Source of the DNA: Clostridia bacterium
GTDB lineage: Bacteria; Bacillota; Clostridia; Christensenellales; Aristaeellaceae
DNA: 46,673 nucleotides
Direction: 5' to 3'
NCBI GenBank assembly: GCA_017473345.1
Contig: JAFULL010000033.1
Span: 1-46,673, forward strand
In this document: piece by piece, positions 1-46,673 of the stretch
Numbering within the stretch: position 1 is the stretch's first letter
Layout of the letters: every line of letters begins with the position of its first letter
Notes under the pieces: generated by a model
Databases searched by the model: none
Told to the model about the DNA's origin: nothing
The model's input: only the letters and a program-made list of their open reading frames with translations
Made by a program: the position numbers and the translations under genes

Positions 1-1
1 C

Positions 2-1318
2 CGTCTGGCCCACTATCAGCACAACCAGTATTTCTACAACCTGTGCGACGAAAAGGGCCTGGTGCTGTGGGCTGAGATCCCCTATATCACTACCCATCTG
101 CCGGGTGGCAAGGAAAATACCATCCAGCAGATGACCGAACTGATCATCCAGAACTATAACCATCCCTCCATCGTTGTCTGGGGCCTCAGCAACGAGATTG
201 ATGCCAACGGTGTCAACGAAGCTGATGTTATTGACAACCACAAGAAGCTGAATGCTCTGGTTCACGAGATGGACAAGACCCGCCTGACCACCATGGCCAT
301 CGTCAGCATGTGCCCCACCGATGCCAAGTACATCCAGATTCCCGATACGGTAAGCTGGAACCACTACTTCGGCTGGTACGGCGGCGACACCACCATGAAC
401 GGCCCCTGGTTCGACAATTTCCACGCCAAGTATCCCAACCTGCCCGTGGGTATTTCCGAGTACGGCTGCGAAGCACTCAACTGGCATACCTCCAACCCCA
501 TGCAGGGCGACTACACCGAAGAGTATCAGGCCTTCTATCACGAAGAGCTGATCAAGGCCATTGCCGAGCGCAAGTACTTGTGGGCCACCCACGTGTGGAA
601 TATGTATGACTTCGGCGCTGACAACCGTGCCGAGGGCGGCGAGAACGGCCAGAACCACAAGGGCCTGATGACCTTCGACCGCAAGTACAAGAAGGATTCC
701 TTCTATGCCTACAAGGCCTGGCTGAACCCTGAACCCATGGTGCACATCTGCGGCAAGCGCTATGTCGACCGCGTGGAAAACGTGACCAAGGTGACTGTGT
801 ACAGCAACCAGCCCGAGGTTGAACTGTTCGTCAACGGCCAGTCTCTGGGCGTGCAGAAGAACAACGGCCTGCCCTTCTTCTACTTTGACGTGCCCAACAC
901 CGGTGTGTCCAAGCTGCATGCAGTGGCCGGCGAGTGCACTGACGACAGCGTGATCTGCAAGGTGGAGAAGTTCAACGAGGCCTATCGCCTGAAGGAAAAG
1001 GGCGCCATCCTCAACTGGTTCGACATCACCGCTCCCGAAGGCTACTTCAGCCTCAACGACAAGCTCAGCGACATCATGGCCAACCCCCAGGGCGCTGCGC
1101 TGTTCGGCCAGCTGATGGGCCAGATGATGGGCAACATGGGCGGCGAAGACGGCAAGGCCAAGGCCATGGGCTTTGAAATTGACGCCGGCGCCATGATGAA
1201 GATGATGGGCAGCTTCACTGTTCTGCGTCTCACCAGCCTGATGGGCGCGGCCAATGTCAGCATCTCCAAGGAGCAGCTGCTGGGCCTCAACGCCATGCTC
1301 AACCAGATCAAGAAGTAA
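2..1318 (+). CDS. Glycoside hydrolase family 2 beta-galactosidase, C-terminal part (5' end outside window)
   Basis: Hydrolyses terminal beta-galactosides (or related beta-glycosides), presumably in the cytoplasm. The reading frame is open from base 2, so the start lies upstream. About 439 residues are present: the second half of the TIM barrel plus C-terminal domains. The acid/base Glu is in WGLSNEID and the nucleophile Glu in GISEYGCEA, both classic GH2 positions; ATHVWNMYDFGADNR lies just after. A beta-sandwich-like domain follows (VTVYSNQPEVELFVNGQSLG, the DUF4982-like segment of GH2 enzymes). The last ~80 residues are an unusual Met/Gly-rich tail (LMGQMMGNMGGEDGKAKAMG and MMKMMGSFTVLRL). 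A terminator follows at once. The family is certain; galactosidase rather than glucuronidase or mannosidase is likely but not proven from the fragment. Confidence 0.9.
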   Translation, partial: RLAHYQHNQYFYNLCDEKGLVLWAEIPYITTHLPGGKENTIQQMTELIIQNYNHPSIVVWGLSNEIDANGVNEADVIDNHKKLNALVHEMDKTRLTTMAIVSMCPTDAKYIQIPDTVSWNHYFGWYGGDTTMNGPWFDNFHAKYPNLPVGISEYGCEALNWHTSNPMQGDYTEEYQAFYHEELIKAIAERKYLWATHVWNMYDFGADNRAEGGENGQNHKGLMTFDRKYKKDSFYAYKAWLNPEPMVHICGKRYVDRVENVTKVTVYSNQPEVELFVNGQSLGVQKNNGLPFFYFDVPNTGVSKLHAVAGECTDDSVICKVEKFNEAYRLKEKGAILNWFDITAPEGYFSLNDKLSDIMANPQGAALFGQLMGQMMGNMGGEDGKAKAMGFEIDAGAMMKMMGSFTVLRLTSLMGAANVSISKEQLLGLNAMLNQIKK

Positions 1319-1328
1319 AAAACTTTTC

Positions 1329-1361
1329 CGGCCTGTACGCTGCGGCGTGCAGGCCGTTTTT
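1329..1361 (+). terminator. Rho-independent terminator of the GH2 gene
   Basis: A 12-bp stem (CGGCCTGTACGC paired with GCGTGCAGGCCG, one G-T wobble) with a TGCG loop is followed by a T-run, 10 bases after the stop codon. Confidence 0.9.
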
Positions 1362-1362
1362 C

Positions 1363-1391
1363 TTGACTTTACAGGGCTTTTCTGCTATGCT
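1363..1391 (+). promoter_or_regulatory. Sigma-A promoter of the ABC-2 exporter operon, with a long leader
   Basis: TTGACT (1363-1368), a 17-bp spacer and TATGCT (1386-1391). A leader of roughly 115 bases (about 1398-1511) precedes the ATPase start. It contains a CCTGCA/TGCAGG hairpin and a G-rich stretch but matches no riboswitch consensus I recognise. Confidence 0.6.
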
Positions 1392-1511
1392 TCACTTCAC
1401 CCTCTATTCCTATCAGACGGTACCTGCACGCATTGCAGGGAAGGGGACGGAGTCGTTGACCGACCTCACCGCCTGGCAAGATACGACTGTATAACTACCA
1501 GGAGGAGACCT

Positions 1512-2309
1512 ATGATCGAAGTTAAAAGCTTAAGCAAAACCTATCGTGTATCCCGCAGGGACAGCGGACTGTGGCAGGCGGTGAAGGCGCTTGGCAGGCG
1601 TGAAACGCATGAGATCAAAGCGCTGGACGACCTGTCTTTTACCATTGCAGACGGTGAGATTGTCGGCTACATTGGACCAAACGGGGCGGGTAAATCGTCC
1701 ACCATTAAGGTGCTCAGCGGCATCCTTACGCCGGATTCGGGCGAATGCAGAGTCAATGGCCGCGTGCCGTGGAAGGAACGCAAAAAGCACGTTGCGGAGA
1801 TCGGCGTGGTGTTTGGCCAGCGCAGTCAGCTGTGGTGGGACGTGCCTGTGAACGACTCGTTCGAACTGTTGAAGGAAATCTACCGTGTCGAAGATGCGCG
1901 CTACCGCCGCAATGTGGAGGAACTGACCGACGCGCTGGAACTGGGTGAACTGCTGCGTACACCTGCGCGCCAGTTAAGCCTTGGCCAGCGTATGCGCTGC
2001 GAGATCGCCGCCTCGCTGCTGCACGACCCGAAGGTGCTGTTTCTGGATGAGCCCACCATAGGTCTGGATGCGGTCAGCAAGCTGGCTGTACGCTCATTCA
2101 TTCAAAAGCGAAATGAAACCCACGGCACCACCGTGCTGCTGACAACCCATGACATGCAGGATATTGAAGCGCTGGCAACGCGCATTCTGCTGATCGGTCA
2201 GGGCAGGCTGCTTTTGGACGGCGACTTTGACGACGTGCGCCGTGTAAACCCCGACGCTCATTCCCTGGATGAACTGGCTGCGGCATTGTATGCGCGCTAC
2301 GGAATGTAG
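1512..2309 (+). CDS. ABC-2 type exporter, ATP-binding subunit (COG4586-like)
   Basis: Supplies ATP-driven energy to the two membrane subunits encoded directly downstream. Walker A is GPNGAGKSS, the signature is LSLGQRMRCE, Walker B is VLFLDEPTIGLD and the H-loop is TTHDMQD. At 265 residues it is slightly short for the COG4586 family but complete. The ATG at 1512 is chosen because AGGAGGAG lies about 6 bases upstream; the frame is open further upstream but that part is not protein-like. The next gene starts 11 bases after the stop. The exporter type (ATPase plus COG4587- and COG3694-like permeases) is well defined, but its substrate is not known and cannot be read from the sequence. Confidence 0.9.
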   Translation: MIEVKSLSKTYRVSRRDSGLWQAVKALGRRETHEIKALDDLSFTIADGEIVGYIGPNGAGKSSTIKVLSGILTPDSGECRVNGRVPWKERKKHVAEIGVVFGQRSQLWWDVPVNDSFELLKEIYRVEDARYRRNVEELTDALELGELLRTPARQLSLGQRMRCEIAASLLHDPKVLFLDEPTIGLDAVSKLAVRSFIQKRNETHGTTVLLTTHDMQDIEALATRILLIGQGRLLLDGDFDDVRRVNPDAHSLDELAAALYARYGM

Positions 2310-2320
2310 GGGGTGAAAGA

Positions 2321-3124
2321 ATGAGATCCTGCTGGACATTCTTTCGCATGCGCCTGATCAACGGCCTGCAGTACCGCACTGCGGCATGGGCCGGCGTGGT
2401 GACGCAGTTCTTTTGGGGTTTTATGGAGATCCTGCTCTACCGCGCTTTTTATGCAGCCACCCCGGACCGTTTTCCCATGCAGCTTGACCATCTGATCAGC
2501 TATATCTGGCTCAGGCAGGCGCTGCTCGCACTGCTGAACACCTATACGTTTGAATGGGACCTGTTCACCATGATCCTGAATGGCAACGTCGCCTATGAGC
2601 TGTGCCGTCCGTCGTCGCTGTACGGCATGTGGTTTGCACGCACGCTGGCCCTGCGCGTCAGCCGGGTCATCCTGCGCTGCGTGCCGCTGTTTGTGGTAAC
2701 GGCTCTTCTGCCAAAACCGTGGGGGCTGCGTTTCGCGGCCTCGCCGACAGCGTTTGCAGCCTTTTTGGTTTCACTGGCACTGGCTGCCTGCGTGGGTGTT
2801 GCATTCTGCCTGATTATTTATTTCTCGTGCTTTTTTACCCTTTCATCTGAGGGCGTGCGCATGATGGTTCTGCCCATTGCAGAGCTTCTTAGCGGCAATC
2901 TCATTCCGCTTCCCTTTATGCCGGACAGGCTGGCAAAGCTGTTCCACTACTCGCCCTTTGGCGCGATGACCAATGCGCCGCTGCGCATTTACTCAGGCGA
3001 CCTTGCAGGGCCTGAAATGGTGGAAATGCTTGTGCTGCAGGTGTTCTGGCTGACTGTGCTCGGCCTGTTCGGCTATGCGCTTCAGCACAGAGGACTCAAA
3101 CGGCTTTGCGTGCAGGGAGGGTGA
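2321..3124 (+). CDS. ABC-2 type exporter, permease subunit 1
   Basis: This integral membrane protein of 267 residues has about six hydrophobic segments. The N-terminal pattern (FFRMRLINGLQYRTAAWAGV, then TQFFWGFMEILLYRAFY) is typical of the ABC-2 permease family found with COG4586 ATPases (COG4587/COG3694, DUF990 group). It is followed 4 bases later by a second permease of the same fold, so the exporter is probably an ABC heterodimer with a homodimeric ATPase. The substrate is unknown. Confidence 0.85.
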   Translation: MRSCWTFFRMRLINGLQYRTAAWAGVVTQFFWGFMEILLYRAFYAATPDRFPMQLDHLISYIWLRQALLALLNTYTFEWDLFTMILNGNVAYELCRPSSLYGMWFARTLALRVSRVILRCVPLFVVTALLPKPWGLRFAASPTAFAAFLVSLALAACVGVAFCLIIYFSCFFTLSSEGVRMMVLPIAELLSGNLIPLPFMPDRLAKLFHYSPFGAMTNAPLRIYSGDLAGPEMVEMLVLQVFWLTVLGLFGYALQHRGLKRLCVQGG

Positions 3125-3128
3125 AGCG

Positions 3129-3902
3129 ATGAAATTGTATTTCAAATTCTTCGCCATGCACCTCAAAAGCCACATGGCGTACAAAAAGTCGTTTTTCTTT
3201 GCGGTGATCGGACAGTTTCTTACGTCGTTTTCGGCGTTCATGGTGGTTTTCTTCCTGCTGGACAGGTTTGAAACGGTAAAAGGCTACACACTGGGCGAGG
3301 TGCTGCTGTGCGCAAGCGTGATGTGGATGTCGTTTTCGCTTGCGGAGGGTTTCTTCCGCGGGTTTGATCAGTTTCCAAACGTCATACGGAGCGCGGAATT
3401 CGACCGCCTTCTTGTTCGCCCGCGCGGACTCATCTTTCAGGTGCTGTGCCATCAGATCGAGTTTGCCCGTCTGGGCAAGCTGATCCAGTCGCTGGTGATG
3501 CTGGTGATCGGCATTCAGCTGTCAGCCGTCGCGTGGACGCCGCTGCGCTGCCTGTGCCTTGGGCTGATGATCGCGTGCGGCGCACTGGTGTTCTGCGCAC
3601 TGTTTTTGCTGTTTGCAGCGCTGAGCTTTTTCACGCTGGAGGGGCTCGAATTCATGAACTGCTTCACAGACGGCGCGCGCGAGCATGGCGCCTATCCGCT
3701 GGATGTGTATGGGCAGGGGATGCTCAAGATTACCACATACGTTATTCCTTACGCGCTGTTTCAGTACTATCCGCTGCAGTATCTGCTGGGGCGCGGCCCG
3801 ACAGGATATGCGTTCCTGCCCCTGCTTGCTCCGTTGTTTCTGGTGCCGTGCTATGCGGCGTGGCGGCTGGGGGTTAGCAGATACAAATCGGCCGGTTCAT
3901 GA
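3129..3902 (+). CDS. ABC-2 type exporter, permease subunit 2
   Basis: This second permease subunit has 257 residues and about six membrane segments. It resembles the DUF990/ABC2_membrane_6 family (MWMSFSLAEGFFRGFDQFPN, then AEFDRLLVRPRGLIFQVL, a well conserved cytoplasmic motif of these proteins). The ATG at 3129 follows GGAGGG at a normal distance; an in-frame upstream ATG would overlap the previous gene by 50 bases without a ribosome site. The operon ends here at a bidirectional terminator. Confidence 0.85.
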   Translation: MKLYFKFFAMHLKSHMAYKKSFFFAVIGQFLTSFSAFMVVFFLLDRFETVKGYTLGEVLLCASVMWMSFSLAEGFFRGFDQFPNVIRSAEFDRLLVRPRGLIFQVLCHQIEFARLGKLIQSLVMLVIGIQLSAVAWTPLRCLCLGLMIACGALVFCALFLLFAALSFFTLEGLEFMNCFTDGAREHGAYPLDVYGQGMLKITTYVIPYALFQYYPLQYLLGRGPTGYAFLPLLAPLFLVPCYAAWRLGVSRYKSAGS

Positions 3903-3903
3903 C

Positions 3904-3940
3904 AAAAAAACTCGCTTCCAGAACGGAAGCGAGTTTTTTT
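3904..3940. terminator. Bidirectional terminator between convergent genes
   Basis: A perfect 9-bp stem (CTCGCTTCC / GGAAGCGAG, loop AGAAC) is flanked by seven A's and seven T's. It serves the exporter operon on the plus strand and the M20 peptidase on the minus strand, whose stop is about 2 bases away. Confidence 0.92.
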
Positions 3941-3941
3941 G

Positions 3942-5378
3942 TCAGCACATTTTGATGAGCCTGCGGTAGAACGCGACGGTTTTTTCGATGGTATCCAGTG
4001 GCACGCGCTCGTTGTTGGCGTGAATCATGCCGCGTTCGGCCTTGCTCAGCGCCATGGCAGAGAAACGGTACACATGCGGACAGATACGGCTGTAGTGGCG
4101 GCTGTCGGAACAGGCCAGCATCAGATAGGGCGAAACGACGGTATCCGTCCAGGTGGCGCGGATGGCAGCGCTCAGGCGTTCCCACGGCTCGCAATCGGTA
4201 CGGGAAATGGGAGAGGGGTTCATGCCATGCACGACCTCCACCTTGATCTTTTCATTGGCAATGACCTTTTCCAGATAGGCCTTCGCACTTTCGGTGGTCT
4301 CGTCGCCGATGAGGCGCAGATTCGCTCCCACCCATGCATGCGGCGGCAGCACATTGGAGGCGGCAGCGCCCTGCATCTGCGTAAAGGCCACGGTGGTGCG
4401 CACCAGCGCGTTGAGTTCGCCGCCGCTCTTTTTGCAGATCAGATTCAGCACGGCCTTGAAGCACCACAGATTTGCAAAGATCACACGGAACAGGAAGGTC
4501 GATCTGCGGCCCAGTTTGTCAAACATCTGTGCAGCAGGTGCGGTGAGCTGAAACGGGAAGGGGTGCGATTCAATGCGCGTAACAGCCTGTGCCAGCACGC
4601 CTACAGGGCTGTGCGGCGGAGGTGTGGAAGCATGGCCGCCTGCGCTGTCCAGCACCAGCTTCACATCCATCGGGCCCTTTTCACCAATGCCGATCATGGC
4701 GCTGGGCACATGCACGCCGGGGAAGACATTTTCAACCACAGCGCCGCCCTCATCCAGCACAAAGTCAGGCTGAATATCATGTGCCTGCAGCCAGCGGATG
4801 ATGCACGGCGCACCATCGCCGGAGATCTCTTCATCGCCGGCAAAGGCCAGGTACAGATCCTGTGCAGGTACAAAGCCTTCGGCGATCAGACTGTCGGCGG
4901 CTTCCAGCACGCCCAGCAGCGTGCCCTTGGTGTCCAGCGTGCCGCGGCCCCACATCACGCCATCTTCAATGATGGCATCAAAGGCAGGCTTGTCCCAGCC
5001 CTCTTCGTCCACAGGAACCACGTCGTAATGGGCCATCAGCACGCCGGGCTTGTCGGAAGACTGTCCCTTCCAGCAAAACAGCAGGCTGCGCGGGCCGGGC
5101 TTGACAAACTCGCAGGCGCGGGCAACATTGGGAAAAAGCTGAGGAAGAAGCTGTTCCAGCTTTTCAAACTCGGCTTCGTCCTCCATCGTTTTGTCACGGT
5201 AGGAGACAGTCTTGGCACGGATGAGTTGCTGCAGATCACCGACGGCTTTCTCGCGGTCTATCGTTTCGGGTGCGGCGTCCGCAGCCGGTTCAGTCTTGGG
5301 GGTAAACAGCAGGCCACGAATGAGCAGCACTGCCAAAAATGCAACGATCAAAAGCAGAATGAACCAGCCCATGGTCAC
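3942..5378 (-). CDS. Membrane-anchored M20-family metallopeptidase (carboxypeptidase S-like)
   Basis: A zinc-dependent amidohydrolase/dipeptidase of 478 residues. Residues 4-26 are a hydrophobic anchor (WFILLLIVAFLAVLLIRGLLF), so the enzyme probably sits at the membrane; the side facing outward is not clear. Metal and catalytic motifs are all present: LMAHYDVVP, MWGRGTLDTKG, AGDEEISG, and a late His in MIHANNERV. The closest relatives I recognise are the CPS1/PM20D1-like branch, which cleaves or makes N-acyl amino acids and dipeptides. The start overlaps the upstream gene's stop as ATGA, indicating translational coupling with two membrane proteins. Confidence 0.88.
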   Translation of the reverse strand: MTMGWFILLLIVAFLAVLLIRGLLFTPKTEPAADAAPETIDREKAVGDLQQLIRAKTVSYRDKTMEDEAEFEKLEQLLPQLFPNVARACEFVKPGPRSLLFCWKGQSSDKPGVLMAHYDVVPVDEEGWDKPAFDAIIEDGVMWGRGTLDTKGTLLGVLEAADSLIAEGFVPAQDLYLAFAGDEEISGDGAPCIIRWLQAHDIQPDFVLDEGGAVVENVFPGVHVPSAMIGIGEKGPMDVKLVLDSAGGHASTPPPHSPVGVLAQAVTRIESHPFPFQLTAPAAQMFDKLGRRSTFLFRVIFANLWCFKAVLNLICKKSGGELNALVRTTVAFTQMQGAAASNVLPPHAWVGANLRLIGDETTESAKAYLEKVIANEKIKVEVVHGMNPSPISRTDCEPWERLSAAIRATWTDTVVSPYLMLACSDSRHYSRICPHVYRFSAMALSKAERGMIHANNERVPLDTIEKTVAFYRRLIKMC

Positions 5379-6034
5379 ACCTTGCCTTTCTTGTACAGGA
5401 TACGCGCTGCGCCGATGGCCACCAGCGCTCCGACGGGCACCAGAATACCCACAGAGCTTGCCAGAGAAGGCACCAGCAGGAACAGTACGATCATAAAGAC
5501 AAGCGGCGTGATGGCAATTTTCCAGTTTTTAGAGATATACACCACGCCTAGACCACCGAACAGCGAGGGCAGAATGTTGTCAAATGCAGGCGCCAGCACA
5601 GGGGATTCCAGCAGCGGCTGCAGGTAACCCAGCATCAGCACGCCAAGGGCGATCACGATGGTGGTGACGATGGAGCTGGAAGCAATGGCGATGGTGGAGA
5701 TGACTTCGCCTTGCTCGCTGGAGGCCTTCACATCCGCAGCAGACATGGCGTTGAGCGCGGCGGGTACCTTCAGGCTGGTCACGTTGCCGGTGATGAAGCC
5801 CAGATAGGTGCCGCCTGTGCCAAGCATGGGCGCGTAGGTGAACACTTCGATGATGCCCACGGTCCAGAAGATGGGCGCAACGCCAAGCAAGCCCTTGAAT
5901 ACATGCTGCAGCTGCGGCCATGCATTGTAGTATACACAAATGGCGACCGGAGTCAGCAGCATCAGCAGAATGCCCGTGGCCACCCAGATGCGGCCATAGA
6001 AATGAACAGAATCCATATAATCACGGTTTTTCAT
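5375..6034 (-). CDS. Uncharacterised membrane protein linked to DUF5058 and M20 peptidase
   Basis: This protein of 219 residues has about five hydrophobic segments (for example WVATGILLMLLTPVAICVYY and ITPLVFMIVLFLLVPSLA). I do not recognise a named family, but it lies between a DUF5058 protein and an M20 peptidase with very tight spacing, so the three probably act together. The ATG at 6034 is chosen because GAGGAGG lies 6 bases upstream; an in-frame ATG at 6040 abuts the ribosome site and is unlikely. Its repeated small residues (GNVTSLKVPAALNAMSAADV) and its pairing with DUF5058 suggest a two-subunit transporter for the peptidase's substrate or product, but this is inference. Confidence 0.75.
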   Translation of the reverse strand: MKNRDYMDSVHFYGRIWVATGILLMLLTPVAICVYYNAWPQLQHVFKGLLGVAPIFWTVGIIEVFTYAPMLGTGGTYLGFITGNVTSLKVPAALNAMSAADVKASSEQGEVISTIAIASSSIVTTIVIALGVLMLGYLQPLLESPVLAPAFDNILPSLFGGLGVVYISKNWKIAITPLVFMIVLFLLVPSLASSVGILVPVGALVAIGAARILYKKGKV

Positions 6035-6047
6035 GTGCATCCTCCTC

Positions 6048-6773
6048 TCAGCCCATCAGCGCGGTCACGGGAATGGACGCAGCCATTGCGCCCAGCATGC
6101 TCAGCGGCAGCGCGTACTGTTCCAGCCATGCTATGTTGCACTTTTTGATCAGCAATCCGCAAATGGCCATGATAACGGCGGAGATCAGCGCCACCACAAT
6201 GGGAATAAAGCCCGGCACGCCCAGACGAACATCGCTGAACAGCATGCCCATGAAGGCGGAGATCATGCCCAGGAACAGGCCGGACAGGAACAGCTCGCCC
6301 CACTTGGCGTCCTTGGATTTGATGGATACGATGCCGGACTGGATCTTCTTCAGACCAAACAGCACCAGGAAGATACCGGGAATGATACCCAGCGTCATCA
6401 CCCATGCGATGGAGGCAAAGGCCTTTGCATCCACAAGGGTCATGGTGGTGTCGACGTTCATGGCGATGGCAGTGGCTTCAGCGGCAGGCAGCTCATAGGT
6501 GAGGGCACCCAGCACGCTCAGGCGCAGCCACGGCAGCGGAAGGCCGAGAAACTTCGACAGCGTGATCACGCCCAGCAGAATGGCTGCCGCAGGCGCGATG
6601 GAGAACAGCGCGCTGGACAGAATGGTCTTTTTGACGACCGAACTGCTGATGCCAAGCTCTCCGGCACGTTTGGCTGCCCGGATGAGGAAAAACAGCGACT
6701 GCGCCAGCACATACACGATGACCACGGCGGTCACGCCGTAGAGGAACGGACTGTTGACATTAAAGGTATTCAT
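6048..6773 (-). CDS. DUF5058 family membrane protein
   Basis: This integral membrane protein of 241 residues has about seven hydrophobic segments. The opening MNTFNVNSPFLYGVTAVVIV and the segment RLSVLGALTYELPAAEATAI match the DUF5058 family as I know it from Clostridia. Biochemical function is unknown; family members look like transporters or channels. It is the first gene of a minus-strand operon (DUF5058, small membrane protein, M20 peptidase; gaps of 13 and -4 bases). The start at 6773 has GGAAGGAG about 8 bases upstream. Confidence 0.8.
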   Translation of the reverse strand: MNTFNVNSPFLYGVTAVVIVYVLAQSLFFLIRAAKRAGELGISSSVVKKTILSSALFSIAPAAAILLGVITLSKFLGLPLPWLRLSVLGALTYELPAAEATAIAMNVDTTMTLVDAKAFASIAWVMTLGIIPGIFLVLFGLKKIQSGIVSIKSKDAKWGELFLSGLFLGMISAFMGMLFSDVRLGVPGFIPIVVALISAVIMAICGLLIKKCNIAWLEQYALPLSMLGAMAASIPVTALMG

Positions 6774-6849
6774 GGATGACTTTTCTCCTTCCTGTGAAAT
6801 AGGAATGCAATCATTGTAACGGAAGAAGAGCAAAAGGTAAAGAAAAAAA

Positions 6850-6877
6850 CGACCGGATCGGCAGATCCGGTCGTTTT
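6850..6877 (-). terminator. Terminator of the GH20 gene
   Basis: A perfect 10-bp stem (CGACCGGATC / GATCCGGTCG) with a 4-base loop and an A-run that reads as a U-run on the minus strand. It lies just after the GH20 stop and upstream of the DUF5058 operon. Confidence 0.85.
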
Positions 6878-6890
6878 AAGTTTGTATTTT

Positions 6891-8711
6891 TTACCGCAGC
6901 TGATCGGCGTACCAGCCCATCACGTCGCGGATGCGCCACAGTTCGCTCTCCTGCGATACGCTGCGCCACATGCGTTCGTACAGGTAATACCAGCGTTCCA
7001 GCTTTTCAGCCAGCGCAGCATCCTTCTTGCCGGCCTTGACAGCGGCGCCGACCAGGTTCCACACCTTCATGCCTTCGATAGCAAGCTGCCAGCATTCCAT
7101 CATGGAACGGGCGGAGGTATCCATGGTGAGGCAGCACTTGCGCAGCTCGGCGATCACATTGTCCAGGTTGGCGTTGGCTTCCTTCACGCGGCTTTCATCG
7201 CAATGCTCGAAAGCGTCCTTGCCGTCCCAGAACAGGGTATTGAGCACGCCCTGCGCCTGATCCTTGTGGCGCACGATGGCGTGCCAGGTGAACACGTCGT
7301 TGCCGGCAGCAGCGGCCAGCGTGCACACTACACGGCCGCTGCGGTCGGTGTAGGTCAGGTTGGAAATGGCTTCGTTGATCTCGCCGAAACTGAGCTCCAC
7401 ATTGCTCCAGCCGAAGTGCGCGCCGTAAATGAAGCCCGGCAGAGAGAAACGCGGGTCGTTGACGTGGCCGTAGTCGCCCCAGTCGGTGTTGAGCAGGCCG
7501 ATGGCGTTGTACTTCTTGCCGTGCTTGGCCATGCGGGAGATGTTTTCATAGCTGGAGTGAAGCAGGTTCATCAGCTGGTTCCAGCCGCCAACGCCGGGGC
7601 ACATGTACTGCACAGCGCCGGCCTCGGCCAGAATGCGGGCGGAATCTTCCGTAACAGTGGGATGATAGGCCCAGTTGAGGCAGATGGTGCCTTCGGGCAG
7701 CACCTTCACAGCATCGGCGAAGCGCACGACGATGTCGCCCCAGAACATGGGACGGCGGCCCTTGGAAACGATAAACTCGGCCAGTTCCTTCACAAAGCCG
7801 ATATACAGCTGGCTTTCGCCCAGCTTTTCCATGGCTTCCTTGCTGCGGCCCTTGCCAAGGTCGAAGGTCTCGTCAGCGCAGAGGTTGAACTGGCGGGAAC
7901 GGAACAGCGGCATGAACTCCGCGATCATCTTCTTGGCGAGCTCCAACGAGCGGGGATCGATGGGGTTGAGGGTATGATGCGCCATGCGGTGAGGCATGGT
8001 GGAGGGAGTTTCGCGGGCGTCCTCCAGCTCGCATAGGTCGCAGTAGCTCTTGGTGCGCAGCAGTTCGCACAGATGGCCGAAGCTGCTCAGAGAGGGCACC
8101 AGCTCCACGCCGCGTTCGGCGCAGTAGTCGTCCAGTTCCATGATCTGCTGGGCAGTCAGCGGCTGACCGGCGCGCCACATTTCAGTGATGTCGCGGAACA
8201 GATAGGTGTGCTCCACATAAAGCTGCAGCTGGTTGATCTTGTAAAGACAGGCCTGGTCAGCCCACCACTTGAGCGTTTCCATGGTGGGAGTGCGGCCGCG
8301 GGTGATATCGTGATAGAAGCCGCGGTTGGGGAAGCAGGGAGCGTCCTCAATGGTAAGGGCAGGCAGTTCCCAGCCATTTTGCATGATGATCTGACGAAGC
8401 GTCTGCACAGCGTTGAGCAGGCCGGCTTCATCGTTTCCCTTGAGGGTCACGCCGTCAGCGCTGATGGAAAGGGTGTAGCCCTGTGCAGGTTCAGCGGCAC
8501 AGACGGTGAGGAAAATGTCGCCCTTGCGGCCTTCGCCGCTGAGAATATCAGCCGTCAGACCGCAGGAGACGCGCAGTTCGTCCTGCAGCTGCTTTGCACC
8601 GGTGCGGGCCAGTGTGCCCAGCTCCCAGTCCAGCACGATCTTGGTATCCAGCTTCAGGCTGAAAAGGCCCTCTTCCATGCGAAGGGTCTGCGGTACAGGC
8701 AAAAGATACAT
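6891..8711 (-). CDS. Glycoside hydrolase family 20, beta-N-acetylhexosaminidase-like
   Basis: Removes terminal GlcNAc or GalNAc by substrate-assisted catalysis. The protein has 606 residues. An N-terminal GH20b-like domain (about 1-120, ending GLLNAVQTLRQII) is followed by a TIM barrel beginning FPNRGFYHDITRGRTPTM. The catalytic Asp-Glu pair is D280-E281 in FNLCADETFDLG, and the active-site Trp-rich strand MFWGDIVV follows. There is no signal peptide, so it acts in the cytoplasm on imported oligosaccharides. The usual HxGGDE is here LCADE, placing it in a divergent GH20 branch whose exact substrate is open. AAAGGAG lies about 10 bases before the ATG. It has its own terminator and lies 108 bases from the upstream operon. 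Confidence 0.88.
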   Translation of the reverse strand: MYLLPVPQTLRMEEGLFSLKLDTKIVLDWELGTLARTGAKQLQDELRVSCGLTADILSGEGRKGDIFLTVCAAEPAQGYTLSISADGVTLKGNDEAGLLNAVQTLRQIIMQNGWELPALTIEDAPCFPNRGFYHDITRGRTPTMETLKWWADQACLYKINQLQLYVEHTYLFRDITEMWRAGQPLTAQQIMELDDYCAERGVELVPSLSSFGHLCELLRTKSYCDLCELEDARETPSTMPHRMAHHTLNPIDPRSLELAKKMIAEFMPLFRSRQFNLCADETFDLGKGRSKEAMEKLGESQLYIGFVKELAEFIVSKGRRPMFWGDIVVRFADAVKVLPEGTICLNWAYHPTVTEDSARILAEAGAVQYMCPGVGGWNQLMNLLHSSYENISRMAKHGKKYNAIGLLNTDWGDYGHVNDPRFSLPGFIYGAHFGWSNVELSFGEINEAISNLTYTDRSGRVVCTLAAAAGNDVFTWHAIVRHKDQAQGVLNTLFWDGKDAFEHCDESRVKEANANLDNVIAELRKCCLTMDTSARSMMECWQLAIEGMKVWNLVGAAVKAGKKDAALAEKLERWYYLYERMWRSVSQESELWRIRDVMGWYADQLR

Positions 8712-8785
8712 AATATGGTTCTCCTTTCGGGGGATGTCTCTGTAAGTGGAAATATACTACGACTGGCATGGAAAGTCAATGAAAA

Positions 8786-8813
8786 AAAGCGTCTCCGTTA
8801 CGGAGACGCTTTT
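8786..8813 (-). terminator. Terminator of the esterase/ATP-grasp operon
   Basis: The hairpin AAAAGCGTCTCCG-TTA-CGGAGACGCTTTT lies directly downstream of the ATP-grasp stop and has a U-run on the minus strand. Confidence 0.9.
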
Positions 8814-8818
8814 GAGAG

Positions 8819-10015
8819 TCACCAGCAGCGGGTGACGTCGGCATAGAAGGCGTTCATTTCTTCCTCGGTGGGGAAGGTGGCCACGTACATCTGGTTGCCC
8901 ATGGCGCCGGAGAGGGCGTCGGGGATGCGTTCCACCATGCGCATCTGAGCGCCGTACTTGCTCATGATGTCCTCATGGCTCATCACGAAATTTTTGCCGT
9001 CACGAAGACCCGCAAAGGCGCAGTAGCTGCGCTCGCCCACGGGCTTGGTGGAGTGGTTGAAGGCGATCATGTCCGCCCAGATCTTGTACACGTCGGTGGA
9101 GTTGGCAAAGTTCATCATGTCGGGGGAGAAACCGCCGCAGGGACGCATGTTCACTTCCAGCGCCACCACGTCGCCCTTCTTGCCCATGCCCTCCTGATCC
9201 TGCGTGAGGCGGAAAAACTCAAAGTGCACAAAGCGGCTCTTTACGCCAAAGCTCTTCACGGTCTTGCGGCCGGCTTCGCGCACATCGTCGGGCAGCTCGC
9301 GAACGATATAGTACAGGGAGTTGTCGTTGTCGTTGACGATATCCATGATGGACATGGGGGTCACGTTGCCGGTTTCAAACATGGGCTCGCCGTTGGAGTC
9401 GATGATGGCGTCGTAGGAGTTGACCTCGGCGTGGATGAACTCCTCCATGATGTAGCGAACTTCCCACTCGCGCTTGTTGTTGAGGAAGTCGGCCAGATCG
9501 TCGTCGCTCTTGAGCTTGTAGGTGCAGGAAGCGCCCACACCGTTGTCAGGCTTGACGACGACGGGATAGTTTACTTCGTCGATGAAAGCCTTGCAGCCGT
9601 TCCAGTCATCCACAATGTGGTAACGGGCGATGGGAATGCCTACGCGCTGGTAGTATTCCTTCATGGCAGACTTGTACTTGATGCGGTGCATGTCCTCAGA
9701 CTGGAAGCCGCTGGTGATGTGGAAGTCGGTGCGCAGCATGGCGTCGCGCTCCAGCCAGTACTCGTTGTTGCTCTCCAGCCAGTCGATGCGGCCATATTTG
9801 TGGATGTAGAAAGCCACGGCGCGGTACACTTCGTCGTAGTTTTCCATGGAGGACACCTTGTAGTACTCGTTCAGGCTGTCCTTCAGCTGGGGCAGCAGCT
9901 CATGATAGGGCTGGTCGCCGATGCCCAGCACGTTCATGCCGTTGTTCTTCAGCTCCTGGCAGAACTGCCAGTAGTTGGTGGGAAAGTTGGGGGAGATGAA
10001 AACAAAATTCTTCAT
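8819..10015 (-). CDS. ATP-grasp domain protein, carboxylate-amine/thiol ligase type
   Basis: Predicted to activate a carboxylate as an acyl phosphate and join it to an amine or thiol. The protein has 398 residues. The N-terminal Rossmann-like pre-ATP-grasp domain begins FVFISPNFPTNYWQFCQELK. The ATP-grasp fold shows YPVVVKPDNGVGASCTYKLK (nucleotide-binding strand and loop), YIMEEFIHAEVNSYDAI, and the metal ligands in VVALEVNMRPCGGF (E and N of the E-x-N motif). It is the last gene of an operon with two esterases. The substrate is not recognisable; the pairing with hydrolases suggests formation and turnover of an amide- or ester-bearing small molecule, which is inference. Confidence 0.82.
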   Translation of the reverse strand: MKNFVFISPNFPTNYWQFCQELKNNGMNVLGIGDQPYHELLPQLKDSLNEYYKVSSMENYDEVYRAVAFYIHKYGRIDWLESNNEYWLERDAMLRTDFHITSGFQSEDMHRIKYKSAMKEYYQRVGIPIARYHIVDDWNGCKAFIDEVNYPVVVKPDNGVGASCTYKLKSDDDLADFLNNKREWEVRYIMEEFIHAEVNSYDAIIDSNGEPMFETGNVTPMSIMDIVNDNDNSLYYIVRELPDDVREAGRKTVKSFGVKSRFVHFEFFRLTQDQEGMGKKGDVVALEVNMRPCGGFSPDMMNFANSTDVYKIWADMIAFNHSTKPVGERSYCAFAGLRDGKNFVMSHEDIMSKYGAQMRMVERIPDALSGAMGNQMYVATFPTEEEMNAFYADVTRCW

Positions 10016-10048
10016 GTGTGATCCTTCTTTCTTGTGTGTCGGTCAGGT

Positions 10049-10801
10049 TCAGCCCAGCAGATGGGGCAGGAAATACGGGACCTGCTTGTACCACCAGTCC
10101 CAGTCGTGTGCAACGTCGCTGCCCCAGATGTCCACCCATACGCCAATGCCCTTTTCTTCGCAGATCTGCTTGATGCGGAAGGTGGTGTCGGCCATTTCCC
10201 AGGGGCCGGTGCCCACGCAAATGATGCCGCGGCCATTGTTATAGCGCTCGATATAGGGGTGATCGGCAGGCAGATTGGCCAGATTGTCCACCAGAGAATT
10301 GCGGTAGACGTCCTCGTCCATGTAACCGTCAAAGCCGTAGCGGGCGTCGTAGATGCCGCTCAAGGCCAGCATACCGTCAAAGATCTCCGGAAAGCGGAAG
10401 AACAGGTTGGCAGCATGGGTCGCGCCAAGGCTGCAGCCAAAGGTGATGATACCGGGATAGCCCGTCCAGCCGTTGGCTTCGTTGGCCATGTGACGGATGA
10501 AAGGGGCGACCTCGTCGGTGATATAGCGCATCCACGCCTCATGACGTTCAATACGCCAGCGGGGATCGCCGCCTTTGTTGGACCACGTTTCCTGATCGAT
10601 GGTGTCGATGGAGAAGACCATCGCCTGGCCGTTCTCGATCCACGGTGCCCAAACATCGGTCATGCGGAAGTTTTCAAAATCGAAGAAGCGTCCGTCCTGG
10701 CAGGGAATGAACAGCACCGGGCGTCCGGCATGGCCATAGACTTTCATTTCCATATCGCGGCCAAGCGCGTGGCTGTAGTGCTTGAAATACTGCGTGTGCA
10801 T
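10049..10801 (-). CDS. Alpha/beta-hydrolase esterase
   Basis: A predicted serine esterase of 250 residues without a signal peptide. The nucleophile elbow is GCSLGA with Ser124, and a late His lies in SDVAHDWDWWYKQ, suiting the catalytic triad. The N-terminus (MEMKVYGHAGRPVLFIPCQDGRFFDFENF) is typical of the esterase family annotated with enterochelin-esterase-like proteins. GGAGG lies 9 bases before the ATG. It is the middle gene of the operon: 15 bases after the first esterase and 33 before the ATP-grasp gene. The substrate is unknown. Confidence 0.82.
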   Translation of the reverse strand: MHTQYFKHYSHALGRDMEMKVYGHAGRPVLFIPCQDGRFFDFENFRMTDVWAPWIENGQAMVFSIDTIDQETWSNKGGDPRWRIERHEAWMRYITDEVAPFIRHMANEANGWTGYPGIITFGCSLGATHAANLFFRFPEIFDGMLALSGIYDARYGFDGYMDEDVYRNSLVDNLANLPADHPYIERYNNGRGIICVGTGPWEMADTTFRIKQICEEKGIGVWVDIWGSDVAHDWDWWYKQVPYFLPHLLG

Positions 10802-10816
10802 TGGGTTTATCCTCCG

Positions 10817-11584
10817 TTAATCATGCTGATACAAAAGTGTATTGATGAAAAAGGGAATCTGCTTTTCCCAGCTGGCTTCGCAGTGCGTGCCGCCAGGCAC
10901 GATGCGGCTGGTGAGCAGCACCTGTTTTTGCAAAAGAGCTGTGCAGGTCTCGCTGAAAGCCTGCGCCATGGGTTCGTGGTTGCGCATTTCCTTCTGGCCG
11001 TAATCCATGTACACCACGGTGCCGGATTGCAGCTTTGCCTGATGGATCATGTGCTTCATCTCTTTGGGGGCTACCCACAGCGAGGGAGACAGCGCAGCTG
11101 CGCGGGAGAAAACGCGGTTGTACTTTATAACTGCGTACAGGCTCATCAGCCCGCCCATCGAGCTGCCTGCGATAAAGGTATGCGCCCTTCCGCGCAGGGT
11201 GGGGTACAGGCGGTTGATGCGGGGCTTGAGCGACTTGACAAACCAGTCCATGGTCTGCTGGCCGCGGCCGGTCACATGGCCCAGACGGTCGAAGGAAAAG
11301 TCGAAGGGGGAATATTCGGAAAGGCGTCCGTCCTCAACATGGTGGCTGCATTCGATGCCTACTACGATGAGCGGTACTTTGTGCTCGTCAAGGTATTCCT
11401 TCAGTCCCCAGGATTTGCCGTAGGTTGCCTCTTCATCCAGAAACAGGTTATGCCCGTCAAACATGTACAGCACAGGAAACCGCAGCTCGGGATCATCCTT
11501 GGCGGCGTCTGGCACGTACACATATACGTTACGCTTTTCTTTGCCCTGAAAAGCAGGATAGGAAATCGGCCATTTAAGAAGCAT
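10817..11584 (-). CDS. Esterase of the Fes/esterase D-like alpha/beta-hydrolase family
   Basis: A predicted serine esterase of 255 residues. After a beta-rich start (NVYVYVPDAAKDDPELRFPVLYMFDG cut here for length, residues 19 to 44) comes the nucleophile elbow AGSSMGG with Ser142; MDYGQKE and GGTHCEASW give the likely Asp and His. The fold matches the putative esterase/Fes family. The ATG at 11584 is the only protein-like start; AAGGAG lies about 14 bases upstream, longer than usual, so translation may be weak or may use a non-standard codon closer to it. It is the first gene of the three-gene operon, driven by the promoter at 11641-11669 that contains a LacI-type operator. Confidence 0.82.
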   Translation of the reverse strand: MLLKWPISYPAFQGKEKRNVYVYVPDAAKDDPELRFPVLYMFDGHNLFLDEEATYGKSWGLKEYLDEHKVPLIVVGIECSHHVEDGRLSEYSPFDFSFDRLGHVTGRGQQTMDWFVKSLKPRINRLYPTLRGRAHTFIAGSSMGGLMSLYAVIKYNRVFSRAAALSPSLWVAPKEMKHMIHQAKLQSGTVVYMDYGQKEMRNHEPMAQAFSETCTALLQKQVLLTSRIVPGGTHCEASWEKQIPFFINTLLYQHD

Positions 11585-11640
11585 GGGGAATGGGTCGTCT
11601 CCTTGTGTAAAAGTATGGCAGCAAAAACTGCCTATCTTAT

Positions 11641-11669
11641 AATATACCACGCAAACGTTTGAATTGCAA
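11641..11669 (-). promoter_or_regulatory. Promoter of the esterase operon with a LacI-type operator in the spacer
   Basis: Read on the minus strand: TTGCAA, a 17-bp spacer, then TATATT. The spacer contains the perfect palindrome CAAACGTTTG (11652-11661). This is the core of LacI/MalR-type operators (published MalR sites have GCAAACGTTTGC). The same palindrome lies on the -35 box of the maltose-type operon at 42258. Confidence 0.75.
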
Positions 11670-11700
11670 TCTTTGGTCGTGTTTTCAGCCAAAATGGAGC

Positions 11701-11727
11701 AAAAAAAAACAGGCGCAGGGCCTGTTT
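11701..11727 (-). terminator. Terminator of the kinase/phosphatase/VWA operon
   Basis: Stem AAACAGGC / GCCTGTTT with a 5-base loop and a long A-run that reads as a U-run on the minus strand, 10 bases after the kinase stop. Confidence 0.88.
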
Positions 11728-11736
11728 CAAAAAGGA

Positions 11737-12645
11737 TCAGGTACGCATCAGGCGCATCAGCCCGTTGACAGGTTTGGATGAGCGCGTCTGCGGACAGGGA
11801 ACATCAAACAAGGCGGTCACCTCGGCGTCTGACGGACGGTCGGATGCATTGACGCTGAGCATGCGGACGATCACCGGCCGGAAAGCTTCCGGCAGATCGT
11901 CCGATAGCTGAATCTCTCCGCCATCCAGCGACGCTTCGTAGAGATACTGGTATTTTGTCTGATCAAACATCGGCAGACTTCCCGTCCAGATGCGGTGGAT
12001 GATCGCGCCAAAGGCGAAGGTATCCAGCCGATGGGTCAGTTCGGCCCGCTGACCGGCCATGCACAGAAAAGCTTCCGGTGAAAGATAAACGGGATCGCCT
12101 TCCATTTCACGGGAATGCTGCGGCGGCTCGCTTTCCAGAAAACCGCTGTCAAGGTCGATCAGCCGGGGCTTCCAGCCATCGGGACGCTGCTGCAGCAGAA
12201 TGTGATCCGGCCTGAGGTCGGCATGCACCACACCCTGCATGTGCAGCCGATGCAGGCATAGCGTAACCTCGTAGAGAATGGCACGTTTTTCCTCGTCAGA
12301 CAGCCCGGTGATTGTTTCAGCTGTCTGGTCCACATGGTCCAGCGCTTCGCTTACAGCATAGTAACGCCGTTCATACTGGAAAAAGTCTACCACCGGCACC
12401 AGCGTATCGCCGATGACACAGGAAATGGCTGTGTAGAGCCTCTGACGCTGGGCCTCAAACGTCTCGCAGCGATCGCATTGCCGCTGACCCAGCGGCGTGT
12501 TTTCCTGCGCAGGCCAGACCGGCGTGAGGAATTCCTTCAAAAAGAAACGTTCTAGTCCGCGCGAGGCAAAACACCACCTGGCGCTTCCGCTGCCTGCGGT
12601 GTGCATTGGCGTAAGCAGGCGGTATCCGCTGATGAATTCAGCCAT
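11737..12645 (-). CDS. Ser/Thr protein kinase-like protein of a TerY-P triad
   Basis: A soluble protein kinase fold of 302 residues. The VAIK-type Lys is K37 in RFFLKEFL, the catalytic loop is HADLRPDHIL (H141, D143), the DFG equivalent is LIDLDSG (D164), and PVYLSPEAF is the APE region. The Asn that normally binds Mg in HRDLKxxN is His148 here, so activity may be altered. No membrane or PASTA segments are present, unlike PrkC. The start at 12645 follows GGAGG by 5 bases and overlaps the phosphatase gene by 8. With the PP2C and VWA genes it makes the kinase-phosphatase-VWA triad described for TerY-type stress-response systems. Confidence 0.85.
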   Translation of the reverse strand: MAEFISGYRLLTPMHTAGSGSARWCFASRGLERFFLKEFLTPVWPAQENTPLGQRQCDRCETFEAQRQRLYTAISCVIGDTLVPVVDFFQYERRYYAVSEALDHVDQTAETITGLSDEEKRAILYEVTLCLHRLHMQGVVHADLRPDHILLQQRPDGWKPRLIDLDSGFLESEPPQHSREMEGDPVYLSPEAFLCMAGQRAELTHRLDTFAFGAIIHRIWTGSLPMFDQTKYQYLYEASLDGGEIQLSDDLPEAFRPVIVRMLSVNASDRPSDAEVTALFDVPCPQTRSSKPVNGLMRLMRT

Positions 12646-13585
12646 GGCGTTCCTCCAACGTCCAGTCGTAATGGGTGCGGTACAGCTGCCAGCGTTCGCG
12701 TGCAAAGTCAATATCGCCCTTTTTGCGCCTCACAGGGGTGATGAACTGCTTTTGCAGCGTTTCTCTTCGAGGAAGGATTGCCTGTCTGAATGCCTCGAAG
12801 GTCTCTGCTCCGAATATGCAGACGGCCAGTGTAGCATCGTCCTGCGCAATGCGTGCAACAGCCGTTTCCAGCTTGCGTCTCCAGCCTGCCTCATTCTTGG
12901 AGGCTTTGAGCGTGTCCAGCAAAAGCATTTCAAACTCCATGGGCGTAGGCAAGGCATTATACGCACCGTCAGTGGCGAGCACCACCGCGCATGGAGAAGA
13001 GAGCGCAACGCACCGCGCGGACAGTTTCGCAGGTGTGTCGGCGCACAGATAAGCGCTCAGCGGCGTGTCGCGGTACAGGCTTTCAAACGGATCAGACGAA
13101 CCTTTGAGATGATCCGTTGTACACTGGTGCAGACCATTTGCATCCAGCACGCAGGCACGGCTGTCTCCTGCCCACAGAAAACAGGCGCGCTGTTCATCGG
13201 TGAGAGCTGCGCAAAAGGTGGTGGGCAGACAGCGCTGCATGCTGCCGGTGATGCGTACGCCGGAGGTGCGGCATTTTCCATCGGCAAAGGCGCGAAAAAG
13301 CCGGTCTGTCTCCTGCTCCAACGTGCGGCAAAGCAGCTGCGCGCCCTCATCAGTTGCGGGAACGCTCTGTGATGCCGACCATTCGTACGCCATATGTGTT
13401 GCCAGCCGCGAGGCGGCATAAGCGCCGGTGTGATCATCCAGCGCCGGATATCGGCGGCTGCCCAGACCGCCGCAGCCGTCCGCAACGCACATAAAGTGAT
13501 GATTTGTATTTTTACGCAGTGCAAAGCTGTCCTCCCCGTTTTCAGGAAGGACAGCACGGGAAAAGGCAAATGCGTTGTCTGTCAA
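12638..13585 (-). CDS. PP2C-family Ser/Thr phosphatase of a TerY-P triad
   Basis: A metal-dependent PPM phosphatase of 315 residues that probably reverses the action of the adjacent kinase. Motifs include NGEDSFAL, VADGCGGLGS (metal Asp and Gly), LWAGDSRACVL, LATDGAYNAL and QDDATLAV. The start is a TTG at 13585, with AAGGAG 7 bases upstream; the frame extends to a GTG at 13612 but that lies before the ribosome site. The gene is 11 bases after the VWA stop and overlaps the kinase start. The C-terminal ~50 residues beyond the fold are Arg/Lys-rich (PVRRKKGDIDFARERW) and may bind the partner. Confidence 0.87.
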   Translation of the reverse strand: MTDNAFAFSRAVLPENGEDSFALRKNTNHHFMCVADGCGGLGSRRYPALDDHTGAYAASRLATHMAYEWSASQSVPATDEGAQLLCRTLEQETDRLFRAFADGKCRTSGVRITGSMQRCLPTTFCAALTDEQRACFLWAGDSRACVLDANGLHQCTTDHLKGSSDPFESLYRDTPLSAYLCADTPAKLSARCVALSSPCAVVLATDGAYNALPTPMEFEMLLLDTLKASKNEAGWRRKLETAVARIAQDDATLAVCIFGAETFEAFRQAILPRRETLQKQFITPVRRKKGDIDFARERWQLYRTHYDWTLEERHG

Positions 13586-13596
13586 GGCTTTTCTCC

Positions 13597-14277
13597 TTAA
13601 ATGGTGTTGCACACAGCGTCAAGGATCTGGCGGTATTCCACATCCAGCAGGCCCTCGCTGACCGTCTGCACATGGATGACCTGCCCCCATTCGGACGAAA
13701 TGCGGCTCCATGAGGGCGCGTCAGGGGCGAAGATCAGCAGGCGTTTGGCGTTTTCATCCATGCTGCCGCCCAGCTGCTCGTCCTCCCACCAGAGGCTGAG
13801 TTCATCAAAGTCCTTTGCCATGCCCTCAGGATACCACGGGGCGATCTTTCCATGGCCAAGATCATGCGTGGGCGCGTCGGACCACATGACGATAATATGG
13901 CGCTTTTTCACGCCGACATGCGTCCAGTCGCTGCGGATGGCGTAGGCCAGCGCCTCCAGACCGTCCTCCGGAATGTCGCCGCCGCCCTTGGCGGTGATGC
14001 CCTCCACGCAGTCGCGGAAAATTTCAGCCTGCTGGGGCAAAACAAAAAAGTCGCTGCTGAGCATGGCGTCTTCGCCGTCGGCCACATAATCGCGGAAGGC
14101 GATCACGCGCACGCGCATACAGTCGATGACCTTGTGCTTCTTTTCCATCTCAGCGGCAATGTCACGGTAGAGGTTGAGGGCATTCTGCTTGACCATGTCC
14201 AGCACGTGGCGCATGCTGCCGGTGGCGTCAATGCAAAAAACCATGTCTACATGGTATGTCAGTTTGTAGCTTTCCAC
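13597..14277 (-). CDS. VWA-domain protein (TerY-like) of a TerY-P triad
   Basis: A single von Willebrand A domain, 226 residues. The MIDAS motif is DATGSM (residues 18-23), with a second-site Thr/Asp region in GGGDIPEDGLEAL and IVMWSDAPTHDLGHG; such domains bind partners through a divalent metal. This is the size and motif set of TerY proteins. The start is GTG with AGGAGG 7 bases upstream. It is the first gene of a three-gene operon with a phosphatase and kinase. No TerD, TerB or TerC genes are in view, so it is a stand-alone triad, at least within this window. Confidence 0.88.
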   Translation of the reverse strand: MESYKLTYHVDMVFCIDATGSMRHVLDMVKQNALNLYRDIAAEMEKKHKVIDCMRVRVIAFRDYVADGEDAMLSSDFFVLPQQAEIFRDCVEGITAKGGGDIPEDGLEALAYAIRSDWTHVGVKKRHIIVMWSDAPTHDLGHGKIAPWYPEGMAKDFDELSLWWEDEQLGGSMDENAKRLLIFAPDAPSWSRISSEWGQVIHVQTVSEGLLDVEYRQILDAVCNTI

Positions 14278-14412
14278 TTTTGTTCCTCCTGAAAGGGCAA
14301 ATGCTCATCAGTCAACAATTCTTCATTGATGGTGCTTTTCCTGCCGAAACAGAAGGAAAACAGCCGTCTGGCAACGAAAAAAACAGATGGTAAACTTCGC
14401 GGAGGGGATCAG

Positions 14413-15120
14413 ATGAAAACGGGCAGAACCTTGGGCGCGCTGCTGCTTGCAGCAGGGTGCGCAGCGGCATTTACAGGCCTGATTGCAATGCTTTTGTCGC
14501 ACAGCAGCAATGCGCAGGTCGGGCTGGTGGTCGCTTCGTTTGACGAGCCGTCGCGGTTTTGGCTGGTCGGCGCGGTGGGCGCATGCATGCGTTTTGCCAT
14601 GCGGCATGGCTGGCCGATGATCGCAGGCGGTGCGGCCGGTATTGCTCTGGGCGGATGGATGGTGGCGCGTTTCACCGCTGCTGCGCCCAAACAGCCGCAG
14701 CCCGTATATGAAAAGCCTGCTGAAACGCCTGTTGTGGCGGAGCCTGTCACTGTGCAGCCTGTACAGGAGGATAACCCCTTTGCTGTGGTTACTGCGCCTG
14801 AGCCCTGTGCTATGCCGGACTTTGCCCCCAGTGTGCAGGCAAGCCAAAGCCGTTCGCCCGGTTTTGTGCTCTATGACCGGCCGATGCTGGACGCCAACCT
14901 TGTGGATGAGCCTCCGGCTCGTACGCCGGTGACTTTTGAGACTGAGTCAAGAGCCGTTGTGTCCGAAACCGGTTCTGTCAGTCCCAGCGGAGCGCGGGTG
15001 ATCCTGCGCACGCCGCAGCCGCCCGTGCCTGATAAAACGCCTGCTCCTGTAACTGTGGATGCGCCGCAGCCCATCCGTCCGCGCATCAAATCCACGATGG
15101 GAAAGCACACCCTTTCATAA
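14413..15120 (+). CDS. Hypothetical membrane protein with Pro-rich tail
   Basis: I do not recognise this 235-residue protein. Two hydrophobic segments (residues about 6-28 and 55-80, the second Gly/Ala-rich) are followed by a long, low-complexity, Pro/Ala/Val-rich tail (VYEKPAETPVVAEPVTVQPV) with no fold signature, ending in a basic stretch (IRPRIKSTMGKHTLS). GGAGGGG lies close to the ATG. It is transcribed divergently from the VWA/phosphatase/kinase operon across a 135-bp gap; a tail of this kind would be a plausible phosphorylation target, but nothing proves that. Confidence 0.7.
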   Translation: MKTGRTLGALLLAAGCAAAFTGLIAMLLSHSSNAQVGLVVASFDEPSRFWLVGAVGACMRFAMRHGWPMIAGGAAGIALGGWMVARFTAAAPKQPQPVYEKPAETPVVAEPVTVQPVQEDNPFAVVTAPEPCAMPDFAPSVQASQSRSPGFVLYDRPMLDANLVDEPPARTPVTFETESRAVVSETGSVSPSGARVILRTPQPPVPDKTPAPVTVDAPQPIRPRIKSTMGKHTLS

Positions 15121-15126
15121 AAACAA

Positions 15127-15155
15127 TTGACAAATATCCCCGGTATTGATACGAT
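15127..15155 (+). promoter_or_regulatory. Promoter of the transketolase operon
   Basis: TTGACA (15127-15132), a 17-bp spacer and TACGAT (15150-15155), 45 bases before the first transketolase gene. Confidence 0.7.
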
Positions 15156-15199
15156 AAAACCTGGCATAAAACCATCTTATGCTTCAAGGAGGAAGAACT

Positions 15200-16009
15200 A
15201 TGGAAGCTACCATTCGTTCCACTTGCACGCAGGTGCGCCGCGACATCATCAACATGACGGCGGCTGCCGGCTGCGGCCATCCCGGTGGATCGCTCTCCGT
15301 CGTCGAAGCGCTGGTCGCGCTGTACTATGAAAAGATGAACATCGATCCGCAGAACCCCAAGATGGAGGATCGCGACCGCTTTGTGCTCAGTAAGGGCCAT
15401 GCGGCTCCCGCTCTGTATGCAGTGCTGGGCGAGCGCGGCTTCTTCTCCACTGAAGAGTTTAAAGATTTCCGCCAGTATGGCAGCTTCCTGCAGGGTCATC
15501 CTGACATGAAGCGCTGCCCCGGCGTAGACGCTTCCACGGGTTCGCTGGGTCAGGGCATTTCCATTGCCGCCGGTATGGCGCTGGGCGCAAAAGCGCAGGG
15601 CAAGAGCTATCAGGTATACACCATTATCGGCGACGGCGAAAGCCAGGAAGGCCTTGTGTGGGAAGCCTGCATGGCTGCTGCCCACTATAAGCTGGACAAC
15701 CTGACTGTGATCCTCGACAACAACGGCCTGCAGATCGACGGCAGCAATGACGAAGTCATGAGCCTGGGCGATGTGGGCGCCAAGTTTGCCGCCTTCGGTA
15801 TGGATGTGGTGCCTGTTGCCAACGGCAACGACTACGACGAAGTGCTGGCCGCTCTCAACAAGCCCCACACCCCCGGCAAGCCCAAGCTGATCTGGATGAA
15901 GACCACCAAGGGCAAGGGCGTCAGCTTTATGGAAAATCAGGTCGGCTGGCACGGCAAGGCCCCCAACGCGGAACAGCGTGATCAGGCTCTGGCCGAAATG
16001 GTTGAATAA
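15200..16009 (+). CDS. Transketolase, N-terminal (thiamine diphosphate) subunit
   Basis: One half of a split transketolase, which moves two-carbon units in the non-oxidative pentose phosphate pathway. The protein has 269 residues. GCGHPGGSLS and KGHAAPALYA are the family's conserved substrate and cofactor motifs, and IIGDGESQEGLVWEA with LDNNGLQIDG forms the GDG-N thiamine diphosphate/Mg site. The ATG follows AGGAGGA by 6 bases. The second half is encoded 29 bases downstream. Two-gene transketolases are usual in Clostridia and archaea, so this is not a frameshift. Confidence 0.93.
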   Translation: MEATIRSTCTQVRRDIINMTAAAGCGHPGGSLSVVEALVALYYEKMNIDPQNPKMEDRDRFVLSKGHAAPALYAVLGERGFFSTEEFKDFRQYGSFLQGHPDMKRCPGVDASTGSLGQGISIAAGMALGAKAQGKSYQVYTIIGDGESQEGLVWEACMAAAHYKLDNLTVILDNNGLQIDGSNDEVMSLGDVGAKFAAFGMDVVPVANGNDYDEVLAALNKPHTPGKPKLIWMKTTKGKGVSFMENQVGWHGKAPNAEQRDQALAEMVE

Positions 16010-16038
16010 GCAGCCGTTTGAGAGGATGGTATAAAAAT

Positions 16039-16962
16039 ATGGAAAAGAAAGCAACGCGCGTCGCTTATGGCGAATATCTGGCCAAAATCGGCCATGAAAA
16101 CGAAAAGCTGGTCGTGCTCGACGCCGACCTTGCCGGCGCTACCATGACCCAGTACTTCAAGAAGGAGCATCCCTCCCGCTTCTTCGACTGCGGTATTGCC
16201 GAGGCCAACATGGTCGATCTGGCTGCCGGCATGAGCACCACGGGCCTGACTCCCTTCTGCAGCACCTTTGCCGTGTTTGCCGGCCGCTGCTTTGATCAGA
16301 TCCGCAACTCCGTGTGCTATCCCAAGCTCAACGTCAAGTTCGGCTTCACCCATGCGGGCATCACCCTGGGCGAGGACGGCGGCAGCCATCAGGCTGTCGA
16401 AGACATCGCCCTCATGCGCGCCCTGCCCAACATGACCGTGTTCGTTCCCTGCGACGCCAACGAGACCGAACGCTGCGTGGACGCCGCGCTGGCCATCAAC
16501 GGCCCGGTCTATATCCGTCTGGCCCGTCTGCCCAGCCCCATCTTTGAGATGGACATGCCCTTCACCGTGGGCAAGGTCAACGTTCTGCGCGAAGGCACCG
16601 AAAACGTGGTGCTGCTGTGCTGCGGCGTGATGGTCAGCGAATGCCTGGCCGCCGCCGAGATCCTGGCTGAAAAGGGCAAGAACGTGACGGTCGTCAACGC
16701 CCATACCCTCAAGCCCTTCGACAACGAGGGCGTGCAGGAACTGGCCAAGAAGTTCAAGCATATCTACACCGTTGAAGAGCACAGCGTAATCGGTGGCCTG
16801 GGCGATGCTGCCGCAGCTGCCATGGTCAACATGGACGGCGTGAAGCTGACCAAGCTGGGCATCAACGACGAGTTCGGCCAGAGCGGCAAGCCTGCCGACC
16901 TGCTGCGCGCCTACAAGCTGGATGCGCAGAGCATTGCCGAGCGCGTGCTGGCTGATTTCTGA
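16039..16962 (+). CDS. Transketolase, C-terminal subunit
   Basis: The second half of the split transketolase, 307 residues, holding the pyrimidine-binding and C-terminal domains. The pattern DADLAGATMTQYF, the cofactor Glu in CGIAEANMVDLAAG, THAGITLGEDGGSHQ (equivalent of the EDGPTHQ motif) and the C-terminal domain ENVVLLCCGVMV through VEEHSVIGGLG all fit. The start at 16039 follows GAGAGGATGG. Codon use is strongly biased toward C/G-ending codons, suggesting high expression. The operon ends at a strong palindromic terminator. Confidence 0.93.
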   Translation: MEKKATRVAYGEYLAKIGHENEKLVVLDADLAGATMTQYFKKEHPSRFFDCGIAEANMVDLAAGMSTTGLTPFCSTFAVFAGRCFDQIRNSVCYPKLNVKFGFTHAGITLGEDGGSHQAVEDIALMRALPNMTVFVPCDANETERCVDAALAINGPVYIRLARLPSPIFEMDMPFTVGKVNVLREGTENVVLLCCGVMVSECLAAAEILAEKGKNVTVVNAHTLKPFDNEGVQELAKKFKHIYTVEEHSVIGGLGDAAAAAMVNMDGVKLTKLGINDEFGQSGKPADLLRAYKLDAQSIAERVLADF

Positions 16963-16969
16963 TAACAAC

Positions 16970-17005
16970 AAAAAAGAAGGACGACGATCGTCGTCCTTCT
17001 TTTTT
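16970..17005. terminator. Bidirectional terminator, perfect palindrome
   Basis: A 13-bp arm (AGAAGGACGACGA) and its exact complement with no spare loop bases are flanked by A's and T's. It serves the transketolase operon and the convergent M42 operon. Confidence 0.92.
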
Positions 17006-17013
17006 GTGCTTTT

Positions 17014-18000
17014 TTACTGCAGATACGCCAGCAGCAGCTTTTCGGCTGCGTCCACGTCGCGCAGGTCGATGACCTCGCAGGCGCTGTGCACATAACGGCA
17101 GGGAATGCTCACCGTGCCTACGCGCACGCCGCTGCGGGTAGTCTGCATGGCCATGGCGTCGGTACCGCCATAGGGCAATACCTCGCGCTGGGTCTTCACA
17201 CCGGCCTTTTCACCGGCAGCCAGCAGGGCGGATACGACCTCGGGGCTGGAGATGCTGCCATTGTCCATGATCTTCACAGCAGCGCCGTCACCCAGCTTCA
17301 CAGAGGGCAGCTTGGTCTTGGGCGTGTCGCCGTTGCCAGTCACGTCCAGCGCGATGCCTACGTCGGGGTTGATGCCGTAGGCAGCGGTCTTTGCACCGCG
17401 GCAGCCCACTTCCTCCTGCGTGGAGAAAACAGCATACACGGTATCTTTGGTTTCGCCCAGCTGCTGCATCACGCTTATAAGCAGGGCGCAGGCAATGCGG
17501 TCGTCCATGGCGGGAGCGGCCACGCGGTATTCGCCCAGACGGAAGCAGTCCGGCGCGTATACGGCGATATCGCCCAGCTGCACCATGCTCAGCGCTTCTT
17601 CAGCATCAGCAGCGCCAATGTCGATGAACATGTGCTTCATCACGGGCTTTTCATTGTCGGCCACAGGCTCCTGTACGATCACGCCCTGTACGCCGTTGGC
17701 AAAGCATACATGGCGGGTGTGGCTGTAGGCAACGCGGATGCCGCCCACGGGAGCAACGCGCAGGAAGCCTTCTTTTTCGACTGCGGCCACGATGAAGCCG
17801 ATGTGGTCCATGTGAGCGGACAGCATGATGCGCTTGCCGCCCGGATCAGTACCGCGCTTTTCGCAGATGAGATTGCCCATCGCGTCGCGGGTGATGGAAT
17901 CGACCTTGTCCTTCAGAAGGGCTTCGATGGTATCGGCAACGGCGCTCTCGCGGCCGGTAGCGCCGTAAACGTCCGCAATTTTCTTGATGAGTTCAAACAT
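17014..18000 (-). CDS. M42-family metal-dependent aminopeptidase (third gene of a trio)
   Basis: A cytoplasmic binuclear-metal aminopeptidase, 328 residues, of the family that forms large tetrahedral dodecamers and trims peptides. Metal and catalytic residues are visible in SAHMDHIGF, APAMDDRIA, STQEEVGCRGA, ALDVTGNG and RYVHSACEV. The start at 18000 is preferred (GAGG about 10 bases upstream); an in-frame ATG at 18015 overlaps the previous stop as ATGA and is possible. M42 proteins are often mislabelled as endoglucanases. It is the last of three paralogues in one operon. Confidence 0.88.
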   Translation of the reverse strand: MFELIKKIADVYGATGRESAVADTIEALLKDKVDSITRDAMGNLICEKRGTDPGGKRIMLSAHMDHIGFIVAAVEKEGFLRVAPVGGIRVAYSHTRHVCFANGVQGVIVQEPVADNEKPVMKHMFIDIGAADAEEALSMVQLGDIAVYAPDCFRLGEYRVAAPAMDDRIACALLISVMQQLGETKDTVYAVFSTQEEVGCRGAKTAAYGINPDVGIALDVTGNGDTPKTKLPSVKLGDGAAVKIMDNGSISSPEVVSALLAAGEKAGVKTQREVLPYGGTDAMAMQTTRSGVRVGTVSIPCRYVHSACEVIDLRDVDAAEKLLLAYLQ

Positions 18001-18011
18001 TTCAATCAACC

Positions 18012-19028
18012 TCATTTCTGCAGAAAGGCTTTGACCAGCTCATACTGCGCATCCAGATCGCGCAGGTCGCAAACGGTGGAAGGACTGTGGATATAGCGGC
18101 ACGGGACGCTGAGCGCGCAGGTCTGAGCGCCGATGCGCGTGCGCTGAATGGGGCCGCCGTCGTTGCCGCCGGTCACGGCCATCTTCACCTGATGAGGCAC
18201 GCCTGCCTCCTGAGCGACGGCCAGCATGGTTTTAAACATTTCAGGCTGGGCGATGGAGGCATGGTCCATAAAGCTGATGGCAACGCCTTTGCCCAGTACA
18301 CATATCTGCTCATGCTCGGGAATATCGCCTGCGTCGTTGGAAGCGGTGCCTTCCAGCACAAGGCCGATATCCGGCTGGATGCGGAATGCAGCGCCGTAAG
18401 CGCCGCGGCAGCCGACCTCCTCCTGGCAGGTGAAAGCAAACCAGGTGTCGTAATTGGTTTCGTCGTCCAGCAGACGAAGCATGGTATAGCAGCCCACGCG
18501 GTCATCCAGTGAACGGGCGAGCACCTTATGATCGCCGAAGAGCGTAAAGGGCGTTTCAAAAATGATGGGCGTACCCACGGGCGCCACGGATTCAGCCTCC
18601 GCCTTGTCCTTGGCACCAATGTCGACATAAAGCTGCTCGATAGGCAGCACATGCTTGCGGTCTTCGGCAGTCTGCTGATGGATGGCCATCGCGCCGATCA
18701 CGCCGCTGAGAGCGTTTTCGCCGTAGCCGACCTTCACGCGCTTGGAGACCAGCACGCGGGAATCGATGCCGCCGATAGCGCACACCTTGAGCAGGCCATC
18801 TTCGGTGGCGGAGATCACCATCAGGCCCACTTCGTCCATGTGGCCGGCGATCATCAGGCGTTTGGCGTTTTCATCGGCGCATTTCTTATGGGCGATCACG
18901 TTGCCCATGCGGTCGATGGTCACATTTTCCTTGCCCAGTTTTTCGACGCATTCGTTGTAGATGGCCATGCGCACAGGCTCTTCACGGCCGCTGATGCCGG
19001 GCAGTTCGCACAGGGTTTTCAGCTCCAT
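18012..19028 (-). CDS. M42-family metal-dependent aminopeptidase (second gene of a trio)
   Basis: A 338-residue paralogue of its neighbours. Motifs are IAGHMDEVGLM, ARSLDDRVGCY, TCQEEVGCRGA and RYIHSPSTV. The metal ligand that is Asp in the other two (ALDVT) appears as Glu here (VLEGTASND), a known alternative that can shift metal or side-chain preference. It overlaps the upstream gene by 10 bases and the downstream ATG by 4 if the longer start is used, so the three are translationally coupled. Confidence 0.88.
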   Translation of the reverse strand: MELKTLCELPGISGREEPVRMAIYNECVEKLGKENVTIDRMGNVIAHKKCADENAKRLMIAGHMDEVGLMVISATEDGLLKVCAIGGIDSRVLVSKRVKVGYGENALSGVIGAMAIHQQTAEDRKHVLPIEQLYVDIGAKDKAEAESVAPVGTPIIFETPFTLFGDHKVLARSLDDRVGCYTMLRLLDDETNYDTWFAFTCQEEVGCRGAYGAAFRIQPDIGLVLEGTASNDAGDIPEHEQICVLGKGVAISFMDHASIAQPEMFKTMLAVAQEAGVPHQVKMAVTGGNDGGPIQRTRIGAQTCALSVPCRYIHSPSTVCDLRDLDAQYELVKAFLQK

Positions 19029-20098
19029 AAGTCGTTATCCCACCCTTCATCCAGTTCGCTGAGGAAGTGTGCCAGCAGCCGTCCGCTTTCGCGGATGACG
19101 TTGGTGTCCAGCAGCTCAACAGAGGTATGCATGTACTTCAGCGGCACGCTGATCAGCGCGGTCGGTACACCAGCGCGCACGATCTGCAGCGCGTCGCCGT
19201 CGGTGTAGGTACGGCGGCTGGCGGTATCGATGGAAACCTCCACGCTGTGCGCCTTTGCAGTGTCGCGGATGCGGGCAAAGACCTTCGGCTGCAGATAGGG
19301 GCCGCAGCAAAGCGCCGGCATGTTGAGCGGCGAGGTGGTATCCGGACGGCTGGAGGGCAGGGGAGCGTGGGTCACGTCCAGCGCAATGCCCAAATCAGGA
19401 TCAATGCCGTAGGCGGCGGAGGTCGCGCCCTGCGCGCCCACTTCCTCCTGCGAGGTGATGACGAAATACACGTCGCAGATGTGAGTCATGGTCTGCAGGC
19501 GTTCGGCAGCCTGCAGCAGAGCGCCGCCGCAGGCGCGGTCGTCCATGCTCTTGGCAGCGCAGCGGCCGTTGAGCAGTTCACGGGCCGGGCCGTTGAGGGT
19601 GATCAGGTCGCCTACATGCACGCGGGCAGTGACCTCCTCAGCCGGCAGGCCAAGGTCCACAAACAGGTCTTCGCGCTTGTAGTTGTTCTGTCGGTCGGCG
19701 TCGCTGAGCAGATGGGGCGGCATGGCGCCTACAACGCCCAGCAGCTTTTCGTAACCGTTCTTTCCCTGACGGGCATGCACCGTTACGGTGGAGGCAGGCA
19801 GGATACGCGGGTCCACGCCGCCAACCTCGCCCATGCGAAGCGTGCCGTCGGGCAGGATGTCCGCCACCATCAGGGCGATTTCATCCTGATGGGCGGCCAG
19901 CATCACACGGGGCGCGCGCTTGCCGTCGCTTACGGGCCGGGTCGCCTTTTTCAGGGCGATCACATTGTACAGCGGATCGATGGTCACGCTGTCGCACAGA
20001 GGCTCAAACTGTTTTTTGAACCACGCGGCAACTTCGTACTCATGACCGCTGGGGCCGTGCTGTACGGCCTGTTCCTTGAGAAAATTCATAATGTCCAT
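19019..20098 (-). CDS. M42-family metal-dependent aminopeptidase (first gene of a trio)
   Basis: This member has 359 residues, the longest of the three. Motifs are LAAHQDEIALM (Gln where the others have Met), AKSMDDRACGG, TSQEEVGAQGA, ALDVTHAP and KYMHTSVEL. The middle holds a larger insertion between the AHQDE and MDDR motifs (VTVHARQGKNGYEKLLG) than in its neighbours. A promoter lies at 20137-20165. Three different M42 enzymes in a row suggest a set with complementary specificity for one pool of peptides, as in archaeal TET peptidases. Confidence 0.88.
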   Translation of the reverse strand: MDIMNFLKEQAVQHGPSGHEYEVAAWFKKQFEPLCDSVTIDPLYNVIALKKATRPVSDGKRAPRVMLAAHQDEIALMVADILPDGTLRMGEVGGVDPRILPASTVTVHARQGKNGYEKLLGVVGAMPPHLLSDADRQNNYKREDLFVDLGLPAEEVTARVHVGDLITLNGPARELLNGRCAAKSMDDRACGGALLQAAERLQTMTHICDVYFVITSQEEVGAQGATSAAYGIDPDLGIALDVTHAPLPSSRPDTTSPLNMPALCCGPYLQPKVFARIRDTAKAHSVEVSIDTASRRTYTDGDALQIVRAGVPTALISVPLKYMHTSVELLDTNVIRESGRLLAHFLSELDEGWDNDLWS

Positions 20099-20136
20099 TT
20101 TTTTGCCTCTCTCATTTCAGATTTTGGCATGCATAC

Positions 20137-20165
20137 AGAATAACGGATAACGCTGGAAAAAGCAA
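20137..20165 (-). promoter_or_regulatory. Promoter of the M42 operon
   Basis: Read on the minus strand: TTGCTT, a 17-bp spacer, TATTCT, about 40 bases before the first M42 start. It is divergent from the promoter at 20198. Confidence 0.5.
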
Positions 20166-20197
20166 TATGAAACAGTAAAAGCACAATCAAAGGCACA

Positions 20198-20225
20198 TTG
20201 TATTTTGCCGGAAGTATGCTATACT
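20198..20225 (+). promoter_or_regulatory. Promoter of the oxidoreductase/PHP operon
   Basis: TTGTAT (20198-20203), a 16-bp spacer, TATACT (20220-20225), about 60 bases before the first oxidoreductase ATG. Confidence 0.55.
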
Positions 20226-20283
20226 GTGAAATAGTGATCCGTTCGTTTTTTCATATACATATCATTCAAGGAGGAACTGAATC

Positions 20284-21372
20284 ATGGCAAGGCTCAAAAT
20301 TGGTATCATCGGCTGCGGCGGCATCGCAAACGGCAAGCATATGCCTTCTCTGAAGGCTATCAACCGTGCGGATATGGTGGCATTCTGCGACCTGGTGGAA
20401 GAACGTGCAAAGAAGGCTGCCGAAGAGTACGGCGTGCCTGGCGCGAAGGTGTACACCGATTACAAGGAACTGCTCAAGGATGAAAGCATCGACGTGTGCT
20501 ACGTGCTGACCCCTAACCGCAGCCATGCCGATATCTCCATTGACGCCATGCATGCCGGCAAGCATGTTATGTGTGAAAAGCCCATGGCCAAGTCTGCTGC
20601 CGATGCGCGCCGCATGGTGGCTGCTGCCAAGGAAACCGGCAAGAAGCTGACCATTGGCTATCAGCACCGTCACAAGGCTGAAAGCGCCTATGTGAAGAGC
20701 TGCATCGACCGCGGCGATCTGGGCGAGATCTACTATGCCAAGGCGCTGGCTATCCGCCGCCGCGGCACGCCCAACTGGGGTGTGTTCCTCAACGAGTATG
20801 AGCAGGGCGGCGGCCCTTTGATCGACATCGGCACCCACAGTCTGGACCTGACCCTGTACCTGATGAACAATTACAAGCCCCGTATGGTGGTGGGCACCAA
20901 GTACAAGAAGGTTGAAAACGCCGATCAGGGCAACCCCTGGGGCGGCTGGGGCGAAGACGAGAACAAAACGCTGGAAGACGCTGCCTTTGGCTTCATCGTC
21001 ATGGAAAACGGCGCGACCATCACGCTGGACGCCACCTGGGCGCTCAATACCGACGAGCCCATTCCCGAGGGCAGCTGCAACCTGTGCGGCAGCAAGGCCG
21101 GTGCGACCATCCGTCCCAATAAGGTCGTCATCAACAAGGTTGAGTTCAACCGTCAGGAAGAAATCTGCCCCAATATGGCGGCCGGCGGCGTAGCCTTCTA
21201 CGACGGCGTGCAGGAAACCCCGCCCATCACCGAGCAGAGGCGCTGGCTGGATGCGCTGGAAAACGACACCGATCCCGTCGTGCTGCCTGAGCAGGCCTGC
21301 GTGGTGAGCGAGATCCTCGAAGCCATCTACACCTCCGCCAGGACCGGCGAGCCTGTGTACTTCGACCGCTGA
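20284..21372 (+). CDS. Gfo/Idh/MocA-family NAD(P)-dependent oxidoreductase
   Basis: A sugar- or cyclitol-type dehydrogenase of 362 residues. The Rossmann domain opens with KIGIIGCGGIANGKHMPSL (G-x-G-x-x-A), the family motif is MCEKPMAKS (Lys of EKP), and the C-terminal substrate domain carries GGGPLIDIGTHSLDL, whose Asp and His are the usual catalytic positions. AAGGAGGA precedes the ATG. It is the first of three genes whose products together look like a pathway for an unusual sugar or inositol-like compound. The substrate is not readable. Confidence 0.88.
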   Translation: MARLKIGIIGCGGIANGKHMPSLKAINRADMVAFCDLVEERAKKAAEEYGVPGAKVYTDYKELLKDESIDVCYVLTPNRSHADISIDAMHAGKHVMCEKPMAKSAADARRMVAAAKETGKKLTIGYQHRHKAESAYVKSCIDRGDLGEIYYAKALAIRRRGTPNWGVFLNEYEQGGGPLIDIGTHSLDLTLYLMNNYKPRMVVGTKYKKVENADQGNPWGGWGEDENKTLEDAAFGFIVMENGATITLDATWALNTDEPIPEGSCNLCGSKAGATIRPNKVVINKVEFNRQEEICPNMAAGGVAFYDGVQETPPITEQRRWLDALENDTDPVVLPEQACVVSEILEAIYTSARTGEPVYFDR

Positions 21373-21382
21373 GGATAAGCTG

Positions 21383-22333
21383 ATGAGAAAATATGCAATG
21401 CTTGGCAATTGGCATGTGCATGCCCCGCAGTATGCCGACGAGATCAACCGCATGGACGGCTGCTGCGTTGCCCGAGTATGGGATGAAAACGAAGAAACTG
21501 CCAAGGAATGGGCCGCTGCCCTGGGCAACGGCTGCGTGAGTTCCACGGTGGAGGAGATCCTTGCTGACCCTGAAATCGAGGGCGTGGTGGTTTGCAACGC
21601 CACCAACGAGCATGATGAACTGATGCTGCGCGTGTGCGAAAGCGGAAAGGCGCTGTTTACCGAAAAGGTGCTTACTCTCAGCGTTGAAGGCGCGGAAAAG
21701 GTACGCGAAGCGGTGAGAAAAAACAACACGCGCTTTGGCATTTCCTTCCCGCATCTGAGTGAGCCGCAGGTGCGTTTTGCCCTTGAAACGGCCAAGGCCG
21801 GCAAGCTGGGCACCATCAACTATGCGCGCTTCCGCAAGGCGCATAACGGTGCGACTGCCGGCTGGCTGCCGCCGCACTTCTACGACCCGGTTGCCTGCGG
21901 CGGCGGGGCGATGATCGATCTAGGCGCACACCCGATGTATCTGCTGTGCGAACTGTACGGTGAACTGCCTGTGCGCGTGCAGTCCTCCTTTACGCAAACG
22001 CTTGGAAGAGGCGTTGAAGACAACGCCGTCAGTCTGCTGACCTTTGCAAACGGCGCCATCGGCGTTTCGGAAACCGGCTTTGTGTCGGCTGGCTATCCGC
22101 TGATTTTTGAAATCGGCGGCGTTGACGGCACGCTGATCATGCAGGGTGAAACGGTACGCTGGTGCTGCCCTGAAACAGGCAATGCATGGGTGGAGGCTGA
22201 ACTGCCTGAAGCTCTGCCGTCTCCGCTGCAGCAGTGGGCGAAGGCCAAAACGTCTGATGAACTGCCCGCCGGTTTTGGCATTGATGCGGCTGTGCGGCTG
22301 ACACAGGTGATGGCGGCTGCCTACGCAAAGTAA
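21383..22333 (+). CDS. Divergent Gfo/Idh/MocA-family oxidoreductase
   Basis: This 316-residue second family member has an atypical nucleotide site. The first strand reads YAMLGNWHVHAPQYADEIN instead of a Gly-rich GxGxxG, and the EKP motif is FTEKVLTLS, keeping Glu-Lys but losing Pro. GGGAMIDLGAHPMYLL matches the catalytic helix. It starts 11 bases after its neighbour. It may bind cofactor weakly, work as a heteromeric partner, or use a different substrate. No ribosome site stronger than GAGGATAAG is seen. Confidence 0.82.
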   Translation: MRKYAMLGNWHVHAPQYADEINRMDGCCVARVWDENEETAKEWAAALGNGCVSSTVEEILADPEIEGVVVCNATNEHDELMLRVCESGKALFTEKVLTLSVEGAEKVREAVRKNNTRFGISFPHLSEPQVRFALETAKAGKLGTINYARFRKAHNGATAGWLPPHFYDPVACGGGAMIDLGAHPMYLLCELYGELPVRVQSSFTQTLGRGVEDNAVSLLTFANGAIGVSETGFVSAGYPLIFEIGGVDGTLIMQGETVRWCCPETGNAWVEAELPEALPSPLQQWAKAKTSDELPAGFGIDAAVRLTQVMAAAYAK

Positions 22334-22354
22334 CAGAAAGAAAGAGGTTTGCAC

Positions 22355-23770
22355 ATGCTTCCAACTCCTCGCATTTATGCGGTGTGGCCCTCTGTAGTGC
22401 CTGCGGACGAAACCTGCCAGATGACGATCGCACCCACAGAAAAGGCTTTTCTGCTGAAAGAAAATGAAGAATACAGGCTGACCATCGTCCATGTGGACAG
22501 TGACGAGGCGGACTATTACCATTGCTCCTCACATGTGCATCTGACCGTTACGGCACATGGCGGCGTGCTGCGCTTCAGCTATGTTTTTCCGGATGAACAG
22601 GAACACCTGATCATTCTGGAAAACAGCGAAAAGAAGCTGGCCGATCTGGTGGTTTATTCGCTGAAGGCTGATCTGTACGGCCTGCTTCCGCTCAAGGGCG
22701 ACCTGCATTCCCACAGCTTCCGTTCCGACGGACAGCTGGATCCGTCTGCCCTCGCCGGTCATTACCGTGAACAGGGCTATGACTTCCAGGCACTGACCGA
22801 TCACAACCGCTACTACCCCGGCGGCGAGATCGACGAAACCTACGAAGGCGTGCACACGGGCCTGACCCGCGTATACGGCGAGGAAGTGCATGCGCCGCCA
22901 AGCATTGTCCACATTGTGCATGTGGGCGGAAAGAGCAGCGTTGCGGATTTGTATGTGCATCACCGCGAGGCCTACGACCGCGAGGTGGAACAGTACCGGC
23001 AGAAGATCCCGGCAGATCTTCCCGAAAAGTACAGGGAGCGTTATGCGCTGGCGATGTGGGCCACCGACAAGATCCACGAAGCTGGCGGACTGGCTATCTT
23101 CCCGCACCCCTTCTGGCGGCCGGGGGCCTCCAAAATGCATAACGTCTGCAGCGAATTTGCACGTATCCTGCTCAAGAGCGGCATGTTTGATGCCTACGAG
23201 CTGGTGGGCGGCATGGGGCAGGTGGGCAACAATGAATCCGTCGCCATGTGGAATGACCTGCGCGCTGAGGGCCTTCGCCTTCCCGTGGTGGGCTCCAGCG
23301 ACGTGCACGGGCTGGAAAAGTCCAACGAATTCCCGCATCTGTTCACCATCTGTTTTGCGCAGGAAAAGACGAACGACGCCATCATTGATGCGGTGCGCAA
23401 CGGCAGCTGTGTGGCTGTTGAGGCGACGGGCGAGGAATACGGCCGTCACTACCGCTGCTACGGCAGCCTGAGGCTGGTAGCCTACGCTCAGTTCCTGCTG
23501 AAGTATTACTTCCCCAATCTTACACGCATCTGTCAGGGTGAAGGCGCAGCCATGCGCGCCTATGCCATGGGCGAAGCCGACAAGGCGCTGATCGAACTGC
23601 AGGCCGCACAGTCGGAAAGCTATATGCAGCGCTTTTTCGGTCGGAAGGAAGCGATCCTTCCCTCGGAAGCAGTGCTTGCGTTTGAGGAAAAATGGCGTGC
23701 AGCTCAGCTGGATGGCCCCCTCACCAAGGGCGGTACGGTGGATGCACCGCCTGTTACCCGGCAGATCTGA
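22355..23770 (+). CDS. PHP-domain metal-dependent phosphoesterase-like protein
   Basis: A 471-residue protein with a PHP (polymerase and histidinol phosphatase) domain. Metal motifs appear in order: KGDLHSHSFRSDG, QALTDHNRYYPGG, IFPHPFWRPG and VVGSSDVHGLEK. About 110 N-terminal residues form a separate, probably beta-rich domain, and a helical C-terminal part follows (EADKALIELQAAQSESYMQR). The ATG at 22355 has AAAGAGG 7 bases upstream; a TTG two codons earlier is less likely. It probably hydrolyses a phosphoester or similar bond in the same pathway as the two dehydrogenases, about 20 bases downstream. Confidence 0.83.
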   Translation: MLPTPRIYAVWPSVVPADETCQMTIAPTEKAFLLKENEEYRLTIVHVDSDEADYYHCSSHVHLTVTAHGGVLRFSYVFPDEQEHLIILENSEKKLADLVVYSLKADLYGLLPLKGDLHSHSFRSDGQLDPSALAGHYREQGYDFQALTDHNRYYPGGEIDETYEGVHTGLTRVYGEEVHAPPSIVHIVHVGGKSSVADLYVHHREAYDREVEQYRQKIPADLPEKYRERYALAMWATDKIHEAGGLAIFPHPFWRPGASKMHNVCSEFARILLKSGMFDAYELVGGMGQVGNNESVAMWNDLRAEGLRLPVVGSSDVHGLEKSNEFPHLFTICFAQEKTNDAIIDAVRNGSCVAVEATGEEYGRHYRCYGSLRLVAYAQFLLKYYFPNLTRICQGEGAAMRAYAMGEADKALIELQAAQSESYMQRFFGRKEAILPSEAVLAFEEKWRAAQLDGPLTKGGTVDAPPVTRQI

Positions 23771-23784
23771 TTTTCAGACATACA

Positions 23785-23814
23785 AAAAGAGACTCCCTCA
23801 TGGGAGTCTCTTTT
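23785..23814. terminator. Bidirectional terminator
   Basis: Hairpin AAAAGAGACTCCC-TCAT-GGGAGTCTCTTTT between the PHP gene (plus) and the zinc-ribbon gene (minus). Confidence 0.92.
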
Positions 23815-23820
23815 GATATA

Positions 23821-24267
23821 TCAGCCCTTCTGCGTAAAGCTGGTGTGGCAGCGGCTGCAGGTGATGGTCACCACGCCTTTGCCGCGCGGCAGGCGCAGCC
23901 ATGCCTTGCAGCCGGGACACTTGAAATACTTGTACTGCTTGCGGTTCTTGAAACGAACCTGCGCCTGACGCATTTCGGTGCGTTTTTTTTCGGTGTAGGT
24001 CACATAACGGCGGTTTTCAGCGCGGCGCTTGTCCACGTTGCGCGAGAACATGCGGAAGATACAGTATACATACGCCGCAAAGCCCAGCGTGTTAAACAGA
24101 AGCCCCAGCAGCGGAAAAACAGGGCTTGCCTGAATGGAGCCCACGATGGCGCCGAGCAGATACAGCGCCAGGCCCGTCCACAGCAGCGCCATGGAATAAT
24201 GGTCTGCACCGTTGCGGCCGTTCATGAAGGAACAAAGGGATTGCTTGATCTTTTCCCAGAAAGACAT
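23821..24267 (-). CDS. Small membrane protein with C-terminal zinc ribbon
   Basis: This 148-residue protein has two hydrophobic segments (about residues 25-45 and 50-68), a basic linker (VDKRRAENRRYVTYTEKKRT) and a C-terminal zinc ribbon with CPGC and CSRC pairs (KYFKCPGCKAWLRLPRGKG, then ITCSRCHTSF). The pattern resembles zinc-ribbon proteins found beside clostridial DnaJ and Hsp70 genes. It is the last gene of the chaperone operon, 28 bases after the J-protein. The ATG at 24267 is chosen; a TTG at 24276 lies too close to the ribosome site. Confidence 0.75.
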   Translation of the reverse strand: MSFWEKIKQSLCSFMNGRNGADHYSMALLWTGLALYLLGAIVGSIQASPVFPLLGLLFNTLGFAAYVYCIFRMFSRNVDKRRAENRRYVTYTEKKRTEMRQAQVRFKNRKQYKYFKCPGCKAWLRLPRGKGVVTITCSRCHTSFTQKG

Positions 24268-24295
24268 AGACGTCAAAACCTCTTTTCAAAGTTGG

Positions 24296-25084
24296 TCAGC
24301 AGTAGAACATGCCTCCGCGCCCGAAGCCGCAGCAGCAGTTGCAAAGCGAATTCACCAGACACAGCGTCAGGCAGGGATTGGAACACAGCAGGGAGGAAAA
24401 GCCGCCCTGTGCGCTGCGCTGCTGGTAGGATGCGCCGCTGGCATTGAGCTGCGCCAGCAGTTCGCGGAAAGCGGGTTCATCCGGAGCCATGTTGACGGCT
24501 GTGCGCGCGTCGTTGAGCGCGGCAATGCGGTTGCCCACGCCCATATTGGCCTTGGCGCTCCAGTAATACCATGCAGCCCTGCGGTTGCGCGCGGCCTTCA
24601 GCAGGTTGAGCGCGTCGCCGTAGCGGCCGCTGAGCACAGCCTGAGCGGCAGGTCTTAACTCAGGGTCGTTTTCGGTGTAGGCGCTGGTCTGATACTGACG
24701 GCGCTGACCGCCGCCGAACAGATCCTCAAAATCAAAGCCGAAGCCGCCAAAATCATAGCTGCTCTGGCGCTGACCGCCGTATTGCCCGTATCCGCCATAC
24801 TGGCCGTAACTGCCGGAGGAGCCATACGGCCCATAGCTGCTCTGGCCGCCGTAACCGGAAGAACCGTATCCGCCAGAGGAACCGTATCCCCCCTGCTGAT
24901 ACTGGCCCTTGTTTTTGATCAGCACAGTATAGGCTTCGTTGACCTCTTTCATTTTGGCTTCCGCCTCGGCAGAGCCGCCGTTGAGGTCAGGATGATATTT
25001 TTTGGCAAGCCTGCGGTAGGCCGCCTTGATCTCGTCGTCCGATGCACCCGGGGAAAGCCCGAGCACCTCATAGGGGTCTCTCAT
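24296..25084 (-). CDS. J-domain co-chaperone with Gly/Tyr/Ser-rich region and TPR-like helices
   Basis: This 262-residue protein should stimulate the Hsp70 of the same operon. Residues 1-65 form a J-domain ([20 protein letters not shown], with KYHPDLNG holding the HPD motif). Residues about 66-120 are a low-complexity Gly/Tyr/Ser/Gln region ([19 protein letters not shown]), followed by [13 protein letters not shown]. Residues about 140-215 hold helical repeats like a TPR unit ([20 protein letters not shown]). The C-terminus is Cys-rich ([13 protein letters not shown]). It lacks the DnaJ zinc-finger repeats, so it is not the general DnaJ. It is third in the operon, 12 bases after DUF5685. Confidence 0.88.
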
Positions 25085-25096
25085 GCCCCGTCCTCC

Positions 25097-25957
25097 TTAT
25101 GCCTGTCCGGCATTTTTGCCGGTTTCTGCCACGCTGCCGTTGTGCTTCTGCTGCTTGAGCTGATAACGTGACCAACAACCAGAATACAGGATATTTCGCA
25201 AAATGTCCATATTCTGAACCAAAGGAAGTGTTTCAAATGCTTCCGTGGCTTCGCCGATGAGCAGCGTCAGGCTGTCTTTGACGAAGGTTTCGTAGTCGTC
25301 GCGGTCATGCCAGGCATGCAGCGGATTGTAGCGGCCTTTTTTGAGATCCGCCTCCAGATCGTCATACGCGTCCATCAGATAGACGAAACGCCCGAGCCCT
25401 TCGCCCAGCGTGCCAAGCGTATCCGCCCACATATCTTCGCGAAAACGATAGATCACGCCCAGCATGCGGGCTGACAGGTTTGCACCGGTATCGGGCGAGG
25501 ATTCGCCGCTTTTTTCCAATGCGCTGATGGCTTTCAGGCAGCGCTCGATCTCGCGGCATTTGTCGGGATAGAGCGAATAGACGCGGTCATACGCCTGCCT
25601 GAGCAGTGCTGCTTCGGTGCGGCCGGTCAGACTGTGATCATCCTGCCAGTCATCCAGACATTTATGATAGGCCAGCGCGATGTTCATGTCGCAGCAGTAA
25701 TCGGCCAGCTCGTTTTGCACATAAGCATGCGGCTTAAAAGGGTGGGGCAGGCAGCGTGCTGAGCCTTCTGTGCTTTCCGGTTCGTACAGAGACGTGAGCA
25801 GCAGGTACAGAAAAGTTGCGTCATAGCTTAACGTCATGCGGCCCAGCTGGCCATGACGACGACCCAAAGCATGGCACAGGCCGCAGTAAAAGGCGCGATA
25901 GCGAACCTGCTGCTCAGGTGTGAGCGCACCTGCTGCAATGGTCACATAACCAAACAT
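25097..25957 (-). CDS. DUF5685 family protein
   Basis: This 286-residue soluble, helical protein matches the DUF5685 family as I know it in Clostridia (MFGYVTIAAGALTPEQQVRY and AFYCGLCHALGRRHGQLGRM, with the C-x-x-C pair, then ADYCCDMNIALAYHKCLDDW). Its several Cys residues and the pattern of helices suggest a metal- or cofactor-binding fold. No biochemical function is established that I know of. It lies between an Hsp70 and a J-protein with gaps of 2 and 12 bases, so it is likely a dedicated partner or client-recognition factor of that Hsp70 (inference). Confidence 0.82.
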   Translation of the reverse strand: MFGYVTIAAGALTPEQQVRYRAFYCGLCHALGRRHGQLGRMTLSYDATFLYLLLTSLYEPESTEGSARCLPHPFKPHAYVQNELADYCCDMNIALAYHKCLDDWQDDHSLTGRTEAALLRQAYDRVYSLYPDKCREIERCLKAISALEKSGESSPDTGANLSARMLGVIYRFREDMWADTLGTLGEGLGRFVYLMDAYDDLEADLKKGRYNPLHAWHDRDDYETFVKDSLTLLIGEATEAFETLPLVQNMDILRNILYSGCWSRYQLKQQKHNGSVAETGKNAGQA

Positions 25958-25959
25958 GA

Positions 25960-27735
25960 TCAGTTGTCACCGCCGGTGGTATAGTCGGCGTCCATCGCGC
26001 CGTCCTCGCTGGAGGCGGCGTCGTTATCCACAAAGCGGCCCACAGCCTGCAGCGCCTGCGTCAATTCCTCGCAGGCATATTTCAGCTCGCTGTCGTTTTT
26101 CTGATCCATCGCCGTCTGTACGCGCCTGCGCAGAGTTTCGATGCGTTCCTTATCCTGCGGGCTGAGCTTCTTCTGAGCAGCCTTGGCCTGATACAGCAGT
26201 TCTTCGGCGCGGTTGTGCAGCTCGGCGCTTTCCTTGCGCCTGGCGTCCTCGGCGGCATAGCGCTCGGCGTCGCGGATTGCGGCGTCGATCTCGGCGGAGG
26301 ACATGTTGGAAGACTGCGTAAGCGTGATCTCCTGATGCTTGCCGGTGCCCAAGTCCTTGGCCGATACGTTCACGATGCCATTGGCGTCGATGGAGAAGGT
26401 GACTTCGATCTGCGGAACGCCGCGCAGCGCACGGCGGATGCCGCTCAAACGGAAACGGCCCAGCGTTTTGTTGCAGCTGGCGATCTCGCGCTCGCCCTGC
26501 AGCACATGGATGTCAACACTCGTCTGGAAATTTGCGGCGGTGGTAAAGATCTGGCTGCGCTGCACAGGCAGCGTGGTGTTGCGCTCAATGATACGGCTGA
26601 ACACGTCGCCCATGGTTTCAATGCCCAGCGACAGGGGCGTCACGTCCAAAAGCAGCAGGCCCTTGACCTCGCCCTGCAGCACGCCGCCCTGCAGCGCGGC
26701 ACCCATGGCTACGCATTCGTCGGGGTTGATGTCCTTGCTGGGCTCACGGCCGGTAAAGCGCTTCACGGCAGCCTGTACGGCAGGAATACGAGTAGAACCG
26801 CCTACCAGCAGCACACGGCTGAGCTCGCTGGGCTGCACGCCGGCGTCGCTCATGGCCTGCTTCACGGGGCCCATAGTGGCCTCGACCAGATGGCTGGTGA
26901 GCTCGTCAAACTTGGCGCGGGTGAGCGTCATTTCAAGATGCTTGGCGCCGTTGCGGTCAGAGGCCAGGAACGGCAGGTTGATGGATGCAGCCGTGGCGGA
27001 GCTGAGCTCGATCTTCGCCTTTTCAGCAGCCTCGCGGATGCGGCTCATGGCGGTGGCGTCTTTGGTGAGATCGATGCGCTCCTGCTGACGGAACGTTTCC
27101 ACCAGATAATTGGCGACACAGTTGTCGAAGTCATCGCCGCCCAGACGGTTGTTGCCTGCGGTGGCCAGCACCTCAATCACGTCGTTGTTGATGTCCAGAA
27201 TGGACACGTCAAACGTGCCGCCACCAAGGTCATACACCATGATCTTGTGCGCGCCGCCCTTGTCCATGCCGTAGGCCAGCGCAGCTGCGGTAGGTTCGTT
27301 GATGATGCGCAGCACGTTCAGGCCTGCAATGCGGCCAGCGTCCTTGGTGGCTTGACGCTGGCTGTCGCTGAAATAGGCAGGCACGGTGATGACCGCGTCG
27401 GTGACTGCCTCGCCGATATAAGCCTCGGCGTCGGTTTTGAGCTTTTGCAGAATGATGGCGCTGATCTCCTGCGGCGTGAAGGACTTGCCGTCGATCTTGC
27501 TTCGGTTGTCAGTGCCCATATCGCGCTTGATGGAAGCAATGGTACGGCTGGCGTTGGTCACAGCCTGACGCTTGGCGGCTGCGCCTACGATGCGCTCGCC
27601 GTCCTTTGTAAAGGCGACCACGGACGGGGTGGTGCGTCCGCCCTCTGCGTTGGAGATGACGACAGGAGTGCCGTTTTCCATAAAAGCAACGCAGGAGTTG
27701 GTGGTGCCGAGATCGATGCCGATGGTCTTGCCCAT
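25960..27735 (-). CDS. Hsp70-family chaperone (DnaK-like, probably not the housekeeping DnaK)
   Basis: This ATP-dependent chaperone has 591 residues, somewhat short for DnaK (about 610-640). [30 protein letters not shown] and [18 protein letters not shown] are the ATPase signatures, and the substrate domain is present ([20 protein letters not shown]). The C-terminal lid ends in a short acidic tail ([20 protein letters not shown]). The start at 27735 has AGGAGG 9 bases upstream. It lacks hrcA, grpE or dnaJ neighbours and a CIRCE operator; instead it heads an operon with DUF5685, a J-protein and a zinc-ribbon protein. A specialised Hsp70 system is the likeliest reading. Confidence 0.9.
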
Positions 27736-27814
27736 AAAATGGATCCTCCTAAATGCATTCTTCATGCGGATGTGCGAATGCACTGTAACAGCATACCTCA
27801 TATGCATGGAGAAG

Positions 27815-27843
27815 CTATAACCTAAATATGAACAAACTGTGAA
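27815..27843 (-). promoter_or_regulatory. Possible promoter of the Hsp70 operon
   Basis: Read on the minus strand: TTCACA, a 17-bp spacer, TTATAG, about 75 bases before the Hsp70 start. The -10 is weak. No CIRCE (GAGTGCTAA) repeat is visible. Confidence 0.4.
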
Positions 27844-27845
27844 TT

Positions 27846-27875
27846 TTGTTTCTGGGTGGGAGCGCTTTGTATAGG
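27846..27875 (+). promoter_or_regulatory. Possible promoter of the DUF2953/gerW/dacF operon
   Basis: TTGTTT (27846-27851), an 18-bp spacer and TATAGG (27870-27875). Both hexamers are imperfect; a sporulation sigma factor is possible but not shown. Confidence 0.35.
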
Positions 27876-27919
27876 GGCTACGGAACGGCAGGCATACTGT
27901 CAGCAGGCAGGTGAGCGGT

Positions 27920-28474
27920 TTGAATGTGTATTTCTGGACTTTTGCGATATTTGCAGTACTCATCACACCGGTTATGCTGACGGTGCATATCCGCTGTGAC
28001 GGGAAAATAGATTGGACAATGCAGCTGTATATCGCCGGGATTCCGGTTGTCAAATGCGAAAAAAAAGAAAAAACGCATCAGACCGTTGGACTGATGACAC
28101 AAAAAAAGAAACACAGACTGGCGTTTTTGCTGGTTCGGGACGGCTCTGCCGTAAGGCTGCTGCGTTCGATGCCGCTGGAGCGGGTGCGTATTCACGCCTG
28201 CCTTTCCTTTGAAGATGCAGCTGTGACGGCAATGGTATTCGCCTTTCTGAAAGCATTGATGCAGACGCTGGCATGCTGTGGTGTGCAAAGGGGAAAGCTG
28301 ACAGGAGCGGTACAGGCTGATTTTGGCGGCAGGGGAACCCATGCAGATGTCAGCTGTATATTTGCAGGCCGGTTGGGAAGAATAGGCCTTGCAGTCGCGC
28401 ATTTGATGATCAACGCGGCCAAAGCAAAGGCAGACTTTGCAGCAGAGGAGGAAAAACATGCAGCATCCCATTGA
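27920..28474 (+). CDS. DUF2953 family protein (YtfI-like)
   Basis: This 184-residue protein has one N-terminal membrane segment ([20 protein letters not shown]) and a basic linker ([20 protein letters not shown]); the rest is a beta-rich domain. In Bacillus subtilis, ytfI (DUF2953) sits directly before ytfJ (gerW), and here a gerW-type gene overlaps it by 17 bases, which is the main support. The start is uncertain: a TTG at 27920 has AGGTGA about 5 bases upstream and is preferred over a GTG at 27911. Confidence 0.68.
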
Positions 28475-28901
28475 TAATATGATGCAGACCACCATGGAGA
28501 ATATCCGCGGCATGGTGGATGTGAACACGGTAGTGGGTTCACCCGTTGCCGGGGCAAAGGGCACGACCATTATTCCTATTTCAAAAGTCAGTTTTGGCTT
28601 TATTGCCGGAGGCGGCGAATATACCGTGGAGGAAGGCCGAAACCGCGCGGTCACGACAGACGTGCTGCCCTTTGCAGGCGGCACGGGCGCGGGCGTGTCG
28701 GTGCAGCCTGTAGGGTTTTTGGTGGTGGGCGATGGATCGGTGAAGATGCTGCCTGCCCAGACCAGCGGTGCGATGGAGCGTGTGGTGGAGCTGCTGCCTC
28801 AGCTTTTGGAGGACCTGTCCCAGAATGGGGAAACGAAAAAAACAGTCAAAACAGAAACGCTGACTGAAACGGTAATGCAGACCGGGGAAGAGGATGCATG
28901 A
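28458..28901 (+). CDS. gerW: GerW family sporulation protein (YtfJ-like)
   Basis: A 147-residue spore protein; in Bacillus subtilis GerW is needed for normal germination with L-alanine. Family signatures are [40 protein letters not shown] and GTGAGVSVQPVGFLVVGDGS, almost full length for the family. The ATG follows GAGGAGG at 5 to 6 bases. The gene overlaps the DUF2953 gene upstream and the carboxypeptidase gene downstream (ATGA), so the three are coupled. This is the strongest sign in the window that the organism belongs to a spore-forming lineage. Confidence 0.93.
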   Translation: MQHPIDNMMQTTMENIRGMVDVNTVVGSPVAGAKGTTIIPISKVSFGFIAGGGEYTVEEGRNRAVTTDVLPFAGGTGAGVSVQPVGFLVVGDGSVKMLPAQTSGAMERVVELLPQLLEDLSQNGETKKTVKTETLTETVMQTGEEDA

Positions 28902-30040
28902 GAAAGCCGCGCTCGCTGGCCGCACTGCTTTGCTGCGCGCTGCTGACAATGATCACTGGCAGTGCGCATAGCGAAGAAGAGGTCGAAACTTCTGCCAAAT
29001 CAGCGATACTCATAGAGCAGACGACGGGGCAGGTACTGTTGTCGCACAATGCACAGCAGCCGTTGCCCATGGCGTCCACCACCAAGGTGATGACGGCCCT
29101 GATGGCTTTGGAATATGGAAGGCTGGATGAAATGGTCACCGTCAGCCGCAATGCCTATGGCGTGCCGGGAACAAGCATCTATCTTGACCTGGGAGAGCAG
29201 ATCACCCTGCATGATCTGCTGTACGGGCTGATGCTGGCCAGCGGCAACGATGCGGCGGTGGCGATCGCTGAACATATCGGCGGCGATGTGGATACCTTTT
29301 GCCGCATGATGACGCAGCGCGCGGCCGAGCTGGGCTGCAGGGATACGGTGTTCATCAATCCGAACGGCCTTCCTGTGCAGGGACATCATACCACTGCGTA
29401 TGATCTTGCACTGATCGCACGTGAAGCCATGTCGCACGAGTTGTTTCGGCAAGTCGTCAGCACACAGCGGGCGTCCATTCCATGGCAGGGCCGCGGATAT
29501 TCGCGCATCCTCAACAATAAAAACCGGCTGCTGGCCAGCTATGAGGGAGCGACGGGCATCAAAACCGGTTACACAAAAGCAGCCGGGCGATGCCTGGTAT
29601 TTGGCGCCAGACGCGATGGCATGGAAGTTTTGGGGGTGGTGCTCAACTGCAGCAACTGGTTTGACGAGGCAGCCCGACTGATGGATACCGGGTTTGAAAA
29701 GTATGAATTCTTTACTGCTTTTTCACAGGGCGAAACGGTGCGCGTGCTCCCGGTGGTGGATGGCACGCAGGAAACGGTATGCATCCAGGCAGCACAGGTG
29801 CTGGCCTGTCCGCTTCCCAAAGGGACTGTGCCGGTGCTGGCCATCGATCTGCCGGACGAAGTGCAGGCGGGGCTGCGGTGCGGCGAAACGGTGGGCAGAG
29901 TTGTGCTGCTTGCCGAGGGCAAAGAGGTATGCAGCGTGCCGCTGATTGCAGGTGAAACACTGGCACGACGTGACTATGCATTTGAACTGGAACGCGTTAC
30001 ACGCAACTGGATACTGCAGGGACAAACCATTGCAGAATAA
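28898..30040 (+). CDS. D-alanyl-D-alanine carboxypeptidase (DacF/PBP5-like)
   Basis: A low-molecular-weight penicillin-binding protein of 380 residues, exported (signal peptide about 1-25, RSLAALLCCALLTMITGSAH). It trims the terminal D-Ala of peptidoglycan stem peptides. The SxxK motif is ASTTKVMTA, SxN is SGND and KTG is IKTGYTKAAG. A C-terminal beta domain (about 270-360) follows; the membrane-anchoring helix is short or absent. The overlap with gerW suggests expression during sporulation, as for DacF. It ends just before a hairpin that overlaps the dinB operator. Confidence 0.92.
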   Translation: MRKPRSLAALLCCALLTMITGSAHSEEEVETSAKSAILIEQTTGQVLLSHNAQQPLPMASTTKVMTALMALEYGRLDEMVTVSRNAYGVPGTSIYLDLGEQITLHDLLYGLMLASGNDAAVAIAEHIGGDVDTFCRMMTQRAAELGCRDTVFINPNGLPVQGHHTTAYDLALIAREAMSHELFRQVVSTQRASIPWQGRGYSRILNNKNRLLASYEGATGIKTGYTKAAGRCLVFGARRDGMEVLGVVLNCSNWFDEAARLMDTGFEKYEFFTAFSQGETVRVLPVVDGTQETVCIQAAQVLACPLPKGTVPVLAIDLPDEVQAGLRCGETVGRVVLLAEGKEVCSVPLIAGETLARRDYAFELERVTRNWILQGQTIAE

Positions 30041-30048
30041 AAATTTTC

Positions 30049-30085
30049 AACCAGCGAACATTTGTTCGCTGGTTTGTGCTATAAT
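30049..30085 (+). promoter_or_regulatory. SOS (LexA-type) box and promoter of dinB, inside a hairpin
   Basis: CGAACATTTGTTCG (30055-30068) fits the Gram-positive LexA consensus CGAAC-N4-GTTCG. It is the heart of an 11-bp hairpin (AACCAGCGAAC-ATTT-GTTCGCTGGTT) that follows the carboxypeptidase stop by 8 bases. The -10 is TATAAT (30080-30085); no good -35 is seen. Confidence 0.8.
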
Positions 30086-30116
30086 TACAGTCATGATCAA
30101 CGAAGGGGGACGAACG

Positions 30117-31361
30117 ATGGCTGCCGATCGCGTGATCTTTCATATTGACTGCAACGGTTTCTATGCAGCGGTGGAATGTCTGGACGATCCGTCGCTGTGC
30201 AGCGTCCCCATGGCAGTGGCGGGCGATCCTGAGGCGCGCAGCGGTATCATTCTGGCCAAAAATGAACTGGCAAAGGCTTATGGTATTCAAACGGCCGAAA
30301 CCGTTTATCAGGCCAGACGCAAATGCCCGGATCTTGTGCTGGTGCCGCCGAGATCTGCGCGTTACCGGGAAGTCTCCGGCCGGGTGAAGGCTTTGTTTGC
30401 AGAATATACCGACCAGGTGGAATCTTTCGGGTTGGATGAGGCATGGCTGGATGTGACGGGATCGCTGCGGTATTTCCGCGCCACGCCGCGTGAACTGGCT
30501 GACCGCATCCGCCTGCGGGTAAAAGAAGAAATCGGCATTACAGTGTCGGTGGGCGTCAGTTACAACAAGGTGTTTGCCAAGCTTGGTTCTGATCTGAAAA
30601 AACCGGACGCCACGACGGTCATCACCTGCGAAAACTATCAAAGGCTTATCTGGCCTCTGCCGGTGACGGCGATGCTGTTTGTGGGCCATACGGCAGCTGA
30701 GCAGCTGCATAAGCTGGGGATTCGCACCATTGGTGAAATGGCGCAGGCTGATCCGGCGGCGCTGGAAAAGATGCTTGGCAAGGGAGGTCCTGCTTTGTGG
30801 CGTTACGCCAACGGACTGGACGATGCGCCGGTTTTGCATGTGGGAGAACGCGAACCGGCCAAGTCCATCGGCAATGGCATGACGTTCAGGCGCGATCTTG
30901 TGGGCTGGGACGAACTGAAAAGCGCCCTCATTGCACTGGCGGACGAGGTTGCCAGCCGTTTGAGGGCGGAACAGGTGAAATGTGCTGCTTTGCAGGTAAC
31001 TATCAAAAATCCTGAGCTTAAAAGCATTTGCCGTCAGACTGTGCTGCCGCATCCGACACATCTGCAAAAGGAACTGGTGGAAGAGGGTATGAAGCTGCTG
31101 CGCGCCAACTGGCGCGAAAAATCGCCTGTGCGTGCGCTGACGCTGACAGCCCAGCAGCTGATCGCCGATGAGGAGCTGCAGGAGCAGGTGGATCTGACGG
31201 ATAGCTGTGGTGCTGTGCGTGACAAGTTTGAGCAGGCGGAGGCGGCAATGCAAAAGCTGCGCCGCAGATACGGGCGCAGCTCGATTGTGATGGGGTTTAC
31301 AGGTGACGAGGAACTGGGGCTGAAACGGGTTCGCCATCAGCCCGTTGTCAGTGACGAATGA
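30117..31361 (+). CDS. dinB: DNA polymerase IV (Y-family, DinB)
   Basis: An error-prone translesion polymerase of 414 residues. The palm motifs are VIFHIDCNGFYAAVE (metal Asp and steric-gate Tyr) and ESFGLDEAWLDVT (catalytic Asp-Glu; the usual SIDE is GLDE), and TVSVGVSYNKVFAKLGSDLK ends the palm. The little-finger domain follows (AKSIGNGMTFRRDLVGWDEL). The ATG at 30117 has AAGGGGG 7 bases upstream; an in-frame ATG at 30093 lies upstream of that site. The LexA box in the promoter indicates SOS control. Its 3' end overlaps the convergent membrane-protein gene by 14 bases. Confidence 0.93.
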   Translation: MAADRVIFHIDCNGFYAAVECLDDPSLCSVPMAVAGDPEARSGIILAKNELAKAYGIQTAETVYQARRKCPDLVLVPPRSARYREVSGRVKALFAEYTDQVESFGLDEAWLDVTGSLRYFRATPRELADRIRLRVKEEIGITVSVGVSYNKVFAKLGSDLKKPDATTVITCENYQRLIWPLPVTAMLFVGHTAAEQLHKLGIRTIGEMAQADPAALEKMLGKGGPALWRYANGLDDAPVLHVGEREPAKSIGNGMTFRRDLVGWDELKSALIALADEVASRLRAEQVKCAALQVTIKNPELKSICRQTVLPHPTHLQKELVEEGMKLLRANWREKSPVRALTLTAQQLIADEELQEQVDLTDSCGAVRDKFEQAEAAMQKLRRRYGRSSIVMGFTGDEELGLKRVRHQPVVSDE

Positions 31362-31830
31362 TGGTGGGAGCAGCGCTTTCCACATCTACATAGTAGCGTT
31401 TGTCATCGCGGCGGTCAAGGTAGACGCGAACGTCATCGCCCGGCACAAGGCCGGGATCGGCCGAAAGCATTTCGCTGCGGTACTCATGCAGCACGCCGTC
31501 GCGCTGTGTGCGGCAGATAACGCGGTAGGGACGGCGGCCATTGATCTGCACATTGTATACGCGTTCGGTTTCAACGACCTGTGCTGTTTCATAATAACCG
31601 CCGGCGATGAGGTCCTCGCGTATGGCATTGCGCCTGCGAATGTGCGCCAGAAAACCAAAGCCGATGCTGCCAAAAACAACGGACTGGATACCTAAAACAA
31701 GCGTAAACACCAGTTTGGCCTCGTAGGGAGCAATGGGAGCAAAGATCAGCCAGAACACTGCAAGCGCAACCAACTCAATCGTGGCAATAACAGAAAAGAT
31801 AATTCCCAGAACTTTAAGCGGTGTTTTCAT
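31348..31830 (-). CDS. Small membrane protein, DUF3592-like
   Basis: This 160-residue protein has two hydrophobic N-terminal segments (VLGIIFSVIATIELVALAVF and VFTLVLGIQSVVFGSIGFGF) followed by a beta-rich soluble domain (VYNVQINGRRPYRVICRTQR and DDVRVYLDRRDDKRYYVDVE). This layout resembles DUF3592 proteins. No function is known. AGGAG lies 9 bases before the ATG. It converges with dinB and overlaps it tail-to-tail by 14 bases, so the two messages could interfere. Confidence 0.65.
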   Translation of the reverse strand: MKTPLKVLGIIFSVIATIELVALAVFWLIFAPIAPYEAKLVFTLVLGIQSVVFGSIGFGFLAHIRRRNAIREDLIAGGYYETAQVVETERVYNVQINGRRPYRVICRTQRDGVLHEYRSEMLSADPGLVPGDDVRVYLDRRDDKRYYVDVESAAPTIIRH

Positions 31831-31942
31831 CGTACATAACTCCTGAATGATTTGATGCAGTGAGATTATACCATTTTAGACGATAAAAACATATGTTTCA
31901 TCCGGCAATAGAAAAAAATTTTCGAAACATGAAAACAAGGGC

Positions 31943-31971
31943 TTGACATTTTTTCGGGATGACGCTATAAT
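31943..31971 (+). promoter_or_regulatory. Strong promoter of the tRNA-Ser gene
   Basis: A perfect consensus: TTGACA (31943-31948), a 17-bp spacer and TATAAT (31966-31971), 36 bases before the tRNA. Confidence 0.9.
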
Positions 31972-32007
31972 AACGTTCGTTGTGATCGACACAACGTTGT
32001 AGACCAT

Positions 32008-32098
32008 GGAGAGTTGGCTGAGTGGTCGAAGGCGCACGACTGGAAATCGTGTTTACGTGGTAAGCGTAACTAGGGTTCAAATCCCTAACTCTCCGCCA
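32008..32098 (+). tRNA. tRNA-Ser (anticodon GGA)
   Basis: Acceptor GGAGAGT pairs with ACTCTCC; discriminator G and encoded CCA follow (CCA at 32096-32098). The anticodon stem-loop is CACGA-CTGGAAA-TCGTG with anticodon GGA, reading UCC and UCU. A long class II variable arm (TTTACGTGGTAAGCGTAA) and T-arm TTCAAAT are intact. Its 3' part from the anticodon stem to CCA (32035-32098) is the attL of the integrative element to the right. Confidence 0.95.
32035..32098 (+). repeat. attL: 3' part of tRNA-Ser, 64-bp direct repeat
   Basis: Identical to 35778-35841. It covers the anticodon stem-loop, variable arm, T-arm, acceptor and CCA. Confidence 0.92.
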
Positions 32099-32149
32099 GT
32101 TGTCATCGCGGTGTGCTGGAAATACTACCGCGAAAGACTCCGTAAAGGG

Positions 32150-32178
32150 GGAGCAGCTTGCAGGGCTGCTCCTCTTTT
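32150..32178 (+). terminator. Terminator after tRNA-Ser
   Basis: Stem GGAGCAGC / GCTGCTCC with a 7-base loop, then TCTTTT. A second short hairpin (TGCCTC-TAG-GAGGCA, 32181-32195) follows. Confidence 0.8.
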
Positions 32179-32199
32179 GTTGCCTCTAGGAGGCAGCAT

Positions 32200-32251
32200 A
32201 TCCCAATTTGTCCCACTTTGTCAATAGCGACCGGGACAATTTGGGATTTTT
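32200..32251 (+). repeat. 15-bp inverted repeat with T-run near the left end of the element
   Basis: ATCCCAATTTGTCCC (32200-32214) pairs with GGGACAATTTGGGAT (32233-32247), 14 of 15 positions, with an 18-base loop and a following TTTT. It works as a terminator on the plus strand and could also be a protein-binding site for the element's recombination. The rest of 32099-32415 holds a promoter (32276-32305) and no gene that I can see. Confidence 0.75.
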
Positions 32252-32275
32252 ATTTTGCCAAGCGTGCGCGCTACA

Positions 32276-32305
32276 TGGTCAAATGGTACACTTTTGTGGT
32301 ATAAT
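32276..32305 (+). promoter_or_regulatory. Promoter of the element's first HTH gene
   Basis: TGGTCA (32276-32281), an 18-bp spacer and a perfect TATAAT (32300-32305), about 110 bases before the GTG start at 32416. The leader between them carries CTTGTTTTGCAAG, a small hairpin. Confidence 0.5.
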
Positions 32306-32415
32306 TGAAGTGACGGAAAGCCTTGTTTTGCAAGGGTTTGCCGTGCACGGTGTAGGTCTTGGAGGGCGAACAGGGCTTCCGTCTATGGTACACATTTCAG
32401 CCCGGAGGAAAAAAA

Positions 32416-32790
32416 GTGCGTAAGACATCCCCACCGACCACCTATGATTCACTCTTCCCTTCAGATCCACGATCACCGTATCAACTGCCCTACCAGAAAA
32501 AGCGGATGCTTCAGGAGTATTGGCCTGTTCGTTATGCCGCTCGTCGATGGGGTTGCACGTACAGAGCTGCTCGGCTGTACATCCTCAGACACCCAGGCAT
32601 TGGAGTGCTGATCAGGATCCAGGCGAGAACTGCACCTAAACCCAGATGGATTATCGCAGTAAAGGCAGGTACGATAAAGGTACCTGCCATGAAGGGTAAT
32701 CCTGATTTGCTAGATCCACACTGGCAACGTCGATATGCCATTGAACGATGGCGGAGGAAGAGGCAGCAAGACAGAAGTCCGGTCGAATGA
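32416..32790 (+). CDS. Small HTH DNA-binding protein of the integrative element (paralogue of 33621-34190)
   Basis: I do not recognise a named family. The 124-residue basic protein has a likely helix-turn-helix (RYAARRWGCTYRAARLYI) and a C-terminal motif VKAGTIKVPAMKGNPDLLDP. The same architecture occurs in the minus-strand gene at 33621-34190: YQLP, then R-x-A-A-x-x-W-G-x-[TS]-x-R-x-A-R-x-Y, then AGT and GNP; 15 of 35 residues around the helix region are identical. The start is GTG at 32416 with GGAGG and a run of seven A's before it; an open frame continues upstream to a TTG but lies before this site. A role as repressor, excisionase or replication control is likely but not shown. Confidence 0.75.
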   Translation: MRKTSPPTTYDSLFPSDPRSPYQLPYQKKRMLQEYWPVRYAARRWGCTYRAARLYILRHPGIGVLIRIQARTAPKPRWIIAVKAGTIKVPAMKGNPDLLDPHWQRRYAIERWRRKRQQDRSPVE

Positions 32791-33007
32791 CCGGGCTTTT
32801 CTGATTTGCTCACAGAAGCTGTTTTAAGGCGCTTTGATGGGGTAGAGGTGACCAGATACTCACATGTACCGTCTGAAGTGCCCCTAGCGGCGGGATTTCA
32901 GGCCGTTACGATGGGGAACGGCCCACCCACTCAGTTGTCTTGGCGTCGCACAGCCCCTCAAACTACCGTCCAGGCATTTCTTGTTCCCTTCGCTCCGGTG
33001 CCAGCGC

Positions 33008-33075
33008 TTTCGCTAAAGGTAAGGCTTTAGCGAAAAGTTTTTCAAACTATTTCGCTAAAGTCCACCTTTAGCGAA
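33008..33075. repeat. Tandem array of palindromes (TTTCGCTAAAG / CTTTAGCGAAA)
   Basis: Two hairpins with the same arms, TTTCGCTAAAG-6-CTTTAGCGAAA (33008-33035) and TTTCGCTAAAG-5-CTTTAGCGAA (33050-33075), are separated by a third small palindrome AGTTT-TTC-AAACT (33036-33048). They lie between convergent transcripts (genes at 32416 and 33621), so they may be terminators, but lacking T-runs they also fit iteron-like or operator sites. 32791-33007 holds nothing I can name. Confidence 0.75.
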
Positions 33076-33241
33076 TAGTTTTCGGGGCTGGCTCCTTCAG
33101 CTGCTCCGTCTTGCCCACCCATCCAATGTCGGCTTTGCTGCCATGGTCCAGGGTTTCTGGGTTGGCTGGTCGCTGCTGCCATGGCGTGTGCTCGTCGGGG
33201 GCGCAGCACTTGTGCCAGCGCCCTTCGCGCGCCCCTCACAC

Positions 33242-33603
33242 GGGCCGCTTCGGGCCCTTGGCACGCGCTGTGCCTCCCTCCTCCAGCAGGTGCCGGTCGC
33301 CACTGCTGCAGCTGGTCGTGCCCACCCACCAGCAGTTGCATGCCGTCGGCGGCGCCGCACTGCATGCGCGCCCCTGCCGTCGGCGTCGCCCTGTGCGCTG
33401 TGCGCGCGGCGCCACCTTGCCTGTGCTGCCCACCCTGCAGGTTGGGGGTTCGCCCGACTGCGGTCGGGCGGGACGCGTTGCGTCAAATGCAGCGAAGGGA
33501 TGCAGTCCATGCTGCATCCCTTGCTCAGCTGTTTGGTTGTGGGCTGGTTTCGTCCGGCTGCGGCCGGCCGGCACCCGTGCTGCGTCCGCACCGGCTGTGC
33601 CGG
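33242..33603. repeat. GC-rich hairpin cluster in a non-coding stretch
   Basis: At least six perfect hairpins: GGGCC/GGCCC (33242-33257), CGCCCGAC-TGCG-GTCGGGCG (33451-33470), an 11-bp stem AAGGGATGCAG/CTGCATCCCTT (33495-33522), CCGGC-TGCG-GCCGG (33554-33567), GTGC/GCAC (33577-33591) and CCGGC-TGT-GCCGG (33591-33603). Two share the TGCG loop and differ by an A-T to G-C pair change that keeps pairing. The region is about 65-70% GC, and I find no convincing coding signal in any frame although several frames are open. 33076-33241 holds no other feature. Confidence 0.65.
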
Positions 33604-33620
33604 CACGGTCTCACCACGGG

Positions 33621-34190
33621 TTACTCTTCATCTCTTGGCCAGGGCACGCGCGGGTCGCGCCTGGCTTTTCGCTCCATGCGCTTGCGCACACTCAGATCAG
33701 GGTACACCAGCTGTGGTGGCAGGGGCTTGCCCTCGGCGTCTGTTGGCCAGCCCGCGCGGGCCTGTTCTGGGTATGGCTGCCACTCCTCAGCAGCTGCAGG
33801 CATGCCTATTGGCGGCAGGGCACTTACTGCCTCCGCAATGGCTTCTTCGTTGGCTGCTGCCTTGATGGCGTCGCGCTGCGCTTTGGTCATGTGCCCCTGC
33901 CAGCGCTTACCGGCCAGTGCTTTTTGGTAATCGCTGCTGCAGAAATTCGGGTTGCCTGCAGGCGGCATGTCCGGTGCGGCAGTCCCTGCAGGCAGCATGC
34001 GTCGCACAGTTACCTTGTCGGTGCGCACATTGATCGTGGCAATCGGCCATGTATACATCTGGCTAAAGTACCGGCGTGCTGTGCGTACACTCACGCCCCA
34101 GACGTCAGCAGCCTGCCTGGGCGTCATCCATTCAGCCCGCAGCCGCTCAGCTTCATGGGGTAGCTGGTACTGCTCATACGCTTCGACCAT
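33621..34190 (-). CDS. HTH DNA-binding protein of the integrative element (paralogue of 32416-32790)
   Basis: This 189-residue protein is last in a minus-strand operon. It has a MerR/excisionase-like helix-turn-helix (MTPRQAADVWGVSVRTARRY, residues 22-41), then VRTDKVTVRRMLPAGTAAPD and the GNPNF motif, and a long charged C-terminus (AQRDAIKAAANEEAIAEAV; RKRMERKARRDPRVPWPRDEE split here after 33621). It shares the YQLP, A-A-x-x-W-G and GNP features with the 124-residue protein at the other end of the element, but its C-terminal half (about residues 85-189) is absent there. Its start lies 16 bases inside the upstream gene. Function unknown; DNA binding is likely. Confidence 0.78.
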   Translation of the reverse strand: MVEAYEQYQLPHEAERLRAEWMTPRQAADVWGVSVRTARRYFSQMYTWPIATINVRTDKVTVRRMLPAGTAAPDMPPAGNPNFCSSDYQKALAGKRWQGHMTKAQRDAIKAAANEEAIAEAVSALPPIGMPAAAEEWQPYPEQARAGWPTDAEGKPLPPQLVYPDLSVRKRMERKARRDPRVPWPRDEE

Positions 34191-34389
34191 TGCGTGCCTC
34201 CAGTTTTGTTCTCAGCTCTTCGTTTTCGCCCCGCAGGTCCCGCAGCCGGTGCAGGGCTCTTTCAAGCAGGCAGCTCATTTCGTACACCTCGACAGCGTTC
34301 ATATGCGTGCCGTTCAGCGGATGGCGCTGCAGCAGCCGATCGGCCTCCCGTTCCAGTTCTTCCTCAACCGTGATGTCCAAGGGTCTCAT
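34174..34389 (-). CDS. Small coiled-coil protein of the integrative element
   Basis: This 71-residue acidic-basic protein has leucine heptads (ERALHRLRDLRGENEELRTK) that predict a coiled coil; no family is recognised. It overlaps both neighbours: its start is within the DnaD-like gene (stop at 34364) and its stop at 34174 lies inside the next gene, so the three are translationally coupled. The ATG at 34389 is used; an in-frame ATG at 34407 would extend it by six residues. Confidence 0.65.
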   Translation of the reverse strand: MRPLDITVEEELEREADRLLQRHPLNGTHMNAVEVYEMSCLLERALHRLRDLRGENEELRTKLEARNGRSV

Positions 34390-34780
34390 AGAATTCCACC
34401 TCGTCATTGATGCCGCGCTGATAGTTGTTCAGGATCACGTACCGGGCATATGCCCAACTGGGCCGCGGGGCTGCTGCCGTGTAGTCCAGCACGGCCATTA
34501 TCAGCCCGCTGCATATTCCCCGGTCCATCATACTGTGTATCTCACGTTCGACCACCTTCGGCAGCGGGCGTCCTATGGCATCTTCGTATGCCTGGGCAAA
34601 GTCACCATGACAGACCTGTTGTATTTGCTGCTCGCTGGCCCGCTCCATGTGGTAGTCGAGCGCCCTCACGCGCGTACGCGCGCGCGCGGGATTATTATTA
34701 TTATAATAATTATTATTAGTATGCTGTGATTGTGATTGTGATCTTTCTCTTTCCTGGATACTAGATGCTGTAGTTGTCAT
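34364..34780 (-). CDS. DnaD-like domain protein of the integrative element
   Basis: A 138-residue protein. The C-terminal half (about 70-130) fits a DnaD domain, the module of Gram-positive primosome and phage replication proteins that binds DNA: YEDAIGRPLPKVVEREIHSM, then ALDYTAAAPRPSW-like helices and ARYVILNNYQRGIN, the Y-x-x-x-I-L-x-x-W/Y-x-x-x-G-I pattern. The N-terminus is low complexity: SQSQSQHTNNNYYNNNN followed by Arg-rich RARTRVR, encoded by an A/T-only tract and a CG-alternating tract. A replication function for the element is likely. The start codon has GGAG 11 bases upstream, in the divergent region shared with the integrase. Confidence 0.72.
   Translation of the reverse strand: MTTTASSIQERERSQSQSQHTNNNYYNNNNPARARTRVRALDYHMERASEQQIQQVCHGDFAQAYEDAIGRPLPKVVEREIHSMMDRGICSGLIMAVLDYTAAAPRPSWAYARYVILNNYQRGINDEVEFYETLGHHG
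34667..34718. other. CG-alternating tract next to a 28-nt A/T-only tract inside the DnaD-like gene
   Basis: 34667-34688 is an unbroken purine-pyrimidine alternation (mostly CG steps), directly followed by GG and then 34691-34718, 28 bases of A and T only. Together they have the look of a DNA-unwinding element next to a Z-DNA-prone tract. Confidence 0.6.
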
Positions 34781-34827
34781 TTTGTCATCGACTCCGTTAT
34801 AATACCATCAGGGGTTCCCCTTGATGG
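34774..34827 (+). promoter_or_regulatory. Integrase promoter and palindromic operator/leader hairpin
   Basis: TTGTCA (34774-34779), an 18-bp spacer, TATAAT (34798-34803), then a 10-bp hairpin CCATCAGGGG/CCCCTTGATGG (34805-34827) whose end touches the ribosome site GGGAGG (34826-34831). It could act as an operator or hide the ribosome site. Confidence 0.65.
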
Positions 34828-34839
34828 GAGGCGTACAAA

Positions 34840-35739
34840 ATGCTTACGGGTGAATATCTGAATCAGTGGCTTGATACCTTTGTCCGTCCATTTCGGGCAG
34901 CAAACACAGCGGCATGCTACCGCCGTGCCATTGCAGCCCTGCCGCCTTCCGTCTGCGGCTGCGAACTGCAGCAGCTCAACGCGCTGCACATTCAGGCCGC
35001 GCTGAACCAACAGGCCGTCAAGCATCCGCGTGCGGCGCAGCTTACGTTTGCCATGCTCCACGCCGCTCTGACCAAGGCCGAGTGTATGCGTCTGGTCGAC
35101 CGTTCGCCGATGATCGGCTGCGTGAAGCCTCTGCACCAGTCTGCCCGGGCCGATGTGCTCAGCGTTTCGCAGCTGTCCGCGTACCTGACTGCCGCCCGAT
35201 CACAACGGGGGTTCGTGCTGCTGCTGCTCATGGCCACCTGCGGCCTGCGCCGTTCAGAGGCGCTCGGCCTGCAGTGGCGCGACATCGATCTGACCGGGGG
35301 ATGGCTCACCGTTTCCCGCCAGCGCATCCGGATCAATCACGGGTACCAGGCGGCTCCGCTCAAGAGTCGCAGCGCTCAACGTGTGCTGCCGCTGCCGCCG
35401 CCATTGGTGGCCGAGTTGGCTGCTCACCGCGCCGATCAGCGCGAACGTGCTTTCGTCGGCTGGGTCTGTGACATGACGCCGGAGGCCCTGCGCAAGTCTC
35501 ACCGCGCAGCACTCGCGGCAGCGGGTTTGCCTCTGTCCGTCACGCTGCATGGCCTGCGGCACTCGATGGCCACGGCTGCTGCTGCTCAGGGTACGCCCAT
35601 GAAGATCCTGCAGGGGATCCTGGGCCACTCCAAATATCAGCTGACCGCCGACCTGTATGCTGCCCACCTTTCCGCCGATAGTTTCGTGCCATATGTCGCG
35701 CAGCTGACGAATGTGCTGGGTTGGTATCAATCTGTCTAG
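34840..35739 (+). CDS. int: Tyrosine recombinase (integrase) of the tRNA-Ser element
   Basis: This 299-residue recombinase inserts and excises the element by strand exchange at the tRNA repeat. All catalytic residues are visible: R137 in CGLRRSEALGLQW, K175 in APLKSRSAQR, H237-x-x-R240 in TLHGLRHSMATAAA, H263 in LGHS and the nucleophile Y273 in ADLYAAHL. An N-terminal SAM-like core-binding domain (1-95) is short, and no zinc or arm-binding N-terminal domain is evident. GGGAGG lies 8 bases before the ATG. The gene points toward attR, 38 bases away, as is usual. It appears intact and could be active. Confidence 0.93.
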   Translation: MLTGEYLNQWLDTFVRPFRAANTAACYRRAIAALPPSVCGCELQQLNALHIQAALNQQAVKHPRAAQLTFAMLHAALTKAECMRLVDRSPMIGCVKPLHQSARADVLSVSQLSAYLTAARSQRGFVLLLLMATCGLRRSEALGLQWRDIDLTGGWLTVSRQRIRINHGYQAAPLKSRSAQRVLPLPPPLVAELAAHRADQRERAFVGWVCDMTPEALRKSHRAALAAAGLPLSVTLHGLRHSMATAAAAQGTPMKILQGILGHSKYQLTADLYAAHLSADSFVPYVAQLTNVLGWYQSV

Positions 35740-35777
35740 ATTCATTGTGGCGCAAGGGTTTGAGTGATTCGAAGCCC

Positions 35778-35841
35778 CACGACTGGAAATCGTGTTTACG
35801 TGGTAAGCGTAACTAGGGTTCAAATCCCTAACTCTCCGCCA
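35778..35841 (+). repeat. attR: second copy of the 64-bp tRNA-Ser 3' part
   Basis: Identical to 32035-32098. The flank just to the left (35761-35775) still resembles the tRNA D-arm sequence (GAGTGATTCGAAG versus GAGTGGTCGAAGG), so it might descend from a second tRNA-Ser copy rather than a plain attP. Confidence 0.9.
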
Positions 35842-36113
35842 TTTAAGAACACCTTGAGAAATCAAGGTGTTCTTCTTTTTTATCCCAAAGGCGAATGGAC
35901 GAAATACGACACTCTACGCTTGAAATGATGTTTTTCTGCACAAAAACTGCACAAAACGGATTTCTGAGGAGCCTTCAAACGCTTATGTTATAAACGTTTG
36001 CGGGCTTTTCCTGTGTGCACGGAATCTACACAAAACCGTCTGAAAACAGGTTCTGAAGCCTGTTCCCGGTTTCGATGATTTTGTCGTTTTGCTTGTGTAC
36101 ATAACGATTCATC
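35842..36113. repeat. 272-bp direct repeat, copy 1 (other copy at 38195-38466)
   Basis: This stretch aligns end to end with 38195-38466 at the same length, without net gaps, with clear similarity throughout and a nearly identical last ~70 bases. It contains a hairpin terminator (35848-35880 area, GAACACCTTGAGAAATCAAGGTGTTC region), a second imperfect hairpin (around 35973-36001) and the 3' end of an integrase on the minus strand. It begins exactly where the tRNA-Ser repeat ends. Confidence 0.8.
36026..36112 (-). pseudogene. Tyrosine integrase C-terminal remnant, copy 1
   Basis: The minus strand reads MNRYVHKQNDKIIETGNRL followed by QNLFSDGFV and a stop. This matches the C-terminal end of many clostridial tyrosine integrases (x-x-T-M-x-R-Y-V-H). 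Only the last 28 residues remain, including the tyrosine of RYVH, the likely nucleophile. It is a scar of an earlier integration next to the tRNA-Ser repeat. Confidence 0.65.
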
Positions 36114-36120
36114 ATACTGT

Positions 36121-36196
36121 CTAGCAAATGGGATGCTGTTCGATTTTTGTTTTTTTGTGTGAAACAAATGGTTTTTTTTTCCATTTGTGCTATAAT
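36121..36196 (+). promoter_or_regulatory. Promoter region of the GH5-like gene with repeated CAAATGG motifs
   Basis: TATAAT at 36191-36196 has no good -35. An 8-bp inverted repeat ACAAATGG-T9-CCATTTGT (36164-36188) lies directly upstream, and CAAATGG recurs at 36125-36131 and 36215-36221. This looks like a set of operator sites for one regulator. Confidence 0.55.
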
Positions 36197-36237
36197 GATT
36201 TCAGATTATCCTTTCAAATGGAAAGCGAGGAATGGCT

Positions 36238-38118
36238 ATGAAGTATGAACGAATGATCCGTTTGCTGTTGTCTGTCGTACTGGTATGCGCTTTGCTGACA
36301 GGCTGTGTGTCTGCCGCTTCTGCCGATTCGGCTGCGGAATTGTCTGACGCACTGCAGAAGGTGTGTGACCTGGGGATCGCTGACGCCAGGGTGCTGGCCC
36401 GGGCAGACGAGGTATGCACCAAATACGAGGCGGCCAAAATGCTTGGAAATGTTCACAAGCTGCAATACGGCACTGCCAGCAAGTATCTTGCCGACCAGAT
36501 CGTTGCCGAAAGGGGCAGCACTGCCACCCGCTACTTCTTTGCTCAGGCCATCTACTTTTCCGCAATGGAAACTTTTTATGACGTCCCGTTCCGGAACTAT
36601 GACCAGTGGGCAACCTACTGCTCGGAGAATGAAGCGCAGAACATCTGGCCTGATTCTCAGGTGATTGCGCAGCGGCTGGACGGCACTGTGGGCGAAGGCG
36701 GCGTGTGGGATATCTGCCCCGATCTTTCCGAGATCGAAGACCCCGCCGATCAGACAGGCATGCGTTTCTGGGTCGATTTCGGTTCTTCTCCCGCCGTCAA
36801 CTATGCCATGCTTACCTATGACCGCACCAATGGCAAAAAGGTACTGGAACTGGACGAAAACAACTGCTTCCGTCCCTTTGAACCCATGACCATCGCTCAG
36901 GTGGCTGAGGCCGCGCTGCGGTACTACAACTCTTTCGAGCCCGCTGCCGAGATGGTTTCCTATGCCGATACTGCCGCTTTTGACTCTTCCATCATCACCC
37001 CTGAACTGCTGGCAAGGGAAACCACGCTGCCCGACGCAACCTGTGCGCAGCTGCCCTCCGAATGGCACGGAACGCTGATGTTCGATATTGGGCGCGTTAA
37101 TCACCAGACGCTGGATGGCATGCCGGACAAACGGATGTATGAGTATGAAATTCAGACGGTGAAGGACGCCGGTTTCAATTTCATTGGTCTGGCTTTCGAT
37201 TTCTCCATTCTGCAGGGCCCTGTTCCTGAGGAAAGCAAGCTGAACGAGATGCGGCTGAGAGAAATGGATCAGCTCATTGCATGGTGCATGGAGCGCGATA
37301 TCCATGTGGATCTGCGTTGCAGCGGTTCCGGCGGACTTACCATAGAGGATTCCTTTGGCGATTGGCAGAAGTGGAATCACGACAGCGTCAACAGCACTGC
37401 CTACGCCCCTGAGTTTGCCGTGCTGTGGAAGGCGATTGCCCAGCGCTATGCCGACATTCCCAACTGCTATCTCAGTTTCAATTTGATGATCGAACCGGAG
37501 ATCAGCAGCGACAGCCAGTATGCCGCTTTCTTTGGACCGGTCGTGGAGGCGATCCGTGAGGTCTCTCCCGACCGCTGCATCATTGCCGATATCCACAGCA
37601 GCGGCCTGACGGGAAAAACCATGGCGCAAATGGGCGTTGCGCTCTCTTATCATGCTTACGACCCCCGCAGCTTCTGCGCGGTGGATTATGAGATGCAGGA
37701 CAAGCCGGAACGTCTCTACAGTATCACATGGCCTTATGCCGCATCCAATAAGAAAACCTACGACGCGCAGGCTGTGCTGGACAGTGCTATTCCCCAAAGC
37801 GTTTCCGCCAACGAGCTGGCAGCATTGGCCAAGCAGTACAACGTTGGTTTTATGGTCGGTGAATTTGGCGTGTTTACAACCGGTATGCCGTACAACCGAT
37901 ATTCTGACGAAACCCTTTCTGCCTATTTCCGGGATATGGTCAGCGCTATGGCAGAAAAAGGATACGGCTGGTGTACCGGTGTGTGGTACGGAAGCTACGG
38001 TGTTGTTTGCGGCTGTCCCGCCATCAAAGGCGCCGAATATGAACAGGTAGGCGACTACGCCTTCTACATTGATAAGGCCATGTTTGACCTGTTCCGGGAA
38101 ATCAACGGGGTCAAATAA
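36238..38118 (+). CDS. GH5-like cellulase-fold lipoprotein with SLH-like N-terminus
   Basis: An exported lipoprotein of 626 residues (lipobox LLTGC, Cys23), probably on the outer face of the membrane. The C-terminal ~340 residues form a TIM barrel of GH5 type: acid/base Glu E419 in LSFNLMIEPEIS, HAYDP motif and nucleophile E542 in FMVGEFGVFTT. The normal Asn of NEP is Ile here. The N-terminal ~240 residues include a region resembling S-layer homology repeats (FRPFEPMTIAQVAEAALRYY). The ATG at 36238 is 7 bases after GCGAGG; the ATG at 36232 is too close. It is bracketed by the two 272-bp repeats and probably came with a mobile element. The substrate (a beta-glucan or similar) is inferred. Confidence 0.82.
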   Translation: MKYERMIRLLLSVVLVCALLTGCVSAASADSAAELSDALQKVCDLGIADARVLARADEVCTKYEAAKMLGNVHKLQYGTASKYLADQIVAERGSTATRYFFAQAIYFSAMETFYDVPFRNYDQWATYCSENEAQNIWPDSQVIAQRLDGTVGEGGVWDICPDLSEIEDPADQTGMRFWVDFGSSPAVNYAMLTYDRTNGKKVLELDENNCFRPFEPMTIAQVAEAALRYYNSFEPAAEMVSYADTAAFDSSIITPELLARETTLPDATCAQLPSEWHGTLMFDIGRVNHQTLDGMPDKRMYEYEIQTVKDAGFNFIGLAFDFSILQGPVPEESKLNEMRLREMDQLIAWCMERDIHVDLRCSGSGGLTIEDSFGDWQKWNHDSVNSTAYAPEFAVLWKAIAQRYADIPNCYLSFNLMIEPEISSDSQYAAFFGPVVEAIREVSPDRCIIADIHSSGLTGKTMAQMGVALSYHAYDPRSFCAVDYEMQDKPERLYSITWPYAASNKKTYDAQAVLDSAIPQSVSANELAALAKQYNVGFMVGEFGVFTTGMPYNRYSDETLSAYFRDMVSAMAEKGYGWCTGVWYGSYGVVCGCPAIKGAEYEQVGDYAFYIDKAMFDLFREINGVK

Positions 38119-38136
38119 TCAAGAACAACCCCAAAT

Positions 38137-38194
38137 AGCGACGTCTGGCTTCAGCCCCGGAGTGTCATTGCTTCGAATCCGATCGTCGCTACCA
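38137..38194 (+). pseudogene. tRNA-like sequence without a D-arm
   Basis: Acceptor AGCGACG (38137-38143) pairs perfectly with CGTCGCT (38184-38190), followed by ACCA. A T-arm with loop TTCGAAT (38172-38178) has 4 of 5 stem pairs, and an anticodon-like arm TCTGG-CTTCAGC-CCCGG would carry the anticodon UCA. With 58 bases it is missing about 17, the D-arm. It is probably a decayed tRNA or attachment-site copy, standing where the tRNA-Ser repeat stands before repeat copy 1. Confidence 0.5.
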
Positions 38195-38466
38195 TCTAGA
38201 AAGTCTTGAGAAATCAAGACTTTCTTCTTTTTTGTCCGGAAAGCGGGATGTGGGAATACGACACTCATACGCTTGAAATGGTGTTTTTCTGCACGAAAAC
38301 TGCACAAAATGGATTTTTAAAGAGCCTTCAAATGCTTATGCTATAAGCGTTTGCGGGATTTTCCTGCGTGCGCGGAATCTGCACAAAACCGTCTGAAAAC
38401 AGGTTTTGGAGTCTGCTTCCGGTTTCGATGATTTTGTCGTTTTGCTTGTGTACATAACGATTCATC
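38195..38466. repeat. 272-bp direct repeat, copy 2 (other copy at 35842-36113)
   Basis: It aligns with copy 1 over its whole length, including the first hairpin (AAGTCTTGAGAAATCAAGACTT) whose stem bases have changed on both sides to keep pairing, and the integrase end. It begins directly after the tRNA-like sequence. Confidence 0.8.
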
Positions 38467-38486
38467 GTGGTTTGAATATTGTGGCT
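38328..38486 (-). pseudogene. Tyrosine integrase C-terminal remnant, copy 2
   Basis: The minus strand reads SHNIQTTMNRYVHKQNDKII, continuing ETGSRLQNLFSDGFV. The stop present in copy 1 is a Gln codon here, so the frame runs about 16 residues further. Upstream of SHN (probably part of the G-H-S-N motif) the homology stops at the junction with the acetyltransferase fragment. Confidence 0.6.
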
Positions 38487-38863
38487 TCTGTGGGCTGCAG
38501 GAGTTTTTGAAATCGGAGACGCCTGAGCTGTCCATCGAGCTGATGCCTGAATTCCATCATCAAGGAATCGGTACAGCCGTTGTGCCAATGCTTATGAAGC
38601 ATTATGCGGATACGGTCGGTCCCCATGTTTTCCATGCCAAGGTAAGCCCGAGCAACTTGCCCAGCCAGGGCCTGATGCGGAAGCTCGGAGCTATTCCCAA
38701 TGGCGTAAAACCCCATCCGGGTTTCAGTGAAGAACTCGCGAAAATGATGGAAGAACTCGATACCCCGCAGCCGGAGAATATCAACGAACTTGCTGAGGAG
38801 TTTAACTCAACCCCTCGCCAGCTCCGCAGCCACGTGCTAGTTTTCCGGTTTGACGTAGAATAA
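38470..38863 (+). pseudogene. Truncated GNAT acetyltransferase
   Basis: The acetyl-CoA binding core is recognisable: ELSIELMPEFHHQGIGTAVV (motif A with Q-G-I-G) and VSPSNLPSQGLMRKLGA (motif B, with the N-x-x-S pattern). The N-terminal strands are missing because the frame runs back only to about 38470 into the integrase scar, without a proper start (a TTG at 38507 is the first candidate and has no ribosome site). The insertion of the repeat region probably cut this gene. The C-terminal end (EEFNSTPRQLRSHVLVFRF) is intact. Confidence 0.65.
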
Positions 38864-38905
38864 TTACCCCGGGGTACTGTTTTACCCCCCTAAAACGCAA
38901 AAAAC

Positions 38906-38937
38906 TACCCCCGAAGGCGTAAAAAACTCCGGGGGTA
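38906..38937 (+). repeat. C/G-run hairpin after the GNAT fragment
   Basis: TACCCCCG (38906-38913) pairs with CGGGGGTA (38930-38937). The palindrome TACCCCGGGGTA (38865-38876) and another C-run precede it, so this 70-bp stretch repeats TACCCC several times. Confidence 0.55.
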
Positions 38938-38994
38938 AATCAAATATTGGTGTTCCGTGCGATTGTATCAATTACTGTCAAGGTTGCCATAAGG

Positions 38995-39030
38995 AAAAGC
39001 CTTGAAACGTAACAGTTTCAAGGCTTTTTT
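38995..39030. terminator. Terminator
   Basis: AAAAGCCTTGAAAC-GTAACA-GTTTCAAGGCTTTT, followed by T's. It can end both the GNAT fragment's transcript and the minus-strand SH3-protein gene. Confidence 0.88.
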
Positions 39031-39067
39031 CTATGCTTTTTTCGGAAACGGCCGAGCGTGAGCGTGC

Positions 39068-40582
39068 TCAGCCGTTTCCTTCCCACCATTCGCTTTGCTG
39101 CACATAACCGGCCAGCGCAAGGTCCGGCAGCCAGATGTGGTACCATTCATCTTCGATGACACCCAGAACAAATGCGATTTGATTGGTTTCAAGAACAGCA
39201 ATCGTCCGTGTCGCTTCAGATGTTTCAAAGAGAGAATGCCACTGCATCTCCCCGTCAGCAATGCGGGCAGGGAAGACAGGCTCGACGGACTGCATCTTTG
39301 AGCCGGCAGCAAGGTACTTTGTCATCATCCATCCTTCCACGCCAAAGAGGTTCACGCGCGCCCAGATGCCCTTTTCTTCCAGAATGCGGACGGGCGTGCC
39401 GTTGTAGTATTTGCCAAGCGATTTTGCACCTCGGTCGGGTTTGACACGCAGGTGAAGCCGGTCTTCGGGGTTGGGATTGCTGACCACAGCCCAGTCAGAG
39501 GCGTCCAGTGCGGCAACCGCTTCTTCAAAGGAATGCGGAAGGGAATTCCAGTCGATGAGTGTGATGTCATACCACGGATGATCACCGAAACAGCAGTGAT
39601 AGCTGATGGGCACACTGTCGGCAACCCAGTTTCGGCCCAGCTGGAACATCACTTCGCCGGAAGCGTTGTCGGCGGTGTTATAGATATAGGTCACGCCAAA
39701 GGTATCCGCATCAACGGCTGATACATCCACCAGCAGATCCCCGATGCACAGAACCGAGGAGAAGTTTTCCCAGCCATAGAACGTGCCGTGGGGGAGAGGG
39801 GAACTCAGAACGATTTTCCACTTATCCTTTTGGTAACGGCATACGGCAAACACCAACTCGCCGGATGGTTTTTGCAGCAGAAATTCCAGCTGGTCTGCTT
39901 GCGCGCAGCCGCCCAGACAGGTGTATTCCGGAAACAGCTCGGCAGCGGCCAGTTCCGTTTCGTAGGCGCTCAGCCAGCTGTGAGTATAGTCTGTATAGGG
40001 GTCGGGGAAGACCACATCGTCATAGACTGTCAGGTCCATATGCTCAGCCAGCCATGCCGCCGGTACCGGCTGATAGGTAGTTGATGAGATGTAGTTCTCG
40101 TTTTCATCACAAAGCCAGGTCATGTAATGCAGCATCCCGCTGCTGTATGTGAGATGATGCTCGCTGATATTCTGATTGCTGAGCGTTGTGACGTTCATCA
40201 GTCCGCTGACGATCCAGCGCCCGTTTCCCTTGGATGCATGGTAGGTGATGGTTTTGTCTCCGCCGGAATAACTCCAGAAAAGGGTGATGTCCGTATCCAG
40301 CAGCAATGAAGGCGCGGGAGAATTTTTCCAAAGAGCAGTCGGATTGTTCACTGTCAGCTGCCAGTTTCCATTCACCTCTTCCGCAAGGCACAATACCTGC
40401 TGATCGCCTTCGGTCAGCACAGCCGCAGCTGTTTTGCCGCACTGATCAGCGGTGGAAATTGTATAAGACGGATATTGTGCCCGAAATACGGCGGCAGCTT
40501 CGGGGCAAAGATCGGCCTGAGCGCAGGCATGGCCTGTCAGTGCCAGCATCAAAACCAGGAAAAAGAACAGCTTTTTCACCAT
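39068..40582 (-). CDS. Secreted protein with bacterial SH3 domain
   Basis: This 504-residue exported protein has a signal peptide (KKLFFFLVLMLALTGHACAQ). Most of it (about 25-370) is an unrecognised Trp/Tyr-rich region. A bacterial SH3 domain follows at about 385-440 (RLHLRVKPDRGAKSLGKYYN, GTPVRILEEKGIWARVNLFG, VEGWMMTKYL), of the kind that binds cell-wall peptides, and a second, weaker SH3-like unit may form the C-terminus (ADGEMQWHSL through EWYHIWLPDLALAGYVQQSEW). It probably attaches to the cell wall. It is divergent from the secreted amylase. GGAGG lies 6 bases before the ATG. Confidence 0.75.
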   Translation of the reverse strand: MVKKLFFFLVLMLALTGHACAQADLCPEAAAVFRAQYPSYTISTADQCGKTAAAVLTEGDQQVLCLAEEVNGNWQLTVNNPTALWKNSPAPSLLLDTDITLFWSYSGGDKTITYHASKGNGRWIVSGLMNVTTLSNQNISEHHLTYSSGMLHYMTWLCDENENYISSTTYQPVPAAWLAEHMDLTVYDDVVFPDPYTDYTHSWLSAYETELAAAELFPEYTCLGGCAQADQLEFLLQKPSGELVFAVCRYQKDKWKIVLSSPLPHGTFYGWENFSSVLCIGDLLVDVSAVDADTFGVTYIYNTADNASGEVMFQLGRNWVADSVPISYHCCFGDHPWYDITLIDWNSLPHSFEEAVAALDASDWAVVSNPNPEDRLHLRVKPDRGAKSLGKYYNGTPVRILEEKGIWARVNLFGVEGWMMTKYLAAGSKMQSVEPVFPARIADGEMQWHSLFETSEATRTIAVLETNQIAFVLGVIEDEWYHIWLPDLALAGYVQQSEWWEGNG

Positions 40583-40653
40583 TGTGCGCCTCCAATCGGT
40601 CTGTTACATATATATACGAATCACAGATGGTATTCCCTGCCAAACTTTCCATC

Positions 40654-40683
40654 TTGATTTTTGGTTTGCTTTCCCTGTATAGT
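40654..40683 (+). promoter_or_regulatory. Promoter of the alpha-amylase gene
   Basis: TTGATT (40654-40659), an 18-bp spacer and TATAGT (40678-40683), about 30 bases before the ATG. Confidence 0.6.
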
Positions 40684-40712
40684 AATACCACTATCAAAAG
40701 GGGGAATGAAAA

Positions 40713-42218
40713 ATGAAGCGCTGCCTGTGTCTGCTGATGACTGCACTGATGATCCCTGCATCGGTCACTGCGGCGGATCCTTATCAGAACTGGTATGAGA
40801 TCTTTGTGTATTCCTATCAGGACAGCAACGGCGACGGCATCGGCGATCTCAACGGTGTGCGTTCGAGGCTGGATTATATTGAACAGATGGGGTATACCGG
40901 GATCTGGCTGATGCCCATTATGCCCAGCCCCAGCTATCATAAATATGATGTGACGGATTATTTTGGCATCGACAGTCGGTATGGCACCATGGAGGATTTC
41001 CGTGCGCTGGTGCAGGACTGCCACGAACGCGGCATCCGGCTGATTATCGACATGCCGCTCAATCATTCATCGAAGGATCATCCGTGGTTTGTGCAGGCGT
41101 GCAATGCCCTGCGTGAAGGCCGCACAGATGACCCCATGGTGGATTATTACTGCTTTTCTCAAAAGGCAGGTCAGAAATATATCCCGGTCAGCGGCACCGA
41201 CTGGTATTATGAAGAACAGTTTTCCGGCGGCGGAATGCCTGACCTCAACCTTGACAGCGCGGCTGTACGCGCCGAAATTCGGCGTATCTTCGATTTTTGG
41301 CTCAACGACGTTGGAGTGGACGGCTTCCGTCTGGATGCAGTCACCAGCTATTACGCAGCGGATACGCAGCGAAACGTGGCGTTCTTGAGCTGGCTCAAGC
41401 AGATGACCGAGGAGCTGAAGCCGGGCAGCTATCTGGTGGGCGAGGCATGGACGGGACTTTCCACCATTGCTGAGTATTATCAAAGCGGCGTGGACAGCTT
41501 CTTCCTGTTCCCTGCATCTCAGGCGGAGGGCGGCATTGCAAAGGTCATCCGTGCGCGCAGCAACCCGGCGGGCAGCTATGTCAGCTTTATGCAGCAGGTG
41601 TACGATGCACTTGGCGACAGCGTATGGGCGCCGTTCATCGGCAACCATGACACAGGCCGCGCCGTGGGCAGCCTGCAGGCGCGTTCGTCCGTTCAGCGTG
41701 CCAAGTTTGCTGAAGGCATTGTCAACATGATGGGTGGTGCAACATTCACCTATTATGGTGAGGAAATCGGCATGGTCGGTGCTGGCGACGATCCCAACAA
41801 GCGTCTTGCCATGTACTGGAACGACCACGATATGACCACCCAGCCGCCCGGCGTGACCAAGATCGAATATGCCTATCCCTGTGTGGACGATCAGCTGGCG
41901 GATGAACAGTCTCTGCTGAATTACTGCAGGACGCTCAATCACCTGAAACTGGAAGTGCCCTCCATCGCGCGCGGCAAAAATGAATTTGTCTATAACGATG
42001 CGAATGTATGCGTGATGAAACGCACCTGGAATGGGGAAGAGAGCTGGATCGTCATCAACTTCTCTGCAAAGCAGGAACAGAATTATTGTCTGGAAGAATC
42101 GGGGCTTTCGCTGGCGGGGACGCTGGATGTGAATGCGTTCTCAAGCACAGTACAGCTGAGCACGGAAACGGCTCAAATCACCCTTCAGCCCTACGGAATT
42201 GTTGTTTTTGTCAAATAG
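40713..42218 (+). CDS. Secreted GH13 alpha-amylase
   Basis: Endo-hydrolyses alpha-1,4-glucan outside the cell; the products would feed the maltodextrin-type importer encoded next. The protein has 501 residues with a signal peptide (about 1-21). The GH13 conserved regions are: I, DMPLNH (D113-H118); II, GFRLDAVTS with nucleophile D208; III, LVGEAW with acid/base E244; IV, FIGNHDT with D313. DSNGDGIGDLNG (residues 37-48) is a calcium-binding loop, and MPDLNL sits at the subfamily position (QPDLN in oligo-1,6-glucosidases, MPKLN in neopullulanases). A C-terminal beta-sandwich domain ends the protein. AAGGGGG precedes the ATG. No starch-binding module is present. Confidence 0.92.
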   Translation: MKRCLCLLMTALMIPASVTAADPYQNWYEIFVYSYQDSNGDGIGDLNGVRSRLDYIEQMGYTGIWLMPIMPSPSYHKYDVTDYFGIDSRYGTMEDFRALVQDCHERGIRLIIDMPLNHSSKDHPWFVQACNALREGRTDDPMVDYYCFSQKAGQKYIPVSGTDWYYEEQFSGGGMPDLNLDSAAVRAEIRRIFDFWLNDVGVDGFRLDAVTSYYAADTQRNVAFLSWLKQMTEELKPGSYLVGEAWTGLSTIAEYYQSGVDSFFLFPASQAEGGIAKVIRARSNPAGSYVSFMQQVYDALGDSVWAPFIGNHDTGRAVGSLQARSSVQRAKFAEGIVNMMGGATFTYYGEEIGMVGAGDDPNKRLAMYWNDHDMTTQPPGVTKIEYAYPCVDDQLADEQSLLNYCRTLNHLKLEVPSIARGKNEFVYNDANVCVMKRTWNGEESWIVINFSAKQEQNYCLEESGLSLAGTLDVNAFSSTVQLSTETAQITLQPYGIVVFVK

Positions 42219-42257
42219 CAAAGAAAATTTTCCCTAAAAAGACATGTAAAATTTGTG

Positions 42258-42346
42258 CAAACGTTTGACGCATCACACAAATTGTGGTATAATGCCAAAC
42301 AATGAAACAGACCGGCCGGTCTGTTTGCATGAGTGAATATTCACTC
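42258..42346 (+). promoter_or_regulatory. Promoter and palindromic leader of the maltose-type ABC operon
   Basis: TTGACG (42265-42270), a 17-bp spacer and TATAAT (42288-42293). Four palindromes follow one another: CAAACGTTTG (42258-42267) over the -35, CACAAATTGTG (42276-42286) in the spacer, a perfect 22-bp one centred on ACAGACCGGCCGGTCTGT (42305-42326) just after the start site, and GAGTGAATATTCACTC (42331-42346). The first is LacI/MalR-type; the last two resemble TetR-family operators. Confidence 0.85.
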
Positions 42347-42372
42347 GCGAAAGAAAAAGGAGGAGAATCCCC

Positions 42373-43575
42373 ATGAAAAAGTTCCTTGCTCTGGTTCTGT
42401 GCATGATGATGGCTCTGTCCCTCGTCAGCGCCAACGCTGAAGCTTTCAGCGGCGAAATCAAGATCTGGGTTGCCGAGGCTACCGTTGAGTTCACCAAGGC
42501 TCAGGTCGAAGCTTTCAAGGCTGCCAACCCCGACTATGCTAACATGACCGTCGTCGTCGAGCCCGTTGGCGAAGGCGATGCCGCTTCCAATATGCTGACC
42601 GACGTTGAAGCCGGCGCTGATATCTTCGGCTTCGCTCAGGACCAGCTCAACCGTCTGGTTGCCGCCGGCGCTCTGGTCGACGTGCTGCCCGAAAACGCTG
42701 AGATCGTTGCTGCCACCAACGACGCCGGCTCTGTGTCCGCCGTCAAGATGGGCGACGTGATGTACGCTTACCCCATGACCTCCGACAACGGCTACTTCAT
42801 GTACTACGACAAGTCCGTCGTGACCGACCCCACCAACATGGAAGCTGTTCTGGCTGACTGCGAGAAGGCCGGCAAGAACGTTTACTTCGAGATCAACTCC
42901 GGCTGGTACCAGACTGCTTTCTTCTTCGGTGCCGGCTGCACCCTGACCTACTCCACCGATGACTCCGGCAACCTGATCGCCATGGATTGCGACTACGCTT
43001 CCGAGAACGGCGTGAAGGCCCTCAAGTCCATGATCAAGCTGGCCAAGTCTCCCGCTCACGTCAACGGCTCCTCCGCTTCCAACGCCACCAACCTCGGCGC
43101 TATCATCGACGGCACCTGGGACGCTGCTGCTGTGCAGGCCATTCTGGGCGACAACTACGCTGCTGTGAAGCTGCCCACCATCGACGGCTACCAGCTGGGC
43201 GGCTTCGGCGGCTTCAAGATGCTGGGCGTGAAGCCCCAGACCGACGAGGCCAAGCTGGCTGCTTGCGACGCTCTGGCTCTGTACCTGACCTCTGGCGAGG
43301 TTCAGGCTGCCCGTTTTGACGCTGTGGGCTGGGGCCCCTCCAACCTGGAAGCTCAGCAGTCCGAAGGCGTGAAGGCTGACGTGGCTCTGTCTGCTCTGGC
43401 TGACCAGCTGCAGTACTGCGTTGGTCAGGGCCAGTACCCCGGCGAGTACTGGACTCTGGCTACCGCTCTGGGCGACGACATCCTGGCTGAGAAGTACGAT
43501 GCTTACACCGACGAGCAGCTGCTGGAAGTTATGACCACTTTCCAGACCACCGCTGGCGGCTACATCGCGAAGTAA
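42373..43575 (+). CDS. Maltose/maltodextrin-type ABC transporter, solute-binding protein
   Basis: Captures an oligosaccharide outside the membrane for the permeases encoded next. The protein has 400 residues. The signal peptide (KKFLALVLCMMMALSLVSAN) has an AxA-type end (NAEA) but no lipobox Cys at the cleavage site, unlike most Gram-positive binding proteins, so anchoring is unclear. The SBP family 1 pattern is present (SGEIKIWVAEATVEFTKAQV, DVEAGADIFGFAQDQLNRLV and KAAGKN-like loops). Codon use is extremely biased, suggesting very high expression. GGAGGAG lies close to the ATG. A 13-bp hairpin follows the stop, then the permease genes. Confidence 0.88.
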   Translation: MKKFLALVLCMMMALSLVSANAEAFSGEIKIWVAEATVEFTKAQVEAFKAANPDYANMTVVVEPVGEGDAASNMLTDVEAGADIFGFAQDQLNRLVAAGALVDVLPENAEIVAATNDAGSVSAVKMGDVMYAYPMTSDNGYFMYYDKSVVTDPTNMEAVLADCEKAGKNVYFEINSGWYQTAFFFGAGCTLTYSTDDSGNLIAMDCDYASENGVKALKSMIKLAKSPAHVNGSSASNATNLGAIIDGTWDAAAVQAILGDNYAAVKLPTIDGYQLGGFGGFKMLGVKPQTDEAKLAACDALALYLTSGEVQAARFDAVGWGPSNLEAQQSEGVKADVALSALADQLQYCVGQGQYPGEYWTLATALGDDILAEKYDAYTDEQLLEVMTTFQTTAGGYIAK

Positions 43576-43588
43576 TTCCCTGAAAAAG

Positions 43589-43619
43589 GCGGGCTGGAAG
43601 CGCTATGCTTCCAGTCCGC
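43589..43619 (+). terminator. Intra-operon hairpin after the binding protein
   Basis: A 13-bp stem (GCGGGCTGGAAGC / GCTTCCAGTCCGC, one wobble) with loop GCTAT is followed only by ATTTTC. It probably acts as a partial terminator and mRNA-stabilising element that keeps binding protein above permease levels. Confidence 0.75.
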
Positions 43620-43708
43620 ATTTTCGCATCTTTCCCACTTTGCCAGGGCAATAGGGGAAAGGTACCCTGTCACCGAACAACAGATAAAATGCAATGGTTG
43701 GTGAAAGC

Positions 43709-45445
43709 ATGAACGATCTGGATTATTTGAGGCTGAGCAAGCCTCAGAAATTCGCCCTGAAAATGAAGAAGTTCTTCGCAGGGCTCCCGGCCCGCCTGCT
43801 TGGCGCGCTGAAGGGACTGCTGATGTGGTTTGTCAACCTGTTCAAGGGAATCGGCAGCTTCATCTGCGATCTGGTTACCACCTACATCCACGGCGACTGG
43901 AAGACCAAGGTTTCTTACACCGTGATGGGCTTTGGTTCCATGGCCCGCGGCCAGTGGCTGCGCGGCATCCTGTTCTTTGTGTTCCAGACGGTGTTTAACC
44001 TGTATGTTTGGTTCTTTGGCGCCGGCTATCTCAGCAAGCTGGGTACGTTGGGCACGGTTGAAACCGTCAAGAAGGGCCGTGTCACCGTTTACGGCGATAA
44101 CTCCTTCCTCATTCTGCTCTATGGCGTACTTACCATTTTCTTTGTTGTTGCGTTCATCTATACCTGGTACGTCAACGTTAAGCAGAACAAGATGAGCGAA
44201 AAGATTCTCAAGTCCGGCAAAAAGCTCAAGTCCGCCAAGGATGACATGGCCTCTCTGCTGGACAACCAGTTCCACAAGACCCTGCTGGCCATTCCCACGC
44301 TGGGTGTGACTGTGTTCACCATTCTGCCCATCATTTTCATGATTCTGGTTGCTTTCACCAACTATGACAACCAGCATCAGCCTCCGGGAAAGCTGTTCAC
44401 CTGGGTTGGCACCGCCAACTTCGAAACCCTGCTTGCCAGCCCTGACAACAAGGTTAACTTCGACGTGACCAGCACTACCGCTGAGTCCGCAGCTCTGACC
44501 ATCACCGCCAAGAACGGCGATATCCTCACCGTGAACACTGCCGACGTGGCTGCTGCTGAGGCTGCCGAAGCCCTGACTGCCGCTGCCGACACCGAGTTCA
44601 CCATGGTCGAGCAGGCTGACGGGACCTATCAGTTCGAGGTGTTCAGCGAGGCCGGCGAGAGCGTGAGCTTCGTGGGCAAGGACCTTTTGACGGTCAAGAC
44701 GCCTTCCTTCTCCTACACTTTCAAGCAGGTGCTGCTGTGGACGCTGATCTGGGCGTTCTTCGCTACCTTCCTGAACTACTTCCTGGGCATGCTGGTCGCC
44801 ATCATGATCAACAAGAAGGGCATCAAGTTCAAGAAGCTGTGGCGTACCATTCTGGTCATGACCATCGCCATCCCGCAGTTCATCTCTCTGCTGTATGTAT
44901 CGAAGATGTTTGCGGCTGATGGTCTGATCAACGGTATGCTGATGAACTGGGGCTGGATCAGCCAGCCGCTGCCCTTCTGGACCGATCCCACCTGGGCCCG
45001 CGTGACCATCATCGGCATCAACATCTGGATCGGCATTCCTTACCTGATGCTCATCGCCACCGGCATTCTGATGAACATCCCCGCCGACCTGTACGAGTCT
45101 GCCCGTATTGACGGCGCGAACGCCTTCCAGACCTACATGAAGATCACCCTGCCCTACATGCTGTTCGTCACCGGTCCCTACCTGCTGACCAGCTTCACGG
45201 GCAATATCAACAACTTCAACGTCATCTTCCTGCTGTCCCAGGGCAAGCCGCTGGGTCTGGACTTGGCCGGCAATGCCGGTACCACCGACCTGCTGATCAC
45301 CTGGCTGTACAAGATGACCGTTACCGACAGCAACTACAAACTGGCGGCTGTTATGGGCATTCTGGTGTTCGTCGTCTGCGCGGTGATCAACCTGGTTGTC
45401 TATAACTTCATTCCGTCCGTCAAGAACGAGGAGGATTTTCAGTAA
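43709..45445 (+). CDS. Maltose-type ABC transporter, permease MalF-like
   Basis: Membrane subunit of the importer, 578 residues, longer than most Gram-positive homologues (about 290-430). An extra N-terminal region with two or three hydrophobic segments (to about residue 165) precedes the core. Between two core helices lies a roughly 110-residue, Thr/Ala-rich, probably extracellular insert (LTITAKNGDILTVNTADVAA) that recalls the P2 loop of enterobacterial MalF. The EAA loop that meets the ATPase is ESARIDGANAFQTYMKITLP. The ATG at 43709 is chosen (TGGTGA just upstream); an ATG at 43694 lacks a site. Confidence 0.85.
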   Translation: MNDLDYLRLSKPQKFALKMKKFFAGLPARLLGALKGLLMWFVNLFKGIGSFICDLVTTYIHGDWKTKVSYTVMGFGSMARGQWLRGILFFVFQTVFNLYVWFFGAGYLSKLGTLGTVETVKKGRVTVYGDNSFLILLYGVLTIFFVVAFIYTWYVNVKQNKMSEKILKSGKKLKSAKDDMASLLDNQFHKTLLAIPTLGVTVFTILPIIFMILVAFTNYDNQHQPPGKLFTWVGTANFETLLASPDNKVNFDVTSTTAESAALTITAKNGDILTVNTADVAAAEAAEALTAAADTEFTMVEQADGTYQFEVFSEAGESVSFVGKDLLTVKTPSFSYTFKQVLLWTLIWAFFATFLNYFLGMLVAIMINKKGIKFKKLWRTILVMTIAIPQFISLLYVSKMFAADGLINGMLMNWGWISQPLPFWTDPTWARVTIIGINIWIGIPYLMLIATGILMNIPADLYESARIDGANAFQTYMKITLPYMLFVTGPYLLTSFTGNINNFNVIFLLSQGKPLGLDLAGNAGTTDLLITWLYKMTVTDSNYKLAAVMGILVFVVCAVINLVVYNFIPSVKNEEDFQ

Positions 45446-46554
45446 TGGCTAATGATATGAACATTCAGGAAGTCGCTGAAAAGGCTCCTCGCCTGCGTTC
45501 CAAAAAGGGCCATGAGCGCCGCGTAAACGCCAGCATTTACGCCATCCTCATCGTGATGAGCATCATCTGGCTGTGCCCGTTTGTATTCCTGGTACTGCAG
45601 TCCTTCCGCGGCGAAAGCGGCGGTCAGGTTGCTTACGTCATTCCCAAGCAGTGGACGCTGGATAACTACCGTTTCCTGTTTGAGGGTGTTGCCTTCAGCC
45701 TGAAGGCTCTCGTCAAGGACGTGCCCGCCATCATCCTGACGGTGGTCACCAACGCCATTGGCGTGCTGGGCATGGTGAAGTTCCTCACCCGCAAGCCCAA
45801 GAATCCCTTTGAAAAGACTTCCGGCAACATCAAGGGCGCTCTGCTGGTGTTCGGCGTGCTGCTTCTGATCAATGTGATGCGCTGCGTGGATTCCACCAAC
45901 TGCGACTTCGTACAGTGGTTCATGAACACGCTGACCATCGCGCTGTTCTGCGCTGTGATCCAGACGATCATGGTTCTCAGCGTTTCCTACACCTTGAGCC
46001 GCATGCGCTTCAAGGGTCGTAAACTCATCATGAACGTGGTGCTGGTGCTGGGCATGTTCCCCGGCTTCCTGACCATGATCGTGCTGTACTACCTGCTCAA
46101 GATGATGGGTCTGACCCAGGCGGGCGCCGTTCCCGGTCTGATCCTGATTTCCTGCGCTTCCTCCGGCATGGGCTATTACATCTCCAAGGGCTTCTTTGAT
46201 ACCATTCCGAAATCGCTGGACGAATCTGCCCGCATCGACGGCGCGACCCGCTTTCAGGTGTTTTTGAAGATCATTATGCCCATGGCCAAGCCCATCGTCA
46301 TCTATACCATCCTGATGGCCTTCATGGGCCCGTGGGGCGACTATGTATTTGCCTCCTATGTAGCGTTCGGCCACAAGGCCAGCTACAACGTGGCAGTCGG
46401 TCTGTACCGCTGGGTCAACACCAACGACTATCAGGGCTATTTCACCCGCTTCTGCGCTGGCGGCGTATTGGTGGCCATTCCGATCACCGTGCTGTTCATG
46501 GCGCTGCAGAAGTACTATGTTGAAGGCGTCACCGGCGGCGCTGTGAAGGGTTAA
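45445..46554 (+). CDS. Maltose-type ABC transporter, permease MalG-like
   Basis: The second membrane subunit, 369 residues (family usual about 280). The EAA loop is DESARIDGATRFQVFLKIIM. An insert of about 90 residues (roughly 85-160) with two extra hydrophobic segments (PAIILTVVTNAIGVLGMVKF and KGALLVFGVLLLINVMRCVD) lies in the first half, between the conserved N-terminal helix and the transmembrane core. Its ATG overlaps the MalF stop by one base, with GAGGAGG 10 bases upstream. The next gene follows 14 bases after its stop. Confidence 0.87.
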   Translation: MANDMNIQEVAEKAPRLRSKKGHERRVNASIYAILIVMSIIWLCPFVFLVLQSFRGESGGQVAYVIPKQWTLDNYRFLFEGVAFSLKALVKDVPAIILTVVTNAIGVLGMVKFLTRKPKNPFEKTSGNIKGALLVFGVLLLINVMRCVDSTNCDFVQWFMNTLTIALFCAVIQTIMVLSVSYTLSRMRFKGRKLIMNVVLVLGMFPGFLTMIVLYYLLKMMGLTQAGAVPGLILISCASSGMGYYISKGFFDTIPKSLDESARIDGATRFQVFLKIIMPMAKPIVIYTILMAFMGPWGDYVFASYVAFGHKASYNVAVGLYRWVNTNDYQGYFTRFCAGGVLVAIPITVLFMALQKYYVEGVTGGAVKG

Positions 46555-46568
46555 GGAGGACAAGCAAA

Positions 46569-46673
46569 TTGGCAAGCGTTACTCTTGAACATGTAAAGAA
46601 GATTTATGACGGCGGCGTTGTTGCCGTTCAGGATTTCAACCTCGAAATCAAGGACAAGGAATTTGTGGTTTTC
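46569..46673 (+). CDS. ABC transporter ATPase (MalK/MsmX-type), 5' end only
   Basis: Only the first 35 residues are in the window: MASVTLEHVKKIYDGGVVAV, then QDFNLEIKDKEFVVF, the usual start of sugar-importer ATPases of the MalK/UgpC/MsmX group (Walker A lies beyond the edge). The start codon is TTG, with AAGGAGGA 7 bases upstream. Its place behind both permeases completes a four-gene importer. Confidence 0.85.
   Translation, partial: MASVTLEHVKKIYDGGVVAVQDFNLEIKDKEFVVF

Follow-up and report, generated by a model that had tools for sequence, protein, structure and literature searches.

Small integrative elements at tRNA genes in Clostridia that pair an integrase with a DnaD-like protein

The closest described systems include the PICMIs of the Vibrionaceae, minimal integrative elements inserted next to fis that carry an integrase, the regulator AlpA and one replication protein (a primase), are described as having no capsid genes, and can protect their host from phages (PMC10803314). 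They are packaged as concatemers (eight copies of ∼6 kb each in ∼49 kb), and, of the satellites whose activity has been characterised, PICMI115 (∼6 kb) has been called the smallest (PMC10803314). In the Streptococcus satellite phages (Javan set), the integrase lies at one end and an HTH gene is present; the eight records relevant here are 6.5–12.0 kb long, and of the two inspected, with 14 and 19 annotated genes, one encodes a DNA primase. NitUzo-E2, a cryptic integrated element of thaumarchaea (2.6 kb) that is reported as one smallest example, has genes for an integrase, a winged HTH protein and two more small proteins (PMC6563490). tmRNA islands, one of which was moved by a jumbo phage, combine a tRNA-type site, an integrase and direct repeats, have no transfer genes, and carry putative phage defence systems (PMC12595487). 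Neither the passages on NitUzo-E2 nor the abstract on the tmRNA islands mention a DnaD-like protein. A DnaD-related fold serves mobile-element replication, together with origin repeats, in RepA of the PLE satellite and in RepA_N plasmid initiators, and RepA_N has a DNA-binding DnaD-like N-terminal domain (PMC7145576, PMC5703833).

Here, we analyse a stretch of 46,673 nucleotides (the window; contig JAFULL010000033.1 of assembly GCA_017473345.1) from a Clostridia bacterium of the Aristaeellaceae, which holds an element resembling each of these systems in part. As in phage satellites of the PICI/PICMI type, it has its own integrase and a defined attachment site. Unlike in PICMIs, the site is tRNA-Ser(GGA) rather than fis-adjacent, a weakly excisionase-like HTH protein is found rather than AlpA, the replication-type protein has a DnaD C-terminal domain, related elements measure 2.1–4.5 kb at tRNA-Ser or tRNA-Lys genes, and a link to a helper phage is putative. 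The integrase at one end and the HTH gene recall the larger Streptococcus satellites, the few small genes recall the archaeal NitUzo-E2, and the tRNA-type site with direct repeats recalls the tmRNA islands.

Ends and genes of the window element

The window element measures 3743 bp, start to start between its tRNA-Ser(GGA) repeat copies. A sequence-only reading of this DNA had proposed that a perfect 64-bp repeat of the tRNA-Ser 3′ part brackets it, and a repeat search bears this out: exact direct copies lie at 32035–32098 (attL core) and 35778–35841 (attR core, the displaced tRNA-Ser 3′ fragment), both on the forward strand. Over the wider span 32026–32101/35769–35844, the copies are 96% identical with three mismatches. 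ARAGORN places an intact tRNA-Ser(GGA), the target gene, at 32008–32098 on the forward strand (Rfam tRNA, 57.1 bits); its 3′ part comes from the element, so that insertion restores the tRNA gene. The program also accepts a chimeric copy at 35754–35837, which we read as a displaced 3′ fragment because it matches tRNA positions 12–91 only, at 95%. Judged by eye, a terminator-like hairpin on the forward strand stands behind each copy. The one behind the restored tRNA (32148–32183) is supplied by the element and has similar counterparts in two related elements (G233 and G013), while the other (35846–35881), seen in the same arrangement at empty sites, is presumably the original pre-insertion terminator of the tRNA. 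The integrase gene adjoins attR. With a restored tRNA, a displaced fragment, an integrase and empty sites in relatives, the locus is an integrative element at a tRNA gene.

The same reading had named an intact integrase and four other small genes, for a DnaD-like, a coiled-coil and two related HTH proteins, and all five are recovered. The tyrosine integrase (34840–35739, forward strand; Pfam Phage_integrase, 1.2e-16) is intact: R137, K175, H237, R240, H263 and Y273, which we take to be the catalytic residues, are invariant in six aligned integrases. Differences at the three codon positions (0.33/0.24/0.50 between the window and G233, its nearest relative; 0.25/0.19/0.55 between L074 and L075) suggest that the integrase is under selection. 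DnaD138 (34364–34780, reverse strand) has a low-complexity N terminus and a DnaD C-terminal (DnaB_2) domain (Pfam, 5.7e-5, exceeding the curated cut-off); the profile of its family matches PDB 2zc2 at 1.4e-7, and the protein is a candidate helicase loader. This C-terminal domain is the only one recognised in DnaD138, in which no DNA-binding DnaD-like N-terminal domain of the RepA_N type is recognised. The small coiled-coil-like protein cc77 (34174–34407, reverse strand) is encoded by a gene overlapping both neighbours, as in an operon; its counterpart in G233 (70 aa) is only 23% identical, and codon-position differences (0.62/0.58/0.67) give no clear signal. HTH189 (33621–34190, reverse strand) weakly matches phrog_66, a phage excisionase/regulator family (3.8e-4), and is a candidate excisionase, regulator or initiator. 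The related HTH protein p143 (32416–32790, forward strand; longest ORF from 32359, with a ribosome-binding site at GTG 32416) has no Pfam or PHROG match and occupies the slot that holds a terminase-small-subunit-like gene in the relative L082.

Among the five window proteins, no significant transfer, capsid or defence gene was found using Pfam, PHROGs and PADLOC, the last giving one weak HTH match only (HTH189, 0.041). Nor did Pfam and PHROGs recognise in these five proteins a relaxase or other mobilisation protein, a capsid, tail or lysis gene, a terminase small subunit, or a primase, whose place the DnaD-like protein takes. The earlier statement that transfer, capsid and cargo genes are missing thus holds for the window proteins. 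Packaging genes are not lacking throughout the family, as two relatives have a terminase-small-subunit-like gene.

Recurrence of the family and empty sites

Among 250 genomes of the host family, the DnaD-like protein has 22 strong matches (E ≤ 1e-15), 20 of which are divergently adjacent to an integrase match (20 loci in 19 genomes). Fifteen of these paired loci are bracketed by tRNA repeats; in the other five, the contig ends on the tRNA side and a tRNA 3′ fragment follows the integrase. A 16th bracketed case (G335), in another family (f23), was found at order level. Exact repeat runs span 49–68 bp in 12 of the 14 further host-family bracketed loci and are interrupted in L076 and L087; the recurrence of tRNA-derived brackets at these 14 loci excludes chance. 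The 16 bracketed elements measure 2092–4459 bp (median 3.1 kb), the smallest showing three genes, occupy tRNA-Ser(GGA) or tRNA-Lys genes, and span eight genera of the host family plus the other family. The full gene set, order and site of the window element, which the sequence-only reading had suggested seeking at tRNA-Ser in relatives, recur in G233 (L072). Family-wide, only the integrase and the DnaD-like protein are shared; many members have different genes in place of the rest. The proposed recurrent family of minimal integrative elements is therefore supported, as a full set in G233 and as a core in 19 of 250 genomes and another family. Gene calls in relatives come from scans for ORFs and ribosome-binding sites, and many sampled genomes are incomplete (65% for the window's own). 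These comparisons indicate that the family is very probably mobile by integration, mainly within one bacterial family; going by the open-licence literature, it is apparently unnamed in print.

At order level, the DnaD-like profile (1e-8) matched 8 of 396 genomes: six of the host family, G335, and G321, which was excluded as it has no integrase nearby. At class level (1e-10), it matched 5 of 391, namely the window's own and four of family f48, and the stretches examined at the five class-level places contain no tRNA or tRNA repeat. At L317, a distant integrase (24%) lies ∼1 kb from the DnaD-like match in divergent orientation, and this locus may be a far relative. The size range given above omits the integrase loci L090, L091, L136–L138 and the weaker L049–L057, where no DnaD-like neighbour is close; in L136, the DnaD-like match is 2.1 kb from the integrase. 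Small phage records with related integrases (L092–L095) gave no DnaD-like match.

Relatives with an empty site, also called for by the earlier reading, are present in the same genus. Three of its 17 genomes are carriers, 11 have a single tRNA-Ser(GGA) without a displaced fragment, two gave no match, and in G200 the only match reads as another isoacceptor. At the 11 uninterrupted sites, a terminator-like hairpin judged by eye stands directly behind tRNA-Ser(GGA). The upstream flank in G126 is 72% identical to the window over 1.6 kb.

Noncoding block and paired dyads

A noncoding block at 32922–33120 is 75% identical to the G233 element over 207 aligned columns, which makes it a candidate origin or other cis site. 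Two dyads lie within it, at 33009–33034 and 33051–33075, both with half-sites TTCGCTAAAG and CTTTAGCGAA. Paired dyads occur in only 9 of the 25 sequences examined, and a more stringent test, which requires two inverted repeats that resemble each other, recovers the pair in only five of those nine; by this test, L077 and L089 have weak inverted-repeat pairs of different sequence. The dyad was rejected as a unique mark of the elements, the strict single-dyad pattern occurring in 33 of 250 genomes, mostly without an element at the match. Two strict matches ≤200 bp apart occur in four genomes (G000, G005, G052 and G233), always inside elements. In IMG/VR, the exact pattern matched no stretch and a degenerate one matched 26, each at a single site, which we read as unrelated. 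Rfam places two microRNA families and sucA at the dyads, but with scores so far below the gathering level that these matches were discarded. An AT-rich stretch inside the DnaD-like gene is striking in the window element and G233; as an unwinding site typical of the family it was rejected, because the lowest-GC 40-bp window falls inside this gene in only 2 of the 16 bracketed elements.

Possible modes of movement

Because few genes stand beside the integrase, the loader-like protein and the regulators, the elements probably depend on a helper, perhaps a phage. We consider it fairly likely that they are integrative elements of a minimal, hitch-hiking and probably satellite-like kind. The integrase would excise a circular form of the element, assisted by an HTH protein acting as excisionase or regulator. 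Several copies would then arise as the DnaD-like protein loads the host helicase at a cis site in noncoding DNA, which in the window member would be the paired dyads. These copies would leave passively with a helper, most plausibly a phage that packages them as satellites. The DnaD C terminus binds single-stranded DNA and PriA (PMC4909229), and replication through the DnaD-like protein is a likely component of this scheme. Phage packaging, as opposed to another route, we would give an even chance. It is suggested by the lack of any transfer or capsid gene in the proteins scanned (five from the window and, with Pfam and PHROGs, ten small ones from relatives) together with terminase-small-subunit-like genes in two relatives, L082 (1.8e-5) and L131 (5.1e-8). 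The L131 protein matches 11 phage records, eight of them the Streptococcus satellite phages introduced above; its contig, 3072 bp long, holds neither an integrase nor a bracket. For the L082 protein, phage records gave no match.

No packaged copy is known, since related integrases in IMG/VR are at most 36% identical among the matches listed (14 loci; 80 of 301 kept) and element DNA matches phage records only in the tRNA (2% of the query). No match to DnaD138 or p143 turned up in phage records, nor to HTH189 in IMG/VR. A bolder version of the satellite reading is possible and offered tentatively: these would be the smallest known phage satellites, each built on an integrase, one DNA-binding protein and a DnaD C-terminal domain standing alone, and going down to three genes in 2.1 kb. 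They would replicate by delivering the host helicase to an origin (in some members, the dyad pair) and be packaged by phages as concatemers, with some members redirecting the terminase through a small subunit of their own.

Transfer by conjugation is the strongest competitor, though in our view unlikely. The element would be an integrative mobilizable element (IME) without a relaxase, moved in trans through a noncoding oriT by a resident ICE or conjugative plasmid, and such oriT-only elements are expected among integrase-bearing elements without conjugation proteins (review PMC5704250). A long GC-rich noncoding region in an element with no transfer genes found would suit this reading, as would NikA-like RHH mobilisation matches of the slot proteins in L084 (4.1e-5) and L164 (1.1e-4). 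Those matches fall below the Pfam cut-off, however, and RHH proteins cross-match widely; Pfam and PHROGs show no relaxase among the window proteins, and the terminase-like genes of two relatives point elsewhere. An improbable alternative is a plasmid-like integrative replicon spread by transformation or general transduction with no dedicated helper. A gene set for integration, helicase loading and regulation is consistent with it, and most members scanned have no recognised packaging gene, yet no extrachromosomal copy was seen, either for the integrase in plasmid records (at most 33.6% identity among the matches listed, 20 of 64) or for element DNA in phage records. The alternative of a reduced remnant, raised by the sequence-only reading and taken here to mean a larger phage or conjugative element that shrank but by chance kept its integrase and ends, can draw on the tiny size and on signs of loose constraint in cc77 and over much of the GC-rich noncoding sequence, but is rejected as highly improbable: one core is common to the 16 bracketed elements across genera and families, every one of the 25 integrases read out from relatives, of which 20 are paired, is an open frame, the integrase carries a codon-position signal, and no larger bracketed element with the same integrase clade occurs in the 6.7–19.5 kb stretches inspected, although a longer one would escape.

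If transfer of these satellite-like hitch-hikers were confirmed, a two-to-three-gene core at 2.1–4.5 kb would lower the known minimum for hitch-hiking integrative elements. The family would also make a clean test case for what an element of this kind has to encode, and would show a DnaD domain that a mobile element carries to load helicase for itself. Such sizes come close to the length filters commonly applied to islands (2 kb in Islander; PMC4383910), so similar families may be overlooked. As to movement, the integrase tree shows one switch from tRNA-Ser to tRNA-Lys (support 97/93) and rejects host genus g6 as one clade (p-AU 0.0045). The closest integrases fall within the same genus, and transfer may therefore be short-range. 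One genome (G005) carries two elements.

Layout of the element and its recurrence

The 3743-bp element in the window is flanked by copies of the 3' part of tRNA-Ser(GGA), and the sequence-only reading of a perfect 64-bp repeat around the integrase holds, both copies being exact. The tRNA gene is intact on the upstream side and is followed by a terminator-like hairpin within the element; a second such hairpin, behind the downstream tRNA fragment (attR), looks like the original terminator of tRNA-Ser(GGA). The integrase gene ends 38 bp from attR. Divergent from it is an overlapping operon encoding DnaD138 (DnaD-like), cc77 (coiled-coil-like) and the helix-turn-helix (HTH) protein HTH189. The remaining gene, p143, lies on the tRNA side on the same strand as the integrase, separated from HTH189 by a GC-rich gap of ∼0.8 kb that appears noncoding. 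Copies of the motif GCAAGGGTTT that have an inverted partner close by are found within the p143 leader and beside attR (window 32314-32340 and 35745-35762), and also beside attR in the related element of G233 (L072); these are possible arm-type integrase sites. Just behind attR starts an intergenic sequence of ∼268 bp (35846-36113) with a second copy downstream of the next gene (38198-38466). The copies share 91% identity over 199 bp and 75% over 69 bp; in a terminator-like stem their differences compensate for each other. The genome has weaker copies on contigs C126 and C46.

Searches of 250 host-family genomes with the window integrase gave matches in 30 (E<=1e-20). In the same genomes, an alignment of the DnaD-like proteins matched 22 places at E<=1e-15 and 15 others more weakly (3.9e-9 to 5.5e-5). 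Of the 22 strong places, 20 divergently adjoin an integrase match; the two that do not (G016:C40 and G016:C11) are on a 3072-bp contig or near a contig end. A recurring family of minimal elements, as proposed from the sequence alone, is thus borne out by an integrase/DnaD-like pair at 20 loci in 19 of the 250 genomes, spread over 11 genera. G005 has two elements, and G016 has one in addition to the two DnaD-like contigs. tRNA repeats bracket 15 of the 20 loci, in 8 genera, and the other five run into a contig end. With a 16th bracketed element, from another family of the order (2384 bp), sizes are 2092, 2384, 2408, 2432, 2824, 3005, 3007, 3059, 3126, 3274, 3287, 3731, 3743 (window), 3872, 3897 and 4459 bp. 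In the smallest, L075, an ORF/ribosome-binding-site scan shows three likely genes, for an integrase, a DnaD-like protein and a p143/HTH189-type HTH protein.

Integrases read out from 25 relatives (20 with and 5 without a close DnaD-like neighbour) all have open frames, and 23 have a tRNA 3' fragment within ∼100 bp behind the gene. As a contrast, we used 54 loci whose integrases are more weakly related (1 from the window's own genome, 26 from named genomes, 9 from family genomes, 14 viral contigs and 4 phage records). The integrase was present in 53, and the stretches examined contained no DnaD-like match. With more flank, one of these loci, L136 (G150:C12), has a DnaD-like match 2.1 kb from the integrase. 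L136 (1183-7150) may be a related larger element: its 23-bp repeat, at tRNA-Trp, spans 5.9 kb with the distant integrase and the short DnaD-like match (64.7% identity). L317 (8209-10271), from a different family of the class, has a DnaD-like match in divergent orientation ∼1 kb from a distant integrase (24%), close to the end of a contig, with no tRNA in the stretch examined. We found no published description of a minimal integrase/DnaD-like family in open-licence papers, and we call these elements a new family of minimal integrative elements that target tRNA genes.

Encoded proteins and a candidate replication site

The window integrase matches Phage_integrase in Pfam (1.2e-16) and retains what we take to be the catalytic residues of tyrosine integrases. 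DnaD138 matches DnaB_2 over the curated cut-off (5.7e-5). Of 18 family DnaD-like members, 11 match this model at E<=0.01, and a search with the family profile retrieves 2zc2, a DnaD-like structure (1.4e-7), and DnaD 8ojj (0.0053). The recognised part of DnaD138 is the C-terminal DnaD domain only. In Staphylococcus DnaD, the C-terminal end is reported to be required for binding ssDNA and PriA, and YxxxIxxxW is named as a DNA-binding motif (PMC4909229). The tyrosine aligned with this motif is invariant (18/18 members); the complete motif is seen in L079, L084 and L085 and is not visible in DnaD138. HTH189, excisionase/regulator-like by PHROGs (3.8e-4), is related to p143; the small HTH family that they form is also found in L072, L073, L074, L075 and L076.

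Within the noncoding stretch, the block 32922-33120 shares 75% identity with the G233 element over 207 aligned columns, compared with 67% for the integrase genes. A search of 17 genus genomes with 32791-33620 matched only the window and G233 elements, bar one 45-bp match in G013 that falls outside the block. The block contains two dyads (33009-33034 and 33051-33075). A half-site scan of 25 sequences (21 integrase/DnaD loci, L131, L132, L091 and L138) found dyads in nine, two in each, whereas dinucleotide shuffles (20 each) averaged 0-0.1. Relative to the DnaD-like gene, the dyads are always on the tRNA side (9/9). The arms covary between members (CTAAAG/CTTTAG, CAAAAG/CTTTTG, CAAAAC/GTTTTG), which fits either a hairpin or a protein-binding site with symmetry. 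Dyad presence needs six changes on the integrase tree, so the pair was gained, lost or exchanged; since single dyads are present elsewhere in the genomes, only the pair is telling. We favour the block as a candidate replication site; it may instead serve in packaging or regulation. A single TTCGCAAAAG...CTTTTGCG dyad in 12 genomes of genus g16 (e.g. G016:C20:2158-2179) is probably a conserved terminator outside elements.

Route of spread and known small elements

Among the five window proteins and 10 proteins of relatives, comparison with Pfam and PHROGs revealed no transfer or capsid gene. Some known satellites redirect packaging via their own terminase small subunit. In L082, the protein in the tRNA-side position filled by p143 in the window matches a terminase small subunit (phrog_641, 1.8e-5), and L131, on the tRNA side of the DnaD-like gene, encodes another protein with such a match (phrog_2538, 5.1e-8). 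In phage records, this L131 protein has 11 matches. Eight are in Streptococcus satellite phages, in which its counterparts are annotated as hypothetical or lack annotation. To judge from these genes, phage packaging would be the leading, albeit unproved, route of spread. Counting against it, phage records contain no match to p143, DnaD138 or the L082 protein, the corresponding proteins of L084 and L164 match NikA-like mobilisation proteins (below cut-off), and no packaged copy was found in IMG/VR or phage records. Small proteins with cysteines (75-81 aa; CAHCQRP..., CAVCGRV...) recur on three contigs of G016 (L131, L086 and L132); that of L086 matches nothing in Pfam or PHROG.

The window element may function as a pared-down satellite does, PICMI for example, but it has neither the insertion site of PICMI nor, among its five proteins, a primase, and it differs from an IME in that no relaxase was recognised among these proteins. 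A conceptual precedent is a 2.6-kb cryptic thaumarchaeal element that carries an integrase and a winged HTH protein (PMC6563490).

Target sites and movement

The tRNA query matched in 15 of 17 genus genomes (E<=1e-10). A second, displaced tRNA-Ser copy is present in G000, G013 and G233, and the empty sites that the sequence-only reading had proposed to look for are seen in 11 genomes, each with a single uninterrupted tRNA-Ser(GGA) and a terminator-like hairpin directly behind. One of these, G171, has an additional 81% match, which, like the sole match of G200, reads as another isoacceptor. Another, G126, shares 72% identity with the window across 1.6 kb of upstream flank, and its tRNA is 1.9 kb rather than 0.2 kb from the nearest shared gene. 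On the 24-row integrase tree, the six tRNA-Lys rows cluster (97/93), so the target changed once; a single clade for the four genus-g6 rows is rejected (p-AU 0.0045). Because the nearest kin of the window element are elements of the same genus, transfer may be mostly short-range. L091 (4765 bp) and L138, both at tRNA-Ser(GGA), have integrases of a sister clade and lack the DnaD-like gene. In L091, a 159-aa protein adjoining the integrase resembles, by eye, a winged-helix replication protein, a possible swapped replication module.
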